Below, one piece after another: positions 1-64,000 of a stretch of DNA of 64,000 nt. The notes beneath the pieces are model-generated. The model was not told the DNA's origin and did not search any database. It saw only the letters and a list, made by a program, of their open reading frames with translations. The stretch covers positions 1 to 64,000 of the forward strand of contig JAIQFQ010000012.1 of the NCBI GenBank assembly GCA_020073245.1, written 5' to 3'. The DNA comes from Terriglobia bacterium. Lineage in GTDB: Bacteria > Acidobacteriota > Thermoanaerobaculia > Thermoanaerobaculales > Thermoanaerobaculaceae. The first letter of the stretch is position 1. Each line of letters opens with the position of its first letter. A program made the translations under genes and the position numbers.

Positions 1-1
1 A

Positions 2-427
2 GAGGAGGTCGGCCGGCTCGGCGGCGACTGGCCTGAAAACCGGAGCGACATGCCCTGGGGCCAGCGCGAGATCCTTCCCGGCAGAGGAGAACCACGCGAT
101 GAGGCTCTGCGCGCGGACTACCAGCGGCTGATCGCGATCCGGAGGGCGCACCCCGCCCTGTGGCGCGGCGCGCACGAGAAGCTGGTCGCCGAGGGTGACC
201 TGCTTGTCTTCCTTCAGAAGGATCCGAAGTCCGACGACGCGGTCGTCGTGGCGATCAACCGAGGGAGCACGCCCGCCGTGGCTCGTTTCGCCGCGCCGGA
301 GGCGTGGACCGGCCGAAGCGTGACCGACGTCTGGAACGGCACGGCCGTACCCTTGACAACCGGCACCATCGAGACGACTGTTGAATCAAAAGCGGCACGA
401 ATCCTGGCTCGCGACGCTCGGCACTGA
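2..427 (+). CDS. GH13 alpha-glucosidase/alpha-amylase-type enzyme, C-terminal part (5' truncated by window edge)
   Basis: The reading frame is open from base 2, so the gene begins outside the window. The visible part starts with GGDWPENRSDMPW, the Asp-Asn-Arg-x-x-Met-x-Trp stretch that follows the last barrel strand in GH13 oligosaccharide-cleaving enzymes. A helix with DYQRLIAIRRAHPALWRG follows, then a beta-rich domain C with short strands such as LLVFLQK and DDAVVVAINRG. GH13 enzymes hydrolyse or transfer alpha-glucosidic bonds. The catalytic residues lie upstream, so the exact specificity cannot be read. The gene ends 35 bases before malK on the same strand, which makes it a likely first member of the maltodextrin operon. 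No signal peptide can be judged. Confidence 0.85.
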   Translation, partial: EEVGRLGGDWPENRSDMPWGQREILPGRGEPRDEALRADYQRLIAIRRAHPALWRGAHEKLVAEGDLLVFLQKDPKSDDAVVVAINRGSTPAVARFAAPEAWTGRSVTDVWNGTAVPLTTGTIETTVESKAARILARDARH

Positions 428-462
428 CGCTGCACGGGAGCCCGACAAGGGGGGCTTGGCGA

Positions 463-1554
<1,092 letters not shown>

Positions 1555-1565
1555 GGAGGACCGTG

Positions 1566-2798
1566 ATGAACCCAAGACACTCTCGCCTCGTGATCTGCAT
1601 GGCGCTGGCCCTGCTCTGCGGCGTTTCGGCAGTTGCCGCTCCGCCCATCGAGCTCGTTGTGTGGCACTCCTATCGTGGCGGTGAGGCGGCCGCATTCGAG
1701 AAGGTCGTGGCCGCCTACAACGCCGCGAAAGCTGGAACCGGAGTCAAGGTGACCACGCTTCCGGTACCGTACGACGCCTTTGCCGACAAGATCACTGCGG
1801 CCGTGCCGCGCGGCAAGGGACCGGACATGTTCATCTTCGCTCAGGACCGGCTGGGCGGTTGGGTGGAGGCCGGCAAGACCATCGAGCCCATAGACTTCTA
1901 CGTGGATCAGGCCACCAAGGACCGCTTCCTCACGACCACCGTTCAGGCGATGACCTATCACGGCACGATCTACGCGCTGCCCTTCAACTACAAGGTCATC
2001 ACCATGGTCTACAACAAGAAGCTCGTGACGAAGCCCCCGAAGACCACGGGCGAGCTTGTCCAGCTCGCGAAGTCGCTCACCGACGCCGGCACGGGCCGGT
2101 TTGGCGTGGCGTACTGGTACAGCAACTTCTATTACCACGCCATCCTGATGAACACCTTCGGCGGCGGCGCCTTCGACGCGTCCGGCAAGCCGATCCTCAA
2201 CTGCGACGGGAACATCAAGTCTCTCGAGCTCCTGACGAAGTGGGTGGACAAGGACAAGTTCCTCCCTGCCGAACCCTCGACCGCCCTGGTGACCGCTCTG
2301 TTCAACGACGGCAAGGCCGCGATCGTCTTCTCCGGCCCGTGGTTCCTGGGCGAGATCGCCAAGGGCATCGACGTCGGCCTCGCGCCCCTCCCGACCGTGG
2401 ACGAGGCAGGTGGCAAGCCGATGCAGCCCTGGATGACGGTGGAAGGTGTCTTCATCGCGGCGGGCTCGAAGAACAAGGACGCGGCCTACGACTTCGTGAA
2501 GTTCGTGACGGATACGCCCTCCGCGAAGATCATGGCGGTCGAAGGGCGTCAGACGCCCGCGAACAAGGCGGTCTACCTCGATCCCCAGGTCGTGAACGAT
2601 CCGACGCTCCGCGTCTTCCGGCAGCAGGTCGAGGTGGCGGTTCCAATGCCGAACCTTGCCGAGATGAGCATGATGTGGACCCCCGCAAGCTCTGCGATGG
2701 CCGCCATCGTCCAGAAGTCCGCCACGGTCAAGGATGCCCTCGACCATGCGCAGAAGGAAGTCGTGGAGGCTGTGGGGTTGCTCCGGAAGCGCCAATGA
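1566..2798 (+). CDS. malE: Maltose/maltodextrin ABC transporter substrate-binding protein
   Basis: The product is a 410-residue extracytoplasmic solute-binding protein of cluster B (MalE-like). A Sec signal peptide (RLVICMALALLCGVSAVAA) precedes the mature start PPIELVVWHSY. The GGEAAAFEKVVAAYN helix and the sequence GPDMFIFAQDRLGGW are usual family landmarks, and WTPASSAMAA near the C terminus resembles the MalE hinge helix. No lipobox Cys is seen, so it is probably a free periplasmic protein. The ATG at 1566 is chosen because GAGGAGG lies six bases before it; an in-frame GTG at 1551 would overlap the malK stop and add five residues before a poor signal sequence. The stop overlaps the malF start by four bases. 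Confidence 0.92.
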   Translation: MNPRHSRLVICMALALLCGVSAVAAPPIELVVWHSYRGGEAAAFEKVVAAYNAAKAGTGVKVTTLPVPYDAFADKITAAVPRGKGPDMFIFAQDRLGGWVEAGKTIEPIDFYVDQATKDRFLTTTVQAMTYHGTIYALPFNYKVITMVYNKKLVTKPPKTTGELVQLAKSLTDAGTGRFGVAYWYSNFYYHAILMNTFGGGAFDASGKPILNCDGNIKSLELLTKWVDKDKFLPAEPSTALVTALFNDGKAAIVFSGPWFLGEIAKGIDVGLAPLPTVDEAGGKPMQPWMTVEGVFIAAGSKNKDAAYDFVKFVTDTPSAKIMAVEGRQTPANKAVYLDPQVVNDPTLRVFRQQVEVAVPMPNLAEMSMMWTPASSAMAAIVQKSATVKDALDHAQKEVVEAVGLLRKRQ

Positions 2799-4744
2799 GC
2801 AAGGAACCATCCCACAGTCGGCGATTCGCCGCGGGCGTCGTGGCCGCGCTGGTGGTCGGCGTGGGCCTCTCGGAGTGGGTGTTGGTACGCGCTCGGACGC
2901 AGGAAAACCGCTCTCGCGCCGAGAGGGTCGCGGTGGTGGCACTCTCCGCGGTCACGGAGGTCGCCGAGCGCGCGGGCGGCGCCGGCGATTCGTTGCGCCG
3001 GGCCGTCGCCACGATCGCCGGCCAGAACCCCGGGCTGAAGGCGATCCGTGTACTCGTGCTGGACGGGCTCTCGCTCGAAGCCTCGACGGCCTCGGAGGAC
3101 CGCGGCGAGAAGGCTGCCCCGCGCAGGCTCACCCGCGACGAGAAGCCGATCTACGACCAGGCGCAGCGGCTGCGCGCGGCGGTCGAGACCAACCGCCAGG
3201 AGGGCGCCGCCCGGAAGCCCGAGATCGAGGTCGCCGGGTCTGCCGGCGGCGGGCTCTCGCTCGCCGCGCCCCTCGAGAAAGACGGGTCGGTCGTCGGGAT
3301 GGTGGCTCTCGAGACGACGGCTGTCCCCACGGCGCCACGCACGGACTGGCTCTTCCCCGTGGTGGTGGTCGCGGGCGCGGGCGCCGCTTTCTGGTTGCTG
3401 GCAGTTGTGATGGGCGAGCGGCGCGCGCTCCTCGCGTTGTTCGCATGCCTCTTGCTCATGGCCGCCATGGTCGTGATGGGGCGGCATGCCTTCACCGCGG
3501 TGAGCGGGGATCGCCGCGCGACCGAGTCCGCGGTTGCGGCGGCTGTCGGCGCGGATGAGGTGAGTGCTGCCAAGGCGCTGCCGGAGCTTGCGCCTGGCGA
3601 GGGCGCAAAGCCCGTTCACCCCGCGAACTGGGACGCGGACGTCTTCCGCCGGCCGTTGGGGGTGATCGGGGCCGACGGAAAGGTGGATGAGGCGAAGTTC
3701 GAGCAGGGTCTGGCAACAGGGTCGTCCAAGACCGCGCGGGTCGTCGGGACGTTCACGGTGGTGGCGATTGCAGTCCTCCTCTTCGTGGGCTTCGGGGCGG
3801 CCTCCCGGCTCGGGGCTACGATCAGCAAGCACCACCAGGCGTACACCTACACCTTCCCGGCGATCTTCGGCATGGTATTGCTCGTCTTCCTCCCGTTCCT
3901 CTACGGCGTCGCGCTCTCGTTCACGGGGAAGTCGCTCTACACGAGTCAGGTGCCGCTCTCCGAGATCTGGGTCGGCGTGAAGAACTTCGTGGACATCCTC
4001 GGCGACTTCCACATCGCCAAGAGCACGGTCACAGGGTTGGTCTGGAACTACCAGAACATCTACTGGACGCTGGGCGTCACGATCGTCTGGACCGTGACCA
4101 ACGTCGCATACGGCGTCGGGATGGGGCTCTTCCTCGCGCTCATCCTCAACACCAAAGGGCTGTTGCTGCGCCCGATCTATCGCGTCATCTTCGTCCTGCC
4201 GTGGGCGATGCCAAACTACATCACCGCTCTGATCTGGAAAGGGATGTTCCACCAGCAGTTCGGCGTGATCAACCAGATCATCCAGATGTTCGGAGGCACT
4301 CCCGTCTCCTGGTTCGAGAAGCCCTCGACGTCGCTGTTCGCGTGCATCGCGACCAACGCCTGGCTCTCGGTGCCGTTCATGATGGTGATCTGCCTCGGTG
4401 CGTTGCAGTCGATCTCCGCCGACCTCTACGAAGCCGCGCGGGTCGACGGCGCCACGCGATGGCAGCAGTTCCGCTCCATCACCCTGCCCTCGTTGAAGCC
4501 GGCGCTGATCCCGGCGGTCATCCTGTCGGTGATCTGGACCTTCAACATGTTCAACATCATCTACATCGTGTCCGGGGGCGATCCCGACCACTCCACCGAG
4601 ATCATGATCACCCAGGCGTACAAGTTCGCGTTCGAGCAGTACCGCTACGGCTATGCGGCGGCGTACTCGATGGTGATCTTCGCGATCCTGCTGGCGTACG
4701 GCATCTGGCAGAACAAGGTCACGAAAGCGACGGAGGGGATATGA
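2795..4744 (+). CDS. malF: Maltodextrin ABC transporter permease MalF with an N-terminal extracytoplasmic sensor-like extension
   Basis: This 649-residue inner-membrane permease is larger than typical MalF (about 300-515). The ABC permease core is at about 350-649, with the EAA loop EAARVDGATRWQQF near 546-559 that contacts MalK. The N-terminal third is unusual: a transmembrane segment (11-31), an extracytoplasmic domain (32-184) ending in GGGLSLAAPLEKDGSVVGM, two further membrane segments (185-206, 210-228), a second external loop (229-315) and another helix (316-338). The first external domain has the hydrophobic pattern of a single Cache-type sensor fold; this is inference by eye. The ATG overlaps the malE stop (ATGA), as the malG ATG overlaps its own stop, indicating translational coupling. 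Confidence 0.9.
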   Translation: MSKEPSHSRRFAAGVVAALVVGVGLSEWVLVRARTQENRSRAERVAVVALSAVTEVAERAGGAGDSLRRAVATIAGQNPGLKAIRVLVLDGLSLEASTASEDRGEKAAPRRLTRDEKPIYDQAQRLRAAVETNRQEGAARKPEIEVAGSAGGGLSLAAPLEKDGSVVGMVALETTAVPTAPRTDWLFPVVVVAGAGAAFWLLAVVMGERRALLALFACLLLMAAMVVMGRHAFTAVSGDRRATESAVAAAVGADEVSAAKALPELAPGEGAKPVHPANWDADVFRRPLGVIGADGKVDEAKFEQGLATGSSKTARVVGTFTVVAIAVLLFVGFGAASRLGATISKHHQAYTYTFPAIFGMVLLVFLPFLYGVALSFTGKSLYTSQVPLSEIWVGVKNFVDILGDFHIAKSTVTGLVWNYQNIYWTLGVTIVWTVTNVAYGVGMGLFLALILNTKGLLLRPIYRVIFVLPWAMPNYITALIWKGMFHQQFGVINQIIQMFGGTPVSWFEKPSTSLFACIATNAWLSVPFMMVICLGALQSISADLYEAARVDGATRWQQFRSITLPSLKPALIPAVILSVIWTFNMFNIIYIVSGGDPDHSTEIMITQAYKFAFEQYRYGYAAAYSMVIFAILLAYGIWQNKVTKATEGI

Positions 4745-5625
4745 GCAGGAGCCAACGCAGCGGCGAGTTCCCGCACTTTCCCCTCCACCTGATCCTCCTG
4801 GTGTACGTCGTCGTCACGTTGTACCCGTTGCTCTGGGTCTTCACGATCGGCTTCTCGGGACAGCAGAACCTCATGATCGTGGACATCCCGGCCAACGCGA
4901 CGTTCCTCGATCGACTGAGGGCGATCGTGCCGTGGCCCGCCCATCTTTCGGTCGCCAACTTCACGTCGGTGTTCACCGACCAGCCCTTCGCGCGCTGGCT
5001 CCTCAACAGCGTCGTCATCGCGCTCGCCACGACCGTCCTGGGCGTGTTCCTGGCGTGCACCTCGGCGTATGCGTTCTCGCGCTTCCGGTTCCCCGGCAGG
5101 CGCGTGGGGCTGATGTCCTTCCTCGTGTCGCAGATGTTCCCCGGAACCCTGATGATGATCCCGCTCTACATCATCATCGTCCAGGTGCTCGGGCTCGGTT
5201 CCACCTACCTGGGACTGATCCTCGTGTACTCGATCACGGCGATCCCGTTCTGCGTCTGGATGCTGAAGGGGTACTTCGACACGATCCCGAGGGAGCTCGA
5301 GGAGTCGGCGCTGATGGACGGAGCCTCGGCCGCGGTGATCTTCTACCGGATCGTGCTGCCGCTCGCGAAACCCGCCGTTGCCGTTACGGCGCTGTTCTCG
5401 TTCATGACCGCGTGGAACGAGTACATCCAGGCGGCCACTTTCATGGACAAGATCAACATGTACACCGCGCCGGTCGGGCTGAAGTTCTTCGTCGGCGGCT
5501 TCCAGCAGCAGTGGGGATACTTCGCGGCGGGCGCGATCGTCACCGCCATTCCCATCGTGGCGCTGTTCCTGTTCCTGCAGAAGTACCTGATCTCCGGCCT
5601 GACGGCCGGTGCGGTCAAGGGGTGA
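4741..5625 (+). CDS. malG: Maltodextrin ABC transporter permease MalG
   Basis: The product is a 294-residue inner-membrane permease with six predicted membrane helices, starting with FPLHLILLVYVVVTLYPLL. The EAA loop reads ELEESALMDGASAAVIFYRI, followed by VLPLAKPAVAVTALFSFM and the conserved TAWNEYIQA. MalG pairs with MalF to form the translocation pore. The length matches the MalG family. The start ATG overlaps the malF stop by four bases (ATGA), the third such overlap in this operon. No terminator is visible after the stop; 93 bases later the same strand carries the glucodextranase-C-like gene, so read-through of the transcript is likely. Confidence 0.95.
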   Translation: MSRSQRSGEFPHFPLHLILLVYVVVTLYPLLWVFTIGFSGQQNLMIVDIPANATFLDRLRAIVPWPAHLSVANFTSVFTDQPFARWLLNSVVIALATTVLGVFLACTSAYAFSRFRFPGRRVGLMSFLVSQMFPGTLMMIPLYIIIVQVLGLGSTYLGLILVYSITAIPFCVWMLKGYFDTIPRELEESALMDGASAAVIFYRIVLPLAKPAVAVTALFSFMTAWNEYIQAATFMDKINMYTAPVGLKFFVGGFQQQWGYFAAGAIVTAIPIVALFLFLQKYLISGLTAGAVKG

Positions 5626-5635
5626 CGGCACATGG

Positions 5636-5648
5636 AAAGGAGGTGGTG
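5636..5648 (+). promoter_or_regulatory. Orphan strong Shine-Dalgarno-like sequence in the malG-downstream leader
   Basis: The stretch GAAAGGAGGTGGTGA is close to a perfect complement of the 16S rRNA 3' end, but no start codon lies at the correct distance. GTG codons at 5643 and 5646 overlap the motif itself. The true start of the next gene (5718) has its own AAAGGAGGAG. The site could stabilise a processed mRNA end or mark an old start; both are inference. Confidence 0.4.
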
Positions 5649-5717
5649 AAGCTCGTTTCAGCGAGAAAGCTGGTGAAGAGCAGGAAAGACCATAGTCTCT
5701 TCGAAAGGAGGAGAAGT

Positions 5718-6539
5718 ATGAGGCAAGCGATGCGTATCGGTTTCCTGGCGGTCGTCGCCCTCGTGGTGGTCGGGGCGGCGGCAATGGCGCAAGAGGTGAG
5801 CTTCAAGGATCCTGTCGGCGACGACAACGGCCCAGGGACATATACCTACCCCACCGATGCCGTCTACAAGCCGGGTTCTTTTGACCTCACCTCGTTCAAG
5901 ATGAAGAAGGCGGGGGACAAGTACCAGCTCGACTTCGGCGTCAACGCGACGCTCGAGGCCAAGTGCTGGTCGATGGAGTACGGGTTCTGCGTCCAGATGA
6001 TCTTCGTGTTCGTCCAGAGCGACCCCGCTACCGGCCACACCGACGGAATCCCCGGCCTGAACATCAAGTTTGCGTCAGGTTCCGGCTGGAACAAGGCGAT
6101 CATCGTGTCGCCGCAGCCGGCGAGCCGCGTCAAGGACGAGGTGGCGTTGAAGATGGCCAAGGGCTTGCAGGCCGACGTCATCGTCCCGGTGCGCGTCAAG
6201 GGCGCCGGGAGGACCATCTCCGCGTGGATCGACGCGAAGGACCTGCCTCAGGGCGATATCACGGCCTGGGGCTACCAGGTGGGCATGCAGTCGAACGAGG
6301 GCTTCCCGGCGGCGACCGATCTGCTCACCCGCAAGGTCAACGAGTACGAGGGGCAGCACCGGTTCGGCGGGGGCAACGACGGCGACTGCGACCCGCACGT
6401 GATCGACATCCTGGCCGGCAACGGGACGGGCGACAAGAGCGAGGTCGACCTCCAGCACAAGATGCTGGCCTACGAGTGCAACGCCGACGGCACGTCGAAG
6501 GCGATGGCCACGCTGACGATGGTGCACATGAAGAAGTAG
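5718..6539 (+). CDS. Secreted protein with glucodextranase C-terminal-type domain
   Basis: This 273-residue secreted protein has a signal peptide (RIGFLAVVALVVVGAAAMA) followed by VSFKDPVGDDNGPGTYTYP. That acidic Asp-x-x-Gly-Asp-Asp-x-Gly-Pro-Gly-x-Tyr-x-Tyr-Pro motif is the hallmark of the glucodextranase C-terminal binding-module family (Glucodextran_C). It then continues with SFDLTSFKM and a beta-sandwich pattern. No catalytic domain is present, so it probably binds alpha-glucan at the cell surface or in the periplasm. The ATG at 5718 follows AAAGGAGGAG with good spacing; an ATG at 5730 is a possible alternative. It sits between the Mal transporter and the outer-membrane barrel, with a second protein of the same family beyond the barrel. 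Confidence 0.8.
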   Translation: MRQAMRIGFLAVVALVVVGAAAMAQEVSFKDPVGDDNGPGTYTYPTDAVYKPGSFDLTSFKMKKAGDKYQLDFGVNATLEAKCWSMEYGFCVQMIFVFVQSDPATGHTDGIPGLNIKFASGSGWNKAIIVSPQPASRVKDEVALKMAKGLQADVIVPVRVKGAGRTISAWIDAKDLPQGDITAWGYQVGMQSNEGFPAATDLLTRKVNEYEGQHRFGGGNDGDCDPHVIDILAGNGTGDKSEVDLQHKMLAYECNADGTSKAMATLTMVHMKK

Positions 6540-6575
6540 AGGACTTGCAGCTCTTTCGTGGAAAGGAGGGAAACG

Positions 6576-8807
6576 ATGCGTGGCAAGTATCTCGTCATCG
6601 CGGTGCTGTTCGCAGCCCTCGTGGTGGTGGCGGTCGCAGCGTCCGCGGAGGAGTTCAAGCTGAACCTCACCGGGGCCGTCTACACGAAGTGGCTGTGGGG
6701 CACCGATCGCAACGACGGCTCGCTGTACAACTACACCGACGTGCCGGCCGAGTACTTCGGCGACAACGGCCAGGGATCGGAGATCGAACTGCTGGTGGAC
6801 GCGAAGATCTCGAAGGCGGTCGCGGTGCACGCCCGTATCCACAGCCGCTTCGCCCAGAACGAGTGGACCAACGCAGGGGGGTGGGGCAACCCGGGAGGCA
6901 GCAGCTATCCGATCAACAACGGAAACTGCAGCGGTGGCAGCTGCGGCGAGTTCGACCCGCGCTCCAACCAGTACGTCAAGCTGCGCGGCATGACGGTGTT
7001 CCTGACTCCGGGGTACAAGTGGCTCGACATGGCCACGATCGGCGCCAACGACTGGGGGATGTTCGACCCGTTCGTTGTGGGCCGCATCCGCTACATCGAC
7101 CGCGACAACGTGAACGGCCTCCTGTTCCAGGGCTCCGCACTCGGGAAAGCGTTGAGCTGGGACTTCGCCCGGCAGTCCTTGCCGCGCAACTGGGCCGGGC
7201 CGAACTTCTCTACCGGCACGTATGCAGCTGCTGATGGAAACTACGTGGCCCAGGTCAAGTACACGGGCGGCGCGCTATGGGACGTCGCCGGGATCGGGAG
7301 TTACACCAACGACATCGAGGTGGACGCCAGCGATCAGAACTGGAACAACGGCCGCACCGTCAAGACCCGCTTCAGGGATGAGGTCCTCGGCCTCCGGTTC
7401 GGTCTCCACCCCACCCAGATGTTCGACGTCAACGCCCAGTACTACCACTCCAGCTCGGACACGTCCGACAAGTTCCTGCCGCACGACTTCTCCGGCGTAC
7501 CGTTCGCCGGCATCGGCGGGTTCTCCCCGGTGCCGTTCGGCCCGCACGACGGCAACAGCTGGAAGGTCAACTTCGACGTCAACGACCCGTTCGGCGTGGG
7601 GCTCTCCTTCAAGGTGGAGGGGTTCGACATCGGCAAGGACTACGTTGCGTTGATGGCGGCGCGCCGTGAGGCCGACGTGCTGCTCACCGAGGGCCACGAC
7701 GGGGCGTTCGTCTTCAGCGGAGCGGCCAACAGCAGGTATCAGCCGTTCCCCAACACGAACGACTTCCCCTCGAGGTACATCATCGGGTACGCCGGGTTCA
7801 TGGGGAATGCGCAGCAGGTGGCCACGGTCAACGTGGATATCCAGTTCCAGGACTTCAACGAGCCGTGGGCCGAGACCGTGATCGGATGGAAGGGGTTCAC
7901 CCTCGCTCCGACGTACTCAACGGGACCGCTCGAGCTGTCCGCCGAGTACACGAAGATCGACTACAACACCAACTGGCAGGCGTGGGGGCACCCGGAGAAC
8001 TCGATCTGGAACCACACGTATCCCGGCGCGGAGCTCGACGGCGGTCCGGGCATCAGCCCGCTCGTGGCGTACCAGCCCTTCCAGGACAAGAACACGGACA
8101 TCTACCTGATCAAGGGGAAGTACACCGCTGACGTCGGCAAGGGGATCGATTTCTTTGCGAAGGTCAAGTGGCTCAACGAGACCGACAAGCGGCTGAACGA
8201 CGCGCGGTTCCTGCCGTACGCGGCGGGCGACTGCCCGGGCAGCGGCCAGCCGTGCGCCGGCAACCGCAACTTCTACTCCCCCGGCAACACCATGGCCGAT
8301 CTGTACTCCAACCCTTCGGTGATCACGGTCAACGGCGTGACCGGCTACCAGTGGAAGCCGTTCGACTCTCTCTCCGACGATGACCGCGACGTCAAGTACA
8401 CGATGTTCCAGGTCGGCGCCGGCTACCAGCTCGGAAGGCTCCTGTACGGCCGGTTGACGTACGAGCACTTCCAGTCCGACCTCAAGGACGGCAACACCGC
8501 GTGGCAGGCGTACAACACGGAGGAGTACGCCTCCGGCAAGCACAGCAAGAACATCGTGACGGTCCAGTTCCTCTACCCGCTGTCCGGGATCGAGTGCGGG
8601 ATCGACTACCAGTACGCGTGGGGCACGTTCGAGCCCGACTTCGGAACCGGGTTCGTCACGCAGTACGCGGATTCCTCCATCTCGCACAAGTTCCACGTCC
8701 CGGTCGGCTCTCCGGGGTTCAGCGGCCGCTACGGCGGCTGGAACCGCATGGACAAGCAGGACCTCAGCCAGCAGCACCTGAAGGCGTGGCTGAAGGTGCG
8801 GTTCTGA
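6576..8807 (+). CDS. Large outer-membrane beta-barrel protein, candidate maltodextrin porin
   Basis: The product is a 743-residue outer-membrane protein. A signal peptide (KYLVIAVLFAALVVVAVAASA) is followed by alternating amphipathic strands rich in Tyr, Trp and Asn with long polar loops. The sequence ends in HLKAWLKVRF; a C-terminal Phe with alternating hydrophobic residues is the BAM-recognition signature of barrels. It is not recognisably LamB or SusC, having neither a plug domain nor a TonB box. Position in the mal operon suggests passage of glucan oligosaccharides through the outer membrane; that role is inference. The ATG at 6576 has AAAGGAGGG eight bases before it, better than the upstream GTG at 6558. 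A strong hairpin terminator follows the stop. Confidence 0.75.
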   Translation: MRGKYLVIAVLFAALVVVAVAASAEEFKLNLTGAVYTKWLWGTDRNDGSLYNYTDVPAEYFGDNGQGSEIELLVDAKISKAVAVHARIHSRFAQNEWTNAGGWGNPGGSSYPINNGNCSGGSCGEFDPRSNQYVKLRGMTVFLTPGYKWLDMATIGANDWGMFDPFVVGRIRYIDRDNVNGLLFQGSALGKALSWDFARQSLPRNWAGPNFSTGTYAAADGNYVAQVKYTGGALWDVAGIGSYTNDIEVDASDQNWNNGRTVKTRFRDEVLGLRFGLHPTQMFDVNAQYYHSSSDTSDKFLPHDFSGVPFAGIGGFSPVPFGPHDGNSWKVNFDVNDPFGVGLSFKVEGFDIGKDYVALMAARREADVLLTEGHDGAFVFSGAANSRYQPFPNTNDFPSRYIIGYAGFMGNAQQVATVNVDIQFQDFNEPWAETVIGWKGFTLAPTYSTGPLELSAEYTKIDYNTNWQAWGHPENSIWNHTYPGAELDGGPGISPLVAYQPFQDKNTDIYLIKGKYTADVGKGIDFFAKVKWLNETDKRLNDARFLPYAAGDCPGSGQPCAGNRNFYSPGNTMADLYSNPSVITVNGVTGYQWKPFDSLSDDDRDVKYTMFQVGAGYQLGRLLYGRLTYEHFQSDLKDGNTAWQAYNTEEYASGKHSKNIVTVQFLYPLSGIECGIDYQYAWGTFEPDFGTGFVTQYADSSISHKFHVPVGSPGFSGRYGGWNRMDKQDLSQQHLKAWLKVRF

Positions 8808-8828
8808 CGCATTGCGGCGACTGGACTC

Positions 8829-8862
8829 GGGGCCCGGCTCCGCAAGGGGCCGGGCCCCTTTC
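8829..8862 (+). terminator. Rho-independent terminator after the outer-membrane barrel gene
   Basis: GGGGCCCGGC pairs perfectly with GCCGGGCCCC (8829-8838 with 8849-8858) around a ten-base loop, followed by TTTCTCT. It lies 21 bases after the barrel stop. It probably ends or attenuates the mal transport transcript before the second glucodextranase-C-like gene. Confidence 0.85.
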
Positions 8863-8946
8863 TCTCCGGGCGCTGAAGGGGGTTGCGTCTGGCGTTCGAG
8901 GTGGCGTACGTTTCAGCTCGCACTAGCGTTGGAGCTCGGAGGCGAC

Positions 8947-9942
8947 ATGCACAGGTACGGGGCAACGCGGGCACTGATCCTGGCGGCGTTGGCCGCCGCA
9001 CTCTTCATCGCGGTCGGAGCGGTCGCGCTGGCGGGCGACGGGCCGGAGGTCTTCAGGCTCGCCGATCCCCGGGGCGACGACCACGGCGACGGCTCGCTGA
9101 TCTACCCGCAGCGCGATGACATCGAAAAAGGGGAGCTGGACATCCTGTCGTTCTCGGCCTCCGCGGACAAGGCCGGCACGGTGTTCGAGGTCGTGTTCGC
9201 GAAGCCGGTCCGCAAGCCCGACCGGCGCACGATCGACGAGCTCGGTAACACGCTCGACTCCCTGGCGCGCCTCGGGTTCTACAACTTCAATGTTGATATC
9301 TACATCGATACGGACCGCATCCCGGGTTCCGGCAGCACGGTGATGTTGCCCGGCAGGCGTGCCACGATCGATCCCGCGTTCGCATGGGAGAAGGCGATCT
9401 GCCTGACCCCACGTCCCGCCCTTGCCGCCGGCGGCCTGCGGTCGCTGCTCGAGAGGCAGAGGAAGCTGGAGCTCAAGAGCCGCCAGGGCCGGGTCACCGA
9501 CGAGGACGAGAAGCAGATCGCCACCACGGTGGCCAAGGATGTGGCGGCGGACATCTTCTTCCCGACACTGGTCTGGGTGACCGGGAACCGCGTGCGCTTC
9601 TTCGTGCCGGCTTCGTTCCTCGGCGGAGTCGCCCAGGACAGCTGGGGCTATGTGGTCGCCGACTCTGTGGCGGACCTCCAGGCGAGCGTAGATCTCGGAT
9701 CGGCGCTCGGAGGGGATCCGAGGGCGCCGGCGCTGATGATCGTGCCCGTCGGAAGGGGGCGAGGGGCGGCCTTCCTTGGTGGCGGGTACGAGGACGACAA
9801 CCTCGAGCCGCCTCTGGTCGACATCATCGTGCCGACGGGCGTCAAGCAGGAGAACGTCCTGAAGGACTACGACCTGAGGGTGGATAGGCCGGTGAAGCTC
9901 CCGGGCGTCGTCCCCGCGGACCTGAAGAGCTTGAAAAAGTAG
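8947..9942 (+). CDS. Secreted protein with glucodextranase C-terminal-type domain (second copy)
   Basis: This 331-residue protein has a signal peptide (ALILAALAAALFIAVGAVALA) and the mature motif FRLADPRGDDHGDGSLIYP, matching the Asp-x-x-Gly-Asp-Asp pattern of the Glucodextran_C family and of the protein at 5718. DLARLGFYNFNVDIYIDTD-like strands and repeated aromatic strands follow. A charged helical insert (about 160-190, RQRKLELKSRQGRVTDEDEK) is absent from the shorter copy. It is likely an extracytoplasmic glucan-binding protein. The ATG at 8947 is chosen because CGGAGG lies five bases upstream and the signal peptide begins there; the frame is open further upstream across the terminator, which is not a credible coding region. 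Confidence 0.75.
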   Translation: MHRYGATRALILAALAAALFIAVGAVALAGDGPEVFRLADPRGDDHGDGSLIYPQRDDIEKGELDILSFSASADKAGTVFEVVFAKPVRKPDRRTIDELGNTLDSLARLGFYNFNVDIYIDTDRIPGSGSTVMLPGRRATIDPAFAWEKAICLTPRPALAAGGLRSLLERQRKLELKSRQGRVTDEDEKQIATTVAKDVAADIFFPTLVWVTGNRVRFFVPASFLGGVAQDSWGYVVADSVADLQASVDLGSALGGDPRAPALMIVPVGRGRGAAFLGGGYEDDNLEPPLVDIIVPTGVKQENVLKDYDLRVDRPVKLPGVVPADLKSLKK

Positions 9943-9962
9943 CGGGCACCACCGAAGAGACA

Positions 9963-9983
9963 GGGATCCGGGCACCGGGGTCC
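9963..9983. repeat. Short heptanucleotide array (3 units) between convergent genes
   Basis: Three adjoining period-7 units, GGGATCC, GGGCACC and GGGGTCC, lie just after the plus-strand gene and before the convergent amylase. They match the GGACCCC-type units at 25165 and 27146 when read on the other strand. This is the smallest member of the heptamer family in the window. Confidence 0.55.
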
Positions 9984-10080
9984 GACAATGGCACAGCCGG
10001 AAGGCCATCGGCAGGCGCGGCAGCACGGCGTGCAGCCGCGCCGCCGCCGTTGGGCCTATCGCAAGGCGCGGGAGCGGCCC

Positions 10081-10157
10081 GCGCCGGAGTGTAGCCGGAG
10101 GCTACATGAGGACGCGAGGTCGCGAGCGCAACGCCGCGAGAGGTCCGACGCCGGCGG
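10081..10157. repeat. REP-like structured intergenic element
   Basis: A perfect stem-loop TGTAGCC-GGA-GGCTACA (10090-10106) sits inside a GC-rich block flanked by GCGCCGG on the left and CCGGCGGCGC on the right, which can close the outer stem. The sequence GCGAGCGCAACGCCGCGAGAGG lies in the right half. The layout resembles a repetitive extragenic palindrome. No second copy was found in the window, so calling it a dispersed repeat is inference. Confidence 0.4.
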
Positions 10158-10159
10158 CG

Positions 10160-11830
10160 CTACTTGAGGCGCCAGATCGCGCTTGCCCGTGCGGGAAGCG
10201 ACACCCGCCACGCGGTGCCGAACGGTGAAAAGATCACGCCCGGGTCCGCGAAGACCGGTTCGAACACGGTCGTGGCCGTCCCAAACGGTCCGGCAGTCTG
10301 GAGCGAGCCGGAGATGTTATGGACGACCAGCGCGCGCTCGTCCGGCGTCGTCCGAAGGAACGACAGGACCTGGCCGCTGCCGCTGGCGAGGATCTGGAGG
10401 TCCCCGCGGCGCAGCGCCGCAGACGAGTGGCGGGCCCTGATCAACAGCCGGTACCGTGACAGCAGCGAGGACGGATCGCCCGTCTCGGCCGCGACGTTGG
10501 CGGTGTCCCTGCCCGGCGAGAACGGGAACCAGGGGCTCCCGGTCGTGAACCCGCCGCCGGCTGAGGCGTCCCACGGCATCGGCGTGCGCTTGAGCCTGTC
10601 GTCGGTGTCCGAGCTCCCGTTCGCGAGTCCGACCTCCTCGCCGTAATACATGAACGGCGTGCCGGGCAGGGTCAGCAGGATGGCGGCGGCGTTCCGCATC
10701 TTGCTCCCATCGTTGCCGAGTTGCGTCGCGAGTCGGATCTGGTCGTGGTTGGTCAGGAACGGCGCATCGGTGGCGCCAGCGGGGTAGGTCGACTGGACCT
10801 CGGCGAGCTTGCTGCCGATGACGGTCGCGTCTTGCCCATTGACGCCCTGGATAACGGCGGCTGCGAGCGGGAAGTCGAACGTCATCGGAAGCTCGTCGCC
10901 GCCGGGGACGGCCCCGGTGCTCCCGTAGTACGTGGCGATGATCGGGGTGTCGGTCCAGCTCTCCCCGACGAGCGTTGCTTCGGGCTTGACCGAACGGACC
11001 GAAAAGGAGAACTCCCGCCAGAAGGCGTGCGTTTCGGGCTGGTCGACCTGAAGCAGGCCCGGGCCGTTCTCCACGAGATGGCGGGCCGCGTCGAGCCGGA
11101 AGCCGTCGGCGCCCCGCGACAACCAGAGGCCCGCAAGCCGCTTGATCTCCGCACGCACCTCGGGGTTGCGGAAGTTGAGGTCCGGCATCCCGGCCCAGAA
11201 GACACCGTAGAACCACTGGCCATCCTTGAGGTTCTGGTGCCAGGTATCGGATCCCCCGTAGAGGTTCCACGGCTGTCGCCACCCGAGGTCGGTCGGGCTC
11301 CAGACGTACCAATCGCGCTTGGCCGCGGTCGGCGACGACGCGGCGTCCACGAACCAGGGGTGGTCCGAGCCCGTGTGGTTGATGACGTAGTCGACGATTA
11401 CCTTGATGCCCCGGCGGTGGGCCTCCTGGCACAGGGTCGCGAAATCATCGTTGCTGCCGTAGTCGGGATTGATGGTCTCGTAGTCGGTGGTGTCGTACCC
11501 GTGGTAGCTTGGCGACTTGAAGATCGGCATGAGCCAGATCGCATCCACCTTGAGGTCGGTTGTCGTGGCCGGATCGCCGGTGTTGAGGTAGTCGAGCTTT
11601 CCGATCAGCCCCTTGAGGTCCCCGGTTCCGTCCCCGTTGGAGTCGGCGAAGCTGCGCACGAACACCTCGTAGAAGACGGCGCCCTTCGACCAGTCGTTGT
11701 TCCAGAGCGGGGCCCCTCGCTGCAACACGCGCCGCACCGTGCGCGGCTGCTGGTCGGGTTGCCCGCCCGCCACAGCGACCGGGACGCCCGCGGCGAAAGG
11801 CAAAATCAGGGCAATCAGAAACCTGTGCAT
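10160..11830 (-). CDS. Secreted GH13 alpha-amylase-family enzyme
   Basis: The product is a 556-residue exported glycosidase that would cut extracellular alpha-glucans into oligosaccharides for the adjacent importer. The signal peptide is HRFLIALILPFAAGVPVAVA. All four GH13 regions are visible: DYVINH (147-152), GFRLDAAR with nucleophile Asp247, VGES with acid/base Glu290, and TNHD with Asp363. The first strand motif GAVFYEVFVRSFADSNGDG is also typical, as is a calcium-type loop near it. A domain C beta-sandwich ends the protein. The ATG at 11830 is chosen because the signal peptide starts there; the frame is open further but that part is arginine-rich and not export-like. It is divergent from the ParB-fold gene and convergent with the second glucan-binding protein. 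Confidence 0.93.
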   Translation of the reverse strand: MHRFLIALILPFAAGVPVAVAGGQPDQQPRTVRRVLQRGAPLWNNDWSKGAVFYEVFVRSFADSNGDGTGDLKGLIGKLDYLNTGDPATTTDLKVDAIWLMPIFKSPSYHGYDTTDYETINPDYGSNDDFATLCQEAHRRGIKVIVDYVINHTGSDHPWFVDAASSPTAAKRDWYVWSPTDLGWRQPWNLYGGSDTWHQNLKDGQWFYGVFWAGMPDLNFRNPEVRAEIKRLAGLWLSRGADGFRLDAARHLVENGPGLLQVDQPETHAFWREFSFSVRSVKPEATLVGESWTDTPIIATYYGSTGAVPGGDELPMTFDFPLAAAVIQGVNGQDATVIGSKLAEVQSTYPAGATDAPFLTNHDQIRLATQLGNDGSKMRNAAAILLTLPGTPFMYYGEEVGLANGSSDTDDRLKRTPMPWDASAGGGFTTGSPWFPFSPGRDTANVAAETGDPSSLLSRYRLLIRARHSSAALRRGDLQILASGSGQVLSFLRTTPDERALVVHNISGSLQTAGPFGTATTVFEPVFADPGVIFSPFGTAWRVSLPARASAIWRLK

Positions 11831-11924
11831 CAAACAGTGGCCCGCGTGAGGTGACTCGCTAGGGTATAGCATGAGAAGAATCGTACCGCGCTTTCGGCGA
11901 CCCGCAACGGTATGGAGGAGCGCG

Positions 11925-12797
11925 ATGACTCGCTTCGACGCCGCCCGTCGCGCGGCGGTCATGCAGGATCTGCTGGGGGTCCTCACGGGACGGCCCGTAG
12001 ACCTGCTGCCCTTCGATCGCGTCCGGTCCGGCCTGCGCCTCAAGCACACGGTGGACCGCGGTCACCGGGACGTTCCCCTCGAGTTGATCGTGGGAACTCT
12101 CGGGCGGGAGCGCGAGTTCAACCGCGAGTTCTTGCCACGCGAGGAGGCACTGCGGGACCGGTGGGAGGAGGTCGAGGAGCTGGCCGAGGGGCCGGCCGGC
12201 TTCCCGGCTGTGGAGCTCTACCAGGTTGGCGATACGTACTTCGTCGTCGACGGCCACCACCGGGTCTCAGTTGCGCGCTCCCTCGGGGTTTCCACCATCG
12301 AAGCCCACGTGAAGGAGTTCCTCACGCCGGTCCCGATAGGCCCCGGGGCCTCGATCGAAGAGGTAGTCCTGAGCAGCGGGTTCGCCGACTTCCTCGAAGC
12401 GACCGGGCTTGTGCCTGCCGCGCCAGATGAGTTCCGGGTCTCGGAGCCGAACGGCTACGAACGCCTGCTCGAGCACATCACCGTGCATCGCTATTACCGC
12501 GGGATCGAGAGCGGACGGGGCTCGAGCTGGGGAGAGGCCGTCGCATCGTGGTACGACACCGTCTACACACCGATCATCGCGGCGATCCGGCGCTGCGGCG
12601 TCATGGAGGGGTTCCCGGGGAGGACGGAGACGGACCTCTACCTGTTCACCATGGACCACGTGCACCACCTGCGGGAGCGCTACGCCCCCAAGCCGGTGCC
12701 GTTTCCCGTCGCGGTCCGTCACTTCAAGTTCTTCTACACGGAGGGGCGTCGCCTGTCCGGCCGGCTGCGGTCGTGGTGGCGCCGGTGGCGCTTGTGA
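11925..12797 (+). CDS. ParB/sulfiredoxin-fold protein of unknown role
   Basis: This 290-residue cytoplasmic protein contains YFVVDGHHRVSVARSLG (about 103-119), the Gly-His-x-Arg-x-x-x-Ala signature of ParB-like nucleotide-binding domains. The C-terminal half contains EHITVHRYYRGIESG and FPGRTETDLYLFTMDHVHHL, conserved-looking aromatic/histidine motifs resembling DUF4032-type proteins; this match is from memory and uncertain. It has no helix-turn-helix or segregation partner (no parA nearby), so chromosome partitioning is unlikely. The start at 11925 has GGAGGAG four bases upstream. It precedes an aldo/keto reductase and malQ on the same strand, 31 bases from the former, which suggests co-transcription with carbohydrate genes. 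Confidence 0.6.
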   Translation: MTRFDAARRAAVMQDLLGVLTGRPVDLLPFDRVRSGLRLKHTVDRGHRDVPLELIVGTLGREREFNREFLPREEALRDRWEEVEELAEGPAGFPAVELYQVGDTYFVVDGHHRVSVARSLGVSTIEAHVKEFLTPVPIGPGASIEEVVLSSGFADFLEATGLVPAAPDEFRVSEPNGYERLLEHITVHRYYRGIESGRGSSWGEAVASWYDTVYTPIIAAIRRCGVMEGFPGRTETDLYLFTMDHVHHLRERYAPKPVPFPVAVRHFKFFYTEGRRLSGRLRSWWRRWRL

Positions 12798-12828
12798 CCT
12801 GCCTGCCTTCTTCTCGGCCGAGGAGCCG

Positions 12829-13719
12829 ATGACGGCCCCACCGCAACGCCCGTTCGGCGCCACCGGCATCACCGTCTCCGCGCTCGGCATCGGCGGCGGG
12901 GCGACCGGCGACCCGTCGCTCCCCGAGGACACCGTCGACGTCTTTCTGGGTGCCGCCGCAGACGCGGGTGTCACGCTGATAGACACGGCGCGCTCCTACG
13001 GCGCCTCCGAGGAGCGCATCGGGCGACACCTGGCGTCGCGGCGTGACCGGTTCGTGCTCTCCACAAAGGTCGGGTACGGGATCGAAGGATTCGAGGACTG
13101 GACGGGCCCCTGCGTCGCAGCCGGCATCGACGCGGCGCTGCGGCGCCTCGCCACGGACCGGATCGACATCGTGCACCTGCACTCGTGTCCGCTCGAGGTC
13201 CTCGAGCGAGGCGAGGCGATCGAGCCGCTGCTACGGGCGGTCGAAGCGGGCAAGGTGCGGGTCGCGGCGTACTCGGGGGAGAACGAGGCGCTGGCGTGGG
13301 CCGTCGCCTCAGGGAGTTTCGGCGGCGTCCAGGCCTCGGTCAACGTGTGCGACCAGAACGCGCTCAGGGGCCAGCTCGCGGAAGCCCACCGGCGGGGTCT
13401 CGGGGTGATCGCGAAGCGGCCGCTGGCCAACGCGCCGTGGCGCTTCGACCGGATGCCCGAACCGGCCGACGTGGCGGAGTACTGGAAGCGCTTCCATGCC
13501 CTCGCCATCGGCCCCTGCGGCCTGCCCTGGGAGGAGGTGGCGATCCGGTTCGCGGCGTGGCAGCCCGAGGTGGCTGCGTGCGTCGTCGGGACGGCGAGCC
13601 CAGCTCACCTGCGCCGAAACGTCGACGCGGTTTGCCGAGGCCCTCTCCCCGATGAGATCGGCCGGCGGATCCAGGAGGCCTTCTCGGCACGCGGCGCCGG
13701 ATGGCCGGGGGTGATCTGA
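12829..13719 (+). CDS. Aldo/keto reductase family oxidoreductase
   Basis: The product is a 296-residue NAD(P)H-dependent TIM-barrel reductase. The catalytic tetrad is visible as Asp52 (LIDTARSYG), Tyr57, Lys80 (STKVGYG) and His118 (DIVHLHS). The late strands include KVRVAAYSG and AACVVGTASPAHLRRNV, the phosphate-binding region. The length is slightly short for the family (300-330). The start at 12829 has AGGAG three bases upstream; the open frame further upstream overlaps the previous gene out of phase. The substrate is unknown; the neighbours suggest a sugar-related carbonyl, but that is only context. Confidence 0.85.
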   Translation: MTAPPQRPFGATGITVSALGIGGGATGDPSLPEDTVDVFLGAAADAGVTLIDTARSYGASEERIGRHLASRRDRFVLSTKVGYGIEGFEDWTGPCVAAGIDAALRRLATDRIDIVHLHSCPLEVLERGEAIEPLLRAVEAGKVRVAAYSGENEALAWAVASGSFGGVQASVNVCDQNALRGQLAEAHRRGLGVIAKRPLANAPWRFDRMPEPADVAEYWKRFHALAIGPCGLPWEEVAIRFAAWQPEVAACVVGTASPAHLRRNVDAVCRGPLPDEIGRRIQEAFSARGAGWPGVI

Positions 13720-13785
13720 CGGCCGCTCGCGGTCCTGAGAGAGGGCACGCGATCCGCTACCATACGGTGAACGGGAGTCCGACCG

Positions 13786-15285
13786 ATGGCCTTTGAGCGA
13801 GCCTGCGGCGTCCTGCTTCATCCGACCTGCCTGCCGGGTCCGTACGGTATCGGCGACATCGGCCCGGCCGCCCACCGCTACCTGGAGTGGCTGGCCCGGG
13901 CCGGCGCGCGTTGGTGGCAGGTGCTGCCGCTCAACCCGGCGGGACCCGGCGCCTCCCCGTACGCTGCGACTTCGACGTTCGCCGGCAGCACCGCGCTCGT
14001 GAGCCCCGAGCTGCTCCGGAGCCAGGGTCTCCTGCAGGCTTCCGACCTTTCGGTCCCGCCTGACTTCTCGCCGTTCAAGGTCGAATTCCCCCGGGTCGTG
14101 CCGTACAAGCGCGCGCTCCTGGAGCGCGCCTTCGAGCGGTTCGCGGCTCGGCCGCCGGCCGGAATCGGGGAGCGGCTCGAGGCGTTCCGAGGCCGGCACG
14201 CGGCGTGGCTGCGTGACTGGGCCCTGTTCGCCGCTCTCAAGCGTGCTGGCGCGGACGCATCGTGGTGGGAGTGGCCGGAGGAGATCGCACTCCGCCGGCC
14301 AGGAGCGCTCGGGGCGTGGGCAGCTCGGCATCAGCGTGAGTTGGCGTTCGAGGAGTTCTGCCAGTTCGTGTTCTTCGAGCAGTGGGAGGTCCTTCGCGAA
14401 CGGGCTCGCGCGCTGGGGATCGGCATCCTCGGCGACCTTCCGATCTACGTCGCCGATGACAGCGCGGAGGTGTGGGCGAACCGCGGGCTCTTCCGCCTCG
14501 ACGGGCGCGGTCGGCCGGTCGCGGTGGCCGGCGTGCCGCCGGACTACTTCAGCGAGACCGGCCAGCTCTGGGGCAACCCGCTCTACGACTGGGAGGCGCT
14601 CGAGGCGTCTGGATACGGCTGGTGGGTGGCGCGCATGCGGGCGATGTTCGAGCTGGTCGACGCGGTGCGGCTGGACCACTTTCGCGGTTTCGCGGGGTAC
14701 TGGGAAGTGCCGGCGGGAGCAAAGACCGCGGCGACCGGCCGGTGGGTGCCGGGTCCCGGGCGAAAGCTGTTCGACGCGCTCCGCGCGGCGCTGGGTGAGC
14801 GCTCGCTCGTAGCCGAGGACCTCGGCGTGATGACCGATGATGTCAAGGAACTGCGCGATTCCCTAGGGCTGCCCGGAATGGCGGTGCTGCAGTTCGCGTT
14901 CGCCCCCGCGTCGCGCAGCAAGTTCGTGCCGTACCTGCACCGCCGCAACATGGTGGTGTACACCGGGACCCACGACAACAACACCACCCTCGGATGGTTC
15001 ATGGGCGACGCCTCGCCGGCCGAGAAGGAGTTCGTGTGCCGGTATCTCGCCACGGATGGCCGCGAGATCCACTGGGACATGATCAGGGTGGCGCTCTCAT
15101 CGGTCGCGGACCTCGCGGTCGTCCCGCACCAGGACATCGCGGGGCTGGGTGCGGACTGCCGGATGAACACGCCCTCGAAGGCCGAGGGCAACTGGCGTTT
15201 CCGGCTCACGGACTGGATGCTCGGCGACGCCCTCAGGGACCGCTTCGCGGGGCTCTGTTGGCTGTACGGACGCAGCGGAAGCTAG
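13786..15285 (+). CDS. malQ: 4-alpha-glucanotransferase (amylomaltase, GH77)
   Basis: This 499-residue cytoplasmic enzyme transfers maltosyl and longer alpha-1,4-glucan segments between maltodextrins, releasing glucose. GH77 motifs are complete: GVLLHPTCLPGPYGIGD at the N terminus, LPLNPAGPGASPYA (47-60), GDLPIYVADDSAEVW, FSETGQLWGNPLYDW, nucleophile Asp297 in VRLDHFRG, acid/base Glu344 in VAEDLGV and Asp397 in THDNNT. The length is exactly that of bacterial amylomaltases. A TACCAT box at 13758 and a GGGAG site precede the ATG, so it may also have its own promoter. It completes the cytoplasmic part of the maltodextrin pathway started by MalK-E-F-G. Confidence 0.96.
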   Translation: MAFERACGVLLHPTCLPGPYGIGDIGPAAHRYLEWLARAGARWWQVLPLNPAGPGASPYAATSTFAGSTALVSPELLRSQGLLQASDLSVPPDFSPFKVEFPRVVPYKRALLERAFERFAARPPAGIGERLEAFRGRHAAWLRDWALFAALKRAGADASWWEWPEEIALRRPGALGAWAARHQRELAFEEFCQFVFFEQWEVLRERARALGIGILGDLPIYVADDSAEVWANRGLFRLDGRGRPVAVAGVPPDYFSETGQLWGNPLYDWEALEASGYGWWVARMRAMFELVDAVRLDHFRGFAGYWEVPAGAKTAATGRWVPGPGRKLFDALRAALGERSLVAEDLGVMTDDVKELRDSLGLPGMAVLQFAFAPASRSKFVPYLHRRNMVVYTGTHDNNTTLGWFMGDASPAEKEFVCRYLATDGREIHWDMIRVALSSVADLAVVPHQDIAGLGADCRMNTPSKAEGNWRFRLTDWMLGDALRDRFAGLCWLYGRSGS

Positions 15286-15368
15286 TCGACGACCCGGCGT
15301 TCGCGAAGGCCGCACCGCCGAACCCCAACAAGGAGGGCACTGCGCCAGGGGCCTCTGCTGGCCTGGCC

Positions 15369-16019
15369 TCAGTTGGTCGTCTTGGCCTGGGCGCGCTGGC
15401 GGAAGAACTCGATGACGGCGGGCATCACGGAGATGATGATGATCGCGAAGATCACGAGGGTGAAGTTGCGCTTGACGACCGGGATGTTCCCGAACCAGAA
15501 CCCGGCCATGACGAACCCGAGCACCCAGGCCACGCCCCCGACCACGTTATAGGAGAGGAAGCGCCCGTACGTCATCTTGCCGATCCCGGCCACGAACGGC
15601 GCAAACGTTCGCACGATCGGGACGAAGCGGGCGATGACGATCGTCTTGCCCCCGTACCGCTCGTAAAACTCGTGCGTCCTCTGGAGGTGCTTCTTGTTGA
15701 GGAAGCGGACGTTCTCCTTGTGGAACACCTTGGGGCCCACGATCGCCCCGATCCAGTAGTTGGCCGTGTCGCCGAGGATCGCCGCGCCCGCCAGAACCAG
15801 GAGTGCCATCGCGAGACCGAGCGAGCCGCGCGCTGCGAATGTGCCCACCGCGAACAGCAGCGAGTCGCCTGGAAGGAAGGGCGTCACAACGAATCCAGTC
15901 TCGCAGAAGACGATCACGAACAGAATGAGGTACGTGAGCAGCCCGTACTGTTGGATCATCAGGTCGAGATGCGCGTCGATGTGGAGGACGAATTCGATCA
16001 GCTGGCCCACGTAACCCAT
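15369..16019 (-). CDS. DedA-family inner-membrane protein
   Basis: This 216-residue membrane protein belongs to the DedA/VTT (SNARE-associated) family, whose members are phospholipid flippases or undecaprenyl-phosphate transporters. The family landmarks are ETGFVVTPFLPGDSLLFAVG (re-entrant loop with Glu and Gly-Asp-Ser), GDTANYWIG, and FYERYGGKTIVIARFVPIVRTFAPFVAG with the essential Arg-Phe-x-Pro-x-x-Arg motif. Four to five membrane segments are seen. The ATG at 16019 follows AGGGAGAG; a GTG at 16043 in the same frame would add eight polar residues. It converges with malQ and lies downstream of the argS operon on the same strand, about 130 bases beyond the AlaX stop. Confidence 0.92.
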   Translation of the reverse strand: MGYVGQLIEFVLHIDAHLDLMIQQYGLLTYLILFVIVFCETGFVVTPFLPGDSLLFAVGTFAARGSLGLAMALLVLAGAAILGDTANYWIGAIVGPKVFHKENVRFLNKKHLQRTHEFYERYGGKTIVIARFVPIVRTFAPFVAGIGKMTYGRFLSYNVVGGVAWVLGFVMAGFWFGNIPVVKRNFTLVIFAIIIISVMPAVIEFFRQRAQAKTTN

Positions 16020-16147
16020 TGGCTCTCCCTGGCGATCACTCACCGGCGGACGGACCGGCGGATCTGGCGCCCACCCCTGCCGGAGCGGTCAAAGTAAGCC
16101 CAACCCGGACCGAAAGCAAGGTGGAGCGGCGCCGCCAGCGCGGTCCT

Positions 16148-17341
16148 TCAGGCCCCTGCGACCAACTCGCCGAGGCGTGCGACGGCCGCGTCCCGGGACG
16201 CGAGAGAGCCGGCTTTTCCCTGGAAGATGCGCCCGGATCCGCCTCCCCGCCCTGCCAGCAGCCCGGCGATCTCCTTTCCCACCGTCTGAACCTCGAGGGC
16301 CATCGCCTCCCCGACGACGACCATGAAGAACGACTGGTCGCCGAGAGACGCGGTGAGCAAGGCGGCAACGCCCGGAGCGGAGGACGAAAGCCGCCGCCCG
16401 AGGCGTTGCAGGAATGCGACATCCTTGCCGTCGAAGTGAGCGCTCACGACGCGTCCCGGCCGCGCAGCGAGCGCGGCTGCGGTCGCCTCGGCGAGCTCGT
16501 CCTCGAGCCCCCTAGCCTGCTTCTCGAGGGCATGGAGCTGGCCGAGCTTCAGCTCCGCGGCGCGCGCGAGCTCCTCGTCGGGAGCGCCGAGCAGCACGCG
16601 CAGCGCCGCGTTCCGCTGTTCGTGTACGGCGAGGCGCGCCCGAACACGGCCGCCGGCGAGCCAGAAGAGCCGGGTGCCGCCACGCATCGACTCGGTGCCG
16701 AGGAGCTTGATGGCCTCGATCTCCGAGGTCGAGCGCACGTGCGTGCCACCGCAGGTGTTGAGGTCGAGCCCGGCGATCTCGACCAGGCGGACGTCGCCGA
16801 CGTGCCCCGCCGGGAGGCCGCGGGTCCGCACGGCGAGCGTCGCGAGCTCATCCTGTGGGATGCGGCGAGTGGAAACCGGCCGCGCGACACGGATCTCCGC
16901 CGCCACTGTTTCCTCCAGCATCCGGAGCTCGCCGGGTCCCGGATTGACGACGGCGAGCTCAATGTCGCACAGTTGTTCGCCGAGGTGGAACGCGATCGTC
17001 GGCCACCCGAACCGGTCGTCCGCGACGGCGGTGAGGAGGTGTTGTCCGGTGTGCTGCTGCATGTGGTCGAAGCGGCGTTCCCAGTCCAGTCGTGCGGTCA
17101 CGGGTCCGAGGGGCACCTCGCGATCGAGGGTGTGTCGGATGAACCCTTCGTGCCTCTGGACGTCGATCACCGGGACCTCGCCGAGAAGCCCACGGTCGGA
17201 AGGCTGACCACCTCCCTCGGGGTAGAAGATCGTCCGGGAGAGCACGGCGAACGGCCGGCCGCCCTCATTCCCCACCTCGACAATCTCGGTTTCGACCTCG
17301 GCGAGATAGGGATCGCGCTCGAAGAGAGGAAAGTCGCTCAT
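16148..17341 (-). CDS. AlaX-type alanyl-tRNA editing protein (long form)
   Basis: The product is a 397-residue free-standing editing protein that would hydrolyse mischarged Ser-tRNA(Ala) or Gly-tRNA(Ala). It has the AlaRS editing-domain motif FYPEGGGQPSDRG (39-51) and the zinc ligands His97 and His101 (QQHTGQH), Cys197 and His201 (CGGTH). The C-terminal part (about 240-397) with a coiled coil and GGSGRIFQGKAG matches a DHHA1-type domain, as in AlaX-L proteins. No aminoacylation domain is present. The ATG overlaps the stop of the upstream O-antigen-ligase-like gene (ATGA), so its translation is coupled to that gene, with argS first in the same run. Confidence 0.88.
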   Translation of the reverse strand: MSDFPLFERDPYLAEVETEIVEVGNEGGRPFAVLSRTIFYPEGGGQPSDRGLLGEVPVIDVQRHEGFIRHTLDREVPLGPVTARLDWERRFDHMQQHTGQHLLTAVADDRFGWPTIAFHLGEQLCDIELAVVNPGPGELRMLEETVAAEIRVARPVSTRRIPQDELATLAVRTRGLPAGHVGDVRLVEIAGLDLNTCGGTHVRSTSEIEAIKLLGTESMRGGTRLFWLAGGRVRARLAVHEQRNAALRVLLGAPDEELARAAELKLGQLHALEKQARGLEDELAEATAAALAARPGRVVSAHFDGKDVAFLQRLGRRLSSSAPGVAALLTASLGDQSFFMVVVGEAMALEVQTVGKEIAGLLAGRGGGSGRIFQGKAGSLASRDAAVARLGELVAGA

Positions 17342-19155
17342 AGGTGACCCCCACCCATTACCTTCTGCCCTGCGTTGCGTGAAAGGTCGTGGTTCTCATG
17401 GGTGCTCTCCGCCAAGGTCGGCGATTCCACCGGGCCCGGAACGCCCAGAGGTGCCGCCGCCAGCAGGAAACCCCACAGCGGAGCCAGGCGGAAGTCCAGG
17501 ATCTCGGGGGCCGCGAGGCTCCACACGGAGTAGCCGAACCATACGGCGGCGTGCGCCGCCAGGAAGACACGGCGTGGGTCCCCGGCGGTCAGACGTAGCG
17601 CCGAGATGGCAGGTACCAGTATCCAAAGGAAGAGCGCGGCTCCGACGGCGACGAGGCCCGCGAAGCCGAGCTTGAAGAGGAGGAAAACATAGAAATTGTG
17701 GATGTAGTTGGGGTTCTCGAAACCCACGATGTTGCCTGTTCGGTCGTAGCCGGTGGCGGCGAACTGAAAGCGTGCCCCGAGGCCGTGGCCGAGCACACGG
17801 GCGGTCCACGACGAGCGGAGAAACTCGCGGAGAACTGCTCTGGTCTCCTTGAAACGGAATGCGAGAGAAGCGTCGCTGGCGAATGCGCTCTCTCCGGAGC
17901 CTGCGTCCGGGTCCACGGGGCGGTAAACGCCGCGGTCGAGGAGCACGATCAGGGACCCGAGCCACGCCGGTCCCAGCCGTTCGAACGTGACGCCCTTCAG
18001 GCCCTCCGACGTCCCCCGCGTGTCTCGGAGGCGCACCTCCAGCGACATCGTCGCCCTTCTGCTGACGGCCACCTCCGAGAAGACCTTTGCGCCCGCCTTG
18101 GATGCGAGGATGTCGGCGACCACCAGGGGCTCCGAGTCCGAGCCGGAGCCCGCGGGCCAGACACCGACCTGGACGCGGCCGGGACCCCGGAACAGGACCT
18201 CGCCCCGGACTCGATAGGCCGCTGCAGGCATCTCCGGCGTGCTCAGGGCGTCGATCCGAGCCACGCTCCCGATGTCGGGTGCATGCACCTCGGGACCAGT
18301 CGCCGACTCGAGGACAGGTCTGGCAGGACCCGGGACGCGCTCGTCCAGCCGGCTGAGAAGATTCGGCCTGGCGTGGCCCCACCAGAGCACGGACAGGGCC
18401 GCTGCCGAAGCCGTGACGGCCAGGAGCACCGCGGCCGCGCGGAGCAGCCACGGCCGGAAAATCGCCGCCTTGCCCCACGCGACCAGAGCGAAGACCACGA
18501 CTGCGAAGGTGCCTGCAAGCCAGAGCGAGCGGACGCTCGAGATCAGCGTGTAGGCCGCGACGATGCCGACGGCGCCGAATGCCAGGTGGCGTCTCCACCC
18601 CTTCGAGGTGGCGCCAAGGGCGAGCCCCAGGAGGGCGGCCAACATTGCCGCGCCGGTCGGCGCCGCGCCGTTTGGGAAGGAGAATCGCCTGGGGTCCTGG
18701 CCGTGTGCGAGGCGCACGACGCCGAACGCGAAGGCGACAAGGCAGGCGGCGCTGGACATCCCCGACACCACGACCGCAAAGCGTCTCATCCCGGCGACGC
18801 TGCCGTGCATCCAGCCTCCGAGCGCGGCGAGCGGCAGGAGGCCCATCGAGAGCAGTTGGCCGGCGACCAGATGGGTTTCGTTGCCCCTCACCAGAGCTAC
18901 GACGCCGCCGAGCATGGCAGCAGCCGCATACAACCCGACGCCGACCATCAACGGCGACCATGGGAGAGCGAGGTTCGCCCGGCGACGAGGGTTGGCGAGA
19001 CCCAGGAGCACGACGGCGAGGGTGACGGCCAGGTTGAGGGATGCTCTGGCGGCGCCCTCGGCGGCCGTGGGGAGGCTGTGCGTAACCACGGGGCCGAGCA
19101 GCATCGCCAACGCTGCGAGCGGCACCACGAGTCGCGCGAAGGCTGTCGGGTCCAT
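17338..19155 (-). CDS. O-antigen ligase/polymerase-like membrane protein with an inserted extracytoplasmic domain
   Basis: This 605-residue integral membrane protein has about eleven hydrophobic segments. The region LGHGLGARFQF ... YIHNFYVFLLFKLGFAGL matches the conserved Wzy_C/WaaL loop, in which the His of the HNF motif is catalytically important. Between the seventh and eighth helices (about 275-425) lies a large external region with a beta-rich, carbohydrate-binding-like character (YRVRGEVLFRGPGRVQVGV, MSLEVRLRDTRG). It probably acts in surface polysaccharide assembly at the periplasmic face. The ATG at 19155 starts just after the argS stop (17-base gap); the stop overlaps the AlaX start. 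No glycosyltransferases are nearby, so the substrate is unknown. Confidence 0.75.
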   Translation of the reverse strand: MDPTAFARLVVPLAALAMLLGPVVTHSLPTAAEGAARASLNLAVTLAVVLLGLANPRRRANLALPWSPLMVGVGLYAAAAMLGGVVALVRGNETHLVAGQLLSMGLLPLAALGGWMHGSVAGMRRFAVVVSGMSSAACLVAFAFGVVRLAHGQDPRRFSFPNGAAPTGAAMLAALLGLALGATSKGWRRHLAFGAVGIVAAYTLISSVRSLWLAGTFAVVVFALVAWGKAAIFRPWLLRAAAVLLAVTASAAALSVLWWGHARPNLLSRLDERVPGPARPVLESATGPEVHAPDIGSVARIDALSTPEMPAAAYRVRGEVLFRGPGRVQVGVWPAGSGSDSEPLVVADILASKAGAKVFSEVAVSRRATMSLEVRLRDTRGTSEGLKGVTFERLGPAWLGSLIVLLDRGVYRPVDPDAGSGESAFASDASLAFRFKETRAVLREFLRSSWTARVLGHGLGARFQFAATGYDRTGNIVGFENPNYIHNFYVFLLFKLGFAGLVAVGAALFLWILVPAISALRLTAGDPRRVFLAAHAAVWFGYSVWSLAAPEILDFRLAPLWGFLLAAAPLGVPGPVESPTLAESTHENHDLSRNAGQKVMGGGHL

Positions 19156-19171
19156 CTCGGATTGCGTCTCG

Positions 19172-21499
19172 CTACATCTCCGCGGGGACCGGGATTCCCA
19201 GCAGTGTCTCGAGGATCGTGGCGATCGTCGCCGCGAAGACTCGGAACACGCCGCGCCGAAGCGCGCGGGCGCCCTCATCCTCGGCGTGCAGGACGGGATG
19301 CTCGTGATAGAGCTTGTGGAACGCCTGGGCGAGGTCGCGCGCGTGCCCCGCCAGCAGCGAGAACTCGAGCGCGCCGACCGCCTTCTCGACCATCTCGGTT
19401 GTACGGGCGCAGGCGAACACCAGATCCCAGAGGTCGTCAGGGACGGCCGCAGCGGCCACGGCCTCCGCGTCGACCTCCGGCGAACCGGCAAGGCCCTGGG
19501 CCCCGAGCTTCTCGAAGATCTTGGCCGCGCGCACGGCGGAGTACTGCAGGTACGGTCCGGTGTCGCCTTCGAACGCGAGCGCCTCGTCGAAGTCGAACGC
19601 AAGCACGCGGTTGCGGCCCTGACGGGCCATCTGGTAGCGAAGCGCACCGACGGCGATGGCCCGAGCCCGATCGGCGCGCTGCTCCGGCGTCGAGTTGTCG
19701 TCGGCGCCCCGCCGCTCGGCGATCGCGCGCTCAGCCTCACCGATGAGGGTGACCAGCAGGGCGTCGGCCTTCACGCCGATCCCGCGCCGGCCAGACATCT
19801 CGATGAACGGTTTCGAGAGATCCTCCTCGGAGAGACCAAAGTCGAGACCCTGCGCCTCCTCGAGGCGCTTCACGGCCTTCGGCGTCAGAGCCACCATCTC
19901 GTACGCGAAGTGAACCGAGTTCTCCGCGGCTTCCGGATGACCGAGCACGCGAATGGCCTCCTTGACCACCTTCTGAGGGTACGACTGGCGCGCGTCGATC
20001 ACGTTGTAGACGCGGGCGGCGGCACCGAAGGATACCCCCGCGGGCCGCTCGTCGGGGTCCGACGCCGTCCGATACAGGGCGCCCTCGCCGAACCCGTATC
20101 GGACCGGGGCGGTCGATCCCTCCTGGGCGAACCGGTCAAACGCTCGGTAGCCGAAATCGTGCAGCGTGCCGCCGTCGTCCCGAAGCAACCCCAGCTTCCA
20201 GAGTTGGTAGGCGATGTCCTTGCCCGTATAGGTCACGGTGCCGTTGGACCGCACCAGAATCTTGTCGGCATCCGCCATCCCTGCGAACTCAGGCGAATCG
20301 ACGAGCGACATCACCCAGCAGCCGGCGTTCTTGCCCTCGGTCTCCTTCCGGATCGCGCCGGCGCCGAGCAACAACTGGAGGGCCCGACGCCAGAACCCCC
20401 GGTGCAGGATGTCCGACTCGTGGGGGAGCACATCGTAGGCAATTCCGAGGCGTCCCATGGTGACGAGGTGACACCGCAGATTGGCCTCCGCGACGGCGGC
20501 CGCCAGGCGCGAGACAGAGGCGTGGTCAGTGGTCCGTGGTCCGTCATCCGGAGAAACGAGACGGTCGATTGCCTCGTTGAGCGTCATCTCGGAGGGGAAG
20601 CCGCCCTCGACGGCGTGGAGGACCTCGGCCCGGAACTTCAACGCCGACTCGTCTTGCTCGTACCACCTGGTCACCCGAGGGTAGAGGTCCCAGCAGACAT
20701 CGTCGAAGTCGGGAGACCCGAGGGTCTCTTTCACCAGCGTCCCCTCGCCGGCGCGCACAGCGAGAGCGTCGAGAACCCGGGCGCGGGAGGGCGTGCCTTC
20801 GATCTCCGGCCACACCGGGGCGACCGCGGCCAACAGCTGGACCTCCGGCAGATACAGGAGACCCACCACGACGTCCGCCACCTGGACACCGGTGTCGTCG
20901 ATGTAGTCCTGAACCTCAACAGGGTTCCCGAGGAACCTAAGGCAGCGCACGAGCGTGTCGCCCAGCACCGCGTTGCGGAGGTGGCCGATATGGGCCGCCT
21001 TGTTCGGGTTGATGTTCGTGTGTTCGACGATCATCTTCTTCTTGGGGGGACTCTCCGGACCCTCGCTCGAACCCCTCTCCCTCGCGACCGCAGGAGATCC
21101 CCCCCGCTTTCCGGGAGTGAATCCCGGCTCGCGCTTCTGTCCTTGATCGGTGACGGTCGAGCTCGAGGCGAGGAGGAGGTGGGCGAGGGTGGGTCCGCGG
21201 CGGAGACGGAAGTTGAGGAAGCCCGCGCCCTCGATCGAGAAGCCGGGTTCGAGCAGCGCGAGCGGGTGGGTTTCGGCCAGACCGGCGCGGACCTCCTCCA
21301 GACGCCTCGCCACGTCCTCGGCGATGGCGCGCGGCGGTTTGCGCAGCGACTTGGCGAGCGGGAGGGCGCCCGCCCATGCGAGATCGCCCAGCTGCCGGCG
21401 AGGCGCCACGTCTAGAAAGACCTGTGCCTCCTCAACATTCATCGCGGTCAGCGCTGCGGCAACGGCCGAGGCCAGTTCCCTGCGGATCGTCTCCAACAT
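19172..21499 (-). CDS. argS: Arginyl-tRNA synthetase carrying two repeat-derived insertions
   Basis: The product is a 775-residue class I synthetase that charges tRNA(Arg). The order is an N-terminal Arg-tRNA-synthetase additional domain (1-110), the HIGH motif in NKAAHIGHLRN (167-176), a catalytic Rossmann fold with DILVRSNGTVTYTGKDIAYQ-like strands, a degenerate KMSKS (EMSGRRG) and a C-terminal DALR anticodon domain ending at VPAEM. It is over 120 residues longer than common ArgRS. Two low-complexity insertions explain part of this: residues about 117-155 before the HIGH motif and about 316-330 (DDGPRTTDHA), both matching DNA repeats found elsewhere in the window. Both keep the frame. The ATG at 21499 follows GGAGG. 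It is the first gene of a three-gene minus-strand run. Confidence 0.95.
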   Translation of the reverse strand: MLETIRRELASAVAAALTAMNVEEAQVFLDVAPRRQLGDLAWAGALPLAKSLRKPPRAIAEDVARRLEEVRAGLAETHPLALLEPGFSIEGAGFLNFRLRRGPTLAHLLLASSSTVTDQGQKREPGFTPGKRGGSPAVARERGSSEGPESPPKKKMIVEHTNINPNKAAHIGHLRNAVLGDTLVRCLRFLGNPVEVQDYIDDTGVQVADVVVGLLYLPEVQLLAAVAPVWPEIEGTPSRARVLDALAVRAGEGTLVKETLGSPDFDDVCWDLYPRVTRWYEQDESALKFRAEVLHAVEGGFPSEMTLNEAIDRLVSPDDGPRTTDHASVSRLAAAVAEANLRCHLVTMGRLGIAYDVLPHESDILHRGFWRRALQLLLGAGAIRKETEGKNAGCWVMSLVDSPEFAGMADADKILVRSNGTVTYTGKDIAYQLWKLGLLRDDGGTLHDFGYRAFDRFAQEGSTAPVRYGFGEGALYRTASDPDERPAGVSFGAAARVYNVIDARQSYPQKVVKEAIRVLGHPEAAENSVHFAYEMVALTPKAVKRLEEAQGLDFGLSEEDLSKPFIEMSGRRGIGVKADALLVTLIGEAERAIAERRGADDNSTPEQRADRARAIAVGALRYQMARQGRNRVLAFDFDEALAFEGDTGPYLQYSAVRAAKIFEKLGAQGLAGSPEVDAEAVAAAAVPDDLWDLVFACARTTEMVEKAVGALEFSLLAGHARDLAQAFHKLYHEHPVLHAEDEGARALRRGVFRVFAATIATILETLLGIPVPAEM
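20521..20548 (-). repeat. Heptanucleotide array inside argS
   Basis: Read on the coding strand, GATGACG, GACCACG, GACCACT and GACCACG are four adjoining period-7 units. They encode the peptide DDGPRTTDHA. The unit is the same GACCAC(G) type as in the arrays at 25201 and 42226. It interrupts argS between conserved segments without shifting the frame. Confidence 0.8.
21103..21133 (-). repeat. Palindromic repeat module inside argS (shared with the 42 kb intergenic region)
   Basis: The coding-strand sequence GAGCCGGGATTCACTCCCGG folds as CCGGGA-TTCAC-TCCCGG. The same hairpin with its GAGC and AGCGGGG flanks recurs at 42066-42090. Here it encodes REPGFTPGKRGG within a 39-residue insertion just before the HIGH motif of ArgRS. 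Confidence 0.75.
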
Positions 21500-21683
21500 C
21501 CGGGGTCCTCCGTGGTCGTGGATTGTACCGCGCCTGCAGAGCCTCGAAGGCGCGATCGCCCGGTGGAAGGAAGGTGCGGAGCCTCGGCTCGAGCATGTGA
21601 CCCCGCTCACACGCACCGGCGCAGGGTCGCTGCACTCTGGTTCAAGGCGTGCTTCTCGCGCGGGGAAAGCTGCGGGGGAAGCT

Positions 21684-22385
21684 GTGGAAAATGGATGTGA
21701 GCTGCTCCTGGTCGGCTTCGAGGAGGCGATGCGGGGCCGTGTTCTCGAGGTCGAGGCGCGGTTCGGCCACCGCGTGACCCAAGCCGAGGATGGATCGGCG
21801 GCGCTGCGGTTCGCATCGCACGGCCGGTACGACGCCCTGGTGGTCTCGCACCCACTCGAAGCGGCCCCGACGGCCGGGTTCCTGCGAGCCGTGCGCGACC
21901 CCGATTCGCCGTGCCGCGCCTCGGGTCTGGTGCTGGTCGCGCAGGAGCGGTGGCGCCGAGACGCCGAGGCGTACATCGGGCGCGGGGCGAACCGCGTGCT
22001 GCGTCTCGATCAGCTCCCGCGGGAGCTACCCGCAACCCTGCAGCCCCTGCTGCGGATCCCACCGCGGTCCCCTCTTCGCCTGCCGGTGAGGCTGGAGGTC
22101 GCCGGGCACCCCCTCCTTCGCCGCACCCTGTGCGAGACGGTCAACGTCTCGATGCACGGAGCGCTGCTGCGCGTGCCGCACACGGTCCCGCCCGGCACCG
22201 ACGTGCGATTCCAGCTCTTCCTGCCCGGGGCCGCGCCGGTGTTCGGCGAAGGCCGGATCGTGCGACAAACCGCCCAGGGCCGGGAGCCGTACCCGGGGAT
22301 CGGAGTCGAGTTCACGGGCTTCGACAGGGGGAGCAAAGGTCTCCTGGAGGACCGGCTTTCGGCGCCGCGAGGTGCAACCACGTAG
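21684..22385 (+). CDS. Receiver-like/PilZ two-domain protein (paralogue of the gene at 30386)
   Basis: This 233-residue cytoplasmic protein has an N-terminal Rossmann-like domain (ELLLVGFEEAMRGRVL ... YDALVVSHPL ... GLVLVAQERW ... GRGANRVL) that resembles a degenerate receiver but lacks the clear phospho-acceptor Asp. A C-terminal PilZ domain (about 120-225) follows, with RSPLR and NVSMHG, matching the RxxxR and (D/N)xSxxG c-di-GMP-binding motifs. The GTG at 21684 is chosen because GGGGGAA precedes it and the N terminus then aligns with the paralogue; the frame stays open upstream across the argS start. It is divergent from argS. It may couple c-di-GMP to an unknown output. Confidence 0.7.
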   Translation: MENGCELLLVGFEEAMRGRVLEVEARFGHRVTQAEDGSAALRFASHGRYDALVVSHPLEAAPTAGFLRAVRDPDSPCRASGLVLVAQERWRRDAEAYIGRGANRVLRLDQLPRELPATLQPLLRIPPRSPLRLPVRLEVAGHPLLRRTLCETVNVSMHGALLRVPHTVPPGTDVRFQLFLPGAAPVFGEGRIVRQTAQGREPYPGIGVEFTGFDRGSKGLLEDRLSAPRGATT

Positions 22386-22542
22386 CTTTGGACGCGGGGC
22401 CTCCTGGCCGGGCGGGGGCGTGGCAGGTCCCACCGTCGCTTGATGGGCATTCACCTGAAGGGATTGAACGAGGGTATGTTTTGCTTGCGGTTGCTGAAGG
22501 TCCGGACCTCGGCACCGGGTGAACCGGGACCGTAGGATCGCG

Positions 22543-22548
22543 TATAAC
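22543..22548 (+). promoter_or_regulatory. Candidate -10 box of the PIG-L gene
   Basis: TATAAC lies 24 bases before the ATG at 22573, leaving a short leader that contains the GGGAGA ribosome site. No recognisable -35 hexamer is seen at the usual distance. The flanking CGTACGGTACG is partly palindromic. Confidence 0.35.
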
Positions 22549-22572
22549 GTACGGTACGGATAGGGAGACTCG

Positions 22573-25119
22573 ATGACGATCTCGCGCCATCGCCTCGCGC
22601 CGCTTGCGTGTATCGCAACGGTGTTCTGCACTCTCAGCGTCATCGCGCAGCCGCCGGCGCTAGACGCCGCACGGCGCCGCATCGCGATCGAGAAGCTGGC
22701 GGTCGTGGGAAGCGCGCTGTACATCGGGGCCCACCCGGACGATGAGAACACCGCGATGCTCGCGTGGCTCGCCCAGGGTCGCAAGGTGCGCACGGCCTAC
22801 CTGTCCCTCACCCGCGGCGACGGCGGTCAGAACCTCATCGGCACCGAACAGGGAGATTCGCTCGGCGTGGTTCGGACCGAGGAGTTGCTCGCGGCGCGCG
22901 GGTTTGACGGCGCCGAGCAGTTCTTCACTCGAGCGGTGGACTTCGGCTACTCCAAGGGCCCCGAGGAGACGCTCAGGTTCTGGGGCCACGATGAGGTGCT
23001 CTCGGACGTCGTGTGGGTGGTCCGATCGTTCCGGCCCGACGTGATCGTGACGAGGTTCCCCGCAAACGGCGACGGCGGACACGGGCACCACACCGCCTCG
23101 GCGATTCTGGCGGCCGAGGCCTTCACGGCCGCGGCCGACCCGAAGCGCTTCCCCGGCCAACTCCGGTTCGTCGCACCGTGGCAGGCGAAGCGTCTGATGT
23201 GGAACGCATGGCGACGAGACGGAGAACAGCGGCCCGCCGACGCGAAGCCGCAGCTCACCGTCGACCTCGGGGCCTACGACCCGGTGCTCGGCGCGTCGTT
23301 CGCCGAGATCGCCGCAGCCTCCCGCAGCATGCACAAGAGTCAGGGGTTCGGCTCGGCGCCGCGGCGCGGATCCCTGCCCAACTACCTGGAGCTGGTTGCC
23401 GGCCAGCCGGCCCCCGCCGATCTGTTCGACGGGGTCGACCTCACCTGGAAGCGGGTTCCGGGCGGCGCCGCGGTTGGATCGATCATCGCCGGAGCGATCG
23501 CAGGGTACCGCGACACCGACCCGGCTGCCTCCGTTCCGGCCTTGCTCGAGGCACTCGCGGCCGTCGACGGGCTCGAACGCGGTCCGTGGGTCGGCGTGAA
23601 GAGACAGGAGCTGGTCGAAGCGATCAGGATGTGCACCGGTCTGTGGCTGGAAGCGATGTCCGGCACCCCGGCCGCCACGCCCGGGTCGTCGATCGAGGTC
23701 ACCGCGTTGGCCGTGAACCGCAGCGCTGCGCCACTGACCCTCGTGCGGGTCGAAACGCCGTTCTCGCCGGGGATGCGCATCGACACGCCGGGTCCGGGCA
23801 GCCCGGCAACGATCGGCGGCGGCTCGCGCGACCAGATGACGCCGCTCGAGAACAACCAGCCCGTGACGCAGAAGCTCACCGTGCAGCTGCCGAATGACCT
23901 GCCGTACACGCAGCCGTACTGGCTCGCCGCGCCGCATGGCATCGGGCTGTTCAACGTCGCGGATCAGACGCTCGTCGGGCAGCCCCGGAATCCGCCTGCC
24001 GTCCTGACGACCTTCGTCCTGCGAGCCGGGTCACACGAGCTCCGATACGCGGTGCCGGTGCAGCACCGATGGACCGATCCGGTGGAAGGGGAGCGGCTCC
24101 GCGAGCTCGCGATCATCCCCCGGGTCACCGTGGACCTCGGCGTACCCGTGCTCGTTCTGCCGGACGCGCGTCCCCATGTGATTCGCGTGACCACGCGGGC
24201 TCACGAGGCGAAGGCGACCGCCACCGTGCGCCTGTCGGCGCCGGCCGGCTGGGGTGTGGAGCCGGAAGGCGCCACGCTCACGTTCGAAGCGGCCGGAGAC
24301 GAGCGCACGACGAGGTTCACGCTCACACCACCGAAGGGCGAGTGCACCGGCGAGCTCGAGGCGTTCGTCCGGACGGACCGGGAAGAGCTCGGCCGAAGCG
24401 AGGTCGAGATATCGCACGCCCACATCCCGCCCCAGACCCTGCTGCCGCCCGCGGCCGCGAAGCTCGTGAGGGTGGACATCGCGCGCCCTGTAACGAGGGT
24501 CGGCTATGTGATGGGCCCCGGCGACGAGATCCCCTCGGTCCTGCGTCAGCTCGGCTTCCAGGTCGTGTTGCTCTCGGACGACGATCTGGAGGACGCGGAC
24601 CTGGCGACGTTCGAAGCGGTCGTGGTCGGCGTGCGCGCCTACAACACCAGGCCGCGTCTCGCCCGGGCCGAGGACCGGCTTCTTGAGTACGTGCGGGGCG
24701 GCGGGACCCTCGTGGTGCAGTACGACACCGAGCGCGGCCTCGTGACCGACCGCCTCGGGCCGTTCCCGCTCAAGCTCTCCCACGACCGCGTGACCGATGA
24801 GACAGCGCCGGTGACCGTCCTCATCCCCGGACACCCTCTCCTCGCCACGCCCAACGCGATGAACGCCCGGGACTTCGACGGGTGGGTGCAGGAGCGGGGC
24901 CTGTATTTCCCAGGTTCCTGGGATCCGCGCTACCAGGCGTTGCTTGCCATGTCCGACCCGGGCGAGAAGCCCTTGCAGAGCGCGTTGCTCTTCGCCCCTT
25001 ACGGCAAGGGCAGCTACGTCCACACGGCGCTTTCGTTCTTCAGGGAGCTCCCCGCCGGCGTACCGGGCGCGATCCGGCTGTTCGCCAACCTGTTAGCCGG
25101 AGGTAGGCCGCATGCATGA
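22573..25119 (+). CDS. Secreted PIG-L family deacetylase with large C-terminal region
   Basis: This 848-residue exported protein carries a signal peptide (LACIATVFCTLSVIA) and an N-terminal LmbE/PIG-L zinc deacetylase domain: AHPDDE (53-58) and HGHH (170-173) supply the metal ligands, with TRGDGGQN between them. PIG-L enzymes remove N-acetyl groups from GlcNAc-type sugars. The middle part (about 370-630) is beta-rich (NEW3-like or Ig-like), and the C-terminal 200 residues (RVGYVMGPGDEIPSVLRQLG ... VVVGVRAYNTRPRL ... GGTLVVQYDT) look like a class I glutamine-amidotransferase-like fold. The natural substrate is unknown; export suggests cell-wall or environmental amino sugars. The stop overlaps the next small gene by eight bases and a symporter follows. 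Confidence 0.88.
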   Translation: MTISRHRLAPLACIATVFCTLSVIAQPPALDAARRRIAIEKLAVVGSALYIGAHPDDENTAMLAWLAQGRKVRTAYLSLTRGDGGQNLIGTEQGDSLGVVRTEELLAARGFDGAEQFFTRAVDFGYSKGPEETLRFWGHDEVLSDVVWVVRSFRPDVIVTRFPANGDGGHGHHTASAILAAEAFTAAADPKRFPGQLRFVAPWQAKRLMWNAWRRDGEQRPADAKPQLTVDLGAYDPVLGASFAEIAAASRSMHKSQGFGSAPRRGSLPNYLELVAGQPAPADLFDGVDLTWKRVPGGAAVGSIIAGAIAGYRDTDPAASVPALLEALAAVDGLERGPWVGVKRQELVEAIRMCTGLWLEAMSGTPAATPGSSIEVTALAVNRSAAPLTLVRVETPFSPGMRIDTPGPGSPATIGGGSRDQMTPLENNQPVTQKLTVQLPNDLPYTQPYWLAAPHGIGLFNVADQTLVGQPRNPPAVLTTFVLRAGSHELRYAVPVQHRWTDPVEGERLRELAIIPRVTVDLGVPVLVLPDARPHVIRVTTRAHEAKATATVRLSAPAGWGVEPEGATLTFEAAGDERTTRFTLTPPKGECTGELEAFVRTDREELGRSEVEISHAHIPPQTLLPPAAAKLVRVDIARPVTRVGYVMGPGDEIPSVLRQLGFQVVLLSDDDLEDADLATFEAVVVGVRAYNTRPRLARAEDRLLEYVRGGGTLVVQYDTERGLVTDRLGPFPLKLSHDRVTDETAPVTVLIPGHPLLATPNAMNARDFDGWVQERGLYFPGSWDPRYQALLAMSDPGEKPLQSALLFAPYGKGSYVHTALSFFRELPAGVPGAIRLFANLLAGGRPHA

Positions 25120-25348
25120 CCCGGAGGTCCCCCCCTCCGGCTCACCGCGACAACCCCTTTCCTTGGACCCCGGACCCCGGACCCCTGGCCCCGTCCTTCA
25201 AGACCACCGATCACCGACCACCGACCACGCCTCTGCCGATGAGACCATTCCGTTCGGGCTGTCGTGGCGCGCACTCTACGGCATCGTGGCCGCCACGCTC
25301 GTCGTGCTGATCGCGCTGTTCTCGCTCTTCACCGGGGCCTTCGAGTGA
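25112..25348 (+). CDS. Small single-span membrane protein upstream of the symporter
   Basis: This 78-residue protein has a disordered Pro-rich N terminus and one C-terminal membrane helix, FGLSWRALYGIVAATLVVLI, followed by ALFSLFTGAFE. The C-terminal motif resembles short proteins that precede SLC5 symporters in related bacteria; this is from memory. The ATG at 25112 has GGAGG upstream, overlaps the PIG-L stop by eight bases, and the stop overlaps the symporter GTG by four bases, so the three genes are translationally coupled. No later in-frame ATG, GTG or TTG precedes the membrane helix, so translation must pass through the heptamer arrays at 25165-25228, which encode a low-complexity stretch of Asp, Pro, Arg and Thr. 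Confidence 0.65.
   Translation: MHDPEVPPSGSPRQPLSLDPGPRTPGPVLQDHRSPTTDHASADETIPFGLSWRALYGIVAATLVVLIALFSLFTGAFE
25165..25228. repeat. Two heptanucleotide arrays inside a small coding region
   Basis: Units GGACCCC x3 plus TGGCCCC (25165-25192) are followed, after eight bases, by AGACCAC, CGATCAC, CGACCAC and CGACCAC (25201-25228). Both kinds of unit occur in other arrays of the window. They encode the linker of the small membrane protein. Confidence 0.85.
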
Positions 25349-27051
25349 GCCAGGTCGACTGGGCCGTCCTGGCGGCCGCGCTGGCGGGCATGGTCGCCTA
25401 CGGGGTCTGGAAGGGCGGGCGCAGCCGGGACACCGAGGGGTTCTTGCTCGCGGGTCGTGAGATGCGGTGGGGGACCGTGGCGCTCTCGATCATGGCGACG
25501 CAGGCCTCCGCGATCACGTTCCTCTCGACGCCGGGTCAGGCGTACGCCGACGGTATGCGGTTCGTCCAGTTCTACCTCGGCCTCCCGATCGCGATGATCG
25601 TGGTGTCGGCTGTCGCAGTGCCGCTCTACTACCGCCTGAAGGTGCACACGGCGTATGAGTACCTGGAGACCCGCTTCGATCTCAAGACGCGATCGCTGAC
25701 GGCGTTCCTGTTCCTGATCCAGCGCGGCCTCGCGGCCGGCCTCACGATTTTCGCACCCTCCCTCATCCTCTCGGTGATCCTGGGCTGGGACATCCGGCTC
25801 ACCGTTCTCGTGATTGGCACGGCTGTCGTGATCTACACGACGTCCGGGGGGGCCCGCGCGGTGAGCCGGACGCAGACGTTACAGGCCGCAATCATCTTGA
25901 CGGGCATGGTGGCTGCGTTCGTCGCGATGGTGACGCTTCTGCCGGCCGATGTCTCGCTCTTCGATGCCCTGAGGGTGGCCGGGAAGGCCGGGAGGCTGAA
26001 GGCGATCGACCCTTCGTTCAGCCTCACGAACCGCTACACGCTGTGGTCTGGATTGATCGGAGGAACGTTCCTGCAGCTCTCATACTTCGGGACGGACCAG
26101 TCGCAGGTGCAGCGCTACCTGAGCGGCAGTTCGGTCACGCAGAGCCGGCTCGGCTTGCTCTTCAACGGGATGGTCAAGGTCCCGATGCAGTTCGGAATCC
26201 TACTGGTCGGCGCGACCCTGTTCGCGTTCTATCAGTTCCAGGCTCCGCCGGTGTTCTTCAACCCGGTCGAGACCGCCAACGTCCGGTCTTCGGCGGAGGG
26301 CGCGCGCTTTGCCGAGGTGGAGGCCCAATACCGTGCGGCCCAGGCCGCGCAGGAGGTTCGGGCCCGCGAGTTGGCCGTCGCGATAAAGCGCGGCGATGAT
26401 CGCGCGGGGGACGCCGTTGCCGCGTATCGCGCCGCCAGCGCCCGATCCGGCGATCTTCGCGCGGAAGCGATCTCGCTTATCCGCGCTGCCGACCCGAAGG
26501 CCGACCCCAGCGACACCAACTACGTCTTCCTCAGCTTCGTGGTGCACAACCTGCCGGCGGGCCTCGTGGGGCTGGTGCTCGCGATGGTCTTCGCCGCCTC
26601 GATGTCGGCATCGTCTGCCGAGCTCAACTCGCTCGCCTCCACGTCGGTGGTGGACGTCTACCGACGCCTGCTGCGGCCGGGCGCGGGGAATGGGCACTAC
26701 GTCCTCGTCTCGCGGATCGCCACGGTGGGCTGGGGCGGGTTCGCGATCCTCTTCGCGGAGTACGCCAGCCGGCTCGGGTCACTGATCGAAGCCGTGAACA
26801 TCCTGGGCTCGCTGTTCTACGGCACGATCCTGGGGGTGTTCCTGGCGGGGTTCTATCTGAAGCGAGTGTCGGGCTCCGCGGTGTTCGCCGCGGCGATCAT
26901 CGCCGAGGCACTCGTAGTCGGGTGTTTCCTGCTCACCCGCATTTCCTTCCTCTGGTACAACGTCGTCGGCTGTCTCGCGGTGCTCGCTCTGTCGTCGCTG
27001 TTCGAGAGCCTTCTCCCGCGACCCCACCCGGCTCCCGCTTCCGTCAGCTGA
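25345..27051 (+). CDS. Sodium:solute symporter (SLC5/SSS family) with a charged insertion
   Basis: The product is a 568-residue inner-membrane cotransporter with about thirteen helices. The family landmarks are SIMATQASAITFLSTPGQAYADG near 45-65, GGARAVSRTQTLQ, YFGTDQSQVQRYLSG, and FAASMSASSAELNSLASTSVVDVY in the sodium-site region. Between helices a hydrophilic, helical insertion (about 315-390, RFAEVEAQYRAAQAAQEVRA) likely forms a coiled coil. The GTG start overlaps the stop of the small membrane protein (GTGA). A CDS from 25264 in the same frame would overlap that gene without a ribosome site. The solute is unknown; the upstream PIG-L deacetylase hints at an amino sugar or acetate, which is inference. 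Confidence 0.88.
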   Translation: MSQVDWAVLAAALAGMVAYGVWKGGRSRDTEGFLLAGREMRWGTVALSIMATQASAITFLSTPGQAYADGMRFVQFYLGLPIAMIVVSAVAVPLYYRLKVHTAYEYLETRFDLKTRSLTAFLFLIQRGLAAGLTIFAPSLILSVILGWDIRLTVLVIGTAVVIYTTSGGARAVSRTQTLQAAIILTGMVAAFVAMVTLLPADVSLFDALRVAGKAGRLKAIDPSFSLTNRYTLWSGLIGGTFLQLSYFGTDQSQVQRYLSGSSVTQSRLGLLFNGMVKVPMQFGILLVGATLFAFYQFQAPPVFFNPVETANVRSSAEGARFAEVEAQYRAAQAAQEVRARELAVAIKRGDDRAGDAVAAYRAASARSGDLRAEAISLIRAADPKADPSDTNYVFLSFVVHNLPAGLVGLVLAMVFAASMSASSAELNSLASTSVVDVYRRLLRPGAGNGHYVLVSRIATVGWGGFAILFAEYASRLGSLIEAVNILGSLFYGTILGVFLAGFYLKRVSGSAVFAAAIIAEALVVGCFLLTRISFLWYNVVGCLAVLALSSLFESLLPRPHPAPASVS

Positions 27052-27099
27052 ATTCGCTCCGGCGTGCTCCAACGTGGTGCCGACGCCGCCAAAGGCAAA

Positions 27100-27123
27100 G
27101 GCGGCCCGGTCGTTCGGGCCGCC
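27100..27123 (-). terminator. Hairpin terminator for the DUF2911 gene
   Basis: GGCGGCCCG pairs perfectly with CGGGCCGCC around GTCGTT. On the minus strand it is followed by TTTGCCTTTG, a broken T-tract, so it best serves the minus-strand gene ending at 27167. It may also slow plus-strand transcripts from the symporter. Confidence 0.75.
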
Positions 27124-27145
27124 CTCCAGGTTGGTCTGACTGTCC

Positions 27146-27166
27146 TGGGCCCGGAGCCCGGACCCC
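27146..27166. repeat. Heptanucleotide array (3 units) between convergent genes
   Basis: TGGGCCC, GGAGCCC and GGACCCC run directly up to the DUF2911 stop codon. The units match the GGACCCC array in the small gene at 25165, about 2 kb away. Confidence 0.65.
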
Positions 27167-28012
27167 CTACTTCTTCTCCCACTCTTTGATCAGGTTGTCC
27201 ACCATCACGGTGTCGGCCTTGGGGTCGGCGGCCTTGCCCACCGTGATCGCCTTCTTGGCGAGGGCGATGGCGTCCGCCTTCTTGCCATCGAGGGCGAGGA
27301 AACGGGCTTTCCCGGCCAGGTTGTACATCGTTTCCTTCATTGCGATCGACCTGTCCATCCAGCCCCTGGCTTCGTCGAGGTTCACATTGTTGTCGAGGCA
27401 GAAGGTCGCGGCGCGGTAGGGGAGGCGCCAGTCATCTACCGCCTTGCGGGCGGCGGCGAGCACCTTGGCGGTGGTATCGACCTTGACCGTGATCGGCACC
27501 GAGAGCTTCTCCCAGCAGATTGCCACGGTGGCGGAGTCGGTGGAGACCGCCGGGAACCAGAACGTCAGCAGCTCGCGGAACTCGTCGGGGTGCGGCGTGA
27601 GCTTGATCCGCAGGACGTCCTCGGTCTGCTTGTACTCGTACGCGCCCCACTGCTTGGCGCCCTTGTTGAAGATCACGGTCCACTCGTCCTTGCCGGGGAT
27701 CGTGAAGAGCCCGTAGGTGCCGGCTGGCAGCTTGGTCCCTTCGATGGTGACCTCGTCAGAGAAGGTGATCGTGGTGGCCTCGTTGGCGCCGGTGCGCCAC
27801 ACCTGGTCGTACGGAACGAGGCCGCCCCAGATCACGCGCCCCTTCACGCCCGGTCGGCAATAGGTGATCGTGATGTCGGTCAGACCGACGGTCTGCGAGA
27901 CCGTGGCCTTGGGGCTCGGGCGCGGCAGGTCGAGCTGCGCGAGCGCGGGCGCGGCCGCCAACAACGTCGCGGCGAACAGAGCCGCGACTGCGAAAAGTTG
28001 TGTCTTCTTCAT
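27167..28012 (-). CDS. Secreted DUF2911 protein
   Basis: This 281-residue protein has a signal peptide (QLFAVAALFAATLLAAAPALA) and the DUF2911 signature SPKATVSQTVGLTDITITYCRPG, KGRVIWGGLVPYDQVWRTG and LPAGTYGLFTIPGKDEW. Residues about 180-275 form helical, TPR-like pairs (AARGWMDRSIAMKETMYNL). The family has no established biochemical role; it is frequent in Bacteroidota and Acidobacteriota. The gene stands alone, with a hairpin downstream and a heptamer array at its stop. The ATG is preceded by a purine stretch GGAGGACACC, which fits. Confidence 0.9.
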   Translation of the reverse strand: MKKTQLFAVAALFAATLLAAAPALAQLDLPRPSPKATVSQTVGLTDITITYCRPGVKGRVIWGGLVPYDQVWRTGANEATTITFSDEVTIEGTKLPAGTYGLFTIPGKDEWTVIFNKGAKQWGAYEYKQTEDVLRIKLTPHPDEFRELLTFWFPAVSTDSATVAICWEKLSVPITVKVDTTAKVLAAARKAVDDWRLPYRAATFCLDNNVNLDEARGWMDRSIAMKETMYNLAGKARFLALDGKKADAIALAKKAITVGKAADPKADTVMVDNLIKEWEKK

Positions 28013-28314
28013 GGTGTCCTCCAGTCGGTGGGAGGTTAAGACAGAGTCGCATGAACGTCAACCGCGTCCTCCACGGCGTGCCGTGGAGTCGGGCGACCGC
28101 TTTCCCCGGGAACACGACGGCACCCCTTCGCGCACTCGGGCGCGCCAGAGACGTGCCTGGCACGACTGACATTGAGAGCGGGACGCGCTTCGTCTTTCCA
28201 ACGGGGTGTGGTAGCCTCTCGCGTTCACCGCCCTGATCGAAACCGGGGCGACCGACGCGCAGGGCTGCCGGGAACACCGTCCACACCGGCCCGTGAACGC
28301 GCGGGGAGGGAAAC
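28013..28314. other. Intergenic region with a short palindrome
   Basis: No gene is seen in this 302-base stretch between the divergent DUF2911 gene and the small basic protein. It holds a perfect palindrome CGTGCC-T-GGCACG at 28152-28164 and a TAGCCT box near 28211. Promoters for both flanking genes must lie here but no clear -35/-10 pair stands out. Confidence 0.4.
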
Positions 28315-28509
28315 GTGGCCTATAACCGTGGGGCCTCGATTGCGAAGCGCGAGCGTGAGCGCGCGCGACAGCAGCGGCAGAAAGAGAAAGCTGAACGGCG
28401 TGCCCAGCGCGCCGCGGAAAAGCTCGAGCGGCCTGCGTCTGAAAGCGACGTTGATCCGGACATTGCGGGGATCGTCCCTGGACCTCAGCCCCCCCAGGAT
28501 GAGACCTGA
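28315..28509 (+). CDS. Small basic protein with conserved DPDIAGIVPGPQP tail
   Basis: This 64-residue protein starts with GTG, preceded by GGGAGGGAAAC. The first 40 residues are a highly charged helix (SIAKRERERARQQRQKEKAE) that could bind nucleic acid or ribosomes; the tail DPDIAGIVPGPQPPQ is, from memory, conserved in short proteins of Acidobacteriota and Deltaproteobacteria of unknown function. There is no signal peptide. It converges with the tandem PilZ gene 53 bases away. The coding call rests on start site, composition and the tail motif. Confidence 0.7.
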   Translation: MAYNRGASIAKRERERARQQRQKEKAERRAQRAAEKLERPASESDVDPDIAGIVPGPQPPQDET

Positions 28510-28562
28510 GACGTGGCCCGACCGTACTTCGCTCACCTGGAAGGGCCGCCGCGCGGGGGCCG

Positions 28563-29276
28563 TCAACTCGCCGCTTCGTCGGCCGCCAGCTCGATGCAAC
28601 GGCCAACGAACTGCTCGATGGCCTCGCGGCCTGCCTCCGACGTCTCGATGAACTCGATTCCGAGCTGACTGAGCTTCTCGCCCCGGGCGCCTGTAACCTC
28701 GCCGATCCGGGCGACCCGGCCTCTGGTGCGAAGGATGTGTTCTCGCAACCGCAGCTCGGCGTCAACGATCGTGTCGAGAGGCGGTGGCTCCTCCGTCTCG
28801 ACCAGGATCCCGACCGCGCTGACGTTCTTGACGGCGAAGTGGCAGGCGGTATAGAGGTTCACCGGTTCCGGCACGTCGACCTTGAAGCGGCCGGAACTCC
28901 GCTTGCTGACCTCGGTTGGCGAATCGGTCTGCAGGATTCGGGCAAGGTCGGCGGCCCTGTTTCCCAGCGCCTGGTCGAACCTGAATCCTGCTGCATAGAC
29001 AGGGGTGGCCGCCCCACCGTCGGTCTGGGACGTGTCGCGCATGCGGCACCACACCACCGAGCCCGCCAGACGCAGGGTCGCGTCATCGGCATGTCTGAAC
29101 GTGATCGAGTACTTCCGGCCCACGCGCATCTGAGCGTTGGTCTCGACCGCCATTCCCGTGATGCTCATGTTCACGATTCTTGCATTTGCCGAGAGGTGCA
29201 GTGTGCCCTTTACACCCCGGACGATGTGGCGCTCGCTGCGGCGCCTCTCACGGAATTGACTGCCCTTGCGCGGCAT
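28563..29276 (-). CDS. Tandem PilZ-domain protein
   Basis: This 237-residue protein is made of two PilZ domains. The first (about 10-115) has RRRSERH and NMSITG; the second (about 125-230) has SSGRFKVD and NVSAVG. The first retains both the Arg-rich N-terminal and (D/N)xSxxG parts of the c-di-GMP-binding signature; in the second the Arg motif is less clear. PilZ proteins transmit c-di-GMP levels to motility, secretion or polysaccharide systems. A good extended -10 box lies nine bases before the ATG, so the transcript has a very short or no leader. It is one of three PilZ genes within 10 kb. Confidence 0.88.
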   Translation of the reverse strand: MPRKGSQFRERRRSERHIVRGVKGTLHLSANARIVNMSITGMAVETNAQMRVGRKYSITFRHADDATLRLAGSVVWCRMRDTSQTDGGAATPVYAAGFRFDQALGNRAADLARILQTDSPTEVSKRSSGRFKVDVPEPVNLYTACHFAVKNVSAVGILVETEEPPPLDTIVDAELRLREHILRTRGRVARIGEVTGARGEKLSQLGIEFIETSEAGREAIEQFVGRCIELAADEAAS

Positions 29277-29285
29277 CGTTCCGAG

Positions 29286-29294
29286 ATGATACCA
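29286..29294 (-). promoter_or_regulatory. Extended -10 box of the tandem PilZ gene
   Basis: On the minus strand TGGTATCAT forms an extended -10 (TGn plus TATCAT) ending ten bases before the ATG at 29276. The transcription start would fall about three bases before the start codon, leaving almost no leader. Confidence 0.5.
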
Positions 29295-29372
29295 AATGTC
29301 CTGTGCGGGTGATCATCCGCAGGCGGGTCATTGGTCTGGGTCCGCCGTGTCGTTCTGGCTCGAGATCCGCGC

Positions 29373-30188
29373 TCAGTTGATCGTGGGGCCGCCACGGTCA
29401 TCATCGCGTCTGATCACTCGCAGCCCGCGGCGTTTCGCCAGCCGGTCGATCTTCCGGCCGAGACGGCGGCCCCTCCATTCCAGCCACCGGACGCGCAGGC
29501 CGCGCTGAGGCGACCGGCGCGACAGGGCCAGGGCCGTGATCCCGGTTGCGCCGCAGATCCCGGCAAAGCCCGCCAGGTCCTTGGTCCCGAGGTAGGCGAC
29601 GAACGCCAGCAGGATCCCGAGCCACAGGCACCAACGGGCCCTGATCGGCAGCACGAAGAAGAGGAGAATCGTGGCATCCCCGGCGAGTGTTGCGAACGCC
29701 GCGATCAGGACCGCGAGCACCATCCGTTGGCCCTGCATGAGCTGGAATGGGAAGGCGGTCGGGCTCCCGCCAAGCCCGCTGCTGACAACGAGCTGGACGA
29801 GGGCGGCGATCCCTGCCGCACCTGCCGTGGCCGCCAAGAGCAAGGTCCAGAACCGGCGGCGGCCCAGCCTGGCCCGCACGTCCTGCCCGAACCAGAACAC
29901 GACCAGCAGCTCCAGGAGGATCCACAGGCTCGGACTCCCGAAGCCCACCAGGGGGTAGGTGACGAGCTGCCAGAGGTAACCGAGGCGCCAAACGGCGGGT
30001 GTCAAGCGCAACAACGCCGGCACGACCGCGGTAGCCTCGAAGAACTGCAGAGCGTAGGTCCCAAACAGGATCGCCAAGAGGAAGACCAAGTCCGGCGTCG
30101 GTCGGCTGCCCGGCCACCCGAAGCCGCCGAATTCGGCGTGTCTGCGGTACGGTTGCCTGGGGTCCACGCTCTTCCCTCGCCGCCCCAT
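29373..30188 (-). CDS. Rhomboid-like membrane protein lacking the protease residues
   Basis: This 271-residue protein has about six membrane helices arranged like rhomboids: LGYLWQLVTYPLVGFGSPSL (L1-loop-like), LWILLELLVVFWFGQDVRARLGRRRF and GQRMVLAVLIAAFATLAG. A rhomboid protease would show GxSG before one helix and a later His; here that position reads QGQRM with no Ser, so it is probably a pseudoprotease. The C terminus is a basic tail (RWLEWRGRRLGRKIDRLAKR). The ATG at 30188 follows GGAAAAG; an open frame upstream to 30317 lacks such a site. It is divergent from the PilZ gene at 30386. Confidence 0.65.
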   Translation of the reverse strand: MGRRGKSVDPRQPYRRHAEFGGFGWPGSRPTPDLVFLLAILFGTYALQFFEATAVVPALLRLTPAVWRLGYLWQLVTYPLVGFGSPSLWILLELLVVFWFGQDVRARLGRRRFWTLLLAATAGAAGIAALVQLVVSSGLGGSPTAFPFQLMQGQRMVLAVLIAAFATLAGDATILLFFVLPIRARWCLWLGILLAFVAYLGTKDLAGFAGICGATGITALALSRRSPQRGLRVRWLEWRGRRLGRKIDRLAKRRGLRVIRRDDDRGGPTIN

Positions 30189-30321
30189 CTTTTCCGATCC
30201 TGCGCGGCGATGCAACCGCCGACCGCCACTCTCGGGTTTCGAGGGACGGGGCAGGGCGTTCGTTCGCCGGACGGTCTGCCGACGGAGAAATCTGAGATTG
30301 GCCTTTCGCTGAGGCAACTCG

Positions 30322-30337
30322 TGTGAGATACGTCACC
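30322..30337. promoter_or_regulatory. CRP/FNR-type operator
   Basis: TGTGA-GATACG-TCACC matches the CRP consensus TGTGA-N6-TCACA at nine of ten informative positions. It lies 49 bases before the PilZ start at 30386 and 134 bases before the divergent rhomboid-like start. No crp gene is in the window. Confidence 0.6.
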
Positions 30338-30385
30338 TCTTTTGCGCAATGAGGGGCGTCATCCTTATTCTCACGAAGGGGGCCC

Positions 30386-31099
30386 ATGGCCTCAGCGGGC
30401 GCCGTCATGTGGTACACCGTCCTGCCGGTCGGGCTCGACCCCGAGGCGACGGAGAGGGTCCGTGACGCGCTGGCGCCTCTCGACGCCGTGGTGACCGCCG
30501 GCGCCGACGATTGGTCGGAAGCCTTGGATCTTGCGTCGGCCGGACGCTACGACGGCCTGGTCGTCGGCTACCCTCTGGGGGACGCCCCCGTGGCCGGCTT
30601 TCTCGCGTGCCTCCGCCGGCCAACGTGCCCGTGCCGTAACTCTGCCATCGTGCTGATCACCGATGACCGGTACCGGGCGGAAGGGGAGACTTACCTCGGG
30701 CGCGGCGCGAACCGGGTTCTGACGTGGGACGAAGCGCCGTTGCGGTTGCCTGACGTCCTGGAGGACCTCTTCAAGGCCGCCCCCAGGGTGTTAGTCGAAC
30801 TGTCGGTCCGCGTCATGCCGGTGAATGAGGGGCCCGTGGGTTCCGTGGCGTGCCGGACGGTGAACGTATCCTCCTCCGGCATGTTGCTCAGGCTGGCGGA
30901 AGGGTATCGCCCAGGGACCGTCCTCGTGTTCGAGATGGTGCTGCCGGGTTCGGTGGTCCCCGTATGCGGCCACGCTCGTGTCGTGCGCCGAACCTCCGTG
31001 CGACGGGAGCCGTTCCCCGGTGTGGGTGTTGCGTTCGCCGGCCTCCACGACAACGCCCGCGCCCGTCTTGCCTCGTTCCTCCAGTGCGCCGTCGCGTAG
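30386..31099 (+). CDS. Receiver-like/PilZ two-domain protein (paralogue of the gene at 21684)
   Basis: This 237-residue protein has the same plan as the product at 21684: an N-terminal Rossmann-like part (YTVLPVGLDPEATERV ... YDGLVVGYPLGDAPVAGFL ... TYLGRGANRVL) and a C-terminal PilZ domain with TVNVSSSGMLLR. The shared stretch GRYD(A/G)LVV...YPL / HPL and GRGANRVL shows common ancestry. Unlike its paralogue, the RxxxR arginine pair is not evident (PRVLVELSVRV), so c-di-GMP binding may be weakened or lost. The ATG follows AAGGGGG. The CRP-type palindrome upstream suggests cAMP or redox-type control. Confidence 0.75.
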   Translation: MASAGAVMWYTVLPVGLDPEATERVRDALAPLDAVVTAGADDWSEALDLASAGRYDGLVVGYPLGDAPVAGFLACLRRPTCPCRNSAIVLITDDRYRAEGETYLGRGANRVLTWDEAPLRLPDVLEDLFKAAPRVLVELSVRVMPVNEGPVGSVACRTVNVSSSGMLLRLAEGYRPGTVLVFEMVLPGSVVPVCGHARVVRRTSVRREPFPGVGVAFAGLHDNARARLASFLQCAVA

Positions 31100-31253
31100 C
31101 AATGGCTCCTGCCCGGGGCGCGCCGTGCGGGAGGACGCGCTTTTCGGGGCATCCCTGACACTTTTGGCACCCAGACGCAGGCAGGTGGCGGTGCAGCCGC
31201 AAGCCCCGTGCTCCATGCCTCGAAGGGCCGGCTCGATGGTGCCGTGTCGGCGG

Positions 31254-31259
31254 TAGACT
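31254..31259 (+). promoter_or_regulatory. Candidate -10 box of the amidase gene
   Basis: TAGACT lies 21 bases before the ATG at 31281, and the short leader contains AAGGAAGGGA as ribosome site. No -35 hexamer is recognised. Confidence 0.35.
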
Positions 31260-31280
31260 GCCAAGGAAGGGAAACTTGCC

Positions 31281-32945
31281 ATGGCGGACGTCAGGAACCC
31301 ACGCTCCCGTCACACAGGGGAATTGAGCCGGCGCGAACTGCTGCAGACCGGCCTGACAGGCGGGATGGCCGTGGCCGCCGCCGCGGCGATGCCGGCGCCG
31401 CTCCGTGGGTCGGACGACAAAGGGGCGCCCCGGATCCCGCCGTTCGAGCTGGAGGAGGCAACCGTCGCCCAACTCCAGGCGGAGATGGGCGCGGGGATGC
31501 GCACGGCCCGCTCGCTGGTCGAGGCTTACATCGCGCGCATCGAGGCGCTGGATCCCAGGCTCAGGGCGGTGATCGAGGTCAACCCCGAGGCGGTTGCGAT
31601 CGCGACCTCACTCGACGACGAGCGCAAGGCCAAAGGGCCGCGAGGGCCGCTTCATGGAATCCCGGTGCTGATCAAGGACAACATCTCCACGGCAGACCGC
31701 ATGGCGACCACCGCCGGGTCGCTGGCCCTGATCGGTGCAAAGGCACCGCGGGATTCCTCCGTCGCCGGCAGGCTACGCCTGGCCGGCGCGGTGATTCTCG
31801 GCAAGACCAACCTCTCGGAGTGGGCCAACTTCCGTTCCTCGAAATCGTCGAGCGGGTGGAGCGCACGAGGCGGCCAGTGCCTCAACCCGTACGCATTCGA
31901 TCGCAGCCCGTGCGGGTCGAGTTCAGGGAGCGGGGCGGCGGTCGCCGCGAACCTGGCGGTGGTCGCGGTAGGAACCGAGACCGACGGCTCGATCGTCTGC
32001 CCGTCGGCGGCCAACTCGCTGGTCGGAATCAAGCCGACGGTCGGCCTCGTGAGCCGCGCGGGGATCGTTCCTATCTCCCACTCCCAGGATACGGCCGGGC
32101 CGATGGCACGCAACGTCGCGGACGCGGCTGCGCTCCTCGGGGTTCTTGCCGGCGTGGACCCCCGCGACGGCGCGACCGCGCGAAGCCGGGCCAATGCGTC
32201 GGCCGACTACACCACGTTTCTCGATCCGAACGGCCTCAAGGGAGCCCGCATCGGTGTCGCCCGCACGAAGTTCTTCGGCTACAGTCCGGAAGCCGACGAC
32301 CTCGCCGAGGCCGCGATCAAGGAGCTGAGGCGACTCGGGGCGGTCATCGTGGACCCCGCGAACATCCCGCACGCCGGGGAGTTCGACGACGCCGAGTTCG
32401 AGGTGCTGCTGTACGAGTTCAAGGCGAACCTCAACGCCTATCTCGCCGAATGGGCTCCCGGCGCCCCGGTCGGGACGCTCGCCGACGTGATCGCGTTCAA
32501 CGAGAAGAACCGCGACCGCGAGATGCCGTACTTCCTTCAGGACGTGATGGAGAAGGCCCAGGGGAAAGGGCCGCTCGCCGACAAGGCATACCTCAAGGCC
32601 CTCAAGAAGTGCCGGCGACTCTCGAGGACGCAGGGACTCGACGTCGTGATGCGCGAGCAGCGGCTCGACGCGATCGTGGCGCCGACCGGGTCACCGCCCT
32701 GGACGATCGACCTCATCGACGGCGATCACTTCCTCGGCGCCAGTTCCACGCCCGCGGCGGTCTCTGGCTACCCCAGCATAACGGTCCCGGTCGGCTACGC
32801 GTTCGGCCTCCCCCTGGGGCTCACATTCATCGGCCGGCCGTGGTCCGAGGGAACCCTCATCCGCCTCGCGTACTCGTTCGAACAGGCGACGAAGCTCCGC
32901 CGCCCGCCGCGGTTCTCACCGTCGGCGGATCTCTCGGCCAGGTAG
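31281..32945 (+). CDS. Exported amidase (amidase-signature family)
   Basis: The product is a 554-residue Ser-cisSer-Lys amidase. Catalytic residues are Lys132 (VLIKDNI), cis-Ser213 in PCGSSSGSGAA and nucleophile Ser237 in GTETDGSIVCPS. The N terminus has a twin-arginine motif (ELSRRELLQTGLTGG) followed by an Ala-rich hydrophobic stretch, so it is likely Tat-exported. The family hydrolyses carboxamides; the length and export suggest peptide or amino-acid amides, but the substrate cannot be read. The start at 31281 is supported by the signal peptide and an upstream AAGGAAGG. It converges with the multihaem cytochrome gene 71 bases downstream. Confidence 0.92.
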   Translation: MADVRNPRSRHTGELSRRELLQTGLTGGMAVAAAAAMPAPLRGSDDKGAPRIPPFELEEATVAQLQAEMGAGMRTARSLVEAYIARIEALDPRLRAVIEVNPEAVAIATSLDDERKAKGPRGPLHGIPVLIKDNISTADRMATTAGSLALIGAKAPRDSSVAGRLRLAGAVILGKTNLSEWANFRSSKSSSGWSARGGQCLNPYAFDRSPCGSSSGSGAAVAANLAVVAVGTETDGSIVCPSAANSLVGIKPTVGLVSRAGIVPISHSQDTAGPMARNVADAAALLGVLAGVDPRDGATARSRANASADYTTFLDPNGLKGARIGVARTKFFGYSPEADDLAEAAIKELRRLGAVIVDPANIPHAGEFDDAEFEVLLYEFKANLNAYLAEWAPGAPVGTLADVIAFNEKNRDREMPYFLQDVMEKAQGKGPLADKAYLKALKKCRRLSRTQGLDVVMREQRLDAIVAPTGSPPWTIDLIDGDHFLGASSTPAAVSGYPSITVPVGYAFGLPLGLTFIGRPWSEGTLIRLAYSFEQATKLRRPPRFSPSADLSAR

Positions 32946-33016
32946 GGAACAATGTCCAGGCGCGCAACCGCGGGCGTTACTATCGCCGCAGTCTGGATTC
33001 GCGAGCCGTTGCATCG

Positions 33017-34054
33017 TCACCTCCGACGCTGCGGCTTCGCGAGCCTTGCGAGCTGCTCCCGGCTCAGCGGTGCGCAGTTGCCGGAGTAGTGCAGCACCGG
33101 GGGAGCCGCGTCCAGAAGCGGGGCCCACTGTCCGTCCGTCAGCCCGAGGAAGGGGAGCTTCCACGCCAGGGGGTCGACCACCGGAATCACCCCCTGCACA
33201 TTGGTAGCCTTGCCGTCCGCCCACGCTACGGGGGCGAACGTTCCAGCGGCGACCCCTCGGACGATCGCGGAATCGTGGCAGTCTGCGCACACCCGTCCCT
33301 GCTTGGCGATCGAGTGCGAGAACGTCGGTGCGAAGGTGATCATCGTCTTGCTTCGGTAGACGTAGGTGAGGAGATTGGCGGTCGTCACGCGGCCGTTGTG
33401 GTTGACGAGAAACACCATCCCCTGGAGAGGGATCTTGACGTCCTTGGCGCCTTCGATACGCGCTTCAATGTGGCAGTTGATGCATGTCTCGACCTTCGCG
33501 GCGTGACAGGCGCTGCAGGCGAGAGTGTCACGATGGACCGTGTGACTCGGAGACCTCGAGATGTCGGAGTGGCAGTTCTCGCAGCGCGTGTCGAGTACGC
33601 CGGGAAACATGTAGCTGTCGTGCGCGACGCCGTCCCCATGAATCTCCCTCGCGCTGTGGCAGCTCATGCACTTCATGCCCTTTCGCGCGTGCACGTCGGG
33701 ATCGTCCTTCTCCGCAGGGCCGTGGCACGCATCGCATGCGGCCTCCGCCACCGCCGGGTCCACCGAGTACGTCGCCCTGCTGCCGACATCCTTGCGGTGG
33801 CAGGCGTCGCAGCTGGTCGCATGACACTTGGCCTTGCCGCATCCGATCGCAGAGGCCGGGAGGCCGGTGATCCGCTCGAGGCCGCCCTGCTCCTTCGAGT
33901 AGATGAACTCGATCCCGCGGTTCGTGAAGTGGAGGCTCCTCGAGTAGAAGTTGTCGTCAGGGGGTCGGGTGGGCGAGGCGCTCTGAGCCGGTGCACTGAT
34001 GGCCGCCAGGATCAGGCACACCGCAGCGCCGAAGGTGAGGTCAGATCGCGCCAT
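33017..34054 (-). CDS. Periplasmic multihaem cytochrome c
   Basis: This 345-residue exported protein has a signal peptide (AVCLILAAISAPAQS). Seven CxxCH haem motifs are visible (CDACH twice, CMSCH, CENCH, CSACH, CINCH, CADCH) plus one CGKAKCH, a CX4CH variant, so up to eight haems may be bound between about residues 70 and 280. Abundant extra His residues (HTVHRD, HSAREIHGDG) can serve as distal ligands. It probably moves electrons between the inner membrane and a periplasmic or outer-membrane partner. It has no membrane anchor and no neighbouring reductase gene, so the partner is unknown. Confidence 0.88.
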   Translation of the reverse strand: MARSDLTFGAAVCLILAAISAPAQSASPTRPPDDNFYSRSLHFTNRGIEFIYSKEQGGLERITGLPASAIGCGKAKCHATSCDACHRKDVGSRATYSVDPAVAEAACDACHGPAEKDDPDVHARKGMKCMSCHSAREIHGDGVAHDSYMFPGVLDTRCENCHSDISRSPSHTVHRDTLACSACHAAKVETCINCHIEARIEGAKDVKIPLQGMVFLVNHNGRVTTANLLTYVYRSKTMITFAPTFSHSIAKQGRVCADCHDSAIVRGVAAGTFAPVAWADGKATNVQGVIPVVDPLAWKLPFLGLTDGQWAPLLDAAPPVLHYSGNCAPLSREQLARLAKPQRRR

Positions 34055-34089
34055 GTTCGTTCCCTCCGTGTCTCGATCAACGCCGGAGC

Positions 34090-34106
34090 CGCCAGGGTTC
34101 CTGGCG
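34090..34106. repeat. Perfect hairpin upstream of the cytochrome gene
   Basis: CGCCAGG-GTT-CCTGGCG lies 36 bases before the cytochrome ATG in the minus direction. It could be an operator or a leader hairpin. The element is seen once in the window. Confidence 0.35.
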
Positions 34107-34177
34107 TTGCAGGATCTCCGCGCGTCCTGAGAGAGTCCTTCGCAGCGCCCATTCTACGCACGCCTCGCCTTGGGGTT

Positions 34178-34193
34178 GCGGGCGCGCCGGCGC
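34178..34193 (-). terminator. Hairpin after the methyltransferase gene
   Basis: GGGCGC-GCCG-GCGCCC lies 13 bases beyond the minus-strand stop at 34206. There is no T-tract, so intrinsic termination is uncertain in this GC-rich setting. Confidence 0.35.
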
Positions 34194-34205
34194 CCGGACC
34201 GGCGC

Positions 34206-34763
34206 CTACGCCTTGATGAGGAGGGCGGTCCGGCCCCAGAGGCCCGGGAGGCTCCCTGAGGCGCGGAAGCCGGCGCGTTGCGCCGCTTCCAGGGAAACGC
34301 CGAAATCGGCCTCGGAAACGTGTCCCCTGGGTTCGGCGATCAGGAGCGAGCCGCCCGGTTTGAGTGACGTGTGGACCTCACCGAAGAAGCCGGCGACGTC
34401 AGGCAGCTCGTGGACGACGTGCAGGGCGACCGCGACGTCGACCTTGCCCGCGAGGTCGGCGATTCCGAGCGAAGCGGGCTCGGCCCTTCGGGACTCGATT
34501 CGACCCACGAGGCCGGCCCGGGAGGCGCGACGCGCGAGACCGGCGAGCATCCTGGGTTGAAGGTCGACCGCCACGACGCGCCCGGTCGGTCCCACCATCC
34601 GTGCGAGCTCGAGCGTGAAGAAGCCCATGCCACACCCGGGCTCGAGCACCACCATCCCTTCGCGGACGTGGGGCCCCAGGGCCTTGCGCGGGTTCTCGCG
34701 AAGCTTGCGGAGAGGGCTCAGCAGCCAGTAGCCGAGCCACCAGGGACAGACCCTATGTGCCAT
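34206..34763 (-). CDS. Class I SAM-dependent methyltransferase
   Basis: This 185-residue cytoplasmic enzyme has motif I VVLEPGCGMGFFTLELA (about 40-56), the Asp of VVAVDLQPRML for adenosine ribose binding, and motif IV-like DVAVALHVVHELPDV. It looks like the small UbiE/Methyltransf_11 type. The N terminus HRVCPWWLGYWLLSPLRKL is a recognisable lead-in of a subgroup that acts on small molecules or metalloid species, but the substrate is not determinable. The ATG at 34763 has GGAGGAGCGGGAGC upstream; longer in-frame starts lie in an arginine-rich, non-conserved stretch. The gene stands alone, divergent from the hydrolase at 35032. Confidence 0.85.
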   Translation of the reverse strand: MAHRVCPWWLGYWLLSPLRKLRENPRKALGPHVREGMVVLEPGCGMGFFTLELARMVGPTGRVVAVDLQPRMLAGLARRASRAGLVGRIESRRAEPASLGIADLAGKVDVAVALHVVHELPDVAGFFGEVHTSLKPGGSLLIAEPRGHVSEADFGVSLEAAQRAGFRASGSLPGLWGRTALLIKA

Positions 34764-35031
34764 GCTCCCGCTCCTCCAGCGACCGCACTGCAGGCCGCTC
34801 TCAGAAGGGTACGCCATCTGAGGGTCCGGCTCTTCCCTGCTCCGTCTAACCGGGGACGAGACGCCGCACCCGCCCTTCCGCTGCGGAATCGCAAATTGAC
34901 AGCCCGATCGCGCCGGTCCTAGCATTCCGCGCGAGGCTCGTCCCTTGAAGGCAGAATGCCTCCGATCTGTTCTCGACTGGGGCGTGCGCCCCGAACCATG
35001 CGGGGAGGGCATGCAGCCAATGGGAGGGCGC

Positions 35032-35937
35032 ATGACGGGTTGCAGCTTCGTCACAATTGGACGCCTATCACTTGCAATCATCGGAATGACGGCAGGCGCG
35101 GCGGCCGTTGCGGGCGATGCGCCGGCGGTTGGGTCCGGCGGCGCGCGGCCGGCCGGTGCGCCCCGCCTCGTATGGATCCAGGGGCCGAGCGGGCAGGTGC
35201 GGGTGGAGGACGGCGGCTCCGGCGGCGTCCCGGTGGTGTTCGTCCACGGTCTGGCGGGTGATCGCTCGGTGTGGGCCGCCCAGCTGGCACATCTCAGGCG
35301 GAACAGACGCGCCGTCGCCTTCGACCTCCACGGGATGGGCGAATCAGCTCCTTCCGCAGCGAACGACTACTCGATCGGCTCGTTTGCCGGCGATGTGGCT
35401 GCAGTCGTGGGAGGGCTTCGCCTCGGACGCGTTGTGCTCGTGGGCCACAGCATGGGCGGGCACGTGATCGCCGCCGTCGCCGCCGGGCACCCTGCCATGG
35501 TCGGGGGCCTGCTGTTCGACGACCCTGCCGGCGATCTCTCGAAGCTACCCCGGGAGGAGATCGAAAAGCAGTGGCTCGGGAAGCTGGAACCGGGCACATA
35601 CGACTCGTTCGTGCAAGCGTGGTTCGTCGGGATGCTGGCTGCCGCACGTCCGGAGGTGCGCGAGCACGTCATGGCGACGGTTAGGAAGACCCCACGGATC
35701 GTGTTCGCCGCGGCCGCACGCAGCCTGGCGTCGAACGACCCGGTCCCTGCGATCACTGGTTTCAATGGACCGATGCTCACCGTCGTTACGCCCGAGAACG
35801 AGACAGCCACGAGCCTGCACAAGGTCGTCCCGAGCCTCCCCTCGAAGGTGATCGCCGGAACCAGCCACTGGATCATGATGGACAAGCCGGATGAGTTCAA
35901 TGCGGCGATGGACGCGTTTCTGGCGGGTGTGACGTAG
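35032..35937 (+). CDS. Exported alpha/beta-hydrolase
   Basis: The product is a 301-residue alpha/beta-hydrolase with an N-terminal hydrophobic segment (LSLAIIGMTAGAAAVAG) that probably directs export. The oxyanion motif VFVHGLAGDRSVW, the nucleophile elbow VGHSMGGH (Ser of GxSxG), a late Asp region and SHWIMMDKPDEF with the catalytic His are visible. The gene lacks a lid-domain signature that would name its substrate. Start choice is between ATGs at 35011, 35020 and 35032; the last has GGGAGGG three bases upstream, and the first is also well placed. It converges with the zinc alcohol dehydrogenase, with a heptamer array between. Confidence 0.85.
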   Translation: MTGCSFVTIGRLSLAIIGMTAGAAAVAGDAPAVGSGGARPAGAPRLVWIQGPSGQVRVEDGGSGGVPVVFVHGLAGDRSVWAAQLAHLRRNRRAVAFDLHGMGESAPSAANDYSIGSFAGDVAAVVGGLRLGRVVLVGHSMGGHVIAAVAAGHPAMVGGLLFDDPAGDLSKLPREEIEKQWLGKLEPGTYDSFVQAWFVGMLAAARPEVREHVMATVRKTPRIVFAAAARSLASNDPVPAITGFNGPMLTVVTPENETATSLHKVVPSLPSKVIAGTSHWIMMDKPDEFNAAMDAFLAGVT

Positions 35938-35985
35938 GAACGCCGGGCGGCGACTCCAACCGCGGGCGCGTCGCGACGACGACGC

Positions 35986-36087
35986 GAGAGGGGAGACGGG
36001 AGACGGAAGAGGGAAGACGTCAGAGGTACGATGCTCTTCGGCCCTCGTTCTTCCCCTACCGTCTACCCTCTTCCGTCTTCCCCGTTT
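35986..36087. repeat. Paired-arm heptanucleotide array between convergent genes
   Basis: The left arm is purine-rich (GAGAGGG, GAGACGG, GAGACGG, AAGAGGG, AAGACGT, CAGAGGT) and the right arm pyrimidine-rich (TCTTCGG, CCCTCGT, TCTTCCC, CTACCGT, CTACCCT, CTTCCGT, CTTCCCC). The seven-base phase is kept across the centre. The arms are largely complementary and could fold as a long imperfect hairpin. It runs up to the stop of the dehydrogenase gene. Confidence 0.9.
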
Positions 36088-37059
36088 CTACGGATTTTCG
36101 AGCACCATCCGGTAGCGGGCCCTGTTCCGGCGCGTCCTGTCGAGCGCGGCGTCGGCGTCCTTCATCGGCACGACCTCGGTCTTGGCCGCCACACCGTGGC
36201 GGGCCGCGACCTCGAGCATCTCGCGGATGACCGAAGGGCTGCCAATGGCGCTTCCGGTGACGGTGAGCGAGTCGCTGATGAGCGCGAACGCCGGGACTGA
36301 CAGAGGTTCGGCAGCGGCGCCGAGCTGACAGAAGACGCCCTTGGGGCGCAGGGCACCGAGGTAGGTGTCCATGTCGGGGGCTGCATGCGCCGTGTTGAGG
36401 ATGAGGTCCAGCGTGCCTCGGCGTGGCTTGCCGGTCACGAAATGGTCTGCCCCGAACTGCCGCGCTTCCCGTTCCTTGTCCTTGCTCCGGCTGAAGGCGG
36501 TGACCTCGCAGCCGATCGCCTTCGCGAACTGCAAGGCGATGTGGCCGAGCCCCCCGATCCCGATGACTCCCACGCGGCTCCCCTCGGTGGCGTACGTCCG
36601 CAGCGGCTTGTACACCGTGACCCCGCCGCAGAGCAGCGGTGCCGCCGTCTCGCTCAGCAGCCTCTCGGGGATACGGAACGCGAACCGCCCGTTGACGCGG
36701 ATGCGGTCGGCGAAGCCCCCGAAACGGCCCTGACAGGTCGGGGCGTGCTCGGCGCAGAGGACCTCCTCGCCTGCCTGGCAGTACTCGCATGTGCCGCAGG
36801 AGTTGCACTGCCAGCCGACGCCCACCCGCTCACCCGGTTTGAAACCCTCTCCCCCGACGATGGTCCCGATAATCTCGTGGCCGGGGACGAGGGGGAACCA
36901 GTCGCCCCACTCGCCGTCCACGAGGTGCACGTCGCTGTGGCAGATGCCGCAGTGGGTGATCGCGATCTCGACGTCGTGCTCACCGAGTGGCTTCGGCTTG
37001 TATTCGAACGGCTTCAGGTGTGCCTTTGCTTTCGTTGCCGCAAAAGCGTGGAATGTCAT
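36088..37059 (-). CDS. Zinc-dependent NAD(P)-alcohol dehydrogenase (YahK/cinnamyl-alcohol dehydrogenase type)
   Basis: This 323-residue cytoplasmic medium-chain dehydrogenase reduces aldehydes or oxidises alcohols. Catalytic zinc ligands lie in THCGICHSD (Cys) and PGHEIIG (His-Glu); the structural zinc site is the four-Cys cluster CNSCGTCEYCQAGEEVLC. The Rossmann motif reads VGVIGIGGLGHIALQFA, and the following SRSKDKEREA suggests NADP preference. The length is slightly short of the usual 345-350. The ATG at 37059 is chosen for GGGAGG seven bases upstream. A TACTAT box at 37101-37106 is a candidate promoter. It converges with the alpha/beta-hydrolase. Confidence 0.95.
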   Translation of the reverse strand: MTFHAFAATKAKAHLKPFEYKPKPLGEHDVEIAITHCGICHSDVHLVDGEWGDWFPLVPGHEIIGTIVGGEGFKPGERVGVGWQCNSCGTCEYCQAGEEVLCAEHAPTCQGRFGGFADRIRVNGRFAFRIPERLLSETAAPLLCGGVTVYKPLRTYATEGSRVGVIGIGGLGHIALQFAKAIGCEVTAFSRSKDKEREARQFGADHFVTGKPRRGTLDLILNTAHAAPDMDTYLGALRPKGVFCQLGAAAEPLSVPAFALISDSLTVTGSAIGSPSVIREMLEVAARHGVAAKTEVVPMKDADAALDRTRRNRARYRMVLENP

Positions 37060-37100
37060 GGACGTCCTCCCAGGTGAGAAGCGGCTCGATCGCCACGGGG

Positions 37101-37106
37101 ATAGTA
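37101..37106 (-). promoter_or_regulatory. Candidate -10 box of the zinc alcohol dehydrogenase
   Basis: TACTAT on the minus strand lies 41 bases before the ATG at 37059, giving a leader of about 35 bases with a GGGAGG ribosome site. No -35 box is evident. Confidence 0.35.
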
Positions 37107-37143
37107 GCAACTGCTCGGCGCGCTCGATTCCCGGCCGGCGGAG

Positions 37144-37602
37144 TCAGGCCGGCAGCCAGACGCCGAGGCGCTCGCGGATGTCGGGCCCAACCATCTCGGT
37201 GGCCGCGGTCAGGACCGTGTGAGCGAGGTTCCGCGGGTGGCCGGCGCCGGGCCAGTGCTCGGCGATCACCTCGGGGGTGCAGGCGTCGCAAAGGCGGTCC
37301 GTCATCATCGCCGCTAGGACCAGATCGTCACGGAACCCGGAGGTGCCTTCGACGGCCTCCGGGATGAGATCGTACGGAGCGACGACGTACTTCACGGCGG
37401 AGAGCGTGCAGGCCCGCTCCCGCTCCGGAACCCGCGAGTCGAGGGCTACCCCTGCCAGGAACCGGTACAGGTCCGGGAGGTGACGGTACAGGTCGGCGTG
37501 CGGGAACCGTGCTGCCTCCCCGGAGGCGAGCCACGCATCTACGCGGGCCTGGAGCGAGCCATAGAACGAGGCCACCCGCGGTTGTGAAGGTCGGTTGGAC
37601 AT
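37144..37602 (-). CDS. DUF1232 (YkvA-like) protein
   Basis: This 152-residue protein contains SAVKYVVAPYDLIPEAVEG followed by GFRDDLVLAA, the core of DUF1232, which is a short helical element often tied to membrane association. The upstream half (FYGSLQARVDAWLASGEAARFPHADLYRHLPDLYRFL) is helical. Function is unknown. The ATG at 37602 has GGGAG upstream; an open frame further upstream reads antisense through the YihY gene and is not credible. It is divergent from YihY, sharing a 200-base intergenic region with a perfect palindrome. Confidence 0.8.
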   Translation of the reverse strand: MSNRPSQPRVASFYGSLQARVDAWLASGEAARFPHADLYRHLPDLYRFLAGVALDSRVPERERACTLSAVKYVVAPYDLIPEAVEGTSGFRDDLVLAAMMTDRLCDACTPEVIAEHWPGAGHPRNLAHTVLTAATEMVGPDIRERLGVWLPA

Positions 37603-37749
37603 CGGGACTCCCAGTGGTGATTCTACGCGAAGCCCCCGGCAGAGGTTGCTCTGATTCGCACCGGCGGGCGCTTGTTTGATCGGGGGCGCTCCGCCACGAC
37701 GAGCAGGGGCGTCTGGGCGTGCGCGCCTCGCGGCCCGGACGAGCGAGCG

Positions 37750-37770
37750 CCGGGACGACGCTCGTCCCGG
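37750..37770. promoter_or_regulatory. Perfect palindrome in the DUF1232/YihY divergent region
   Basis: CCGGGACGA-CGC-TCGTCCCGG is a nine-base perfect inverted repeat flanked by direct GAGCGAG copies. It lies 31 bases before the YihY ATG. It may be an operator or a leader hairpin. Confidence 0.5.
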
Positions 37771-37801
37771 GAGCGAGAACTTTGGTATAAGGGGTCTGCT
37801 C

Positions 37802-38611
37802 ATGGCGACCGGGCTACTGAAGAGCGCGACGCAGCGCTTCATGCTACTCACGGGGTTCGCGGCGCAACTGGCGTTCTTCCTGGCGCTGACGGTGGTCCCG
37901 CTGATGGCGGTGACGGTTACCCTCGTGGGGCGCTGGCTGCCGCTCGACCTCTCGGCCGAGCTGGAACAGGTGCTGAGCGGCGTGCTGCCCGAGGAAGCGC
38001 ACATCAACCCAACCGACGTCTTCCGCTGGGCAAGGTCCTCCGCGAGCACGGGCTGGCTCACTGCAAGTTTCAGCTTCGCCGTCCTGACGTCTTTCAGCTT
38101 CATGTCGACCTGCCTGCGAGCCATCAGGGCGGCGGTCTACGGTCGAGACGACGCCGGCGTCGCCCCCTGGCATTTCACCCTCGGGGCTGCCGGGCTCCTT
38201 GTCGTCTGGGTCGTGGCGCTGGTCGCCACGGCGCTGCTTCTATTCATCGCCCCGTCGATCGAGCGGGGCCTCCTTGGCCTCCCGGAGTTCTCCGACCTCT
38301 CCCTTTCGGCATTCGCCGCGCTACGCGTGCTTCTGATGGGAGCGATCTTCTTCGGGGCGACGTTCTTCATGTACCGGGTCGCGCCGATCCCCCGAGCGGG
38401 CTCGTGGCGAGCCGCACTGGCGTCGTTGGGCGCTTCGATGGGTTGGCTGTTGGTCAGCAAGGGGTTCTCGGAGATGGTGCCGCGCCTCTGGCAGGGTGCT
38501 CAGCTCTACGGCACGCTGGGGAGCGTGGTGCTGTTTCTGATGTGGGCGTACTTCAACGCTTGGATCTTGTTGCTGGGCAGCCTGGTGCTGATCCGCCGCC
38601 CCTCGGCGTAG
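37802..38611 (+). CDS. YihY/BrkB-family inner-membrane protein
   Basis: This 269-residue protein has six membrane helices. Family landmarks are ALTVVPLMAVTVTLVG near the N terminus, ASFSFAVLTSFSFMSTCLRAIRAAVYG, FFMYRVAPIPRAGSWRAAL, and LYGTLGSVVLFLMWAYFNAWILLLGS at the end. These match the YihY/BrkB (formerly RNase BN) family, whose molecular role is not settled. The ATG at 37802 has AAGGGG eight bases upstream. It is somewhat shorter than typical members at the N terminus. It is divergent from the DUF1232 gene and convergent with the TauE/SafE exporter. Confidence 0.88.
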   Translation: MATGLLKSATQRFMLLTGFAAQLAFFLALTVVPLMAVTVTLVGRWLPLDLSAELEQVLSGVLPEEAHINPTDVFRWARSSASTGWLTASFSFAVLTSFSFMSTCLRAIRAAVYGRDDAGVAPWHFTLGAAGLLVVWVVALVATALLLFIAPSIERGLLGLPEFSDLSLSAFAALRVLLMGAIFFGATFFMYRVAPIPRAGSWRAALASLGASMGWLLVSKGFSEMVPRLWQGAQLYGTLGSVVLFLMWAYFNAWILLLGSLVLIRRPSA

Positions 38612-38630
38612 GCGCCGCCGATATCCGCCC

Positions 38631-38735
38631 GTCTGCGTTGTTGCGTTCGCCCGCTCGCATCCTCGTGTAGTCTCCGGCTCCACTCCGGTGCGACGGGCTC
38701 GCGCGCCTAGCAGCCGGCCGAATCTCGGTGCCGCG
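38631..38735. repeat. Dispersed intergenic repeat, copy 1
   Basis: TCTGCGTTGTTGC starts a block that continues to GGCTCGCGCGCCTAGCAGCC and GGCCGAATCTC. The same start and end modules occur at 41970-42165 (TCCGCGTTGTTGC ... GGCTCGCGCGCCTAGCGGCT ... CCCAATCTTCGC). This copy lacks the roughly 95-base central part with the CCGGGA hairpin. Confidence 0.7.
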
Positions 38736-38779
38736 CCCACCCGGCATTGGCTCAAGCTCTACTTGTCTCGTCCTCAACC

Positions 38780-38800
38780 GGCGACGGGCCACCGGCCACC
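38780..38800. repeat. Short heptanucleotide array between convergent genes
   Basis: GGCGACG, GGCCACC and GGCCACC are three period-7 units close to the GGACCAC type. They lie just before the TauE/SafE stop, in the YihY/TauE convergent gap. Confidence 0.6.
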
Positions 38801-38829
38801 CCTCCTCTGTGCCCGGTGCCCCGTCTCGC

Positions 38830-39597
38830 TCAGTGCTTGAAGAAGAGCCAGGCGGAGACGCCGACGCCGACTGCGATCACGAACGCCTGAAGGAAGCGCG
38901 GATCCACGCGCTTGGCGGTGCGGGCGCCGACCCATCCACCGACGATCGTTCCGGCGGCCATTAGGGCGGCGAGATGCCACACGACCAGCCCCTTGAAGGC
39001 GAAGAACACGAACGCGATCACGTTGATGAGCGTCCCAAGGATGGTTTTGAGGGCGTTCATGCGGTGGATATCCCGCAGCCCCATCACCGAGAGCGAGCCG
39101 AGCATCAGGATGCCGATCCCCGCGCCGAAGTAGCCGCCGTAAGTGGCGACGAAGAGCTGAAAGAGGAAGCCCCACACGCGGCCGCCCGCTGTGACGTGCT
39201 CCTCGCTGCGGTCCGAGGCCCCGGTCCACCGTGAGATGGTGCCCCGCATCGCGAAGAGCAACGTCGCAAAGAGCACCAAGAACGGCACGATCTGATCGAA
39301 CAGGACTGGCGGCGTGATCACCAGTACGAACGCGCCAAGCAGGCCGCCGACCGCGCTCGGCAGGAGCAGCGTCAGCAAGACGTCGGCGTGCACCTTCGTG
39401 TCGCGCCTGTACGCCAGGGCGCTCGAAAGTGAGCCGGGCCAGATCCCGGCAGTGTTGGTGGCGTTGGCGATGATCGCCGGCTCGCCGTACGCCACGAGGG
39501 AGGGGAACGAGATCAGGCTGCCGCCGCCGGCCACGGAGTTCACTGCGCCGGCGAACACCGCCGCCACGAACAGCCCCGCGAGGGCGAGCACGGTCAC
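38830..39597 (-). CDS. TauE/SafE-family sulfite/organosulfur exporter-like protein
   Basis: This 255-residue inner-membrane protein has about eight helices. The N-terminal repeat AGLFVAAVFAGAVNSVAGGGSLISFP and the second-half LFVATYGGYFGAGIGILML carry the Gly-rich motifs of the TauE/SafE (DUF81) permease family, which exports sulfoacetate, sulfite or related anions. The GTG at 39597 is used because the frame's hydrophobic N terminus begins there; CACAAT lies six bases before it, so the start may be leaderless. No sulfur gene flanks it, so the exported anion is open. Confidence 0.88.
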   Translation of the reverse strand: MTVLALAGLFVAAVFAGAVNSVAGGGSLISFPSLVAYGEPAIIANATNTAGIWPGSLSSALAYRRDTKVHADVLLTLLLPSAVGGLLGAFVLVITPPVLFDQIVPFLVLFATLLFAMRGTISRWTGASDRSEEHVTAGGRVWGFLFQLFVATYGGYFGAGIGILMLGSLSVMGLRDIHRMNALKTILGTLINVIAFVFFAFKGLVVWHLAALMAAGTIVGGWVGARTAKRVDPRFLQAFVIAVGVGVSAWLFFKH

Positions 39598-39699
39598 CCC
39601 GCCATTGTGGCGCAGTCACGCGCCAGCATCCATCAGGGGCGAAACGGATGCCGCCGCCCCGTTCGATCTGCGCGGCCCAACCGATCATGGCGACCTGCG

Positions 39700-39705
39700 T
39701 ACAAT
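39700..39705 (+). promoter_or_regulatory. Candidate -10 box of the M3 peptidase gene
   Basis: TACAAT lies 81 bases before the ATG at 39787. It is the best -10 match in this divergent region. No good -35 is seen. Confidence 0.35.
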
Positions 39706-39786
39706 GAAGAGTCGTCACTCCGCCCGCGCGACCTTGACGTTCCGGCCGCCTGGGGAGGAGAGACGGCGTTCGAGGAGGTCATTCCG

Positions 39787-41949
39787 ATGCGAAGGTGGCT
39801 CCAGGTGGTCGCGCTGGCGGTCCTCGCCTTTCCGGGCCTCGCCTCACAGCAAGCTGCCCCACGCGCTACGAAAGCCGCTTTGCCACCGGTCGCACGGGTG
39901 GCGGCCGCGCCGGTCGAAGCGAACCCGTTTTTCGAGGAGTGGAAAACCCCGTTCGGCGTCCCGCCGTTCGGACAGATCAAGATAGCCGACTACCTACCCG
40001 CCTTCAAGGAGGGGATCGCCCGCGAGCGCAAGGAGGTGGACGGCATCGCGTCGAACCCGCTGCCTCCGACGTTCTCCAATACGGTCGCGGCGCTCGACCA
40101 GACCGGCGAGTTCCTGGACCGTGTGCAGCTCGTCTTCTTCGGGCAGCTCGGGGCGGAGTCCAACGACGCCCTGCAGGCGATCGCGAGGGACGTGTCCCCG
40201 CTGCTGTCGGCGCTCGGCGACGACATCAATCTCAACGAGGCACTGTTCGCGCGGGTCAAGACCGTGTGGGAGAAGCGCGACACGCTCGGCCTCTCGCAGG
40301 AGCAGAAGAAGCTCGTGGACGATCGCTACAAGGAGTTCGTCCGCGGAGGTGCCAACCTCGAGGCCCAGAGCAGGGAGCACTTGCGTTCGGTCAACAAGGA
40401 GCTCTCGCTGCTGGGCCTGAAGTTCGGCGACGACGTCTTGCACGAGACGAACGGCTTCAGGCTTGTGGTCGAGAAGAAGGAGGACCTGGCGGGCCTTCCC
40501 GCGGGCGTGGAGAGCGCCGCCGCGGACGCGGCGAAGGCCGCGAATCTCGAGGGGAAGTGGGTGTTTACGCTCCAGGCCCCGAGTATCTGGCCGTTCCTTC
40601 AGTACGCGGACAACCGGGAGCTGCGAAAGAAGATCCTGACTGCCTACATCACGAGGGCTGATCATGGCGACGCCTACGACAACAAAGTGACGCTCGCGAG
40701 GATCGCGGCGTTGCGGGCCGAGAAGGCCCAACTGCTCGGCTACAAGACGTGGGCCGACTTCATCCTGGACCGGAACATGGCCAAGGTCCCTGCCAAGGTC
40801 TACGGCTTGCTGGACCAACTCTGGACGCCGGCGCTGGCCGTGGCGCATACCGAGGCGGCCGACCTGCAGGCCGCGATCAAGGCTGCCGGCGGCGACTTCG
40901 CACTCGAGGCTTGGGACTGGCGTTACTACTCCGAGAAGGTGAGGAAGGCTCGATACGACGTCGACGAGGAGGCGCTTCGCCCGTACTTCAAGCTCGAGAA
41001 TGTCCGCGACGGCGCGTTCTGGGTCGCCAACAGGCTCTACGGGATCACCTTTAAAGAGCGGACCGACATCCCGAAGTACCACCCGGAGGTGCGGACGTTC
41101 GAGGTCGAGGATGCCGACGGCTCGCTGCTGGGCGTGTACATGACGGACTACCACCCGAGGCCCGGCAAGCGCGGCGGCGCGTGGAGCGGCCGGTACCGGA
41201 ACCAGTACGTCAAGGACGGCACGGACATCAGGCCGATCGTCGTGAACGTCTGCAACTTCTCCCGACCTACCGGGGCCGCCCCGGCGCTCCTCTCGCTCGA
41301 GGAGGCCGAAACGCTGTTCCACGAGTTCGGGCATGGTCTGCACTCGTTGCTCTCCCGTGTGACCTACCAGGGCTCCGCGCGCGTCCCCCGCGACTTCGTT
41401 GAACTGCCCTCCCAGATCATGGAGAACTGGGTGCTCGAGCCGGACGTGCTCAGGGTCTACGCCAAGCACTGGAAGACCGGCGAGCCGATCCCGGCCGAGT
41501 TGGTCGCCAAGGTCGTGAAGGCGGGAAAGTTCGGCCAGGGTTTCGCGAGCGTCGAGTACCTCGCGGCCTCGTACCTGGACATGGACTGGCACACGCTCTC
41601 GCAGCCCAGGGAGGAAGACGCCACGGCGTTCGAGAACGCCTCCATGGCCAAGGTCCGCATGATGCCGGAGATCGTCGTGCGCTACCGCAGCCCGTACTTC
41701 GCCCACATCTTCGGGCCCGGCGGCGGGTACTCCGCCGGTTACTACAGCTACATCTGGGCCGAGGTGCTGGTCGCCGACGCCTTCCAGGCGTTCAAGGAGA
41801 AGGGGATATTCGACCAGCCGACGGCCCGGTCTTTCCGGGCCAACATCCTGGAGCGGCCGGGGACGGACGAAGCGATGGCCGCCTACGTGCGGTTTCGCGG
41901 ACATGAACCCAGCGTGGAGCCGCTCCTGATCAAGCGCGGCCTCAAATAG
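39787..41949 (+). CDS. M3-family zinc metallopeptidase (peptidyl-dipeptidase Dcp type), exported
   Basis: The product is a 720-residue oligopeptidase. The zinc motif HEFGHGLHSLL lies at 512-522 (His512, Glu513, His516), followed by the third-ligand helix around FVELPSQIMENW. Upstream AYITRADHGDAYDN and TWADFILDRNMAK, and downstream FGPGGGYSAGYYSYIWAEVLVADAF, are Dcp/thimet-type landmarks for substrate dipeptide release. A signal peptide (LQVVALAVLAFPGLAS) shows export to the periplasm. The ATG has GAGGAGG ten bases upstream. It is divergent from TauE/SafE and followed by a repeat-filled 580-base gap. Confidence 0.95.
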   Translation: MRRWLQVVALAVLAFPGLASQQAAPRATKAALPPVARVAAAPVEANPFFEEWKTPFGVPPFGQIKIADYLPAFKEGIARERKEVDGIASNPLPPTFSNTVAALDQTGEFLDRVQLVFFGQLGAESNDALQAIARDVSPLLSALGDDINLNEALFARVKTVWEKRDTLGLSQEQKKLVDDRYKEFVRGGANLEAQSREHLRSVNKELSLLGLKFGDDVLHETNGFRLVVEKKEDLAGLPAGVESAAADAAKAANLEGKWVFTLQAPSIWPFLQYADNRELRKKILTAYITRADHGDAYDNKVTLARIAALRAEKAQLLGYKTWADFILDRNMAKVPAKVYGLLDQLWTPALAVAHTEAADLQAAIKAAGGDFALEAWDWRYYSEKVRKARYDVDEEALRPYFKLENVRDGAFWVANRLYGITFKERTDIPKYHPEVRTFEVEDADGSLLGVYMTDYHPRPGKRGGAWSGRYRNQYVKDGTDIRPIVVNVCNFSRPTGAAPALLSLEEAETLFHEFGHGLHSLLSRVTYQGSARVPRDFVELPSQIMENWVLEPDVLRVYAKHWKTGEPIPAELVAKVVKAGKFGQGFASVEYLAASYLDMDWHTLSQPREEDATAFENASMAKVRMMPEIVVRYRSPYFAHIFGPGGGYSAGYYSYIWAEVLVADAFQAFKEKGIFDQPTARSFRANILERPGTDEAMAAYVRFRGHEPSVEPLLIKRGLK

Positions 41950-41969
41950 CGCGCCGCGAGTCTGGGGCA

Positions 41970-42165
41970 GTCCGCGTTGTTGCTCTCGCCGGTTCGATTC
42001 GGGCGGGGGTTCCCGCGTTCGCTCCGCCCACCCGCCCGAACGCTCTCGACCCCCCGTGCCCCCCGCTCGCCGGGAGTGAATCCCGGCTCGCCGGTCCTCA
42101 ACGTACCCTCCGGGTACGCCTCGGGTGCAACTGGCTCGCGCGCCTAGCGGCTGGCCCAATCTTCG
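41970..42165. repeat. Dispersed intergenic repeat, copy 2 (with palindromic module)
   Basis: This copy has the end modules shared with 38631-38735 and a central part holding the CCGGGA-GTGAA-TCCCGG hairpin with an AGCGGGG-type flank. The central module also occurs alone within argS (21103-21133). The element therefore looks composite. Confidence 0.7.
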
Positions 42166-42191
42166 CGGCAGGCTACACGCCTTCCGCCATC

Positions 42192-42400
42192 GCCCTGCCT
42201 CCGGTCCCGCGCAAATGCCGTTCTCGGACCACGAACCACGGACAACGGACCACGGTTCTTCTGCCCCGCCTCCGGTCCCGCGCAGATGCCGTCCTCGGAC
42301 CACAGACAACGGACCACGGTTCTTCTGCCCCGCCTCCGGTCCCGCGCAGATGCCGTCCTCGGACCACAGACAACGGACCACGGTTCTTCCGCCCCGCCTC
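42192..42400. repeat. 64-base tandem repeat containing GGACCAC heptamers
   Basis: A 64-base unit beginning GGACCACAGACAACGGACC and ending GCAGATGCCGTCCTC is repeated. Unit 1 (42226-42296) has one extra heptamer, GAACCAC; unit 2 is 42297-42360; a partial third runs from 42361. A partial copy of the unit end precedes unit 1. Units 2 and 3 are identical over at least 29 bases, so the expansion is recent. Confidence 0.9.
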
Positions 42401-42529
42401 TCCGGACTTGGCGCGTTTCTTGCTGGCCTGTATCCGGTCGCTGTGGTGGAGCGTCCTCAAGATGGGGGGTTCTCGGCGGTTCTGTTGTGTTTCCAGCCCT
42501 GTGCAGCAGAGAAAGGCGAGGTGGATCAA

Positions 42530-43942
42530 ATGAGAAGTGGCACGATCCTGTGTGTCGTTTCGGCAGTGGTCTCGTGTCTGCTGGTGCAACCGGCGGCTGC
42601 CCAGCCGCAGTCCGCGCGCGGGGCGGAGACCCTGGAGGCGATGAGCGGCTCGTTCGCTCGGATCGTCGAGCAGGTCGCGCCCTCCGTCGTGCAGATCTTC
42701 GTCAGCGGGTATGGTGTCGGGCAGGGCCAGTACGACGTGATGACAAAGCAACAGGGAATCGCATCGGGAACCATCGTCGACCCTGACGGCTACATCGTCA
42801 CGAACGCGCACGCGGTCTCCCGGGCCAGTCGGATTCGGGTCCTGGTGCCGGGCGCGAGGGGCGTATCCGGGCAGCCTTCCCTCGTCAAGCCGCAAGGTGT
42901 GAAGCTCGACGCGGAGCTGATCGGCATCGACACGGCAACCGACCTCGCCCTCCTCAAGATCGAGCCGAGCGGCCTCAGGGCGCTGAAGCTCGGCGATTCG
43001 GATGGGCTAAGGCAAGGTCAACTCGTCCTTGCGTTCGGATCACCGCTCGGTCTGGGAAACACGGTCACGATGGGCGTGGTCAGCGCCGTGGCCCGCCAGC
43101 TGAGAGAGGACGACATTCCAGCCTACGTTCAGACGGACGCGCCGATCAACCCCGGCAACTCCGGAGGCCCCCTGGTGGACTCAAGCGGTCTGGTGGTCGG
43201 GATCAACACGGCGATCCTCACCCAGTCGGGCGGAAGCGAGGGCGTCGGCCTGGCCATACCCAGCAACACCGTGCGCTATATCGCGGACCAGCTACGGACC
43301 AACGGCCACGTGCGCCGCGCCGTGATCGGCATCCAGGTTCAAACGGTGACGCCGGCGATGGCTGAAGCGATGAAGCTGCCTCTGCCCTGGGGCGTGATCG
43401 TGTCGGACATCGACCCGGACGGACCCGCGACCAAGGCGGGCGTGCGGATCGGAGACGTGATCCTGACCGAGGACGGGACGGTCATCGAGGACGTCCGCAG
43501 GTTCGGGGTCAACCTCTACCACCACCCGATCGGTGCGACCGTCGCGCTCGAGATCCTGCGCGGAACCAATAAGGTCGCGATCCAGGTGACGACGATCGAG
43601 CGCGCCGAAGAGCCGGGCAGTTATGTGGATCTCGTGCGGCCCGACCGGAACCTCGTGCCGGAGCTCGACGTCCTGGGAATCGACATCGACGACAAAGTGG
43701 CCCAGATGCTGCACCCGCTGCGAAGGGAGAGCGGCGTCCTCGTGGCTGCGATGTCGGCGGACGCGGCTCCGCCGGCCAACAGGTTCCAGCCCGGAGACGT
43801 GATCCACGCGGTCAACTGGAAGCCCGTCAACTCGCTGATGGAGCTGCGTCGGGCGGTCGCTGGCCTCAAGGACGGCGATGCCGTGGTCGTGCAGATCGAG
43901 CGGCAGGGACTTCTGAGGTTCATCGCGTTCGAGATCGATTGA
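42530..43942 (+). CDS. HtrA/DegP-type periplasmic serine protease
   Basis: The product is a 470-residue exported protease for misfolded envelope proteins. A signal peptide (TILCVVSAVVSCLLVQPAAA) precedes a trypsin-like domain with the triad His94 (TNAHAV), Asp138 (TATDLALL) and Ser211 (NPGNSGGPL). Two PDZ domains follow, at about 275-365 (GVIVSDIDPDGPATKAGVRIG) and 385-470 (RFQPGDVIHAVNWKPV). The LA-loop region near residue 60 is short. The ATG at 42530 has an AGGCGAGG site and starts the signal peptide; the upstream open frame is only repeat DNA. It converges with the TolB-like gene. Confidence 0.93.
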   Translation: MRSGTILCVVSAVVSCLLVQPAAAQPQSARGAETLEAMSGSFARIVEQVAPSVVQIFVSGYGVGQGQYDVMTKQQGIASGTIVDPDGYIVTNAHAVSRASRIRVLVPGARGVSGQPSLVKPQGVKLDAELIGIDTATDLALLKIEPSGLRALKLGDSDGLRQGQLVLAFGSPLGLGNTVTMGVVSAVARQLREDDIPAYVQTDAPINPGNSGGPLVDSSGLVVGINTAILTQSGGSEGVGLAIPSNTVRYIADQLRTNGHVRRAVIGIQVQTVTPAMAEAMKLPLPWGVIVSDIDPDGPATKAGVRIGDVILTEDGTVIEDVRRFGVNLYHHPIGATVALEILRGTNKVAIQVTTIERAEEPGSYVDLVRPDRNLVPELDVLGIDIDDKVAQMLHPLRRESGVLVAAMSADAAPPANRFQPGDVIHAVNWKPVNSLMELRRAVAGLKDGDAVVVQIERQGLLRFIAFEID

Positions 43943-43943
43943 T

Positions 43944-44070
43944 GCGAGGGAAAAGGGAAGACGGAAAGGGTTGGGCGGACCGCGGAAGAGGTTAGATGGA
44001 AAACGGAGGGCCCGGTCCGAGTCTTGCCGTTCCTCTACCTCCTTCCGTCTACGCCTTTCCGTTTTCGGCC
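43944..44070. repeat. Paired-arm heptanucleotide array between convergent genes
   Basis: The left arm is purine-rich (GCGAGGG, AAAAGGG, AAGACGG, AAAGGGT ... AAGAGGT, TAGATGG, AAAACGG). The right arm is pyrimidine-rich (GTCTTGC, CGTTCCT, CTACCTC, CTTCCGT, CTACGCC, TTTCCGT, TTTCGGC). The phase of seven is kept throughout. It starts two bases after the htrA stop and ends near the TolB-like stop. Confidence 0.88.
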
Positions 44071-44123
44071 TGCCAGCGAGCCCCTGCTCCGGGTTCCGAA
44101 TCCCGGGACCCAAAGCCGCATCG

Positions 44124-45128
44124 CTACGGCGCCGTCGAGAGGCTCGGGTTGCGGGCGTTGCTGAGGAGCATAATGGGCGTGCCGCCCGCGAGCGGCATTC
44201 GGGCCACTGACGGTTCCTTGTCCCCCTGCCGCTCGACGACGCAGAGGAAATCGGTGACGTCGAGCCACTCCGGGTGCCAGGCGAGGAGACCAGGCGCGGT
44301 CAGGCGCTTGGAGGACTTCGCCTCGACATCCACGAGGAACACCGCCGGGGGAGGGCCGTCCCAGTTCCCGGCCGTCGTGGCCTCGTCCACGTCCACCTCT
44401 ACGAGGAGCCGCCGGCCGTCGGGCGAGGACGTTACGCGGGCGCCGCTGTTGAGGTCGGCTTTGGGGAATAGCTGGGCGACGCTCGCCCTCCAGAGCTGCT
44501 TCCCGTCGAGCGAGAGCCGGAAGAGGCTCTCGAGATCCTGGCAGAAGATCGAGACGCCGTCGGGGGCCCAGGCGGCTGACCAGCACGGGGGAACCCCGGG
44601 GCCGGGCCTCACCACAAAGCGGAAGCCGGTGTTGTCGGCGTTGACCAGGCCGAGGTTCCACTGCTTGTCCGCGAGCACGTACGCGAGAAGAGTGGACCCG
44701 TCGGGAGACCACACCGGCCCGAACGAATTGTCGCCGGGGACGCTCGTCAACTCGCGGCTGGTTCGCGAAGCGATGTCCACGATCGCGATGTGTCGGCGCA
44801 CCCCGCGGGCAGCGGACGAGTCCCTCGTGTAGGCGATTCGGAGACCGTCCGGCGAAATGCGGGGGTCAACGCCCTCGACGAGCTTGAGCGCGCCAGTGCC
44901 GTCGGCGGATGAGACCCAGACGGCTCCATCCCGCTCGAACGCCAGCGCCCTGGAAGTCGGCTGGGGCCCGGCAACCAGCGGGCCGGCGTGCAACAAGAGG
45001 CCCGCCAGGGCGAGGATAGGTCCTAGGCCGAAGGATCGGGGGCCCAGCGTGGGTCTCGCAGAACGAAGCAGGAGCGAGCCCGGGCTGGCCGGGAGGTTCG
45101 GGACCGGGGCTGCCGTGGGTGATGTCAT
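44124..45128 (-). CDS. TolB-like beta-propeller protein (WD40-like PD40 repeats)
   Basis: This 334-residue exported protein has an N-terminal hydrophobic segment (LGPILALAGLLLHAGPLVA) and PD40-type repeats: VDPRISPDGLRIAYTRD, GPVWSPDGSTLLAYVL, AAWAPDGVSIFCQD, and VTSSPDGRRLLVEVD. These blades form a propeller like that of TolB or the N-terminal part of prolyl oligopeptidases, but no peptidase domain follows. It is probably a periplasmic protein-binding scaffold of unknown partner. The ATG at 45128 yields a rather long polar lead before the signal segment; a later in-frame start is not obvious. It lies downstream of the isochorismatase gene on the same strand. Confidence 0.75.
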   Translation of the reverse strand: MTSPTAAPVPNLPASPGSLLLRSARPTLGPRSFGLGPILALAGLLLHAGPLVAGPQPTSRALAFERDGAVWVSSADGTGALKLVEGVDPRISPDGLRIAYTRDSSAARGVRRHIAIVDIASRTSRELTSVPGDNSFGPVWSPDGSTLLAYVLADKQWNLGLVNADNTGFRFVVRPGPGVPPCWSAAWAPDGVSIFCQDLESLFRLSLDGKQLWRASVAQLFPKADLNSGARVTSSPDGRRLLVEVDVDEATTAGNWDGPPPAVFLVDVEAKSSKRLTAPGLLAWHPEWLDVTDFLCVVERQGDKEPSVARMPLAGGTPIMLLSNARNPSLSTAP

Positions 45129-45226
45129 GGGGGCGAACCTTCTCCCAGAGGGCGCCGACTGTCAAGCCCGCAAGCCGGATGGGGAGGCGATCTGGCGAAG
45201 ACACCGACGACGGCGGTGACAGGCGT

Positions 45227-45877
45227 TCACTTCAGCTCGGCGAGCACCTCATCTGTCGAGAGGACTCGGGCGTAGGAGTTGGCCATCGCGGCAAGCGCGG
45301 CCGCGTGGACGTGGGCCGCAGGCACGTCCGTGCCGTTGAACGCGAGCGCCCGGGTCGCGCAGGCGTCGTGGACCACCGTGACCTCGAAGCCGAGGTCGGC
45401 GGCGGCGCGGGCGGCGGCCTCCACGCACATGTGGGTCTGCATGCCGCAGATCACCAACCGGGTCACCCCGAGCTTCTTGAGGACGGCCGCGAGCTCGGTG
45501 TCCCGGAAGGCGTTGGCCTGGTGCTTGCCGATCACGGTCTCGCCGAGGACAGGGAGAACGTCAGGGCGGATCTGGTACTGCGGGTCTCCGGAGTCGGGGC
45601 TCGGGGCGGACTGGTCCTTCGGCAGGTGCTGCACGTGGATCACGGGCCAGTGACGGGCGCGGAAACGGTCGAGAAGCTTGCGTGCCTGCTGGCTCGCTTC
45701 AATCGGGCCGGCCAGGGCCAACCGGCCGCCCTCGAAGTAGAAGTTCTGGATGTCGATGACGAGCAGCGCGGTCGTCGGTGCGTCCACCTTGGCCTCCGTC
45801 CGAGGCGACTGCGCGACGGCGGAGAAGCTCGCCAGCGCCAGCAACCAGACCGTTGCGAAAACCTTCGAGCCGTTCAT
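45227..45877 (-). CDS. Exported isochorismatase-family cysteine hydrolase
   Basis: The product is a 216-residue hydrolase with a catalytic Asp in LLVIDIQNFYF, a Lys in VIGKHQANAF and the nucleophile Cys in VICGMQTHMCVEAAARAA, the usual triad for nicotinamidase/isochorismatase-fold enzymes. The sequence HDACATRALAFNG fits the amidohydrolase branch. An N-terminal signal peptide (KVFATVWLLALASFSAVA) is unusual, because most family members are cytoplasmic. The ATG at 45877 has GGAGG upstream and TACAGT at 45895-45900 as a likely -10. The substrate is unknown. Confidence 0.85.
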   Translation of the reverse strand: MNGSKVFATVWLLALASFSAVAQSPRTEAKVDAPTTALLVIDIQNFYFEGGRLALAGPIEASQQARKLLDRFRARHWPVIHVQHLPKDQSAPSPDSGDPQYQIRPDVLPVLGETVIGKHQANAFRDTELAAVLKKLGVTRLVICGMQTHMCVEAAARAAADLGFEVTVVHDACATRALAFNGTDVPAAHVHAAALAAMANSYARVLSTDEVLAELK

Positions 45878-45894
45878 ACCTGCCTCCACGGTTC

Positions 45895-45900
45895 ACTGTA
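45895..45900 (-). promoter_or_regulatory. Candidate -10 box of the isochorismatase-family gene
   Basis: TACAGT on the minus strand lies 17 bases before the ATG at 45877, leaving a short leader with the GGAGG site. Confidence 0.4.
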
Positions 45901-45946
45901 TCTCAGTTGGCGGCGGCTCCGGTCCCTGCGAGAGGTCGGATCGCGG

Positions 45947-46684
45947 TCAGAGGCCGCGCGCAGCCCGCGACAGTGCGTCCCTGGCCTCCGGCGGAAGGTA
46001 CTTGAGCGCCTCCCGCAGCGTCACTCTGGAGGCCCTGTGCATCCTGGGCGCGAGCCACCTTGCGACCAGTTCCGGCCGTTTCTTGGAGACCTCACGAAGC
46101 ACCCAGCCGATCGCCTTGCGGATGAAGAACTCCTTCTCCTCGAGCATTGCGTCGGCGTATCGGGCGAACCGCTCGAAGGCGCCGGCGCCTCCCCGCAAGG
46201 GGATGAGCAGGGCGAGCATCGCCGTGCGGCGGACCCAGAAGTCGGGGTCGCGCGCCCAGCGATCAAGTGTCGAGCCGAGCTCGGGGAGGCGCTCGACGAG
46301 ACCGCCGGCGACGTGCGCAGCCAGGTTGTCCACGAGGGCCCACGTGTGGGAGCCGCGAACGAGGCGCTCCACGACCCCGATGTCCTCGGGCAGGAGCGAC
46401 GCCCCCCTGAGGACGAGAAGCTCAACCGCGGCGGCCCGCAGCTCGAATACCTCGTTCGCCCAGAGCTCGTCCACGAGATCGAGCAGCGCCGGCCGATCCA
46501 GGGGCGGCGCCGCCTTGAGCTGGTCCTTCAGGACGCGCCGGAAGACGGGCGTGGGGACGCCGATGAACGCGAGGTCGCTCTTCAGGTACCTCTTCTCGTT
46601 CGCGGCCCGCTCGGCGTCGGCGTGTTTCCGCAGAGCGGCTTCGATGCGCGACGCCAGCTTGCCGGCTCGGTCGTTTCGCGTCAT
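45947..46684 (-). CDS. AlkD-like DNA alkylation repair protein
   Basis: This 245-residue all-helical HEAT-like protein resembles DNA alkylation-repair glycosylases of the AlkD superfamily. Typical are RYLKSDLAFIGVPTPVFRRV near the N terminus, VERLVRGSHTWALVDNLAAHVAG, and DPDFWVRRTAMLALL with the DNA-contacting Trp-Val-Arg-Arg motif, then EKEFFIRKAIGWVLREVSKK. AlkD enzymes excise N3- and N7-alkylpurines. It lies 72 bases downstream of ada on the same strand, so the two form an alkylation-damage pair. The start has TAGACT exactly six bases upstream and no ribosome site, so its own transcript may be leaderless. Confidence 0.9.
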   Translation of the reverse strand: MTRNDRAGKLASRIEAALRKHADAERAANEKRYLKSDLAFIGVPTPVFRRVLKDQLKAAPPLDRPALLDLVDELWANEVFELRAAAVELLVLRGASLLPEDIGVVERLVRGSHTWALVDNLAAHVAGGLVERLPELGSTLDRWARDPDFWVRRTAMLALLIPLRGGAGAFERFARYADAMLEEKEFFIRKAIGWVLREVSKKRPELVARWLAPRMHRASRVTLREALKYLPPEARDALSRAARGL

Positions 46685-46690
46685 TGCGGG

Positions 46691-46696
46691 AGTCTA
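46691..46696 (-). promoter_or_regulatory. Leaderless-type -10 box of the AlkD-like gene
   Basis: TAGACT, then six bases, then ATG at 46684. The spacing places transcription start at the start codon. No Shine-Dalgarno sequence is present. Confidence 0.5.
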
Positions 46697-46756
46697 GCGC
46701 GCCGTCCGGCCCGTCGGTCGCGCACGTTCGCCCAGGACCGGCGGGAGAGGCCCGGT

Positions 46757-47842
46757 CTAGGAACTCCCGAGCGTCGGCTGTTTCAGGCGGGTCTGCGGGC
46801 CGATCCGTTCCAGGTCGAGCAGCCAGCGCTTGCGCCACAGCCCGCCGCCGTACCCGGTGAGGGAGCCGTCCGCCCCCACGACACGGTGGCACGGGATCAC
46901 GATGGCGATGCGGTTGTCCCCGTTGGCCCGTGCGACGGCACGCACGGCGGTCGGGTCGCCGACGATGCGCGCCTGCTCGCCGTACGACCGAGTCTCGCCG
47001 TACGGGATCGTGAGCAGCCCGGCCCACACCTTCCTCTGGAATTGGGTGCCTCGCATGTCGAGCGGCGTCTCGAAGCGGCGGAGCTGGCCTGCGAAGTAGT
47101 GCTGCAGCTCGTCCGACAGGCGGTCGAAGTGCGGGCTGCTCCCGGGCACGAGGGCCGCGCGGAAAAGGCGGCGCAACCGCTCGAGCTGCGTCTCGATCAT
47201 CCGGCGGTCCACGAACTCGAGCAGGCAGATGCCCAGATCCGTGGCGCCGGCGAGCATCGGTCCGATCGGCGTCTCGATCCGTGTCATGGTGACCACGAGA
47301 CCGGAGGCGCGCGTTGGCGCGGCGCCCATGACCTTGCGGAACGCGTCGCCGAAGCCGGAGAGGGAGTCCCACCCGTGGTCGAACGCCGCGTTCGTCGCCG
47401 TGTCGCCGTGCTTGATGCGGCCGAACGCGGCGCCGATCCGCAGCGTGCGGACATACCCCTGGAACGTCATCCCCAGGTTCTTCTTGAACCACCTGCGCAG
47501 CCCGGCCGGATCGATGCCCCGCCCGCGCAGATCGTCGTCCCTGAGGCGGAGCGTCGGATCGGCCTCCACCTCCCCGAGGAGGCGCCGCACCGGCTCGGGC
47601 GTGGTCGCCGGCGGTTCGACCGGGCGACAGACCCGGCAGGGCCGATACCCGGCCAGCAAGGCGTCGTGGGCCGACGGGAAGAACACGACGTTCTCGCGGT
47701 GCGGCTTCCGGGCGGTACATGTGGTCCGGCAGAAGATGCCGGTGGTGGTCACTCCGGTGAAGAAGAGACCGTCGAAGGCGGGGTCCTTCTCCACGAGGGC
47801 ACGGTACATCGTGTCGCCGTCTGGCAGCAGTCGCTCGTTCAT
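46757..47842 (-). CDS. ada: Ada: methylphosphotriester/O6-methylguanine-DNA methyltransferase and transcription activator
   Basis: This 361-residue protein has the full Ada plan. An N-terminal zinc domain has Cys38, Cys42, Cys69 and Cys72 (GIFCRTTCTARKP, YRPCRVCRP); Cys38 is the phosphotriester acceptor. An AraC-type helix-turn-helix follows (about 90-175, LRRWFKKNLGMTFQGYVR ... AAFDHGWDSLSGFGDAFRKV). The C-terminal methyltransferase has acceptor Cys318 in VIPCHRVVG. Methylated Ada would activate its own gene and the AlkD-like gene downstream. The ATG at 47842 is preferred over a GTG six bases earlier because TAGGTT lies exactly six bases before it, a leaderless-type signal; no ribosome site is seen. 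Confidence 0.96.
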   Translation of the reverse strand: MNERLLPDGDTMYRALVEKDPAFDGLFFTGVTTTGIFCRTTCTARKPHRENVVFFPSAHDALLAGYRPCRVCRPVEPPATTPEPVRRLLGEVEADPTLRLRDDDLRGRGIDPAGLRRWFKKNLGMTFQGYVRTLRIGAAFGRIKHGDTATNAAFDHGWDSLSGFGDAFRKVMGAAPTRASGLVVTMTRIETPIGPMLAGATDLGICLLEFVDRRMIETQLERLRRLFRAALVPGSSPHFDRLSDELQHYFAGQLRRFETPLDMRGTQFQRKVWAGLLTIPYGETRSYGEQARIVGDPTAVRAVARANGDNRIAIVIPCHRVVGADGSLTGYGGGLWRKRWLLDLERIGPQTRLKQPTLGSS

Positions 47843-47848
47843 GGGCAC

Positions 47849-47854
47849 AACCTA
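47849..47854 (-). promoter_or_regulatory. Leaderless-type -10 box of ada
   Basis: TAGGTT, then GTGCCC, then ATG at 47842 on the minus strand. Transcription would start at or next to the start codon. No recognised Ada-binding box was identified upstream. Confidence 0.45.
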
Positions 47855-48047
47855 GCGCGGTCCGGCCGCGGACGCCAACCGGAGAATTGACGAGGAATTC
47901 AATCCCGGGCCACGGCGGTCCGTCCCCGGCGCCGAGCCGCCCTGCCGAGAGCGAAGACCGGCGCTTCGCGGCTTTCGCGGCCGAAACCGAGCCGTTGCCA
48001 TTGTCTTCGAGGAGGACACGGCGGACAATCGGGACGCGGGCCGAACC

Positions 48048-48404
48048 GTGCAGAGAGTGCCGAGGGTGTCGCGCGACGATGTCCTCCGGGTAGTCCGGCG
48101 GGACCATCCGGCGTCCGACTTCGAGGAGGTCCTCGCGATCCTCGACGAGTACGGCGTCGAGTCGTGGCACCGTGAGCGCGACCGCGTGCACCTCGCGGTG
48201 CTGAAGCTCGCGGCAGGCGATCTGGAGGAGCTCCGACGCCAGATCGAGCTCGCCAGGACGGACTACCGCGATGCCTTGGCGGAGGCGGAGTTCCCGGAGA
48301 ACCTGACCCGCAGGGTCCCCACAGGGCGGTCGTCCGCGGCGGAGCAGGCGGCGATGGACGACCGCGACTGGGATCAGTACCAGCGCTGGTTGGTGAGGCC
48401 GTGA
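48048..48404 (+). CDS. Conserved small acidic protein of unknown function
   Basis: This 118-residue (or 115/112 if a later GTG is used) soluble protein reads VSRDDVLRVVRRDHPASDF then EEVLAILDEYGVESWHRERDRVHLAVLKLAAGDLEEL and TDYRDALAEAEFPE. The motif order Leu-Asp-Glu-Tyr-Gly, Val-x-Leu-Ala-x-Leu-Lys-Leu-Ala-x-Gly and Asp-Tyr-Arg-Asp is, from memory, shared by short proteins in several phyla, without known function. No signal peptide or membrane helix is seen. Starts at 48048, 48057 and 48066 are all GTG without a clear ribosome site. It is divergent from ada. Confidence 0.65.
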   Translation: MQRVPRVSRDDVLRVVRRDHPASDFEEVLAILDEYGVESWHRERDRVHLAVLKLAAGDLEELRRQIELARTDYRDALAEAEFPENLTRRVPTGRSSAAEQAAMDDRDWDQYQRWLVRP

Positions 48405-48503
48405 GGAGGCCGTCCCCGGCGGCCTGCGAGTCGGCAGGGCACGGCGGAGTCCACCGTCGGCCCGGGCTGGAGGGCCGGTCTCGCGTTAAGGTTGGGACCT
48501 GAC

Positions 48504-49124
48504 ATGGCGGCATACCTTATCTTCGGGGCGGCATACGCCTTTGCGGCCGCTGTGCAACCGGGTCCCTTCCTCGTGTACCTCATCTCTCAAGCATTGAGCG
48601 CAGGGTGGCGGCGCACCCTACCAATGGCGCTCGCGCCGCTGCTCAGCGATGGGCCGGTAATCGTCCTGGTGCTCTTCGTCCTGAGTCATCTGCCCACGGC
48701 CGCGTTGGATGGGGTGCGGTGCGTCGGTGGGGTGTTCGTCCTCGTCCTCGCCGCGCGGGCGTTCCGGTCGTGGCGCCGTTCCCAGGACGCCGAGGTCGAA
48801 ATCACCGATACGGCGCGTCGGAGCGTCCTCAGCGCCGCCCTCGTGAACCTCCTGAACCCGGGGCCCTACCTCGGCTGGAGCCTGGTCCTTGGCCCGTGGC
48901 TGCTCAAGGGCTGGCGCGAGGCGCCCGCCCACGGGATCGCACTCATCGTCGGCTTCTACGGAACGATGGTCCTGACTCTGGGCGGGATCATCGTGCTCTC
49001 CGCGGCGGCCCGGCGATTCGGTCAGCGGGTGGGAAGGGCGCTCGTGGGCGCCTCGGCCGTCGCGCTCGCGCTCTTCGGCGGCTACCAACTGTGGTCAGGG
49101 GCCGCATCGCTTCTCGGCTGGTGA
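48504..49124 (+). CDS. LysE/RhtB-family amino-acid exporter
   Basis: This 206-residue inner-membrane protein has six helices. The N terminus AFAAAVQPGPFLVYLISQALSAGWRRT carries the conserved QPGP motif and the following Gly-rich helix of LysE/RhtB exporters; the middle VNLLNPGPYLGWSLVLGP is the second family motif. It would export a neutral or basic amino acid by proton antiport. The ATG at 48504 starts the membrane part and no ribosome site is clear. It converges with the broken VOC gene 25 bases away. Confidence 0.85.
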   Translation: MAAYLIFGAAYAFAAAVQPGPFLVYLISQALSAGWRRTLPMALAPLLSDGPVIVLVLFVLSHLPTAALDGVRCVGGVFVLVLAARAFRSWRRSQDAEVEITDTARRSVLSAALVNLLNPGPYLGWSLVLGPWLLKGWREAPAHGIALIVGFYGTMVLTLGGIIVLSAAARRFGQRVGRALVGASAVALALFGGYQLWSGAASLLGW

Positions 49125-49149
49125 ACGGCGGACCCGGCGCTGCCCCCGG

Positions 49150-49543
49150 TCAGCGGGCGGGTTCGAACAGCGCGGCGGTCGCGCCGGCCGGGTCCTCGAT
49201 CACACAGTAGCGGCCGGCCGCTCCCTTCTGCCGAGCCCTGCCGAGCACCTTGCCGCCGCGGTCCCCGCAGGCGGCGAGGCTCACGTCCAAGTTCTCCGCG
49301 TTGATGTAGGTCAGCCAGCGCGGTGGTAGGTCCGCGTTGACACCGCGGGACATGGCAAACGCCCGCGACGGTCCGACCCGACCCGGGCTGATTCATGCAG
49401 AAGTCGTCGTAACCGCCCATCTCGACCGCGCCGTCGGTCCAGCCGACGACGGCCTTGTAGAAGTCGCGGACCTCGGTGGCGTCGGCCACGGTGAGGTCGA
49501 CCCACGCGATCGCTCCTGTGGTTTTCGTAGCGCCCTCGGTCAT
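49150..49543 (-). pseudogene. VOC (glyoxalase/bleomycin-resistance) family gene broken by a frameshift
   Basis: The first part reads AIAWVDLTVADATEVRDFYKA, AVVGWTDGAVEMGGYDDFCMN and GRTVAGVCH. The continuation, SRGVNADLPPRWLTYINAEN then LACGDRGGKVLGRAR-like and YCVIEDPAGATAALFEPA, is in a different frame. Together they match a single VOC domain of about 130 residues. The join is near 49350, where CATGTCCCGCGG has one base too many compared with the expected CAT-GCC-CGC-GGT. It could be a true mutation or a sequencing error. The ATG at 49543 has GGAGG upstream, and both parts otherwise look intact. Confidence 0.8.
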
Positions 49544-49665
49544 GGCACCCTTCCTCCGTCCGGCCTGGGAGATAGCGTAGCGGCGGAACTCGGCCGACGC
49601 GGTCGGGGCCCTGGCCGAGATCCGTTCTGCCCGGTTGCGTTGTAGAGTTCGGAGTGGAGGAGACG

Positions 49666-50169
49666 ATGAGCTCGACCACGGCCGGCAGGGATTGGGGCAT
49701 GCTGCGGCACGTCGTTGCGACCATCGCCTACCGCGGTGGGAAGACGCTCCGCGGCGCGCCGCCCGATTTCGGGACGTTCGCAATAGGTGAAAAAACGCGG
49801 ACGCCCGTCCAGATCCTCGCTCACATCGGAGACCTGCTCGAATGGACCCTGCGCCTCGCCCAGGGGCAGCAGGAGTGGCGGGCTGCGTGGAGGGCTGCGG
49901 CCCCGCTCACCTGGTCGGCAGAAACTGACAGGTTCTTCGCCTCCCTGAGCGCGCTGGACGAATTCCTCGCGTCCGGCGCTCCGCTGCGTTTTCCGGCCGA
50001 GAAGCTCTTCCAGGGGCCGCTCTCGGATGCGCTCACCCACGTAGGGCAGATCGCGATGCTGAGGCGCCTCGCCGGCTCGCCCGTGAAGGGCGAGGTCATG
50101 ATCCGTGCAGACATCGTTCCGGGCCGCGTCGGCCCCGACCAGTCGGCGCCGGTCAGGGAGTTCGACTAG
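49666..50169 (+). CDS. DinB-like putative metal-dependent hydrolase
   Basis: This 167-residue protein fits the DinB/YfiT four-helix-bundle fold. Helix motifs WGMLRHVVATIAYRGGKTL, TPVQILAHIGDLLEWTLRLA and LSDALTHVGQIAMLRRLAGSP contain the widely spaced His residues that ligate metal in this family (His in ILAHIGD and ALTHVGQ). DinB-fold proteins are thiol transferases or hydrolases; the specific role is unknown. The ATG at 49666 has GGAGG upstream, and TAGAGT at 49643 is a likely -10. It abuts the next gene with no gap. Confidence 0.8.
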   Translation: MSSTTAGRDWGMLRHVVATIAYRGGKTLRGAPPDFGTFAIGEKTRTPVQILAHIGDLLEWTLRLAQGQQEWRAAWRAAAPLTWSAETDRFFASLSALDEFLASGAPLRFPAEKLFQGPLSDALTHVGQIAMLRRLAGSPVKGEVMIRADIVPGRVGPDQSAPVREFD

Positions 50170-50754
50170 GTGGGTGTCGAGATCGCGAACGCGCTGCACG
50201 TGACGAACCGGGCCGCCTGGAGAGCCTGGCTCGAGCGGCACCACCAGAGCGAGACGGAAGTGTGGCTGGTGTTCTTCAAGGCCCATACCGGGAGACCGCG
50301 AGTCGCGTACGAGGATGCGGTGGAGGAAGCGCTCTGCTTCGGGTGGGTCGACAGCCTCGTGAAGCGCCTCGACGACGACCGGTACGTGCAGAAGTTCACG
50401 CCCAGGAAACCCGGGAGCACGTGGTCGGAGTCGAACCGCAAGCGAATCGCGAAGCTGATCCGCGAAGGCCGCATGACCCCGGCCGGGGTCGCGAAGGTCA
50501 CCTTTCCGCTGCCCGAGGGCATCGAGCAGCAATCGCCCGAGCGCCCGCGGCACGAGCCGGAGCTTCCCCCCGATCTTCTGCGGGTCTTGAAGGACAACGA
50601 ACCGGCGTGGAAGACGTTCCGCGGTCTGGCCCCGTCGTACCGGCGGAACTACCTTGGGTGGATCATGGACGCAAAGAAGGACGAGACCCGTCGGAGGCGA
50701 CTCGCCGAAGCCCTCAGTCTGCTGGCCGAGGGCAAGAAGCTCGGGCTCAAGTAA
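50170..50754 (+). CDS. YdeI/OmdA-family protein
   Basis: This 194-residue soluble protein has the YdeI pattern: RAAWRAWLERHHQSETEVWL, YEDAVEEALCFGWVDSLVKR, YVQKFTPRKPGSTWSESNRK and a C-terminal OmdA-type segment APSYRRNYLGWIMDAKKDETR. Some family members are linked to bacteriocin or peptide tolerance, others are uncharacterised, so the role is open. The GTG at 50170 follows the stop of the DinB gene directly (TAG-GTG), giving tight coupling. It converges with the F420-reductase-like gene, separated by two hairpins. Confidence 0.88.
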   Translation: MGVEIANALHVTNRAAWRAWLERHHQSETEVWLVFFKAHTGRPRVAYEDAVEEALCFGWVDSLVKRLDDDRYVQKFTPRKPGSTWSESNRKRIAKLIREGRMTPAGVAKVTFPLPEGIEQQSPERPRHEPELPPDLLRVLKDNEPAWKTFRGLAPSYRRNYLGWIMDAKKDETRRRRLAEALSLLAEGKKLGLK

Positions 50755-50781
50755 ACCACCACTGAGGGATGCCCCCGCAGC

Positions 50782-50802
50782 GCCGGGCGCGAGGCGCCCG
50801 GC
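50782..50802. terminator. Hairpin 1 between convergent genes
   Basis: GCCGGGCGC-GAG-GCGCCCGGC is a perfect nine-base stem 27 bases after the YdeI stop. There is no strong T-tract on either strand. Confidence 0.55.
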
Positions 50803-50819
50803 CGCTCTCGTCCCTGACA

Positions 50820-50852
50820 ACGGCCGGCTCCCGCGACACGGGCGCCGGCCGT
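50820..50852. terminator. Hairpin 2 between convergent genes
   Basis: ACGGCCGGC pairs perfectly with GCCGGCCGT across a 15-base loop, five bases before the minus-strand stop at 50858. With hairpin 1 it may end transcription from both sides. Confidence 0.5.
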
Positions 50853-50857
50853 CCGCG

Positions 50858-51511
50858 TCACTTGCGGAGAAGCTTGAACGCGTGGTTCCAGGTGCCGGAG
50901 GCGAGGGCGTAGCCGACCCACAGAATGCACATCGGCTCGAGCAGCCGCGCGCCCTCGATCCCCCCCACGTCGATCGTCGGCCACCCGAACGCGGTCAGGA
51001 TCTCCGTGACCACCTTCTTGGCCTCGGTGTCGTTGCCCGCGATGAACATGTCGGGCGGCCCACCGGGGAATGACGGGTTCACCATGTGGGCGTTGCCCAC
51101 GATGTTGAACGCCTTCACCACCCGCGCGCCTGGCAGCCAGCGCTGCACCTGCTCGCCGCCCGAGTCGGTGTGCCCGAGGGCGAGCGCGGGCGGCTTGTTC
51201 GGCGCGAAGATGAGTGGGTTGGTCGCGTCAATCACGACCTTGCCTTTGAAATTCGCCGGGCCGGTGAGCTTGATTGCGCTCTCGGTCCCGCTCCAGAGCG
51301 TCGCGAGGACGATCACCTCGCCGAACGCGGCGGCCTCGGCGAACGTCCCCGCGGTGGCACCGTGCTCGACCTTGGCGAGCAACTCCTTGGCTTTGGCGCC
51401 GCCGGGTTCGCGCGTCCCGAACTTGACCTGGTGACCCAACCCGGCGAAGCCGATTGCAAGCGCGCGGCCAACGTCGCCGGTGCCGAGAATGCCGATCTTC
51501 ATCGATTTCAT
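50858..51511 (-). CDS. NADPH-dependent F420-reductase-like (coenzyme F420-dependent NADP oxidoreductase family) protein
   Basis: This 217-residue protein begins KIGILGTGDVGRALAIGFAGLGHQVKFGTREP, a Rossmann fold with the NADP-preferring Thr-Arg after the second strand. VVIDATNPL, VVKAFNIVGNAHMVNPSF and GIEGARLLEPMCILWVGYA are further family features. Relatives reduce F420 or act on unknown substrates; in organisms without F420 the role is unclear, and no F420 biosynthesis gene is in the window. The ATG at 51511 has GGAGG upstream. A second ATG nine bases later also fits. Confidence 0.88.
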   Translation of the reverse strand: MKSMKIGILGTGDVGRALAIGFAGLGHQVKFGTREPGGAKAKELLAKVEHGATAGTFAEAAAFGEVIVLATLWSGTESAIKLTGPANFKGKVVIDATNPLIFAPNKPPALALGHTDSGGEQVQRWLPGARVVKAFNIVGNAHMVNPSFPGGPPDMFIAGNDTEAKKVVTEILTAFGWPTIDVGGIEGARLLEPMCILWVGYALASGTWNHAFKLLRK

Positions 51512-51833
51512 CGTCAGCCTCCGCGTGGGAAACCACTGGAGGAACGCCCGGATTCCAACCGGCTGAGGGAATAACGGCCTGTTCGTTGCAGGCCGGGATG
51601 CGGGGAAGCATGCCCGCGTCGGGGCGGGGCCACTTGACGCGGACCGTCCAATCCCGGACTGTCCGTGTGCGAAGCCGACTTCACGAGTCATGCTGGTGCC
51701 GTATTGGTCTCAGGAACTCGGACCTAGACGCCCTCAACTCGGATGGCGTACACATGGCTGGAGATTTGAGGTGGCGCGAACGCGGATTCGTATGCTGCCC
51801 ATCACGGTGGCGAGCGGCGACAGGAGATGGACG

Positions 51834-53744
51834 ATGACACGGTATCGAGGCGTGGTCCTTGGGGTGCTTCTACTAGCGAACGCGGCAGCGGCGCAGTTCG
51901 CCCAGCAAGGACGCAAACTGATCGGAACGGATGCCGTCGGGGATGCCCAGCAGGGCACGGCAGTGGCGATCTCGGCGGACGGGAACACCGCAATCGTCGG
52001 CGGATATGGCGACAACTCCGGTTCCGGCGCGGCATGGGTATACACGCGCAGCGGCGGCGTGTGGTCGCAGCAGGGCAGCAAGCTCGTCGGCACCGGCGCT
52101 GTCGGGGCCGCCTTGCGAGGCAGCTCCGTGGCAATCGCCGCGGATGGGAACACCGCCATCGTCGGCGGGCCCGAAGACACGGACGGCGTCGGCGCCACAT
52201 GGGTATTTACCCGCAGCGGCGGGGCGTGGGCGCAGCAGGGTGAGAAGCTGGTCGGTATGGGCGCCGTTGGGACGCCTAAGCAGGGTAGCTCGGTGGCGAT
52301 CTCGGCGGACGGCAACACCGCCATCGTCGGAGGACCCACCGATGGTTCCTATATTGGCGCTGCATGGGTGTTCACACGCAGCGGCGGGGTGTGGACCCAG
52401 CAGGGCAGCAAGCTTGTCGGGGGTGGCTATTTCAACGGCGCCTCGGTGGCGATTTCGGCGGACGGGAACACCGCTGTCACCGGCGGGCCCAACACCAACC
52501 CCTTCTCCGGTGTTGACCCCAGCCCCGGCGTCGCCGTGGTGTTCACGCGCAGCGGGGGGGCGTGGTCGCAGGACGGCAGCCCGCTGGTCTACACGGGCGC
52601 CGTCGGCGGTCAGTGGCGCCAGTGCTCGGTGGGGATTGCGGCAGACGGGAACACCGCGATCGTGGGCGGGGACGGCGACAACTCCAGTGTTGGCGCTGCA
52701 TGGGTGTTCACCCGGAGCGAGGGGGCCTGGTCCCAACAGGGCCACAAGCTGGTCGGCACCGACTACACCGGGGGTACCTGGGGTAGCTGGCAGGGTACCT
52801 CGGTGGCGATCTCGGCGGACGGCACCGCCGCCCTGGTTGGCGGGCCCAACGATGACGTTTTTGCCGGCGCCACGTGGGTGTACACGCGCAGCGGGGGCGT
52901 ATGGTCGCAGAAAGGGAGCAAGTTGATCGGCGCGGGAGCTGCCGGGCCTGCGCACCAGGGTGGGTCAGTGGCGATCTCGGCGGACGGCACCACCGTCATC
53001 GTTGGCGGGCCCGGCGATGACTCGTACGCTGGCGCCGCGTGGGTGTTCTCCGCCTCCAGCTTCGCCGCCTGGGTGCCGGTGGCGAGCCACAACCCCGGCA
53101 AGAACCAGAGCCAGTGGCGGAGCGATCTCGGCCTGCTCAACACGGGCAGCGTCACGGCCAACGTGCAGATCTCGTTCTTCGGCAGCAGCGGTGTCGTGAG
53201 CAACACGACGTCCGTGGCGCCGAAGACACAGTCGATTCTCGTGGATGTCGTCAACCAGATTCCGGCGGCCGACTCAGGGGCGCTCGAGATTCTGTCGGAC
53301 CAGCCGCTGAAAGTCACGGCGCGCAGCTACAACCAGGTCTCGTCGGGCGCACCGTGCTACCCCAACGGCACACAGGGACAGGACTATCCCGCGGTGGTCG
53401 CCGGCGACGGTCTGTCGGCGCTGCAGAGCGCGTACCTCGCGGGACTTGCCGAGAACGCCTCCTACCGGTGCAACATCGGGGTGGTGAACACGGGGACCGG
53501 GAGCGCGTCGGTGCTGGTGGAGCTCTTCGACGGGGCGGGGACGACGCTCACGGAGTACCCGGTGACGCTGAACCCGGGGCAGTGGGCGCAGGAGACGCAG
53601 CCCTACTTCTACAAGGCTGGTCAGACGGCGATGGACCGTGGGTACGCGAAGATCACGGTGAAGACGGGATCGGGGGTGTTCGGATTTGCGTCGGTGATCG
53701 ACAACCTCACCAATGACCCGACGACGGTCGCCATGGAGCGGTAG
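51834..53744 (+). CDS. Secreted seven-bladed propeller protein with FG-GAP-like repeats
   Basis: This 636-residue exported protein has a signal peptide (GVVLGVLLLANAAAAQ). Seven repeats of about 52-60 residues follow (to about residue 405), each with QQGSKLVG, a turn, SVAISADGNTAIVGG and GAAWVFTRSGG(V/A)W. Seven blades would close one propeller. They resemble FG-GAP/integrin-like repeats, but the Ca-binding D-x-D-x-D loop is not clear. The C-terminal part (about 410-636) has two Ig-like strands sets (WRSDLGLLNTGSVTANVQI ... YRCNIGVVNTGTGSASVLV). No anchor or sorting domain is evident. The ATG at 51834 has AGGAG upstream. The role is unknown; adhesion or surface recognition is possible. Confidence 0.78.
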   Translation: MTRYRGVVLGVLLLANAAAAQFAQQGRKLIGTDAVGDAQQGTAVAISADGNTAIVGGYGDNSGSGAAWVYTRSGGVWSQQGSKLVGTGAVGAALRGSSVAIAADGNTAIVGGPEDTDGVGATWVFTRSGGAWAQQGEKLVGMGAVGTPKQGSSVAISADGNTAIVGGPTDGSYIGAAWVFTRSGGVWTQQGSKLVGGGYFNGASVAISADGNTAVTGGPNTNPFSGVDPSPGVAVVFTRSGGAWSQDGSPLVYTGAVGGQWRQCSVGIAADGNTAIVGGDGDNSSVGAAWVFTRSEGAWSQQGHKLVGTDYTGGTWGSWQGTSVAISADGTAALVGGPNDDVFAGATWVYTRSGGVWSQKGSKLIGAGAAGPAHQGGSVAISADGTTVIVGGPGDDSYAGAAWVFSASSFAAWVPVASHNPGKNQSQWRSDLGLLNTGSVTANVQISFFGSSGVVSNTTSVAPKTQSILVDVVNQIPAADSGALEILSDQPLKVTARSYNQVSSGAPCYPNGTQGQDYPAVVAGDGLSALQSAYLAGLAENASYRCNIGVVNTGTGSASVLVELFDGAGTTLTEYPVTLNPGQWAQETQPYFYKAGQTAMDRGYAKITVKTGSGVFGFASVIDNLTNDPTTVAMER

Positions 53745-53763
53745 CGGCGGGGAGCGTCACCAG

Positions 53764-53798
53764 CTGCTGACTGTGAACTGTCGACTGTCGACTGGGTG
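53764..53798. repeat. Heptanucleotide array (5 units) next to tRNA-Ser
   Basis: CTGCTGA, CTGTGAA, CTGTCGA, CTGTCGA and CTGGGTG are period-7 units. They are the reverse-complement class of the CAGTTGA/CAGTCGA units at 58887. The array sits between the propeller gene and the convergent tRNA. Confidence 0.8.
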
Positions 53799-53808
53799 GG
53801 CGGGGCAC

Positions 53809-53896
53809 TGGCGGAGGGGAAGGGATTCGAACCCTTGACGACTTGCGCCGTGCCAGTTTTCAAGACTGGTGCCTTAGACCGCTCGGCCACCCCTCC
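53809..53896 (-). tRNA. tRNA-Ser (anticodon UGA), CCA encoded
   Basis: The minus strand folds into a class II tRNA. The acceptor GGAGGGG pairs with CCCCTCC, the D-arm is GCCGAGCGGTCTAAGGC, the anticodon stem CCAGT/ACTGG encloses CTTGAAA with anticodon TGA, and a long variable arm (CACGGCGCAAGTCGTC) precedes the T-arm GGGTTCGAATCCC. The discriminator is G, and CCA is encoded at 53809-53811. It reads UCA (and other UCN by wobble) codons. Confidence 0.97.
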
Positions 53897-53972
53897 GCGG
53901 CGTCGCAAGGATAGGGTCAAAGACGATGACGCTCAAGCAGGCCGCGCCAAGCGGCTCGTCCCGGCCGGCTGG

Positions 53973-53978
53973 TACACT
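53973..53978 (+). promoter_or_regulatory. Candidate -10 box of the AEC-transporter gene
   Basis: TACACT lies eight bases before the GTG at 53987, and there is no ribosome site. The transcript is likely leaderless or nearly so. Confidence 0.4.
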
Positions 53979-53986
53979 TCGCGTCG

Positions 53987-54901
53987 GTGACCGTCGTCGG
54001 CAGCCTGTTGCCGGTCTTCCTGCTGCTCGCGCTGGGCGTGGGCTGCCGCCGATTCGGCCTTCTGAACGAGGTTTCCGCCGGCGGCCTCAACGCGGTCGTG
54101 GCCAACCTCGCGCTGCCCGCGCTGTTCGTCATCAAGGTCGGAGGGTCCCCGCTCGAGGCCGCCCTCTCGCCGCGCGCCATGGTCGTGACGGTGGTCGTGG
54201 CCGCGGTCGCGGCCGTCCTGGGCCTCGGCGTCGCAATCGCGTGGCGCCTGCCGCGTTCGCAGCGCGGCGTGGTCGCCCAGGGCGCGCTGCGGGGCAACAT
54301 CGTCTACTTCACGTTCCCCTTGATCCTGACGACCTACGGGAGCGATGGCCTTCACCTTGCGGCCGTGACCTCGACGGTGCTCCTTCCCGCAATGAATCTC
54401 CTGGCCGTGGCGACGCTCGAGGCCTACCGCCCCGCAGGGACGGCGAAGACGCACATCGCGGTGCGGGTCCTCCGCAACCCCATGGTGATTGGCGCGCTCC
54501 TCGGCCTCGCGCTCGGGGTCGCGGGCTGGAAGCCCTGGGGGTGGCTCGCGACCACCCTCAATGCTCTCGCCGACCTGGCGTTCCCCGGCGCGTTGCTGGC
54601 GCTCGGGGCGCAGCTGGAGGTGCGTCGCCTGAAGACCATGTGGCGCCCCCTTTCGGCGGTCTCGCTGATCAAGCTCGTCGTGATGCCGGCTCTCGGCTGG
54701 TGGTTGATGCGTCTGCTGGGAGCTTCGCCCCTGGAGCTCGCCGTCACGGTCCTGTTGCTCGCGGCGCCGACCGCGGTTGCGAGCCACTCCGTCGCTGCGG
54801 ACCTGGGCGGTGATCCGGACTTGGCCGGCTCGTGTGTGCTCTTCACCACCATCGTCTCGGTGGTGACCTACGTTGGATGGGTCGTGCTGCTGCGAGGTTG
54901 A
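53987..54901 (+). CDS. AEC-family (auxin efflux carrier-like) transporter
   Basis: This 304-residue inner-membrane protein has ten helices in two inverted halves. Family landmarks are LNAVVANLALPALFVIKVGG in the first half, QGALRGNIVYFTFPLIL, and AAPTAVASHSVAADLGGDPDLAG near the end, with the unwound-helix prolines. AEC carriers move organic anions such as malonate or malate out of the cell; the substrate here is unknown. The GTG at 53987 starts the first helix. TACACT lies eight bases upstream and no ribosome site is seen. Confidence 0.88.
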   Translation: MTVVGSLLPVFLLLALGVGCRRFGLLNEVSAGGLNAVVANLALPALFVIKVGGSPLEAALSPRAMVVTVVVAAVAAVLGLGVAIAWRLPRSQRGVVAQGALRGNIVYFTFPLILTTYGSDGLHLAAVTSTVLLPAMNLLAVATLEAYRPAGTAKTHIAVRVLRNPMVIGALLGLALGVAGWKPWGWLATTLNALADLAFPGALLALGAQLEVRRLKTMWRPLSAVSLIKLVVMPALGWWLMRLLGASPLELAVTVLLLAAPTAVASHSVAADLGGDPDLAGSCVLFTTIVSVVTYVGWVVLLRG

Positions 54902-54947
54902 CGGCGGTCCGTGCCCGGCGAATGCCTGCGCTGGCCGCGACCGGGTC

Positions 54948-54953
54948 TAGAAT
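54948..54953 (+). promoter_or_regulatory. Leaderless-type -10 box of the sirtuin gene
   Basis: TAGAAT, six bases (GCGCGC), then GTG at 54960. No Shine-Dalgarno sequence is present. Transcription would begin at the start codon. Confidence 0.5.
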
Positions 54954-54959
54954 GCGCGC

Positions 54960-55703
54960 GTGCCTGGCGACGATGTCTCACGTGCGGTCGAGATCCTGCG
55001 CTCGGCGCGCCGTGTCATGGCGTTCACAGGGGCCGGGGTCTCGGCCGAGAGCGGCGTGGCGACGTTCCGGGGCGCCGGAGGGCTGTGGGAGGGGCAGCCG
55101 GTAGAGGAAGTGGCAACGCCGGCGGCTTTCCAAGCGGACCCCGACCGCGTGTGGAGGTTCTACGAGCAGCGCCGTCACAGCGTGGCACGGGCCAGGCCAA
55201 ACCCGGCCCACACCGTTCTGGCGGGGTGGCAAGACCGCTTTCCTACCTACACGTTGGCCACGCAGAACGTGGACGGGTTGCACCAGGCCGCCGGGTCGCG
55301 CGACGTGCTCGAGCTGCACGGCTCGCTGTGGCGGGTGCGCTGCCTTTCGTGCGGGAGGGACCGGTACGAGCCGCTCGTTCCGCTGCCTCAGCTGCCGCCC
55401 CGTTGTGCCACGTGCGGCGCGATGGAGCGGCCCGGGGTCGTGTGGTTCGGCGAGTTCCTGCCGCCGGGCGCGATCGAGGCGGCTCAGGCGGCCGCCGGAA
55501 CCTGTGAGGTCCTGGTGGTCGTCGGGACGTCCGCGGTGGTCTACCCCGCCGCCGGACTGGTGGGCATCGCGGCTGCCGCTGGCGCAAGGGTGATCGAGAT
55601 CAACCCGGCCGAGAGCGCGCTTGCGGAGCTCGCCGATGTGGTGTTGCGCGGTCCCGCGGGTGAGATGCTGCCGCTCGTGAACGAGCGGCTTCGGGAGGCG
55701 TGA
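54960..55703 (+). CDS. cobB: Sirtuin: NAD-dependent protein deacylase (class III/SIRT5-like)
   Basis: This 247-residue cytoplasmic enzyme removes acyl groups from lysines using NAD. Conserved parts are [29 protein letters not shown] and the catalytic His in LELHGSLW. Four zinc Cys lie in RCLSCGRD and PRCATCGAM, followed by [12 protein letters not shown] and [15 protein letters not shown]. The sequence FYEQRR places a Tyr-x-x-Arg motif where succinyl/malonyl-preferring sirtuins have it, so desuccinylase activity is plausible. The GTG start has a TAGAAT box six bases upstream and no ribosome site. The stop is two bases before the radC ATG. Confidence 0.93.
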
Positions 55704-55705
55704 AG

Positions 55706-56389
55706 ATGCGAGTCGCGGAGCTGGCGCAGGACGATCGGCCGCGGGAGAGGCTCCTCGAGAAGGGACCGGAAACGCTCACGGACGCCGAGTTGGTGGCGGT
55801 CCTGTTGCGTACCGGGACGCGCGGGACCGACGTGCTGGAGCTCGCTGAGAGGTGGCTCGCCGAAGCGGGCGGGCTGGAGGGCCTCGCCGCCTCGGATCGC
55901 AGGTCGCTCCTGAAGCCTAACGGTGTGGGTCCCGCGAAGGCGAGCATCATCGCAGCAGCGCTCGAGCTGGGACGGCGGCTCGCCCGTCTGAGCCTCGTGC
56001 GCGGACCGATCCTCGACCGTCCGGAGGTAGTGGCCGACTACCTCGCGCGCTCGTTCGGTGCGGCCAGGGTTGAGAAGTTCGGTGTGATTACGCTCGACGC
56101 TCGCAACCGCCTCATCCGGGTGCACGAACTGCACACGGGAGGGCGGACGCACGCGGAGGTCGAGCCGTCGCAGATCTTCCACAATGCGATCCTGGACAAC
56201 GCGCACGCCGTCATCCTGTGGCACACCCACCCTTCGGGCGACCCTTCACCGAGCGAGGACGACGTGGCGCTGACGAGACGCCTGGCCGATGCGGGACGGC
56301 TGCTGAACATCTCGGTGCTCGATCACGTCGTCGCCACGCGCTCGGGGTTCGTCTCGATGCGCCAACGCGGTCTGCTCCAACCCCGTTGA
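55706..56389 (+). CDS. radC: RadC-family JAB/MPN-domain protein
   Basis: This 227-residue protein has an N-terminal helix-hairpin-helix-like domain (1-100, PNGVGPAKASIIAAALELGRR) and the RadC JAB domain with the metal motif HTHPSGDPSPSEDD. The lead-in RPRERLLEKGPETLTDAELVAVLL is the standard RadC N terminus. Despite the name, RadC family function is not settled; links to DNA repair are not proven. The ATG at 55706 has GGGAGG seven bases upstream; a GTG at 55700 also exists. It follows the sirtuin gene directly and converges with a small secreted protein. Confidence 0.95.
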   Translation: MRVAELAQDDRPRERLLEKGPETLTDAELVAVLLRTGTRGTDVLELAERWLAEAGGLEGLAASDRRSLLKPNGVGPAKASIIAAALELGRRLARLSLVRGPILDRPEVVADYLARSFGAARVEKFGVITLDARNRLIRVHELHTGGRTHAEVEPSQIFHNAILDNAHAVILWHTHPSGDPSPSEDDVALTRRLADAGRLLNISVLDHVVATRSGFVSMRQRGLLQPR

Positions 56390-56478
56390 GAGACGGGGAG
56401 GGCCCGTTCCCGGGACCTGGCGTCGCTACAGCCTCCCCCACGTCCCGTGACGGCGATCTCGCGGACCAGCGACCCCCG

Positions 56479-56775
56479 CTACTTCTTCTTCGGGGCCTTC
56501 GCCGTGTCCGCCTTCACCTCGATGGTGACCGCGGTCATGCGGTACTGGATCGTGACCTTCGAGCCGACCTTCAGGTCGCCCGCGACCTTGGTCGCCGCGT
56601 CGCGGCCAAGCTCCCACTTGTCGTTGCCCTTCTGTACGACGATGGTGTCGTCCGTCATCGAAAGCACCGGTCCGGTGACCTGGTACGTCTTCGGCGCCGC
56701 GGCATACGCGACCCCGATCAGCATGATCACGACTGCCGCCAACAGGCCCACCTGGACGAGACGGTTCTTGAGCAT
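56479..56775 (-). CDS. Small secreted OB-like protein
   Basis: This 98-residue protein has a signal peptide (RLVQVGLLAAVVIMLIGVAYA). The mature part TYQVTGPVLSMTDDTIVVQKGNDKWELGRDAATKV ... GSKVTIQYRMTAVTIEVK has the strand pattern of a small OB-like barrel, and ends in a Lys-rich tail (KAPKKK). Similar short secreted proteins occur in Acidobacteriota; the role is unknown. The ATG is preceded by GGGAGGGAAGC. It converges with radC and is divergent from metG. Confidence 0.75.
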   Translation of the reverse strand: MLKNRLVQVGLLAAVVIMLIGVAYAAAPKTYQVTGPVLSMTDDTIVVQKGNDKWELGRDAATKVAGDLKVGSKVTIQYRMTAVTIEVKADTAKAPKKK

Positions 56776-56869
56776 CGGGCTTCCCTCCCTTTCGTTGTGA
56801 CCAATTCTAACCCTGGCTGGCGAGGCCGGCCGCGAGGCAGTTTCCTGGGCGGCCCGACGCCCTTGGCGG

Positions 56870-56878
56870 TGCTATGCT
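56870..56878 (+). promoter_or_regulatory. Extended -10 promoter of metG
   Basis: TGCTATGCT (TGn plus TATGCT) lies 27 bases before the GTG at 56906. The short leader contains AGGAGAG as ribosome site. A weak or absent -35 is normal for extended -10 promoters. Confidence 0.5.
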
Positions 56879-56905
56879 TTCCCGCCTGAAGGCAGGAGAG
56901 AAGCC

Positions 56906-58882
56906 GTGGCACGCGAGACCTTTTACATCACGACGCCGATCTACTACGTGAATGACCTGCCGCACATCGGCCACATCTACACGACCGTCGTGGCGGACAC
57001 GATCGCGCGCTACAAGCGGATGCGAGGCCTCGACGTGCGGTTCCTCACCGGGACCGACGAGCACGGGCAGAAGATGGACCGTAGCGCAAAGCAGCGCGGC
57101 GTCTCACCCAAGGACCTCGCGGATCAGGTGGTGAGCCGGTACCACGAGCTCTGGAAGCACCTCGAGATCACCAACGACGACTTCATCCGCACCACCGAGA
57201 AGCGGCATCACGACGGCGTGCACGCCGTGATTGACCGGATGCAAACCAAGGGTGACATCTATAAGGGATCGTACGGCGGGTGGTACTGCGCCGGCTGCGA
57301 GGCGTTCTACCCGGAGACCCAGCTGGTGGACGGGAAGTGCCCGGACCAAGGTCATCCCGTGGAGTGGCTGCAGGAGGAGTCGTACTTCTTCCGGCTCTCC
57401 GCGTACCAGGACCGCCTCCTGGCGTTCTATCGCGAGCACCCCGAGTTCATCCGGCCGGAGAGCCGGTACAACGAGGTGGTCCGCTTCGTCGAGATGGGGC
57501 TCAAGGACCTCTCGATCTCCCGCGTCTCCCTCAAGTGGGGGATCCCGTGGCCCGGGGATCCCGAGCACGTCGTGTACGTCTGGCTGGATGCACTATCCAA
57601 CTACGTTTCCGCGCTGGGGTTCGGGAGCCGGAAGACCGCACTGTACGACCGCTACTGGCCGGCGGCCCTGCACCTCGTCGGCAAGGACATCCTGCGCTTC
57701 CACTGCGTCTACTGGCCGGCGTTCCTGATGTCGGCGGGATTGCCTCTGCCCCGGCAGGTCTTCGGCCACGGGTGGTGGCTGCGCGACGAGAGGAAGATGT
57801 CGAAGTCACTCGGCAACGTGGTGCGGCCCGACGCCTTGCTCGAGCGCTTCGGCCCCGACGCGCTGCGCTATTTCCTCCTGCGCGAGATGACGTTCGGACA
57901 GGACGCGAGCTTCTCCGACGAGGGGTTCCTCGGGCGCTACAACGCGGATCTCGCCAACGGCCTCGGCAACGCGAGCGCTCGCGTGCTCGCCATGGCGAGG
58001 CGCTACTTCGAGGGCCGAACGCCCACCGAGCGCTGCGAGGACAACGCCATCCGGGCCAAGGCTGCCGAGGTCGTCGGCCGCTGGCGCGACGCGATGGACG
58101 CGTTCGAGTTCCAACGAGCGCTCGAGGCGGTGTGGGAGTTGCTCACAGCGGTGGACGGCTACGTCAACGAGAAGGCCCCGTGGGGGATCGCGAAGGCCGA
58201 GGGGGCCTCGTCGCCTCGGCTCCACCGCGTCCTCTACAACTGCCTGGAGGCGCTCCGTCTTGCGGCGGTGATGGTGTCGCCCGTGATGCCGGCGATGGCG
58301 GGGAGGCTCCTTGCGCAACTCGGCGTGGCCGACCAGAGGCTCGACGATCAGGCGCTCGCGTGGGGCGGCCTCCCGACCGGGCAGCCCCTCGGCGGGGAGG
58401 GCGTGCTCTTCCCGCGAGCCGACGTGGAGGCGTTCTTCGGGGAGGCAAAGGTGGACGAGAACACGAAACCCCAGACAGGTGCGCCGGCTCCGGCCGAAGC
58501 AATCGCCCCGGCGCCCGCACCGGCTCCAGCCCCGGTGGCGCAACCCGCCGAGGCCGACCAGATCGGCATCGAGGAGTTCGCCAGGGTCAAACTCGTGGTG
58601 GGCAAAATCAGAGCAGCTGAGCGCGTCCCGAAGTCGAAGAAGCTGATCCGGATGGACGTCGATCTGGGCGAGCCGACGCTACGGCAAATCGTCGGCGGCA
58701 TCGGCGGCCGGTACGAGCCCGAGCAGCTGGTCGGGCGTCAGATCGTCGTGGTCGCGAACCTCAAGCCCGCGACCCTGATGGGCGTCGAGTCGCGCGGCAT
58801 GCTGCTGGCCGCCTCGCTCGACGGTGCGCCGTTCCTGCTCGGTGTGGACGCAGAGGTCCCGCCGGGGACAGGGGTGAAGTGA
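56906..58882 (+). CDS. metG: Methionyl-tRNA synthetase with C-terminal tRNA-binding domain
   Basis: This 658-residue class I synthetase charges initiator and elongator tRNA(Met). The HIGH motif lies at 20-23 ([10 protein letters not shown]) and KMSKS at 297-301 (RKMSKSLGN). A zinc-knuckle region reads [13 protein letters not shown] then CPDQGHP, with one of the usual Cys replaced by His or missing. The anticodon domain covers about 390-520. A flexible Ala-Pro linker (about 530-552) joins an EMAP/Trbp111-type dimerisation and tRNA-binding domain ([19 protein letters not shown] ... [17 protein letters not shown]). The GTG start has AGGAGAG upstream. It converges with the DUF4833 gene across a heptamer array. 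Confidence 0.97.
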
Positions 58883-58886
58883 GCGA

Positions 58887-58998
58887 GGCAGTCAACAGTT
58901 GACAGTTCACAGCTGACAATCACGACACGACAGCTCACAGGCGACAGCCGGCAGCTGGAAGTCGACAGTTGGGAGTTGACAGTCGAAAGCTGAAGAAC
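58887..58998. repeat. Sixteen-unit heptanucleotide array between convergent genes
   Basis: From GGCAGTC onward, units AACAGTT, GACAGTT, CACAGCT, GACAATC, ACGACAC, GACAGCT, CACAGGC, GACAGCC, GGCAGCT, GGAAGTC, GACAGTT, GGGAGTT, GACAGTC, GAAAGCT and GAAGAAC run without phase loss. It starts four bases after the metG stop. It is the longest uninterrupted array of one class in the window. Confidence 0.95.
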
Positions 58999-59029
58999 GC
59001 CGGGCACGCGGCAACCGGGTTTTCGGCTC

Positions 59030-59563
59030 TTATCCGGCTGCGATCTTCTCGCGGACCGGCTTGCGGCCACGGAGCGCCTGGCCGATCAGCTCGATGTACT
59101 TGACCTCCGTCGGGTGATCCTTCTCGGTCTGCACGTAGACCCTGCGAAGCACTGCCTCCCGGCCCGCGATCCGCGTCAGGGCGAGCACGGAGCTCCGTGT
59201 CGCCCGGACCTCGATCGACCGGCCTTGGAGCGCCTTGAGGGTGACCATCACGCTCCCATTCTTGGCGGCCGCGACCTCGAACCCGTACGCCTTGGCCTTC
59301 TCGAGCACGTTGAGTTCCTCGCGCTGGCCCTTGTCGGCGTTCATGAGCCAGTAGGCCGCGACCGGGTGAGTTGGGTCGAGGTGGCCGTCGTCGCCTCGAA
59401 CGGCGTCGTACACCACGATGTTGGCGTTGACGCTGCGCTGGACGACGAAGAGTCGGTTCGGGTCGGAACGCACCTTGCCCCGCGTGGCCGCCGTCGCCGG
59501 CAGCGCCACCACCACGATGCAGGGCGCCAACCACGTTCGCACCATTGGAGTGATCGCGATCAT
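59030..59563 (-). CDS. Secreted DUF4833 protein
   Basis: This 177-residue protein has a signal peptide (TWLAPCIVVVALPATAA) and DUF4833 landmarks: NRLFVVQRSVNANIVVYDA, HPVAAYWLMNADKGQREELN and EKAKAYGFEV. The family is of unknown function and is found in Bacteroidota and Acidobacteriota. It is divergent from an L,D-transpeptidase lipoprotein, with 325 bases between, so a joint role in the envelope is possible but unproven. The ATG at 59563 has GGGAGG six bases upstream; a start 39 bases earlier in frame lacks this. Confidence 0.88.
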   Translation of the reverse strand: MIAITPMVRTWLAPCIVVVALPATAATRGKVRSDPNRLFVVQRSVNANIVVYDAVRGDDGHLDPTHPVAAYWLMNADKGQREELNVLEKAKAYGFEVAAAKNGSVMVTLKALQGRSIEVRATRSSVLALTRIAGREAVLRRVYVQTEKDHPTEVKYIELIGQALRGRKPVREKIAAG

Positions 59564-59888
59564 GTCGACCTCCCTGGGATGTGCCTGGCCCATCAAGGTC
59601 AACAGGTGATGTTGGGCCGGTGTTCCCGACGCCGACGCAACGTGAGCATTCCCAGATGCTTCCAGATCGTTCGCACCCCCATCTCAGCGGGCGAGCGGCG
59701 TGGGTTGGCACGGCCTCGAGGCCACGCGAACGGCCGGGAAAATTTCCCTGAACTTGGGCAGGAGAGGCAGTCGAGGCCACGGGCGGACCGGCGGGTCGGC
59801 GGGCACAACGCTTGCTGCTTGGATTGGGGGGCGCGGCGGCGTCGTGCCGTCGCGACGGGCACCATTCAACGGTCGGAGGGAGCTCGAG
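59564..59888. other. Divergent intergenic region without a recognised gene
   Basis: This 325-base stretch lies between the DUF4833 and L,D-transpeptidase starts. It contains no supported ORF and no heptamer array. Divergent promoters must lie here, but no convincing boxes were recognised. The last bases carry GGAGGGAGCTCGAG before the ATG at 59889. Confidence 0.5.
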
Positions 59889-60758
59889 ATGACCGCGCCT
59901 GAGGCCACCGGTTCTGCACGGGCGATCCGCCTGCGGATCGGCTCGGTGCTGGCCGCCGCGGCAGCCGCCGTCGCGGCGGCGTGCGTCTCGACGAAGCCCG
60001 GGGTGTCCCCAGTTGGGACGCCGTCGCGGCTGCATGCCGACCCACCGCGGGTGCGGGCCGCCCGGCACAACCAGGAGGACGCGCTCCGCCGGCTGTTCGC
60101 AAGGGCGCGGGTCGAACTCCCGGCCCGGCTGCTCATCGTCGCGTTCAAGGCCGAGCGCAGGCTCGAGCTGTGGGGGTTCTCGCATCGCCAGAGGAGGTTC
60201 GTGCCGGTCGCGATCTTCCCGTGGCTGGCGACCAGCGGACGTCTCGGCCCGAAGCGCCGGAGCTGGGACCACCAGATCCCGGAGGGGTTCTATCGGGTCG
60301 CCGGACTCAACCCGGCAAGCCTGTACCACCTCTCGCTGCAGGTCGACTACCCCAGCGCCTCGGACCTGCTCCTCGGCGACCGCCGCGATCCGGGCGGCGA
60401 CATCTTCATCCACGGCGATCACGTGAGCGACGGGTGCATCGCGATCGGCGACCGAGCGATCGAGCAGCTGTACCTGGCAGTGCTGGACAGCCTGGCGCGG
60501 GGGTACGAGGTGCCGGTGGAGATCTACCCGTGCCGATTCTCCGACCGGACCTGCCGGGCACTGCTGCGCCGGGAGGCCGAGGGCAGGCGCGACCTGGCCG
60601 CGTTCTGGGAGAACCTCGCCGAGGGGTTCGCGCTCTTTCGCCGCTCGGGATTGCCGCCGCGCCCCTGGGTCTCCCGCTCCGGGCGTTACGTCTTCTCGCA
60701 GAGCGTGATGGCTGAGATCTCCGCTTCACATCCGACGCCGCCGGCAAAACCTCGGTGA
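59889..60758 (+). CDS. L,D-transpeptidase (YkuD/ErfK type) lipoprotein
   Basis: This 289-residue envelope protein has a hydrophobic N terminus ending in AVAAAC, with Cys32 as likely lipobox residue. The YkuD catalytic motif DIFIHGDHVSDGCIAIG gives His175, Ser180 and nucleophile Cys183. Upstream IPEGFYRVAGLNPASLYHLSL is the substrate-groove motif of the YafK-type branch. It could cross-link peptidoglycan, attach proteins to it, or cleave such links, as the YafK (DpaA) branch does. The ATG at 59889 follows GGAGGG. It is divergent from DUF4833 and 63 bases before larA. Confidence 0.9.
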   Translation: MTAPEATGSARAIRLRIGSVLAAAAAAVAAACVSTKPGVSPVGTPSRLHADPPRVRAARHNQEDALRRLFARARVELPARLLIVAFKAERRLELWGFSHRQRRFVPVAIFPWLATSGRLGPKRRSWDHQIPEGFYRVAGLNPASLYHLSLQVDYPSASDLLLGDRRDPGGDIFIHGDHVSDGCIAIGDRAIEQLYLAVLDSLARGYEVPVEIYPCRFSDRTCRALLRREAEGRRDLAAFWENLAEGFALFRRSGLPPRPWVSRSGRYVFSQSVMAEISASHPTPPAKPR

Positions 60759-60809
60759 TCAGACGTCCCCGGACTGCACGGTGGAGTCGGGCAGAGACGG
60801 GTTTCCGTG

Positions 60810-60815
60810 TAGAGT
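60810..60815 (+). promoter_or_regulatory. Leaderless-type -10 box of larA
   Basis: TAGAGT, then ACCCTC, then ATG at 60822. Transcription start would coincide with the A of ATG. No ribosome site is present. Confidence 0.5.
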
Positions 60816-60821
60816 ACCCTC

Positions 60822-62090
60822 ATGATCCTCCGGCTTCCGTACGGGCGTGGGTTCATCACGGCGGACCTTCGCGGTCTGCACTGTCACGAGCTTCGACCGG
60901 AGGTCCTTCACCATGCGCCGGCGGCGGAGGTGCTGGCGGAAGCTGCGGTCGATCGCCCAGTCGAGGGGCCGCCGCTTTCGAAGCTGGCTCGAGGCGCGAA
61001 GCGCGTGACGGTACTCGTCCCCGACGCCACGCGAAAGTCGGCGCTGCCTGATGTGCTGCCGCCCGTGCTCGCGCGCCTTGGTCAGGCGGGTGTGGCTCCC
61101 GGAGCGATCACCTTGCTGGTCGCGTGCGGTACCCACCCGCCGGCCGACGAGCGGTCACTCGCCGCAACGCTCGGGGTGGTGCCTCCCGGAGCGAGGGTGA
61201 TCCAGCACGATGCCCGTGACGGTTCGTCGCTGGTCGAGGTCGGGACGCTGACGACGGGCGAGCCGGTGCGCCTGCACCGGGCCGCCGTCCAGGCGGACTT
61301 GCTGGTGGCGATCTCCACGGTCCAGCACCACTACTTCGCCGGCTTCGGGGGCGGCCCGAAGCTCGTGTTTCCCGGGGTGGCCGGCGTCGCGGAGATCCAG
61401 GCGAATCACCGGAAGGTCATCGACCTCGAGGCCGATCCGCCGCGCCGCCACCCGTCCTGCGAGCCGGGCGTCCTCGAAGGGAACCCCGTCGCCGAGGAGA
61501 TCGCTGTCACTGCGCGGCTATGCTGGCCCCACTTCGCCCTGCTGCTCGTGGCCGGCGCGGACGGGAAGCCCGCGTGGTCGGCCGGCGGCCCGCTCGAGGT
61601 CGTCTACCCGCTCGCGTGCGAGCGGGCTCGGAGATGGTTCGAGGTCGAGGCGGGGCCGTTCGAGCGGATCGTCGTGAGCGCCGGCGGCTTCCCGACCGAC
61701 CACACGCTCATCCAGGCGCACAAGGCGCTCGACGCAGCGTGCCGGTTCGCAACGCCCGACGCCGAGGTGCTGTTCCTGGCGGCGTGCGACGGTGGGGCGG
61801 GTTCGCCGGCGATGGAGCCTTTCCTGGCAGATCCCCGGGTGTCGGCGATCGTGACAGCGCTGGCGGAAGACTACGTGCAGTACGGACACACGACGCTCCG
61901 GCTGGTCGAGAAGACCGGGCGTTTCCGCGTCTCGGCCAAGACCGAGTTGGCGGCCGATCTCGTTGCGAGGCTCGGGATGCGCGCGGAGGCGAACGTCGCC
62001 GCGGTGCTCGACCGATGGCGCGACGAGGACCCGCATGGGACGGTCGGACTCATCGCCGGCGCGGTGGTCTACCCACGACGGCGGGGATAA
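60822..62090 (+). CDS. larA: LarA-family nickel-pincer-cofactor racemase
   Basis: This 422-residue enzyme belongs to the lactate racemase family, which racemises or epimerises 2-hydroxy acids using a nickel pincer nucleotide bound to a lysine. The four key residues of Lactobacillus LarA (His108, His174, Lys184, His200) correspond to His105 (ACGTHPP), His170 (HHYFAGF), Lys180 (GGGPKLVFPG) and His196 (NHRKVI). Many homologues use substrates other than lactate, so the substrate is not assured. No larB, larC or larE maturation genes lie in the window. The start has TAGAGT six bases upstream and no ribosome site, suggesting a leaderless mRNA. Confidence 0.9.
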   Translation: MILRLPYGRGFITADLRGLHCHELRPEVLHHAPAAEVLAEAAVDRPVEGPPLSKLARGAKRVTVLVPDATRKSALPDVLPPVLARLGQAGVAPGAITLLVACGTHPPADERSLAATLGVVPPGARVIQHDARDGSSLVEVGTLTTGEPVRLHRAAVQADLLVAISTVQHHYFAGFGGGPKLVFPGVAGVAEIQANHRKVIDLEADPPRRHPSCEPGVLEGNPVAEEIAVTARLCWPHFALLLVAGADGKPAWSAGGPLEVVYPLACERARRWFEVEAGPFERIVVSAGGFPTDHTLIQAHKALDAACRFATPDAEVLFLAACDGGAGSPAMEPFLADPRVSAIVTALAEDYVQYGHTTLRLVEKTGRFRVSAKTELAADLVARLGMRAEANVAAVLDRWRDEDPHGTVGLIAGAVVYPRRRG

Positions 62091-62095
62091 TAGTA

Positions 62096-62212
62096 TGAGG
62101 AAGAGGGAAGACGGAAGAGGGAAGGCGAGACGAGGATCGTTGCGTCTCTCGTCTACGTTCTACCTTCTACCTTCTAACTTCTAACTTCTACCTCGTGCCT
62201 TCTACCCTTCCT
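62096..62212. repeat. Paired-arm heptanucleotide array overlapping a gene end
   Basis: The left arm has GAGGAAG, AGGGAAG, ACGGAAG and AGGGAAG; the right arm CTACGTT, CTACCTT, CTACCTT, CTAACTT, CTAACTT, CTACCTC, GTGCCTT and CTACCCT. The right arm passes through the DUF169 stop codon (62202-62204), so the last residues of that protein are written in heptamer sequence. Confidence 0.92.
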
Positions 62213-63011
62213 CCGGCGACATCAGCTCGCGCCAGGTGTCGCGCTCGAGGAAGGAGCCCGGGACGTTGGCCTCCATCTCCTGGAACATTGCGAACGGCAC
62301 CGCAAACGTCATCAGGTTGTGACCGAGCTGCTTCGCGATGTACTTGCGGGCCGAGAGGTCGGTGAGTCCGACCACGGCTCGGGGCCGGGCCGAGCGCGCC
62401 TCGCGGTAGGCGAGAATCCCGATCGTCTGGCAGCCAGCGCCCCACGGCATGATCACGTTCTCGTTGTCGCCGCGCTCGTAGTTGGCGAGGACGACCAGGG
62501 CCGAGAGGCGATCCGGGTCCACGAGGAAGATCACGACTTCCGGGCGTTCGTCGCCTGCGATCTGCGAGAGCGGCTTGAGAACGACGTAGCGCGTGGGGAC
62601 GTCGATCATTGGTAACGCGTCGACGAACAGCTTCACGGCCTCCGGGGTCTTGATGTACCGCTCGCCGTGGACGAAGTCGCTGGAGGCGCCGCGTCGAGGC
62701 CAGGTGGCGCTCGCCACGTCCTCCTGCGGTCCGTTTCCTGTGGAGAGGAACCGGTAGAAACATTCGATGCCGCCCGGCCACGTCTCGTACTGGTTCCCGA
62801 ACCCAAGGCCGGTCCCGCCGCCAAGGCACCCGAACGTGGTGCGGTCGGCCACGGCAGGCTTTCCCTTCGCGGCCGCGACCAGAAGCAGCCACATGACGCA
62901 CCCCCACTTGCCCTCGGAAAACTGCATCGCCCCGTCGGGAGGTTCGTCGGAGAAGACGAGCGCGACCGGCTCGTACTGCGTGCTGATGGCTCGTGCGATG
63001 GCGCTGTCCAT
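62202..63011 (-). CDS. DUF169-family protein
   Basis: This 269-residue cytoplasmic protein shows the DUF169 pattern: EPVALVFSDEPP at the N terminus, GKWGCVMWLLLVAAAKGKPAVADRTTFGCLGGGTGLGFG with a Cys-rich Gly-rich core, and PEVVIFLVDPDRLSALVVLANYERGDNENVIMPWGAGCQTIG. Function is unknown; an archaeal and bacterial family with conserved Cys. The ATG has GGGAGG upstream. The C-terminal PEEG is encoded by the first heptamers of the neighbouring array. It converges with larA. Confidence 0.9.
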   Translation of the reverse strand: MDSAIARAISTQYEPVALVFSDEPPDGAMQFSEGKWGCVMWLLLVAAAKGKPAVADRTTFGCLGGGTGLGFGNQYETWPGGIECFYRFLSTGNGPQEDVASATWPRRGASSDFVHGERYIKTPEAVKLFVDALPMIDVPTRYVVLKPLSQIAGDERPEVVIFLVDPDRLSALVVLANYERGDNENVIMPWGAGCQTIGILAYREARSARPRAVVGLTDLSARKYIAKQLGHNLMTFAVPFAMFQEMEANVPGSFLERDTWRELMSPEEG

Positions 63012-63071
63012 GGCGGCCTCCCTGGCGACAGCAGCACTGATTGTAGCCGCGCCGGTCGCGTGCCGGACCTC

Positions 63072-63189
63072 GTCAGTGGTCGCAGGTCGATCGTCGAGCG
63101 TCTAAAGTCGAAAGCTCAAAGTTGAGACTTCAGGGCCGACCGCCGGCGATACGTGATTTCGCTTTCGACCCTCGACCTTTGACTGCGTG
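63072..63189. repeat. Paired-arm heptanucleotide array between tandem genes
   Basis: The left arm runs GTCAGTG, GTCGCAG, GTCGATC, GTCGAGC, GTCTAAA, GTCGAAA, GCTCAAA, GTTGAGA; the right arm GATTTCG, CTTTCGA, CCCTCGA, CCTTTGA, CTGCGTG. Parts of the arms are complementary (TCGAAAG with CTTTCGA). It lies upstream of the DUF169 gene and downstream of the cyclase gene, both on the minus strand. Confidence 0.88.
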
Positions 63190-63215
63190 CTGCCGGCCCA
63201 CACGGTTGAGGAGCC

Positions 63216-63896
63216 TCAGTCGGTTGGGCCCACCGAGCCGGCGCGCTCCGTGATTCCTGTCGCGAGCGTCCTCGCCGGCAGGAGCAGGGCGCGGACGGGT
63301 GAGGCCTCGAAGCCGACCAGGCGCAGAGGAACCGCCACCAAAGTATAGGCGCCGGGGGTCACACCCGAGAGATCGAGGCCCTCCAGGATCAGTACGGATC
63401 GCTCAACGCAACGGCGGTGCACCGGGAGATCGGTCGCCCAGAGGCTGTCGACCGAGGGCGTGTCGAGGCCGACGAGGGCTACACCGGCGCGGGCCAGGAA
63501 GTCCACGAACGCAGTCGTGAGCGAGGCGAAGCTGGGCGGGATCGGCGACCCGACCGGCCACGACCCCGTTGCAAAGAGAACGCGCGGCGTCGAAGGGTTC
63601 CAACCGGGCGGCAGGTCTCCGATATCGATCGCCTGGTCGTGACCCGGGAGCGCCACCACCTCGCACCGGCCGATACACGTGAGGAGCGGCAGGCTGGCCA
63701 CATCTCGGCCCACCGGATCGAGATGGAGCGGTGCATCAATGTGGGTGCCGACGTGCGGTGAGAGACGCATCCAGGAGACGGCAGCCGCATCACGGCCGGG
63801 CGGTGAGATCCACCCGCGCACGAACGGCACGTCGCCGGGCCAGACCGGGGATGACGTGGTCAGAGGCCGCGTGATGTCGATGACTCGGGTGAGCAT
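63216..63896 (-). CDS. Cyclase-family / kynurenine formamidase-like (KynB-type) metal hydrolase
   Basis: This 226-residue enzyme has VIDITRPLTTSSPVWPGD at the N terminus and the metal motif PHVGTHIDAPLHLDP, the HxGTHxDxPxH signature of the putative cyclase (arylformamidase) family. VGLDTPSVDSLWATDLPVHR matches the KynB-type second motif. It may hydrolyse N-formylkynurenine, but no other tryptophan-degradation gene is nearby. The ATG at 63896 has no clear ribosome site. The remaining 100 bases of the window hold nothing recognised. Confidence 0.88.
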   Translation of the reverse strand: MLTRVIDITRPLTTSSPVWPGDVPFVRGWISPPGRDAAAVSWMRLSPHVGTHIDAPLHLDPVGRDVASLPLLTCIGRCEVVALPGHDQAIDIGDLPPGWNPSTPRVLFATGSWPVGSPIPPSFASLTTAFVDFLARAGVALVGLDTPSVDSLWATDLPVHRRCVERSVLILEGLDLSGVTPGAYTLVAVPLRLVGFEASPVRALLLPARTLATGITERAGSVGPTD

Positions 63897-64000
63897 GGTG
63901 CCATGTTCGCACGGGTTGGCCCGGTGGGGGGAGTGCTGGGCGCCCGGCCGTTGACAAGGCTGGCCGCAGGCCGCAATGTTGTCATCTGTCCGTAGGACGC

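Follow-up and report, generated by a model that had tools for sequence, protein, structure and literature searches.

In the malEFG and malK-lamB-malM system of Escherichia coli, the importer MalEFGK is joined in the same regulon by the sugar porin LamB, an 18-stranded trimeric barrel with a greasy slide, and the small exported protein MalM is encoded beside this porin. SusCD systems of Bacteroidota bring together an outer-membrane barrel, an exported protein of the glucan-binding type and an amylase. The locus considered here lies at the start of the analysed window, i.e., the 64,000-nucleotide stretch of contig JAIQFQ010000012.1 from position 1 to 64,000, and shares features with both. As in the maltoporin system of E. 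coli, a MalEFGK-type importer is combined with a putative outer-membrane porin and an exported protein beside it, and LamB itself was found in the slot of the barrel in related operons; unlike in E. coli, the 743-aa barrel shows no match to LamB, its partner is a Glucodextran_C protein instead of MalM, and exported amylases are part of the locus. The likeness to SusCD comprises the barrel, the exported glucan-binding-type proteins and the amylase, but both defining parts are missing, as the barrel and its contig carry no Plug domain and SusD has no match anywhere in the genome, and the operon contains an ABC importer. LamB-MalEFGK is the closer comparison. We read the locus as a maltodextrin uptake operon, in which the barrel would serve as porin in the slot of LamB, with one Glucodextran_C protein (GD1) as its partner and a second one (GD2) as partner of an amylase, and we give this reading as a whole a probability of about 0.78.

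The genes are arranged on the + strand in the order amylase end, malK, malE, malF, malG, GD1, barrel and GD2. At window position 1 the contig start truncates an exported GH13 amylase, of which the C-terminal part is left (1–427); this fragment is 75–81% identical to the C-terminus of the amylase located 5′ of malK in two related loci (L020 and L021). It is followed by genes for a malK-type ATPase (463–1554; ABC_tran and OB_MalK domains, NCBIfam PRK11650 with 503.6 bits versus a cut-off of 432), a malE-type periplasmic binding protein (1551–2798; SBP_bac_8, E 5e-37, with MalE as best NCBIfam model at E 8e-51), a malF-type permease (2795–4744; MalF model, E 2e-50) and a malG-type permease (4741–5625; MalG model, E 6e-57); all four share the strand of GD1, lie directly 5′ of it, and are separated by short gaps or overlap. 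According to the Pfam and NCBIfam matches, the MalE/F/G/K-type components of a CUT1 ABC importer are thus encoded together; since MalE, MalF and MalG stay below the NCBIfam equivalog cut-offs, we infer the substrate of the importer rather than taking it from these models. The MalF-type permease is lengthened at its N-terminus by about 200 conserved residues (window positions 2795–3480). This extension is present in 8/8 aligned operon copies and seems to contain a stretch outside the cytoplasm, flanked by membrane segments. The best Pfam hit of this extension (Csa3_N, E 0.039) is unconvincing, and a search of the PDB gave no match.

Downstream of malG follow the genes of GD1 (5718–6539), the 743-aa barrel (6576–8807) and GD2 (8947–9942, the start being placed at 8947 and not at the ORF start at 8812), each of them with a Shine-Dalgarno-like site and an N-terminus that reads as a signal peptide. 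Between the barrel and GD2 genes, a scan for terminator-like sites pointed to a G+C-rich hairpin on the + strand (8829–8858) with 13 pairs and a T-poor tail, which might lower the output of GD2 or make the upstream transcript more stable, although such sites are no more frequent in the region than expected by chance. A further exported GH13 amylase is encoded on the − strand (10160–11830; Alpha-amylase PF00128, E 2e-102) and adjoins GD2 in most relatives, and malQ for a 4-alpha-glucanotransferase lies on the + strand at 13786–15285 (GH77, E 2e-163; TIGR00217 above its cut-off). An uncharacterised ORF at 11871–12797, ParB-like by reading alone, is conserved beside the locus amylase in many relatives. 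The preliminary description of this DNA had named two exported Glucodextran_C proteins flanking a 743-residue barrel, next to malEFGK, a secreted amylase and malQ, and all of these were recovered in that order by ORF analysis, family profiles and structure prediction. Its statement that SusC/SusD, a TonB-dependent receptor and LamB are absent from the locus agrees with the profile searches: the 15 TonB-receptor Plug domains of the genome are all located on other contigs with none on the contig of the locus, and LamB, like SusD, has no match in the whole genome.

The barrel itself matched no Pfam or NCBIfam family, including the LamB profile PF02264, and sequence searches against the PDB, both as single query and as profile, retrieved no relative. 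Modelled as a monomer by AlphaFold from an alignment of 47 sequences, it is predicted to form a large outer-membrane beta-barrel (pLDDT 84, pTM 0.86), and its C-terminus (...LKVRF) is typical for outer-membrane proteins. Comparison of the model by Foldseek and VIA-align returned outer-membrane barrels in general, with OprD/Occ at a Z of about 17, AlgE at about 15, CymA and TonB receptors among the neighbours and many others close behind. The matches to OprD/Occ or AlgE (Z 14–17, rmsd 5–6 over approximately 300–340 residues) are tied with those to other barrels, so no neighbour stands out and no specific structural kinship to OprD/Occ, AlgE or CymA is claimed. With these three the barrel shares the general fold, but no sequence relation to them was found, and its length is about double that of CymA or OprD. 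Based on the generic fold, the lack of a PDB profile match and the weak Pfam hits in only a few family members, we regard the protein as a predicted outer-membrane barrel whose family the searched libraries do not name; as its structural neighbours are generic, the fold gives no substrate.

The presence of AlgE among these neighbours, with a Z of about 15, could suggest an AlgE-like exporter of glucan or another polysaccharide with GD1 as periplasmic guide. We consider this highly improbable: many other barrels match equally well, the surrounding genes encode an ABC importer, the binding protein that belongs to it and degrading enzymes, and none of the operon members was recognised as a polymerase or glycosyltransferase.

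In contrast to the barrel, both flanking proteins belong to a named family. GD1 and GD2 match PF09985 with E 3.9e-55 (187.3 bits) and E 2.8e-31 (109.2 bits), respectively, at a cut-off of 22. They resemble the C-domain of the glucodextranase of Arthrobacter globiformis (PF09985; 1ug9/1ulv) in fold and by detectable sequence similarity, but here they are exported on their own or fused to a barrel, whereas the glucodextranase domain is part of a GH15 enzyme. The structural match to 1ug9 (Z 21.6, rmsd 2.9, 219 aligned residues, 32% identity) was obtained with the homologous GD1 domain of a related fusion protein (locus L069), which stands in for GD1 of the window. Domains of this type were also found on a GH15-like protein and on proteins annotated as GH97, both families acting on alpha-glucans, and GD1 and GD2 would accordingly be glucan-binding proteins. 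The GH15-like protein is encoded by a relative (G229; L050:9797-13306) away from the operon and is a large protein with a C-terminal Glucodextran_C domain, i.e., the classic glucodextranase arrangement. The proteins annotated as GH97 that contain a GD1-like domain are encoded on plasmids of haloarchaea (H1–H4).

The association of the three genes reaches far beyond the window. Among 60 relatives, the barrel was present in seven, and the same seven each carry exactly two PF09985 genes. Within Acidobacteriota, nine of 396 genomes encode the barrel and 11 encode PF09985, with 9/9 barrel genomes among the 11; in the sampled order of Myxococcota the numbers are 34 and 42 of 117, with all 34 barrel genomes among the 42. 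The hypergeometric probabilities of this co-occurrence are 9e-17 and 3e-22, respectively, to be read with the reservation that the genomes are related and the trials are not independent. A scan of 84,980 species, with one genome per species, yielded 66 barrel loci in Acidobacteriota, Myxococcota (many of them cultured), Pseudomonadota and the candidate division CSSED10-310. GD1 lies directly 5′ of the barrel on the same strand in 59 of these and is fused to it in at least two more, while most of the remaining loci run into a contig end or hold the second fragment of a barrel that an assembly gap interrupts. GD2 follows downstream of the barrel in 50 loci, mal genes precede it in 46, and the order amylase-malK-E-F-G-GD1-barrel-GD2 is kept across phyla. 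The trio is hence conserved together in related genomes, and the conserved order and the co-occurrence support the earlier proposal of a coherent outer-membrane unit for alpha-glucan uptake, with transport as its presumed function. Mirror-tree correlations were high for all operon genes and were set aside as evidence for partnership, which they cannot tell from species history.

Some loci fit less well and count against the proposed reading. A set of divergent loci (L109–L125) has no malKEFG genes 5′ of the barrel; these are found nearby on the opposite strand in L112 and L113, and none were seen in the flanking DNA examined of the others. The gene context of L112, L115, L117 and L126 pointed to no clear substrate. 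In six divergent myxobacterial loci (L112, L113, L116, L119, L121, and L122), about 2.3–2.4 kb separate the barrel from GD2, an interval that in L112 harbours a gene for a lipobox-bearing protein with no convincing family match. The divergent barrel L126:7863-9917 has no GD1 within 8 kb and lies beside a peptidase M1 domain protein, being the sole such exception with long flanks.

The best clue to the substrate comes from genomes that encode PF09985 but lack the barrel, which are eight of the 42 in the myxobacterial order. In five of these eight (G448, G468, G471, G475, and G498), the coordinates place a LamB gene (E 7e-100 to 2e-113) immediately after GD1 and in the same orientation, and the DNA read for G471, G498 and G475 revealed the operon amylase-malK-malE-malF-malG-GD1-LamB, with Pfam E-values of 1e-99 to 2e-113 for LamB. 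The LamB in this position matches solved maltoporin by phmmer at 1e-53, and in barrel-carrying genomes of the same set LamB genes, if any, are located elsewhere. Since LamB follows GD1 directly in relatives lacking the barrel, the barrel occupies the slot of the maltoporin, and most likely represents a maltodextrin porin non-homologous to LamB by sequence and not an analogue of SusCD. In the GD1 tree, which includes two LamB-linked GD1s, these nest within the acidobacterial barrel-linked ones (supports 96/86 and 96/81), while the MalG tree gave no resolved placement for the LamB-type operons. The exchange of LamB and barrel looks like a replacement of the porin within a conserved operon, in either direction. 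Judged from gene content and order, it is the strongest evidence that the barrel may conduct maltodextrins. Two further myxobacterial loci (L132 and L133), which count against the proposed reading, have kept malKEFG and GD1 with no porin after GD1; their genomes carry LamB genes at other positions.

An alternative option would be a porin of general use, or one with another selectivity, that came to lie in the mal operon by chance and has no specificity for maltodextrins. The barrel has no sequence relation to sugar porins, and its structural neighbours include general as well as specific porins, as such a role would allow. We nevertheless consider it unlikely, given that the barrel occurs in few genomes per group, has GD1 as a neighbour in almost every case and mal genes in most, and that LamB fills the same slot in relatives. 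With regard to a possible membership in a non-carbohydrate porin family, which had been named as an argument against an uptake unit, no porin family was matched by sequence, and it is the carbohydrate porin LamB that replaces the barrel in sister operons.

The view of two capture proteins bracketing the barrel holds in that both flank it, but they do not form a symmetrical pair. L069, L102 and the genomes from which L051/L052 derive encode GD1 and the barrel as a single protein, with GD1 at the N-terminus of the barrel and a low-complexity linker in between, whereas L092, L093 and L098 join GD2 to the amylase. A simple lipobox pattern was found on GD2 in at least eight myxobacterial loci, on the downstream amylase in seven and on GD1 in three. 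Going by these fusions and the distribution of lipoboxes, GD1 goes with the porin and GD2 with the amylase, so each of these similar proteins has a partner of its own. A soluble N-terminal domain of an outer-membrane barrel is normally located on the periplasmic side. GD1 is therefore most likely periplasmic, although a long linker could in principle thread the pore. GD1 presumably touches the barrel directly; when a natural GD1-barrel fusion was folded (pTM 0.66), the linker had low confidence and GD1 was not placed on the barrel, so that no docking can be read from this model.

These data also bear on a possible location of both GD1 and GD2 at the cell surface around the barrel, where they would trap starch in the manner of SusD, SusE and SusF. 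The lipoboxes on GD2 and the adjoining amylase in several myxobacterial loci are in line with such an arrangement, as these two proteins may be anchored at the outer membrane, possibly on its outside. However, the N-terminal fusion to the barrel disfavours a SusD-like surface capture by GD1, GD1 and GD2 of the window both lack a lipobox, and the neighbour of GD1 can be LamB, which works without a surface capture protein in E. coli. Surface capture by both proteins appears improbable to us.

For the preferred maltodextrin operon with a porin in the slot of LamB, we propose the following route, with gene content, conservation, co-occurrence, the GD1-barrel and GD2-amylase fusions, the predicted barrel fold and the presence of LamB in the slot in relatives as features shown by the analysis. 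The exported amylase, aided by GD2, would cleave starch or glycogen to maltodextrins outside or at the outer membrane, and these could enter through the 743-aa barrel, acting as a passive or substrate-selective porin. GD1 would bind maltodextrin at the exit of the porin, most likely on the periplasmic side, and deliver it to MalE for import by MalFGK, before MalQ would process it in the cytoplasm. Transport of maltodextrins through the barrel is a presumed step of this route. A more far-reaching option is that barrel and GD1 constitute a new TonB-independent glucan importer, in which the periplasmic Glucodextran_C protein at the channel exit draws long maltodextrins through a wide pore by binding them and hands them to MalE. 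If this tentative and rather doubtful extension were true, oligomers larger than LamB permits would pass.

Overall, the locus represents a widely distributed but unstudied form of an established uptake route; its coherence as a unit has good support, and its function we infer. No description of the GD1-barrel-GD2 trio appeared in the papers found by a search that covered few subscription journals, nor do these papers describe how soil Acidobacteriota and predatory myxobacteria bring pieces of starch through the outer membrane where a locus has neither SusCD nor LamB. The natural swap with LamB provides a substrate hypothesis for an unnamed porin family and a role for stand-alone Glucodextran_C proteins. 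Cultured carriers, e.g., Corallococcus, Archangium, Hyalangium, Acanthopleuribacter and Algicola, make this hypothesis directly testable. Among the carriers is also a metagenome-assembled genome whose record is titled Klebsiella pneumoniae (L115); its GD1-barrel pair groups with Myxococcota, and the title probably reflects a mistake in binning or labelling.
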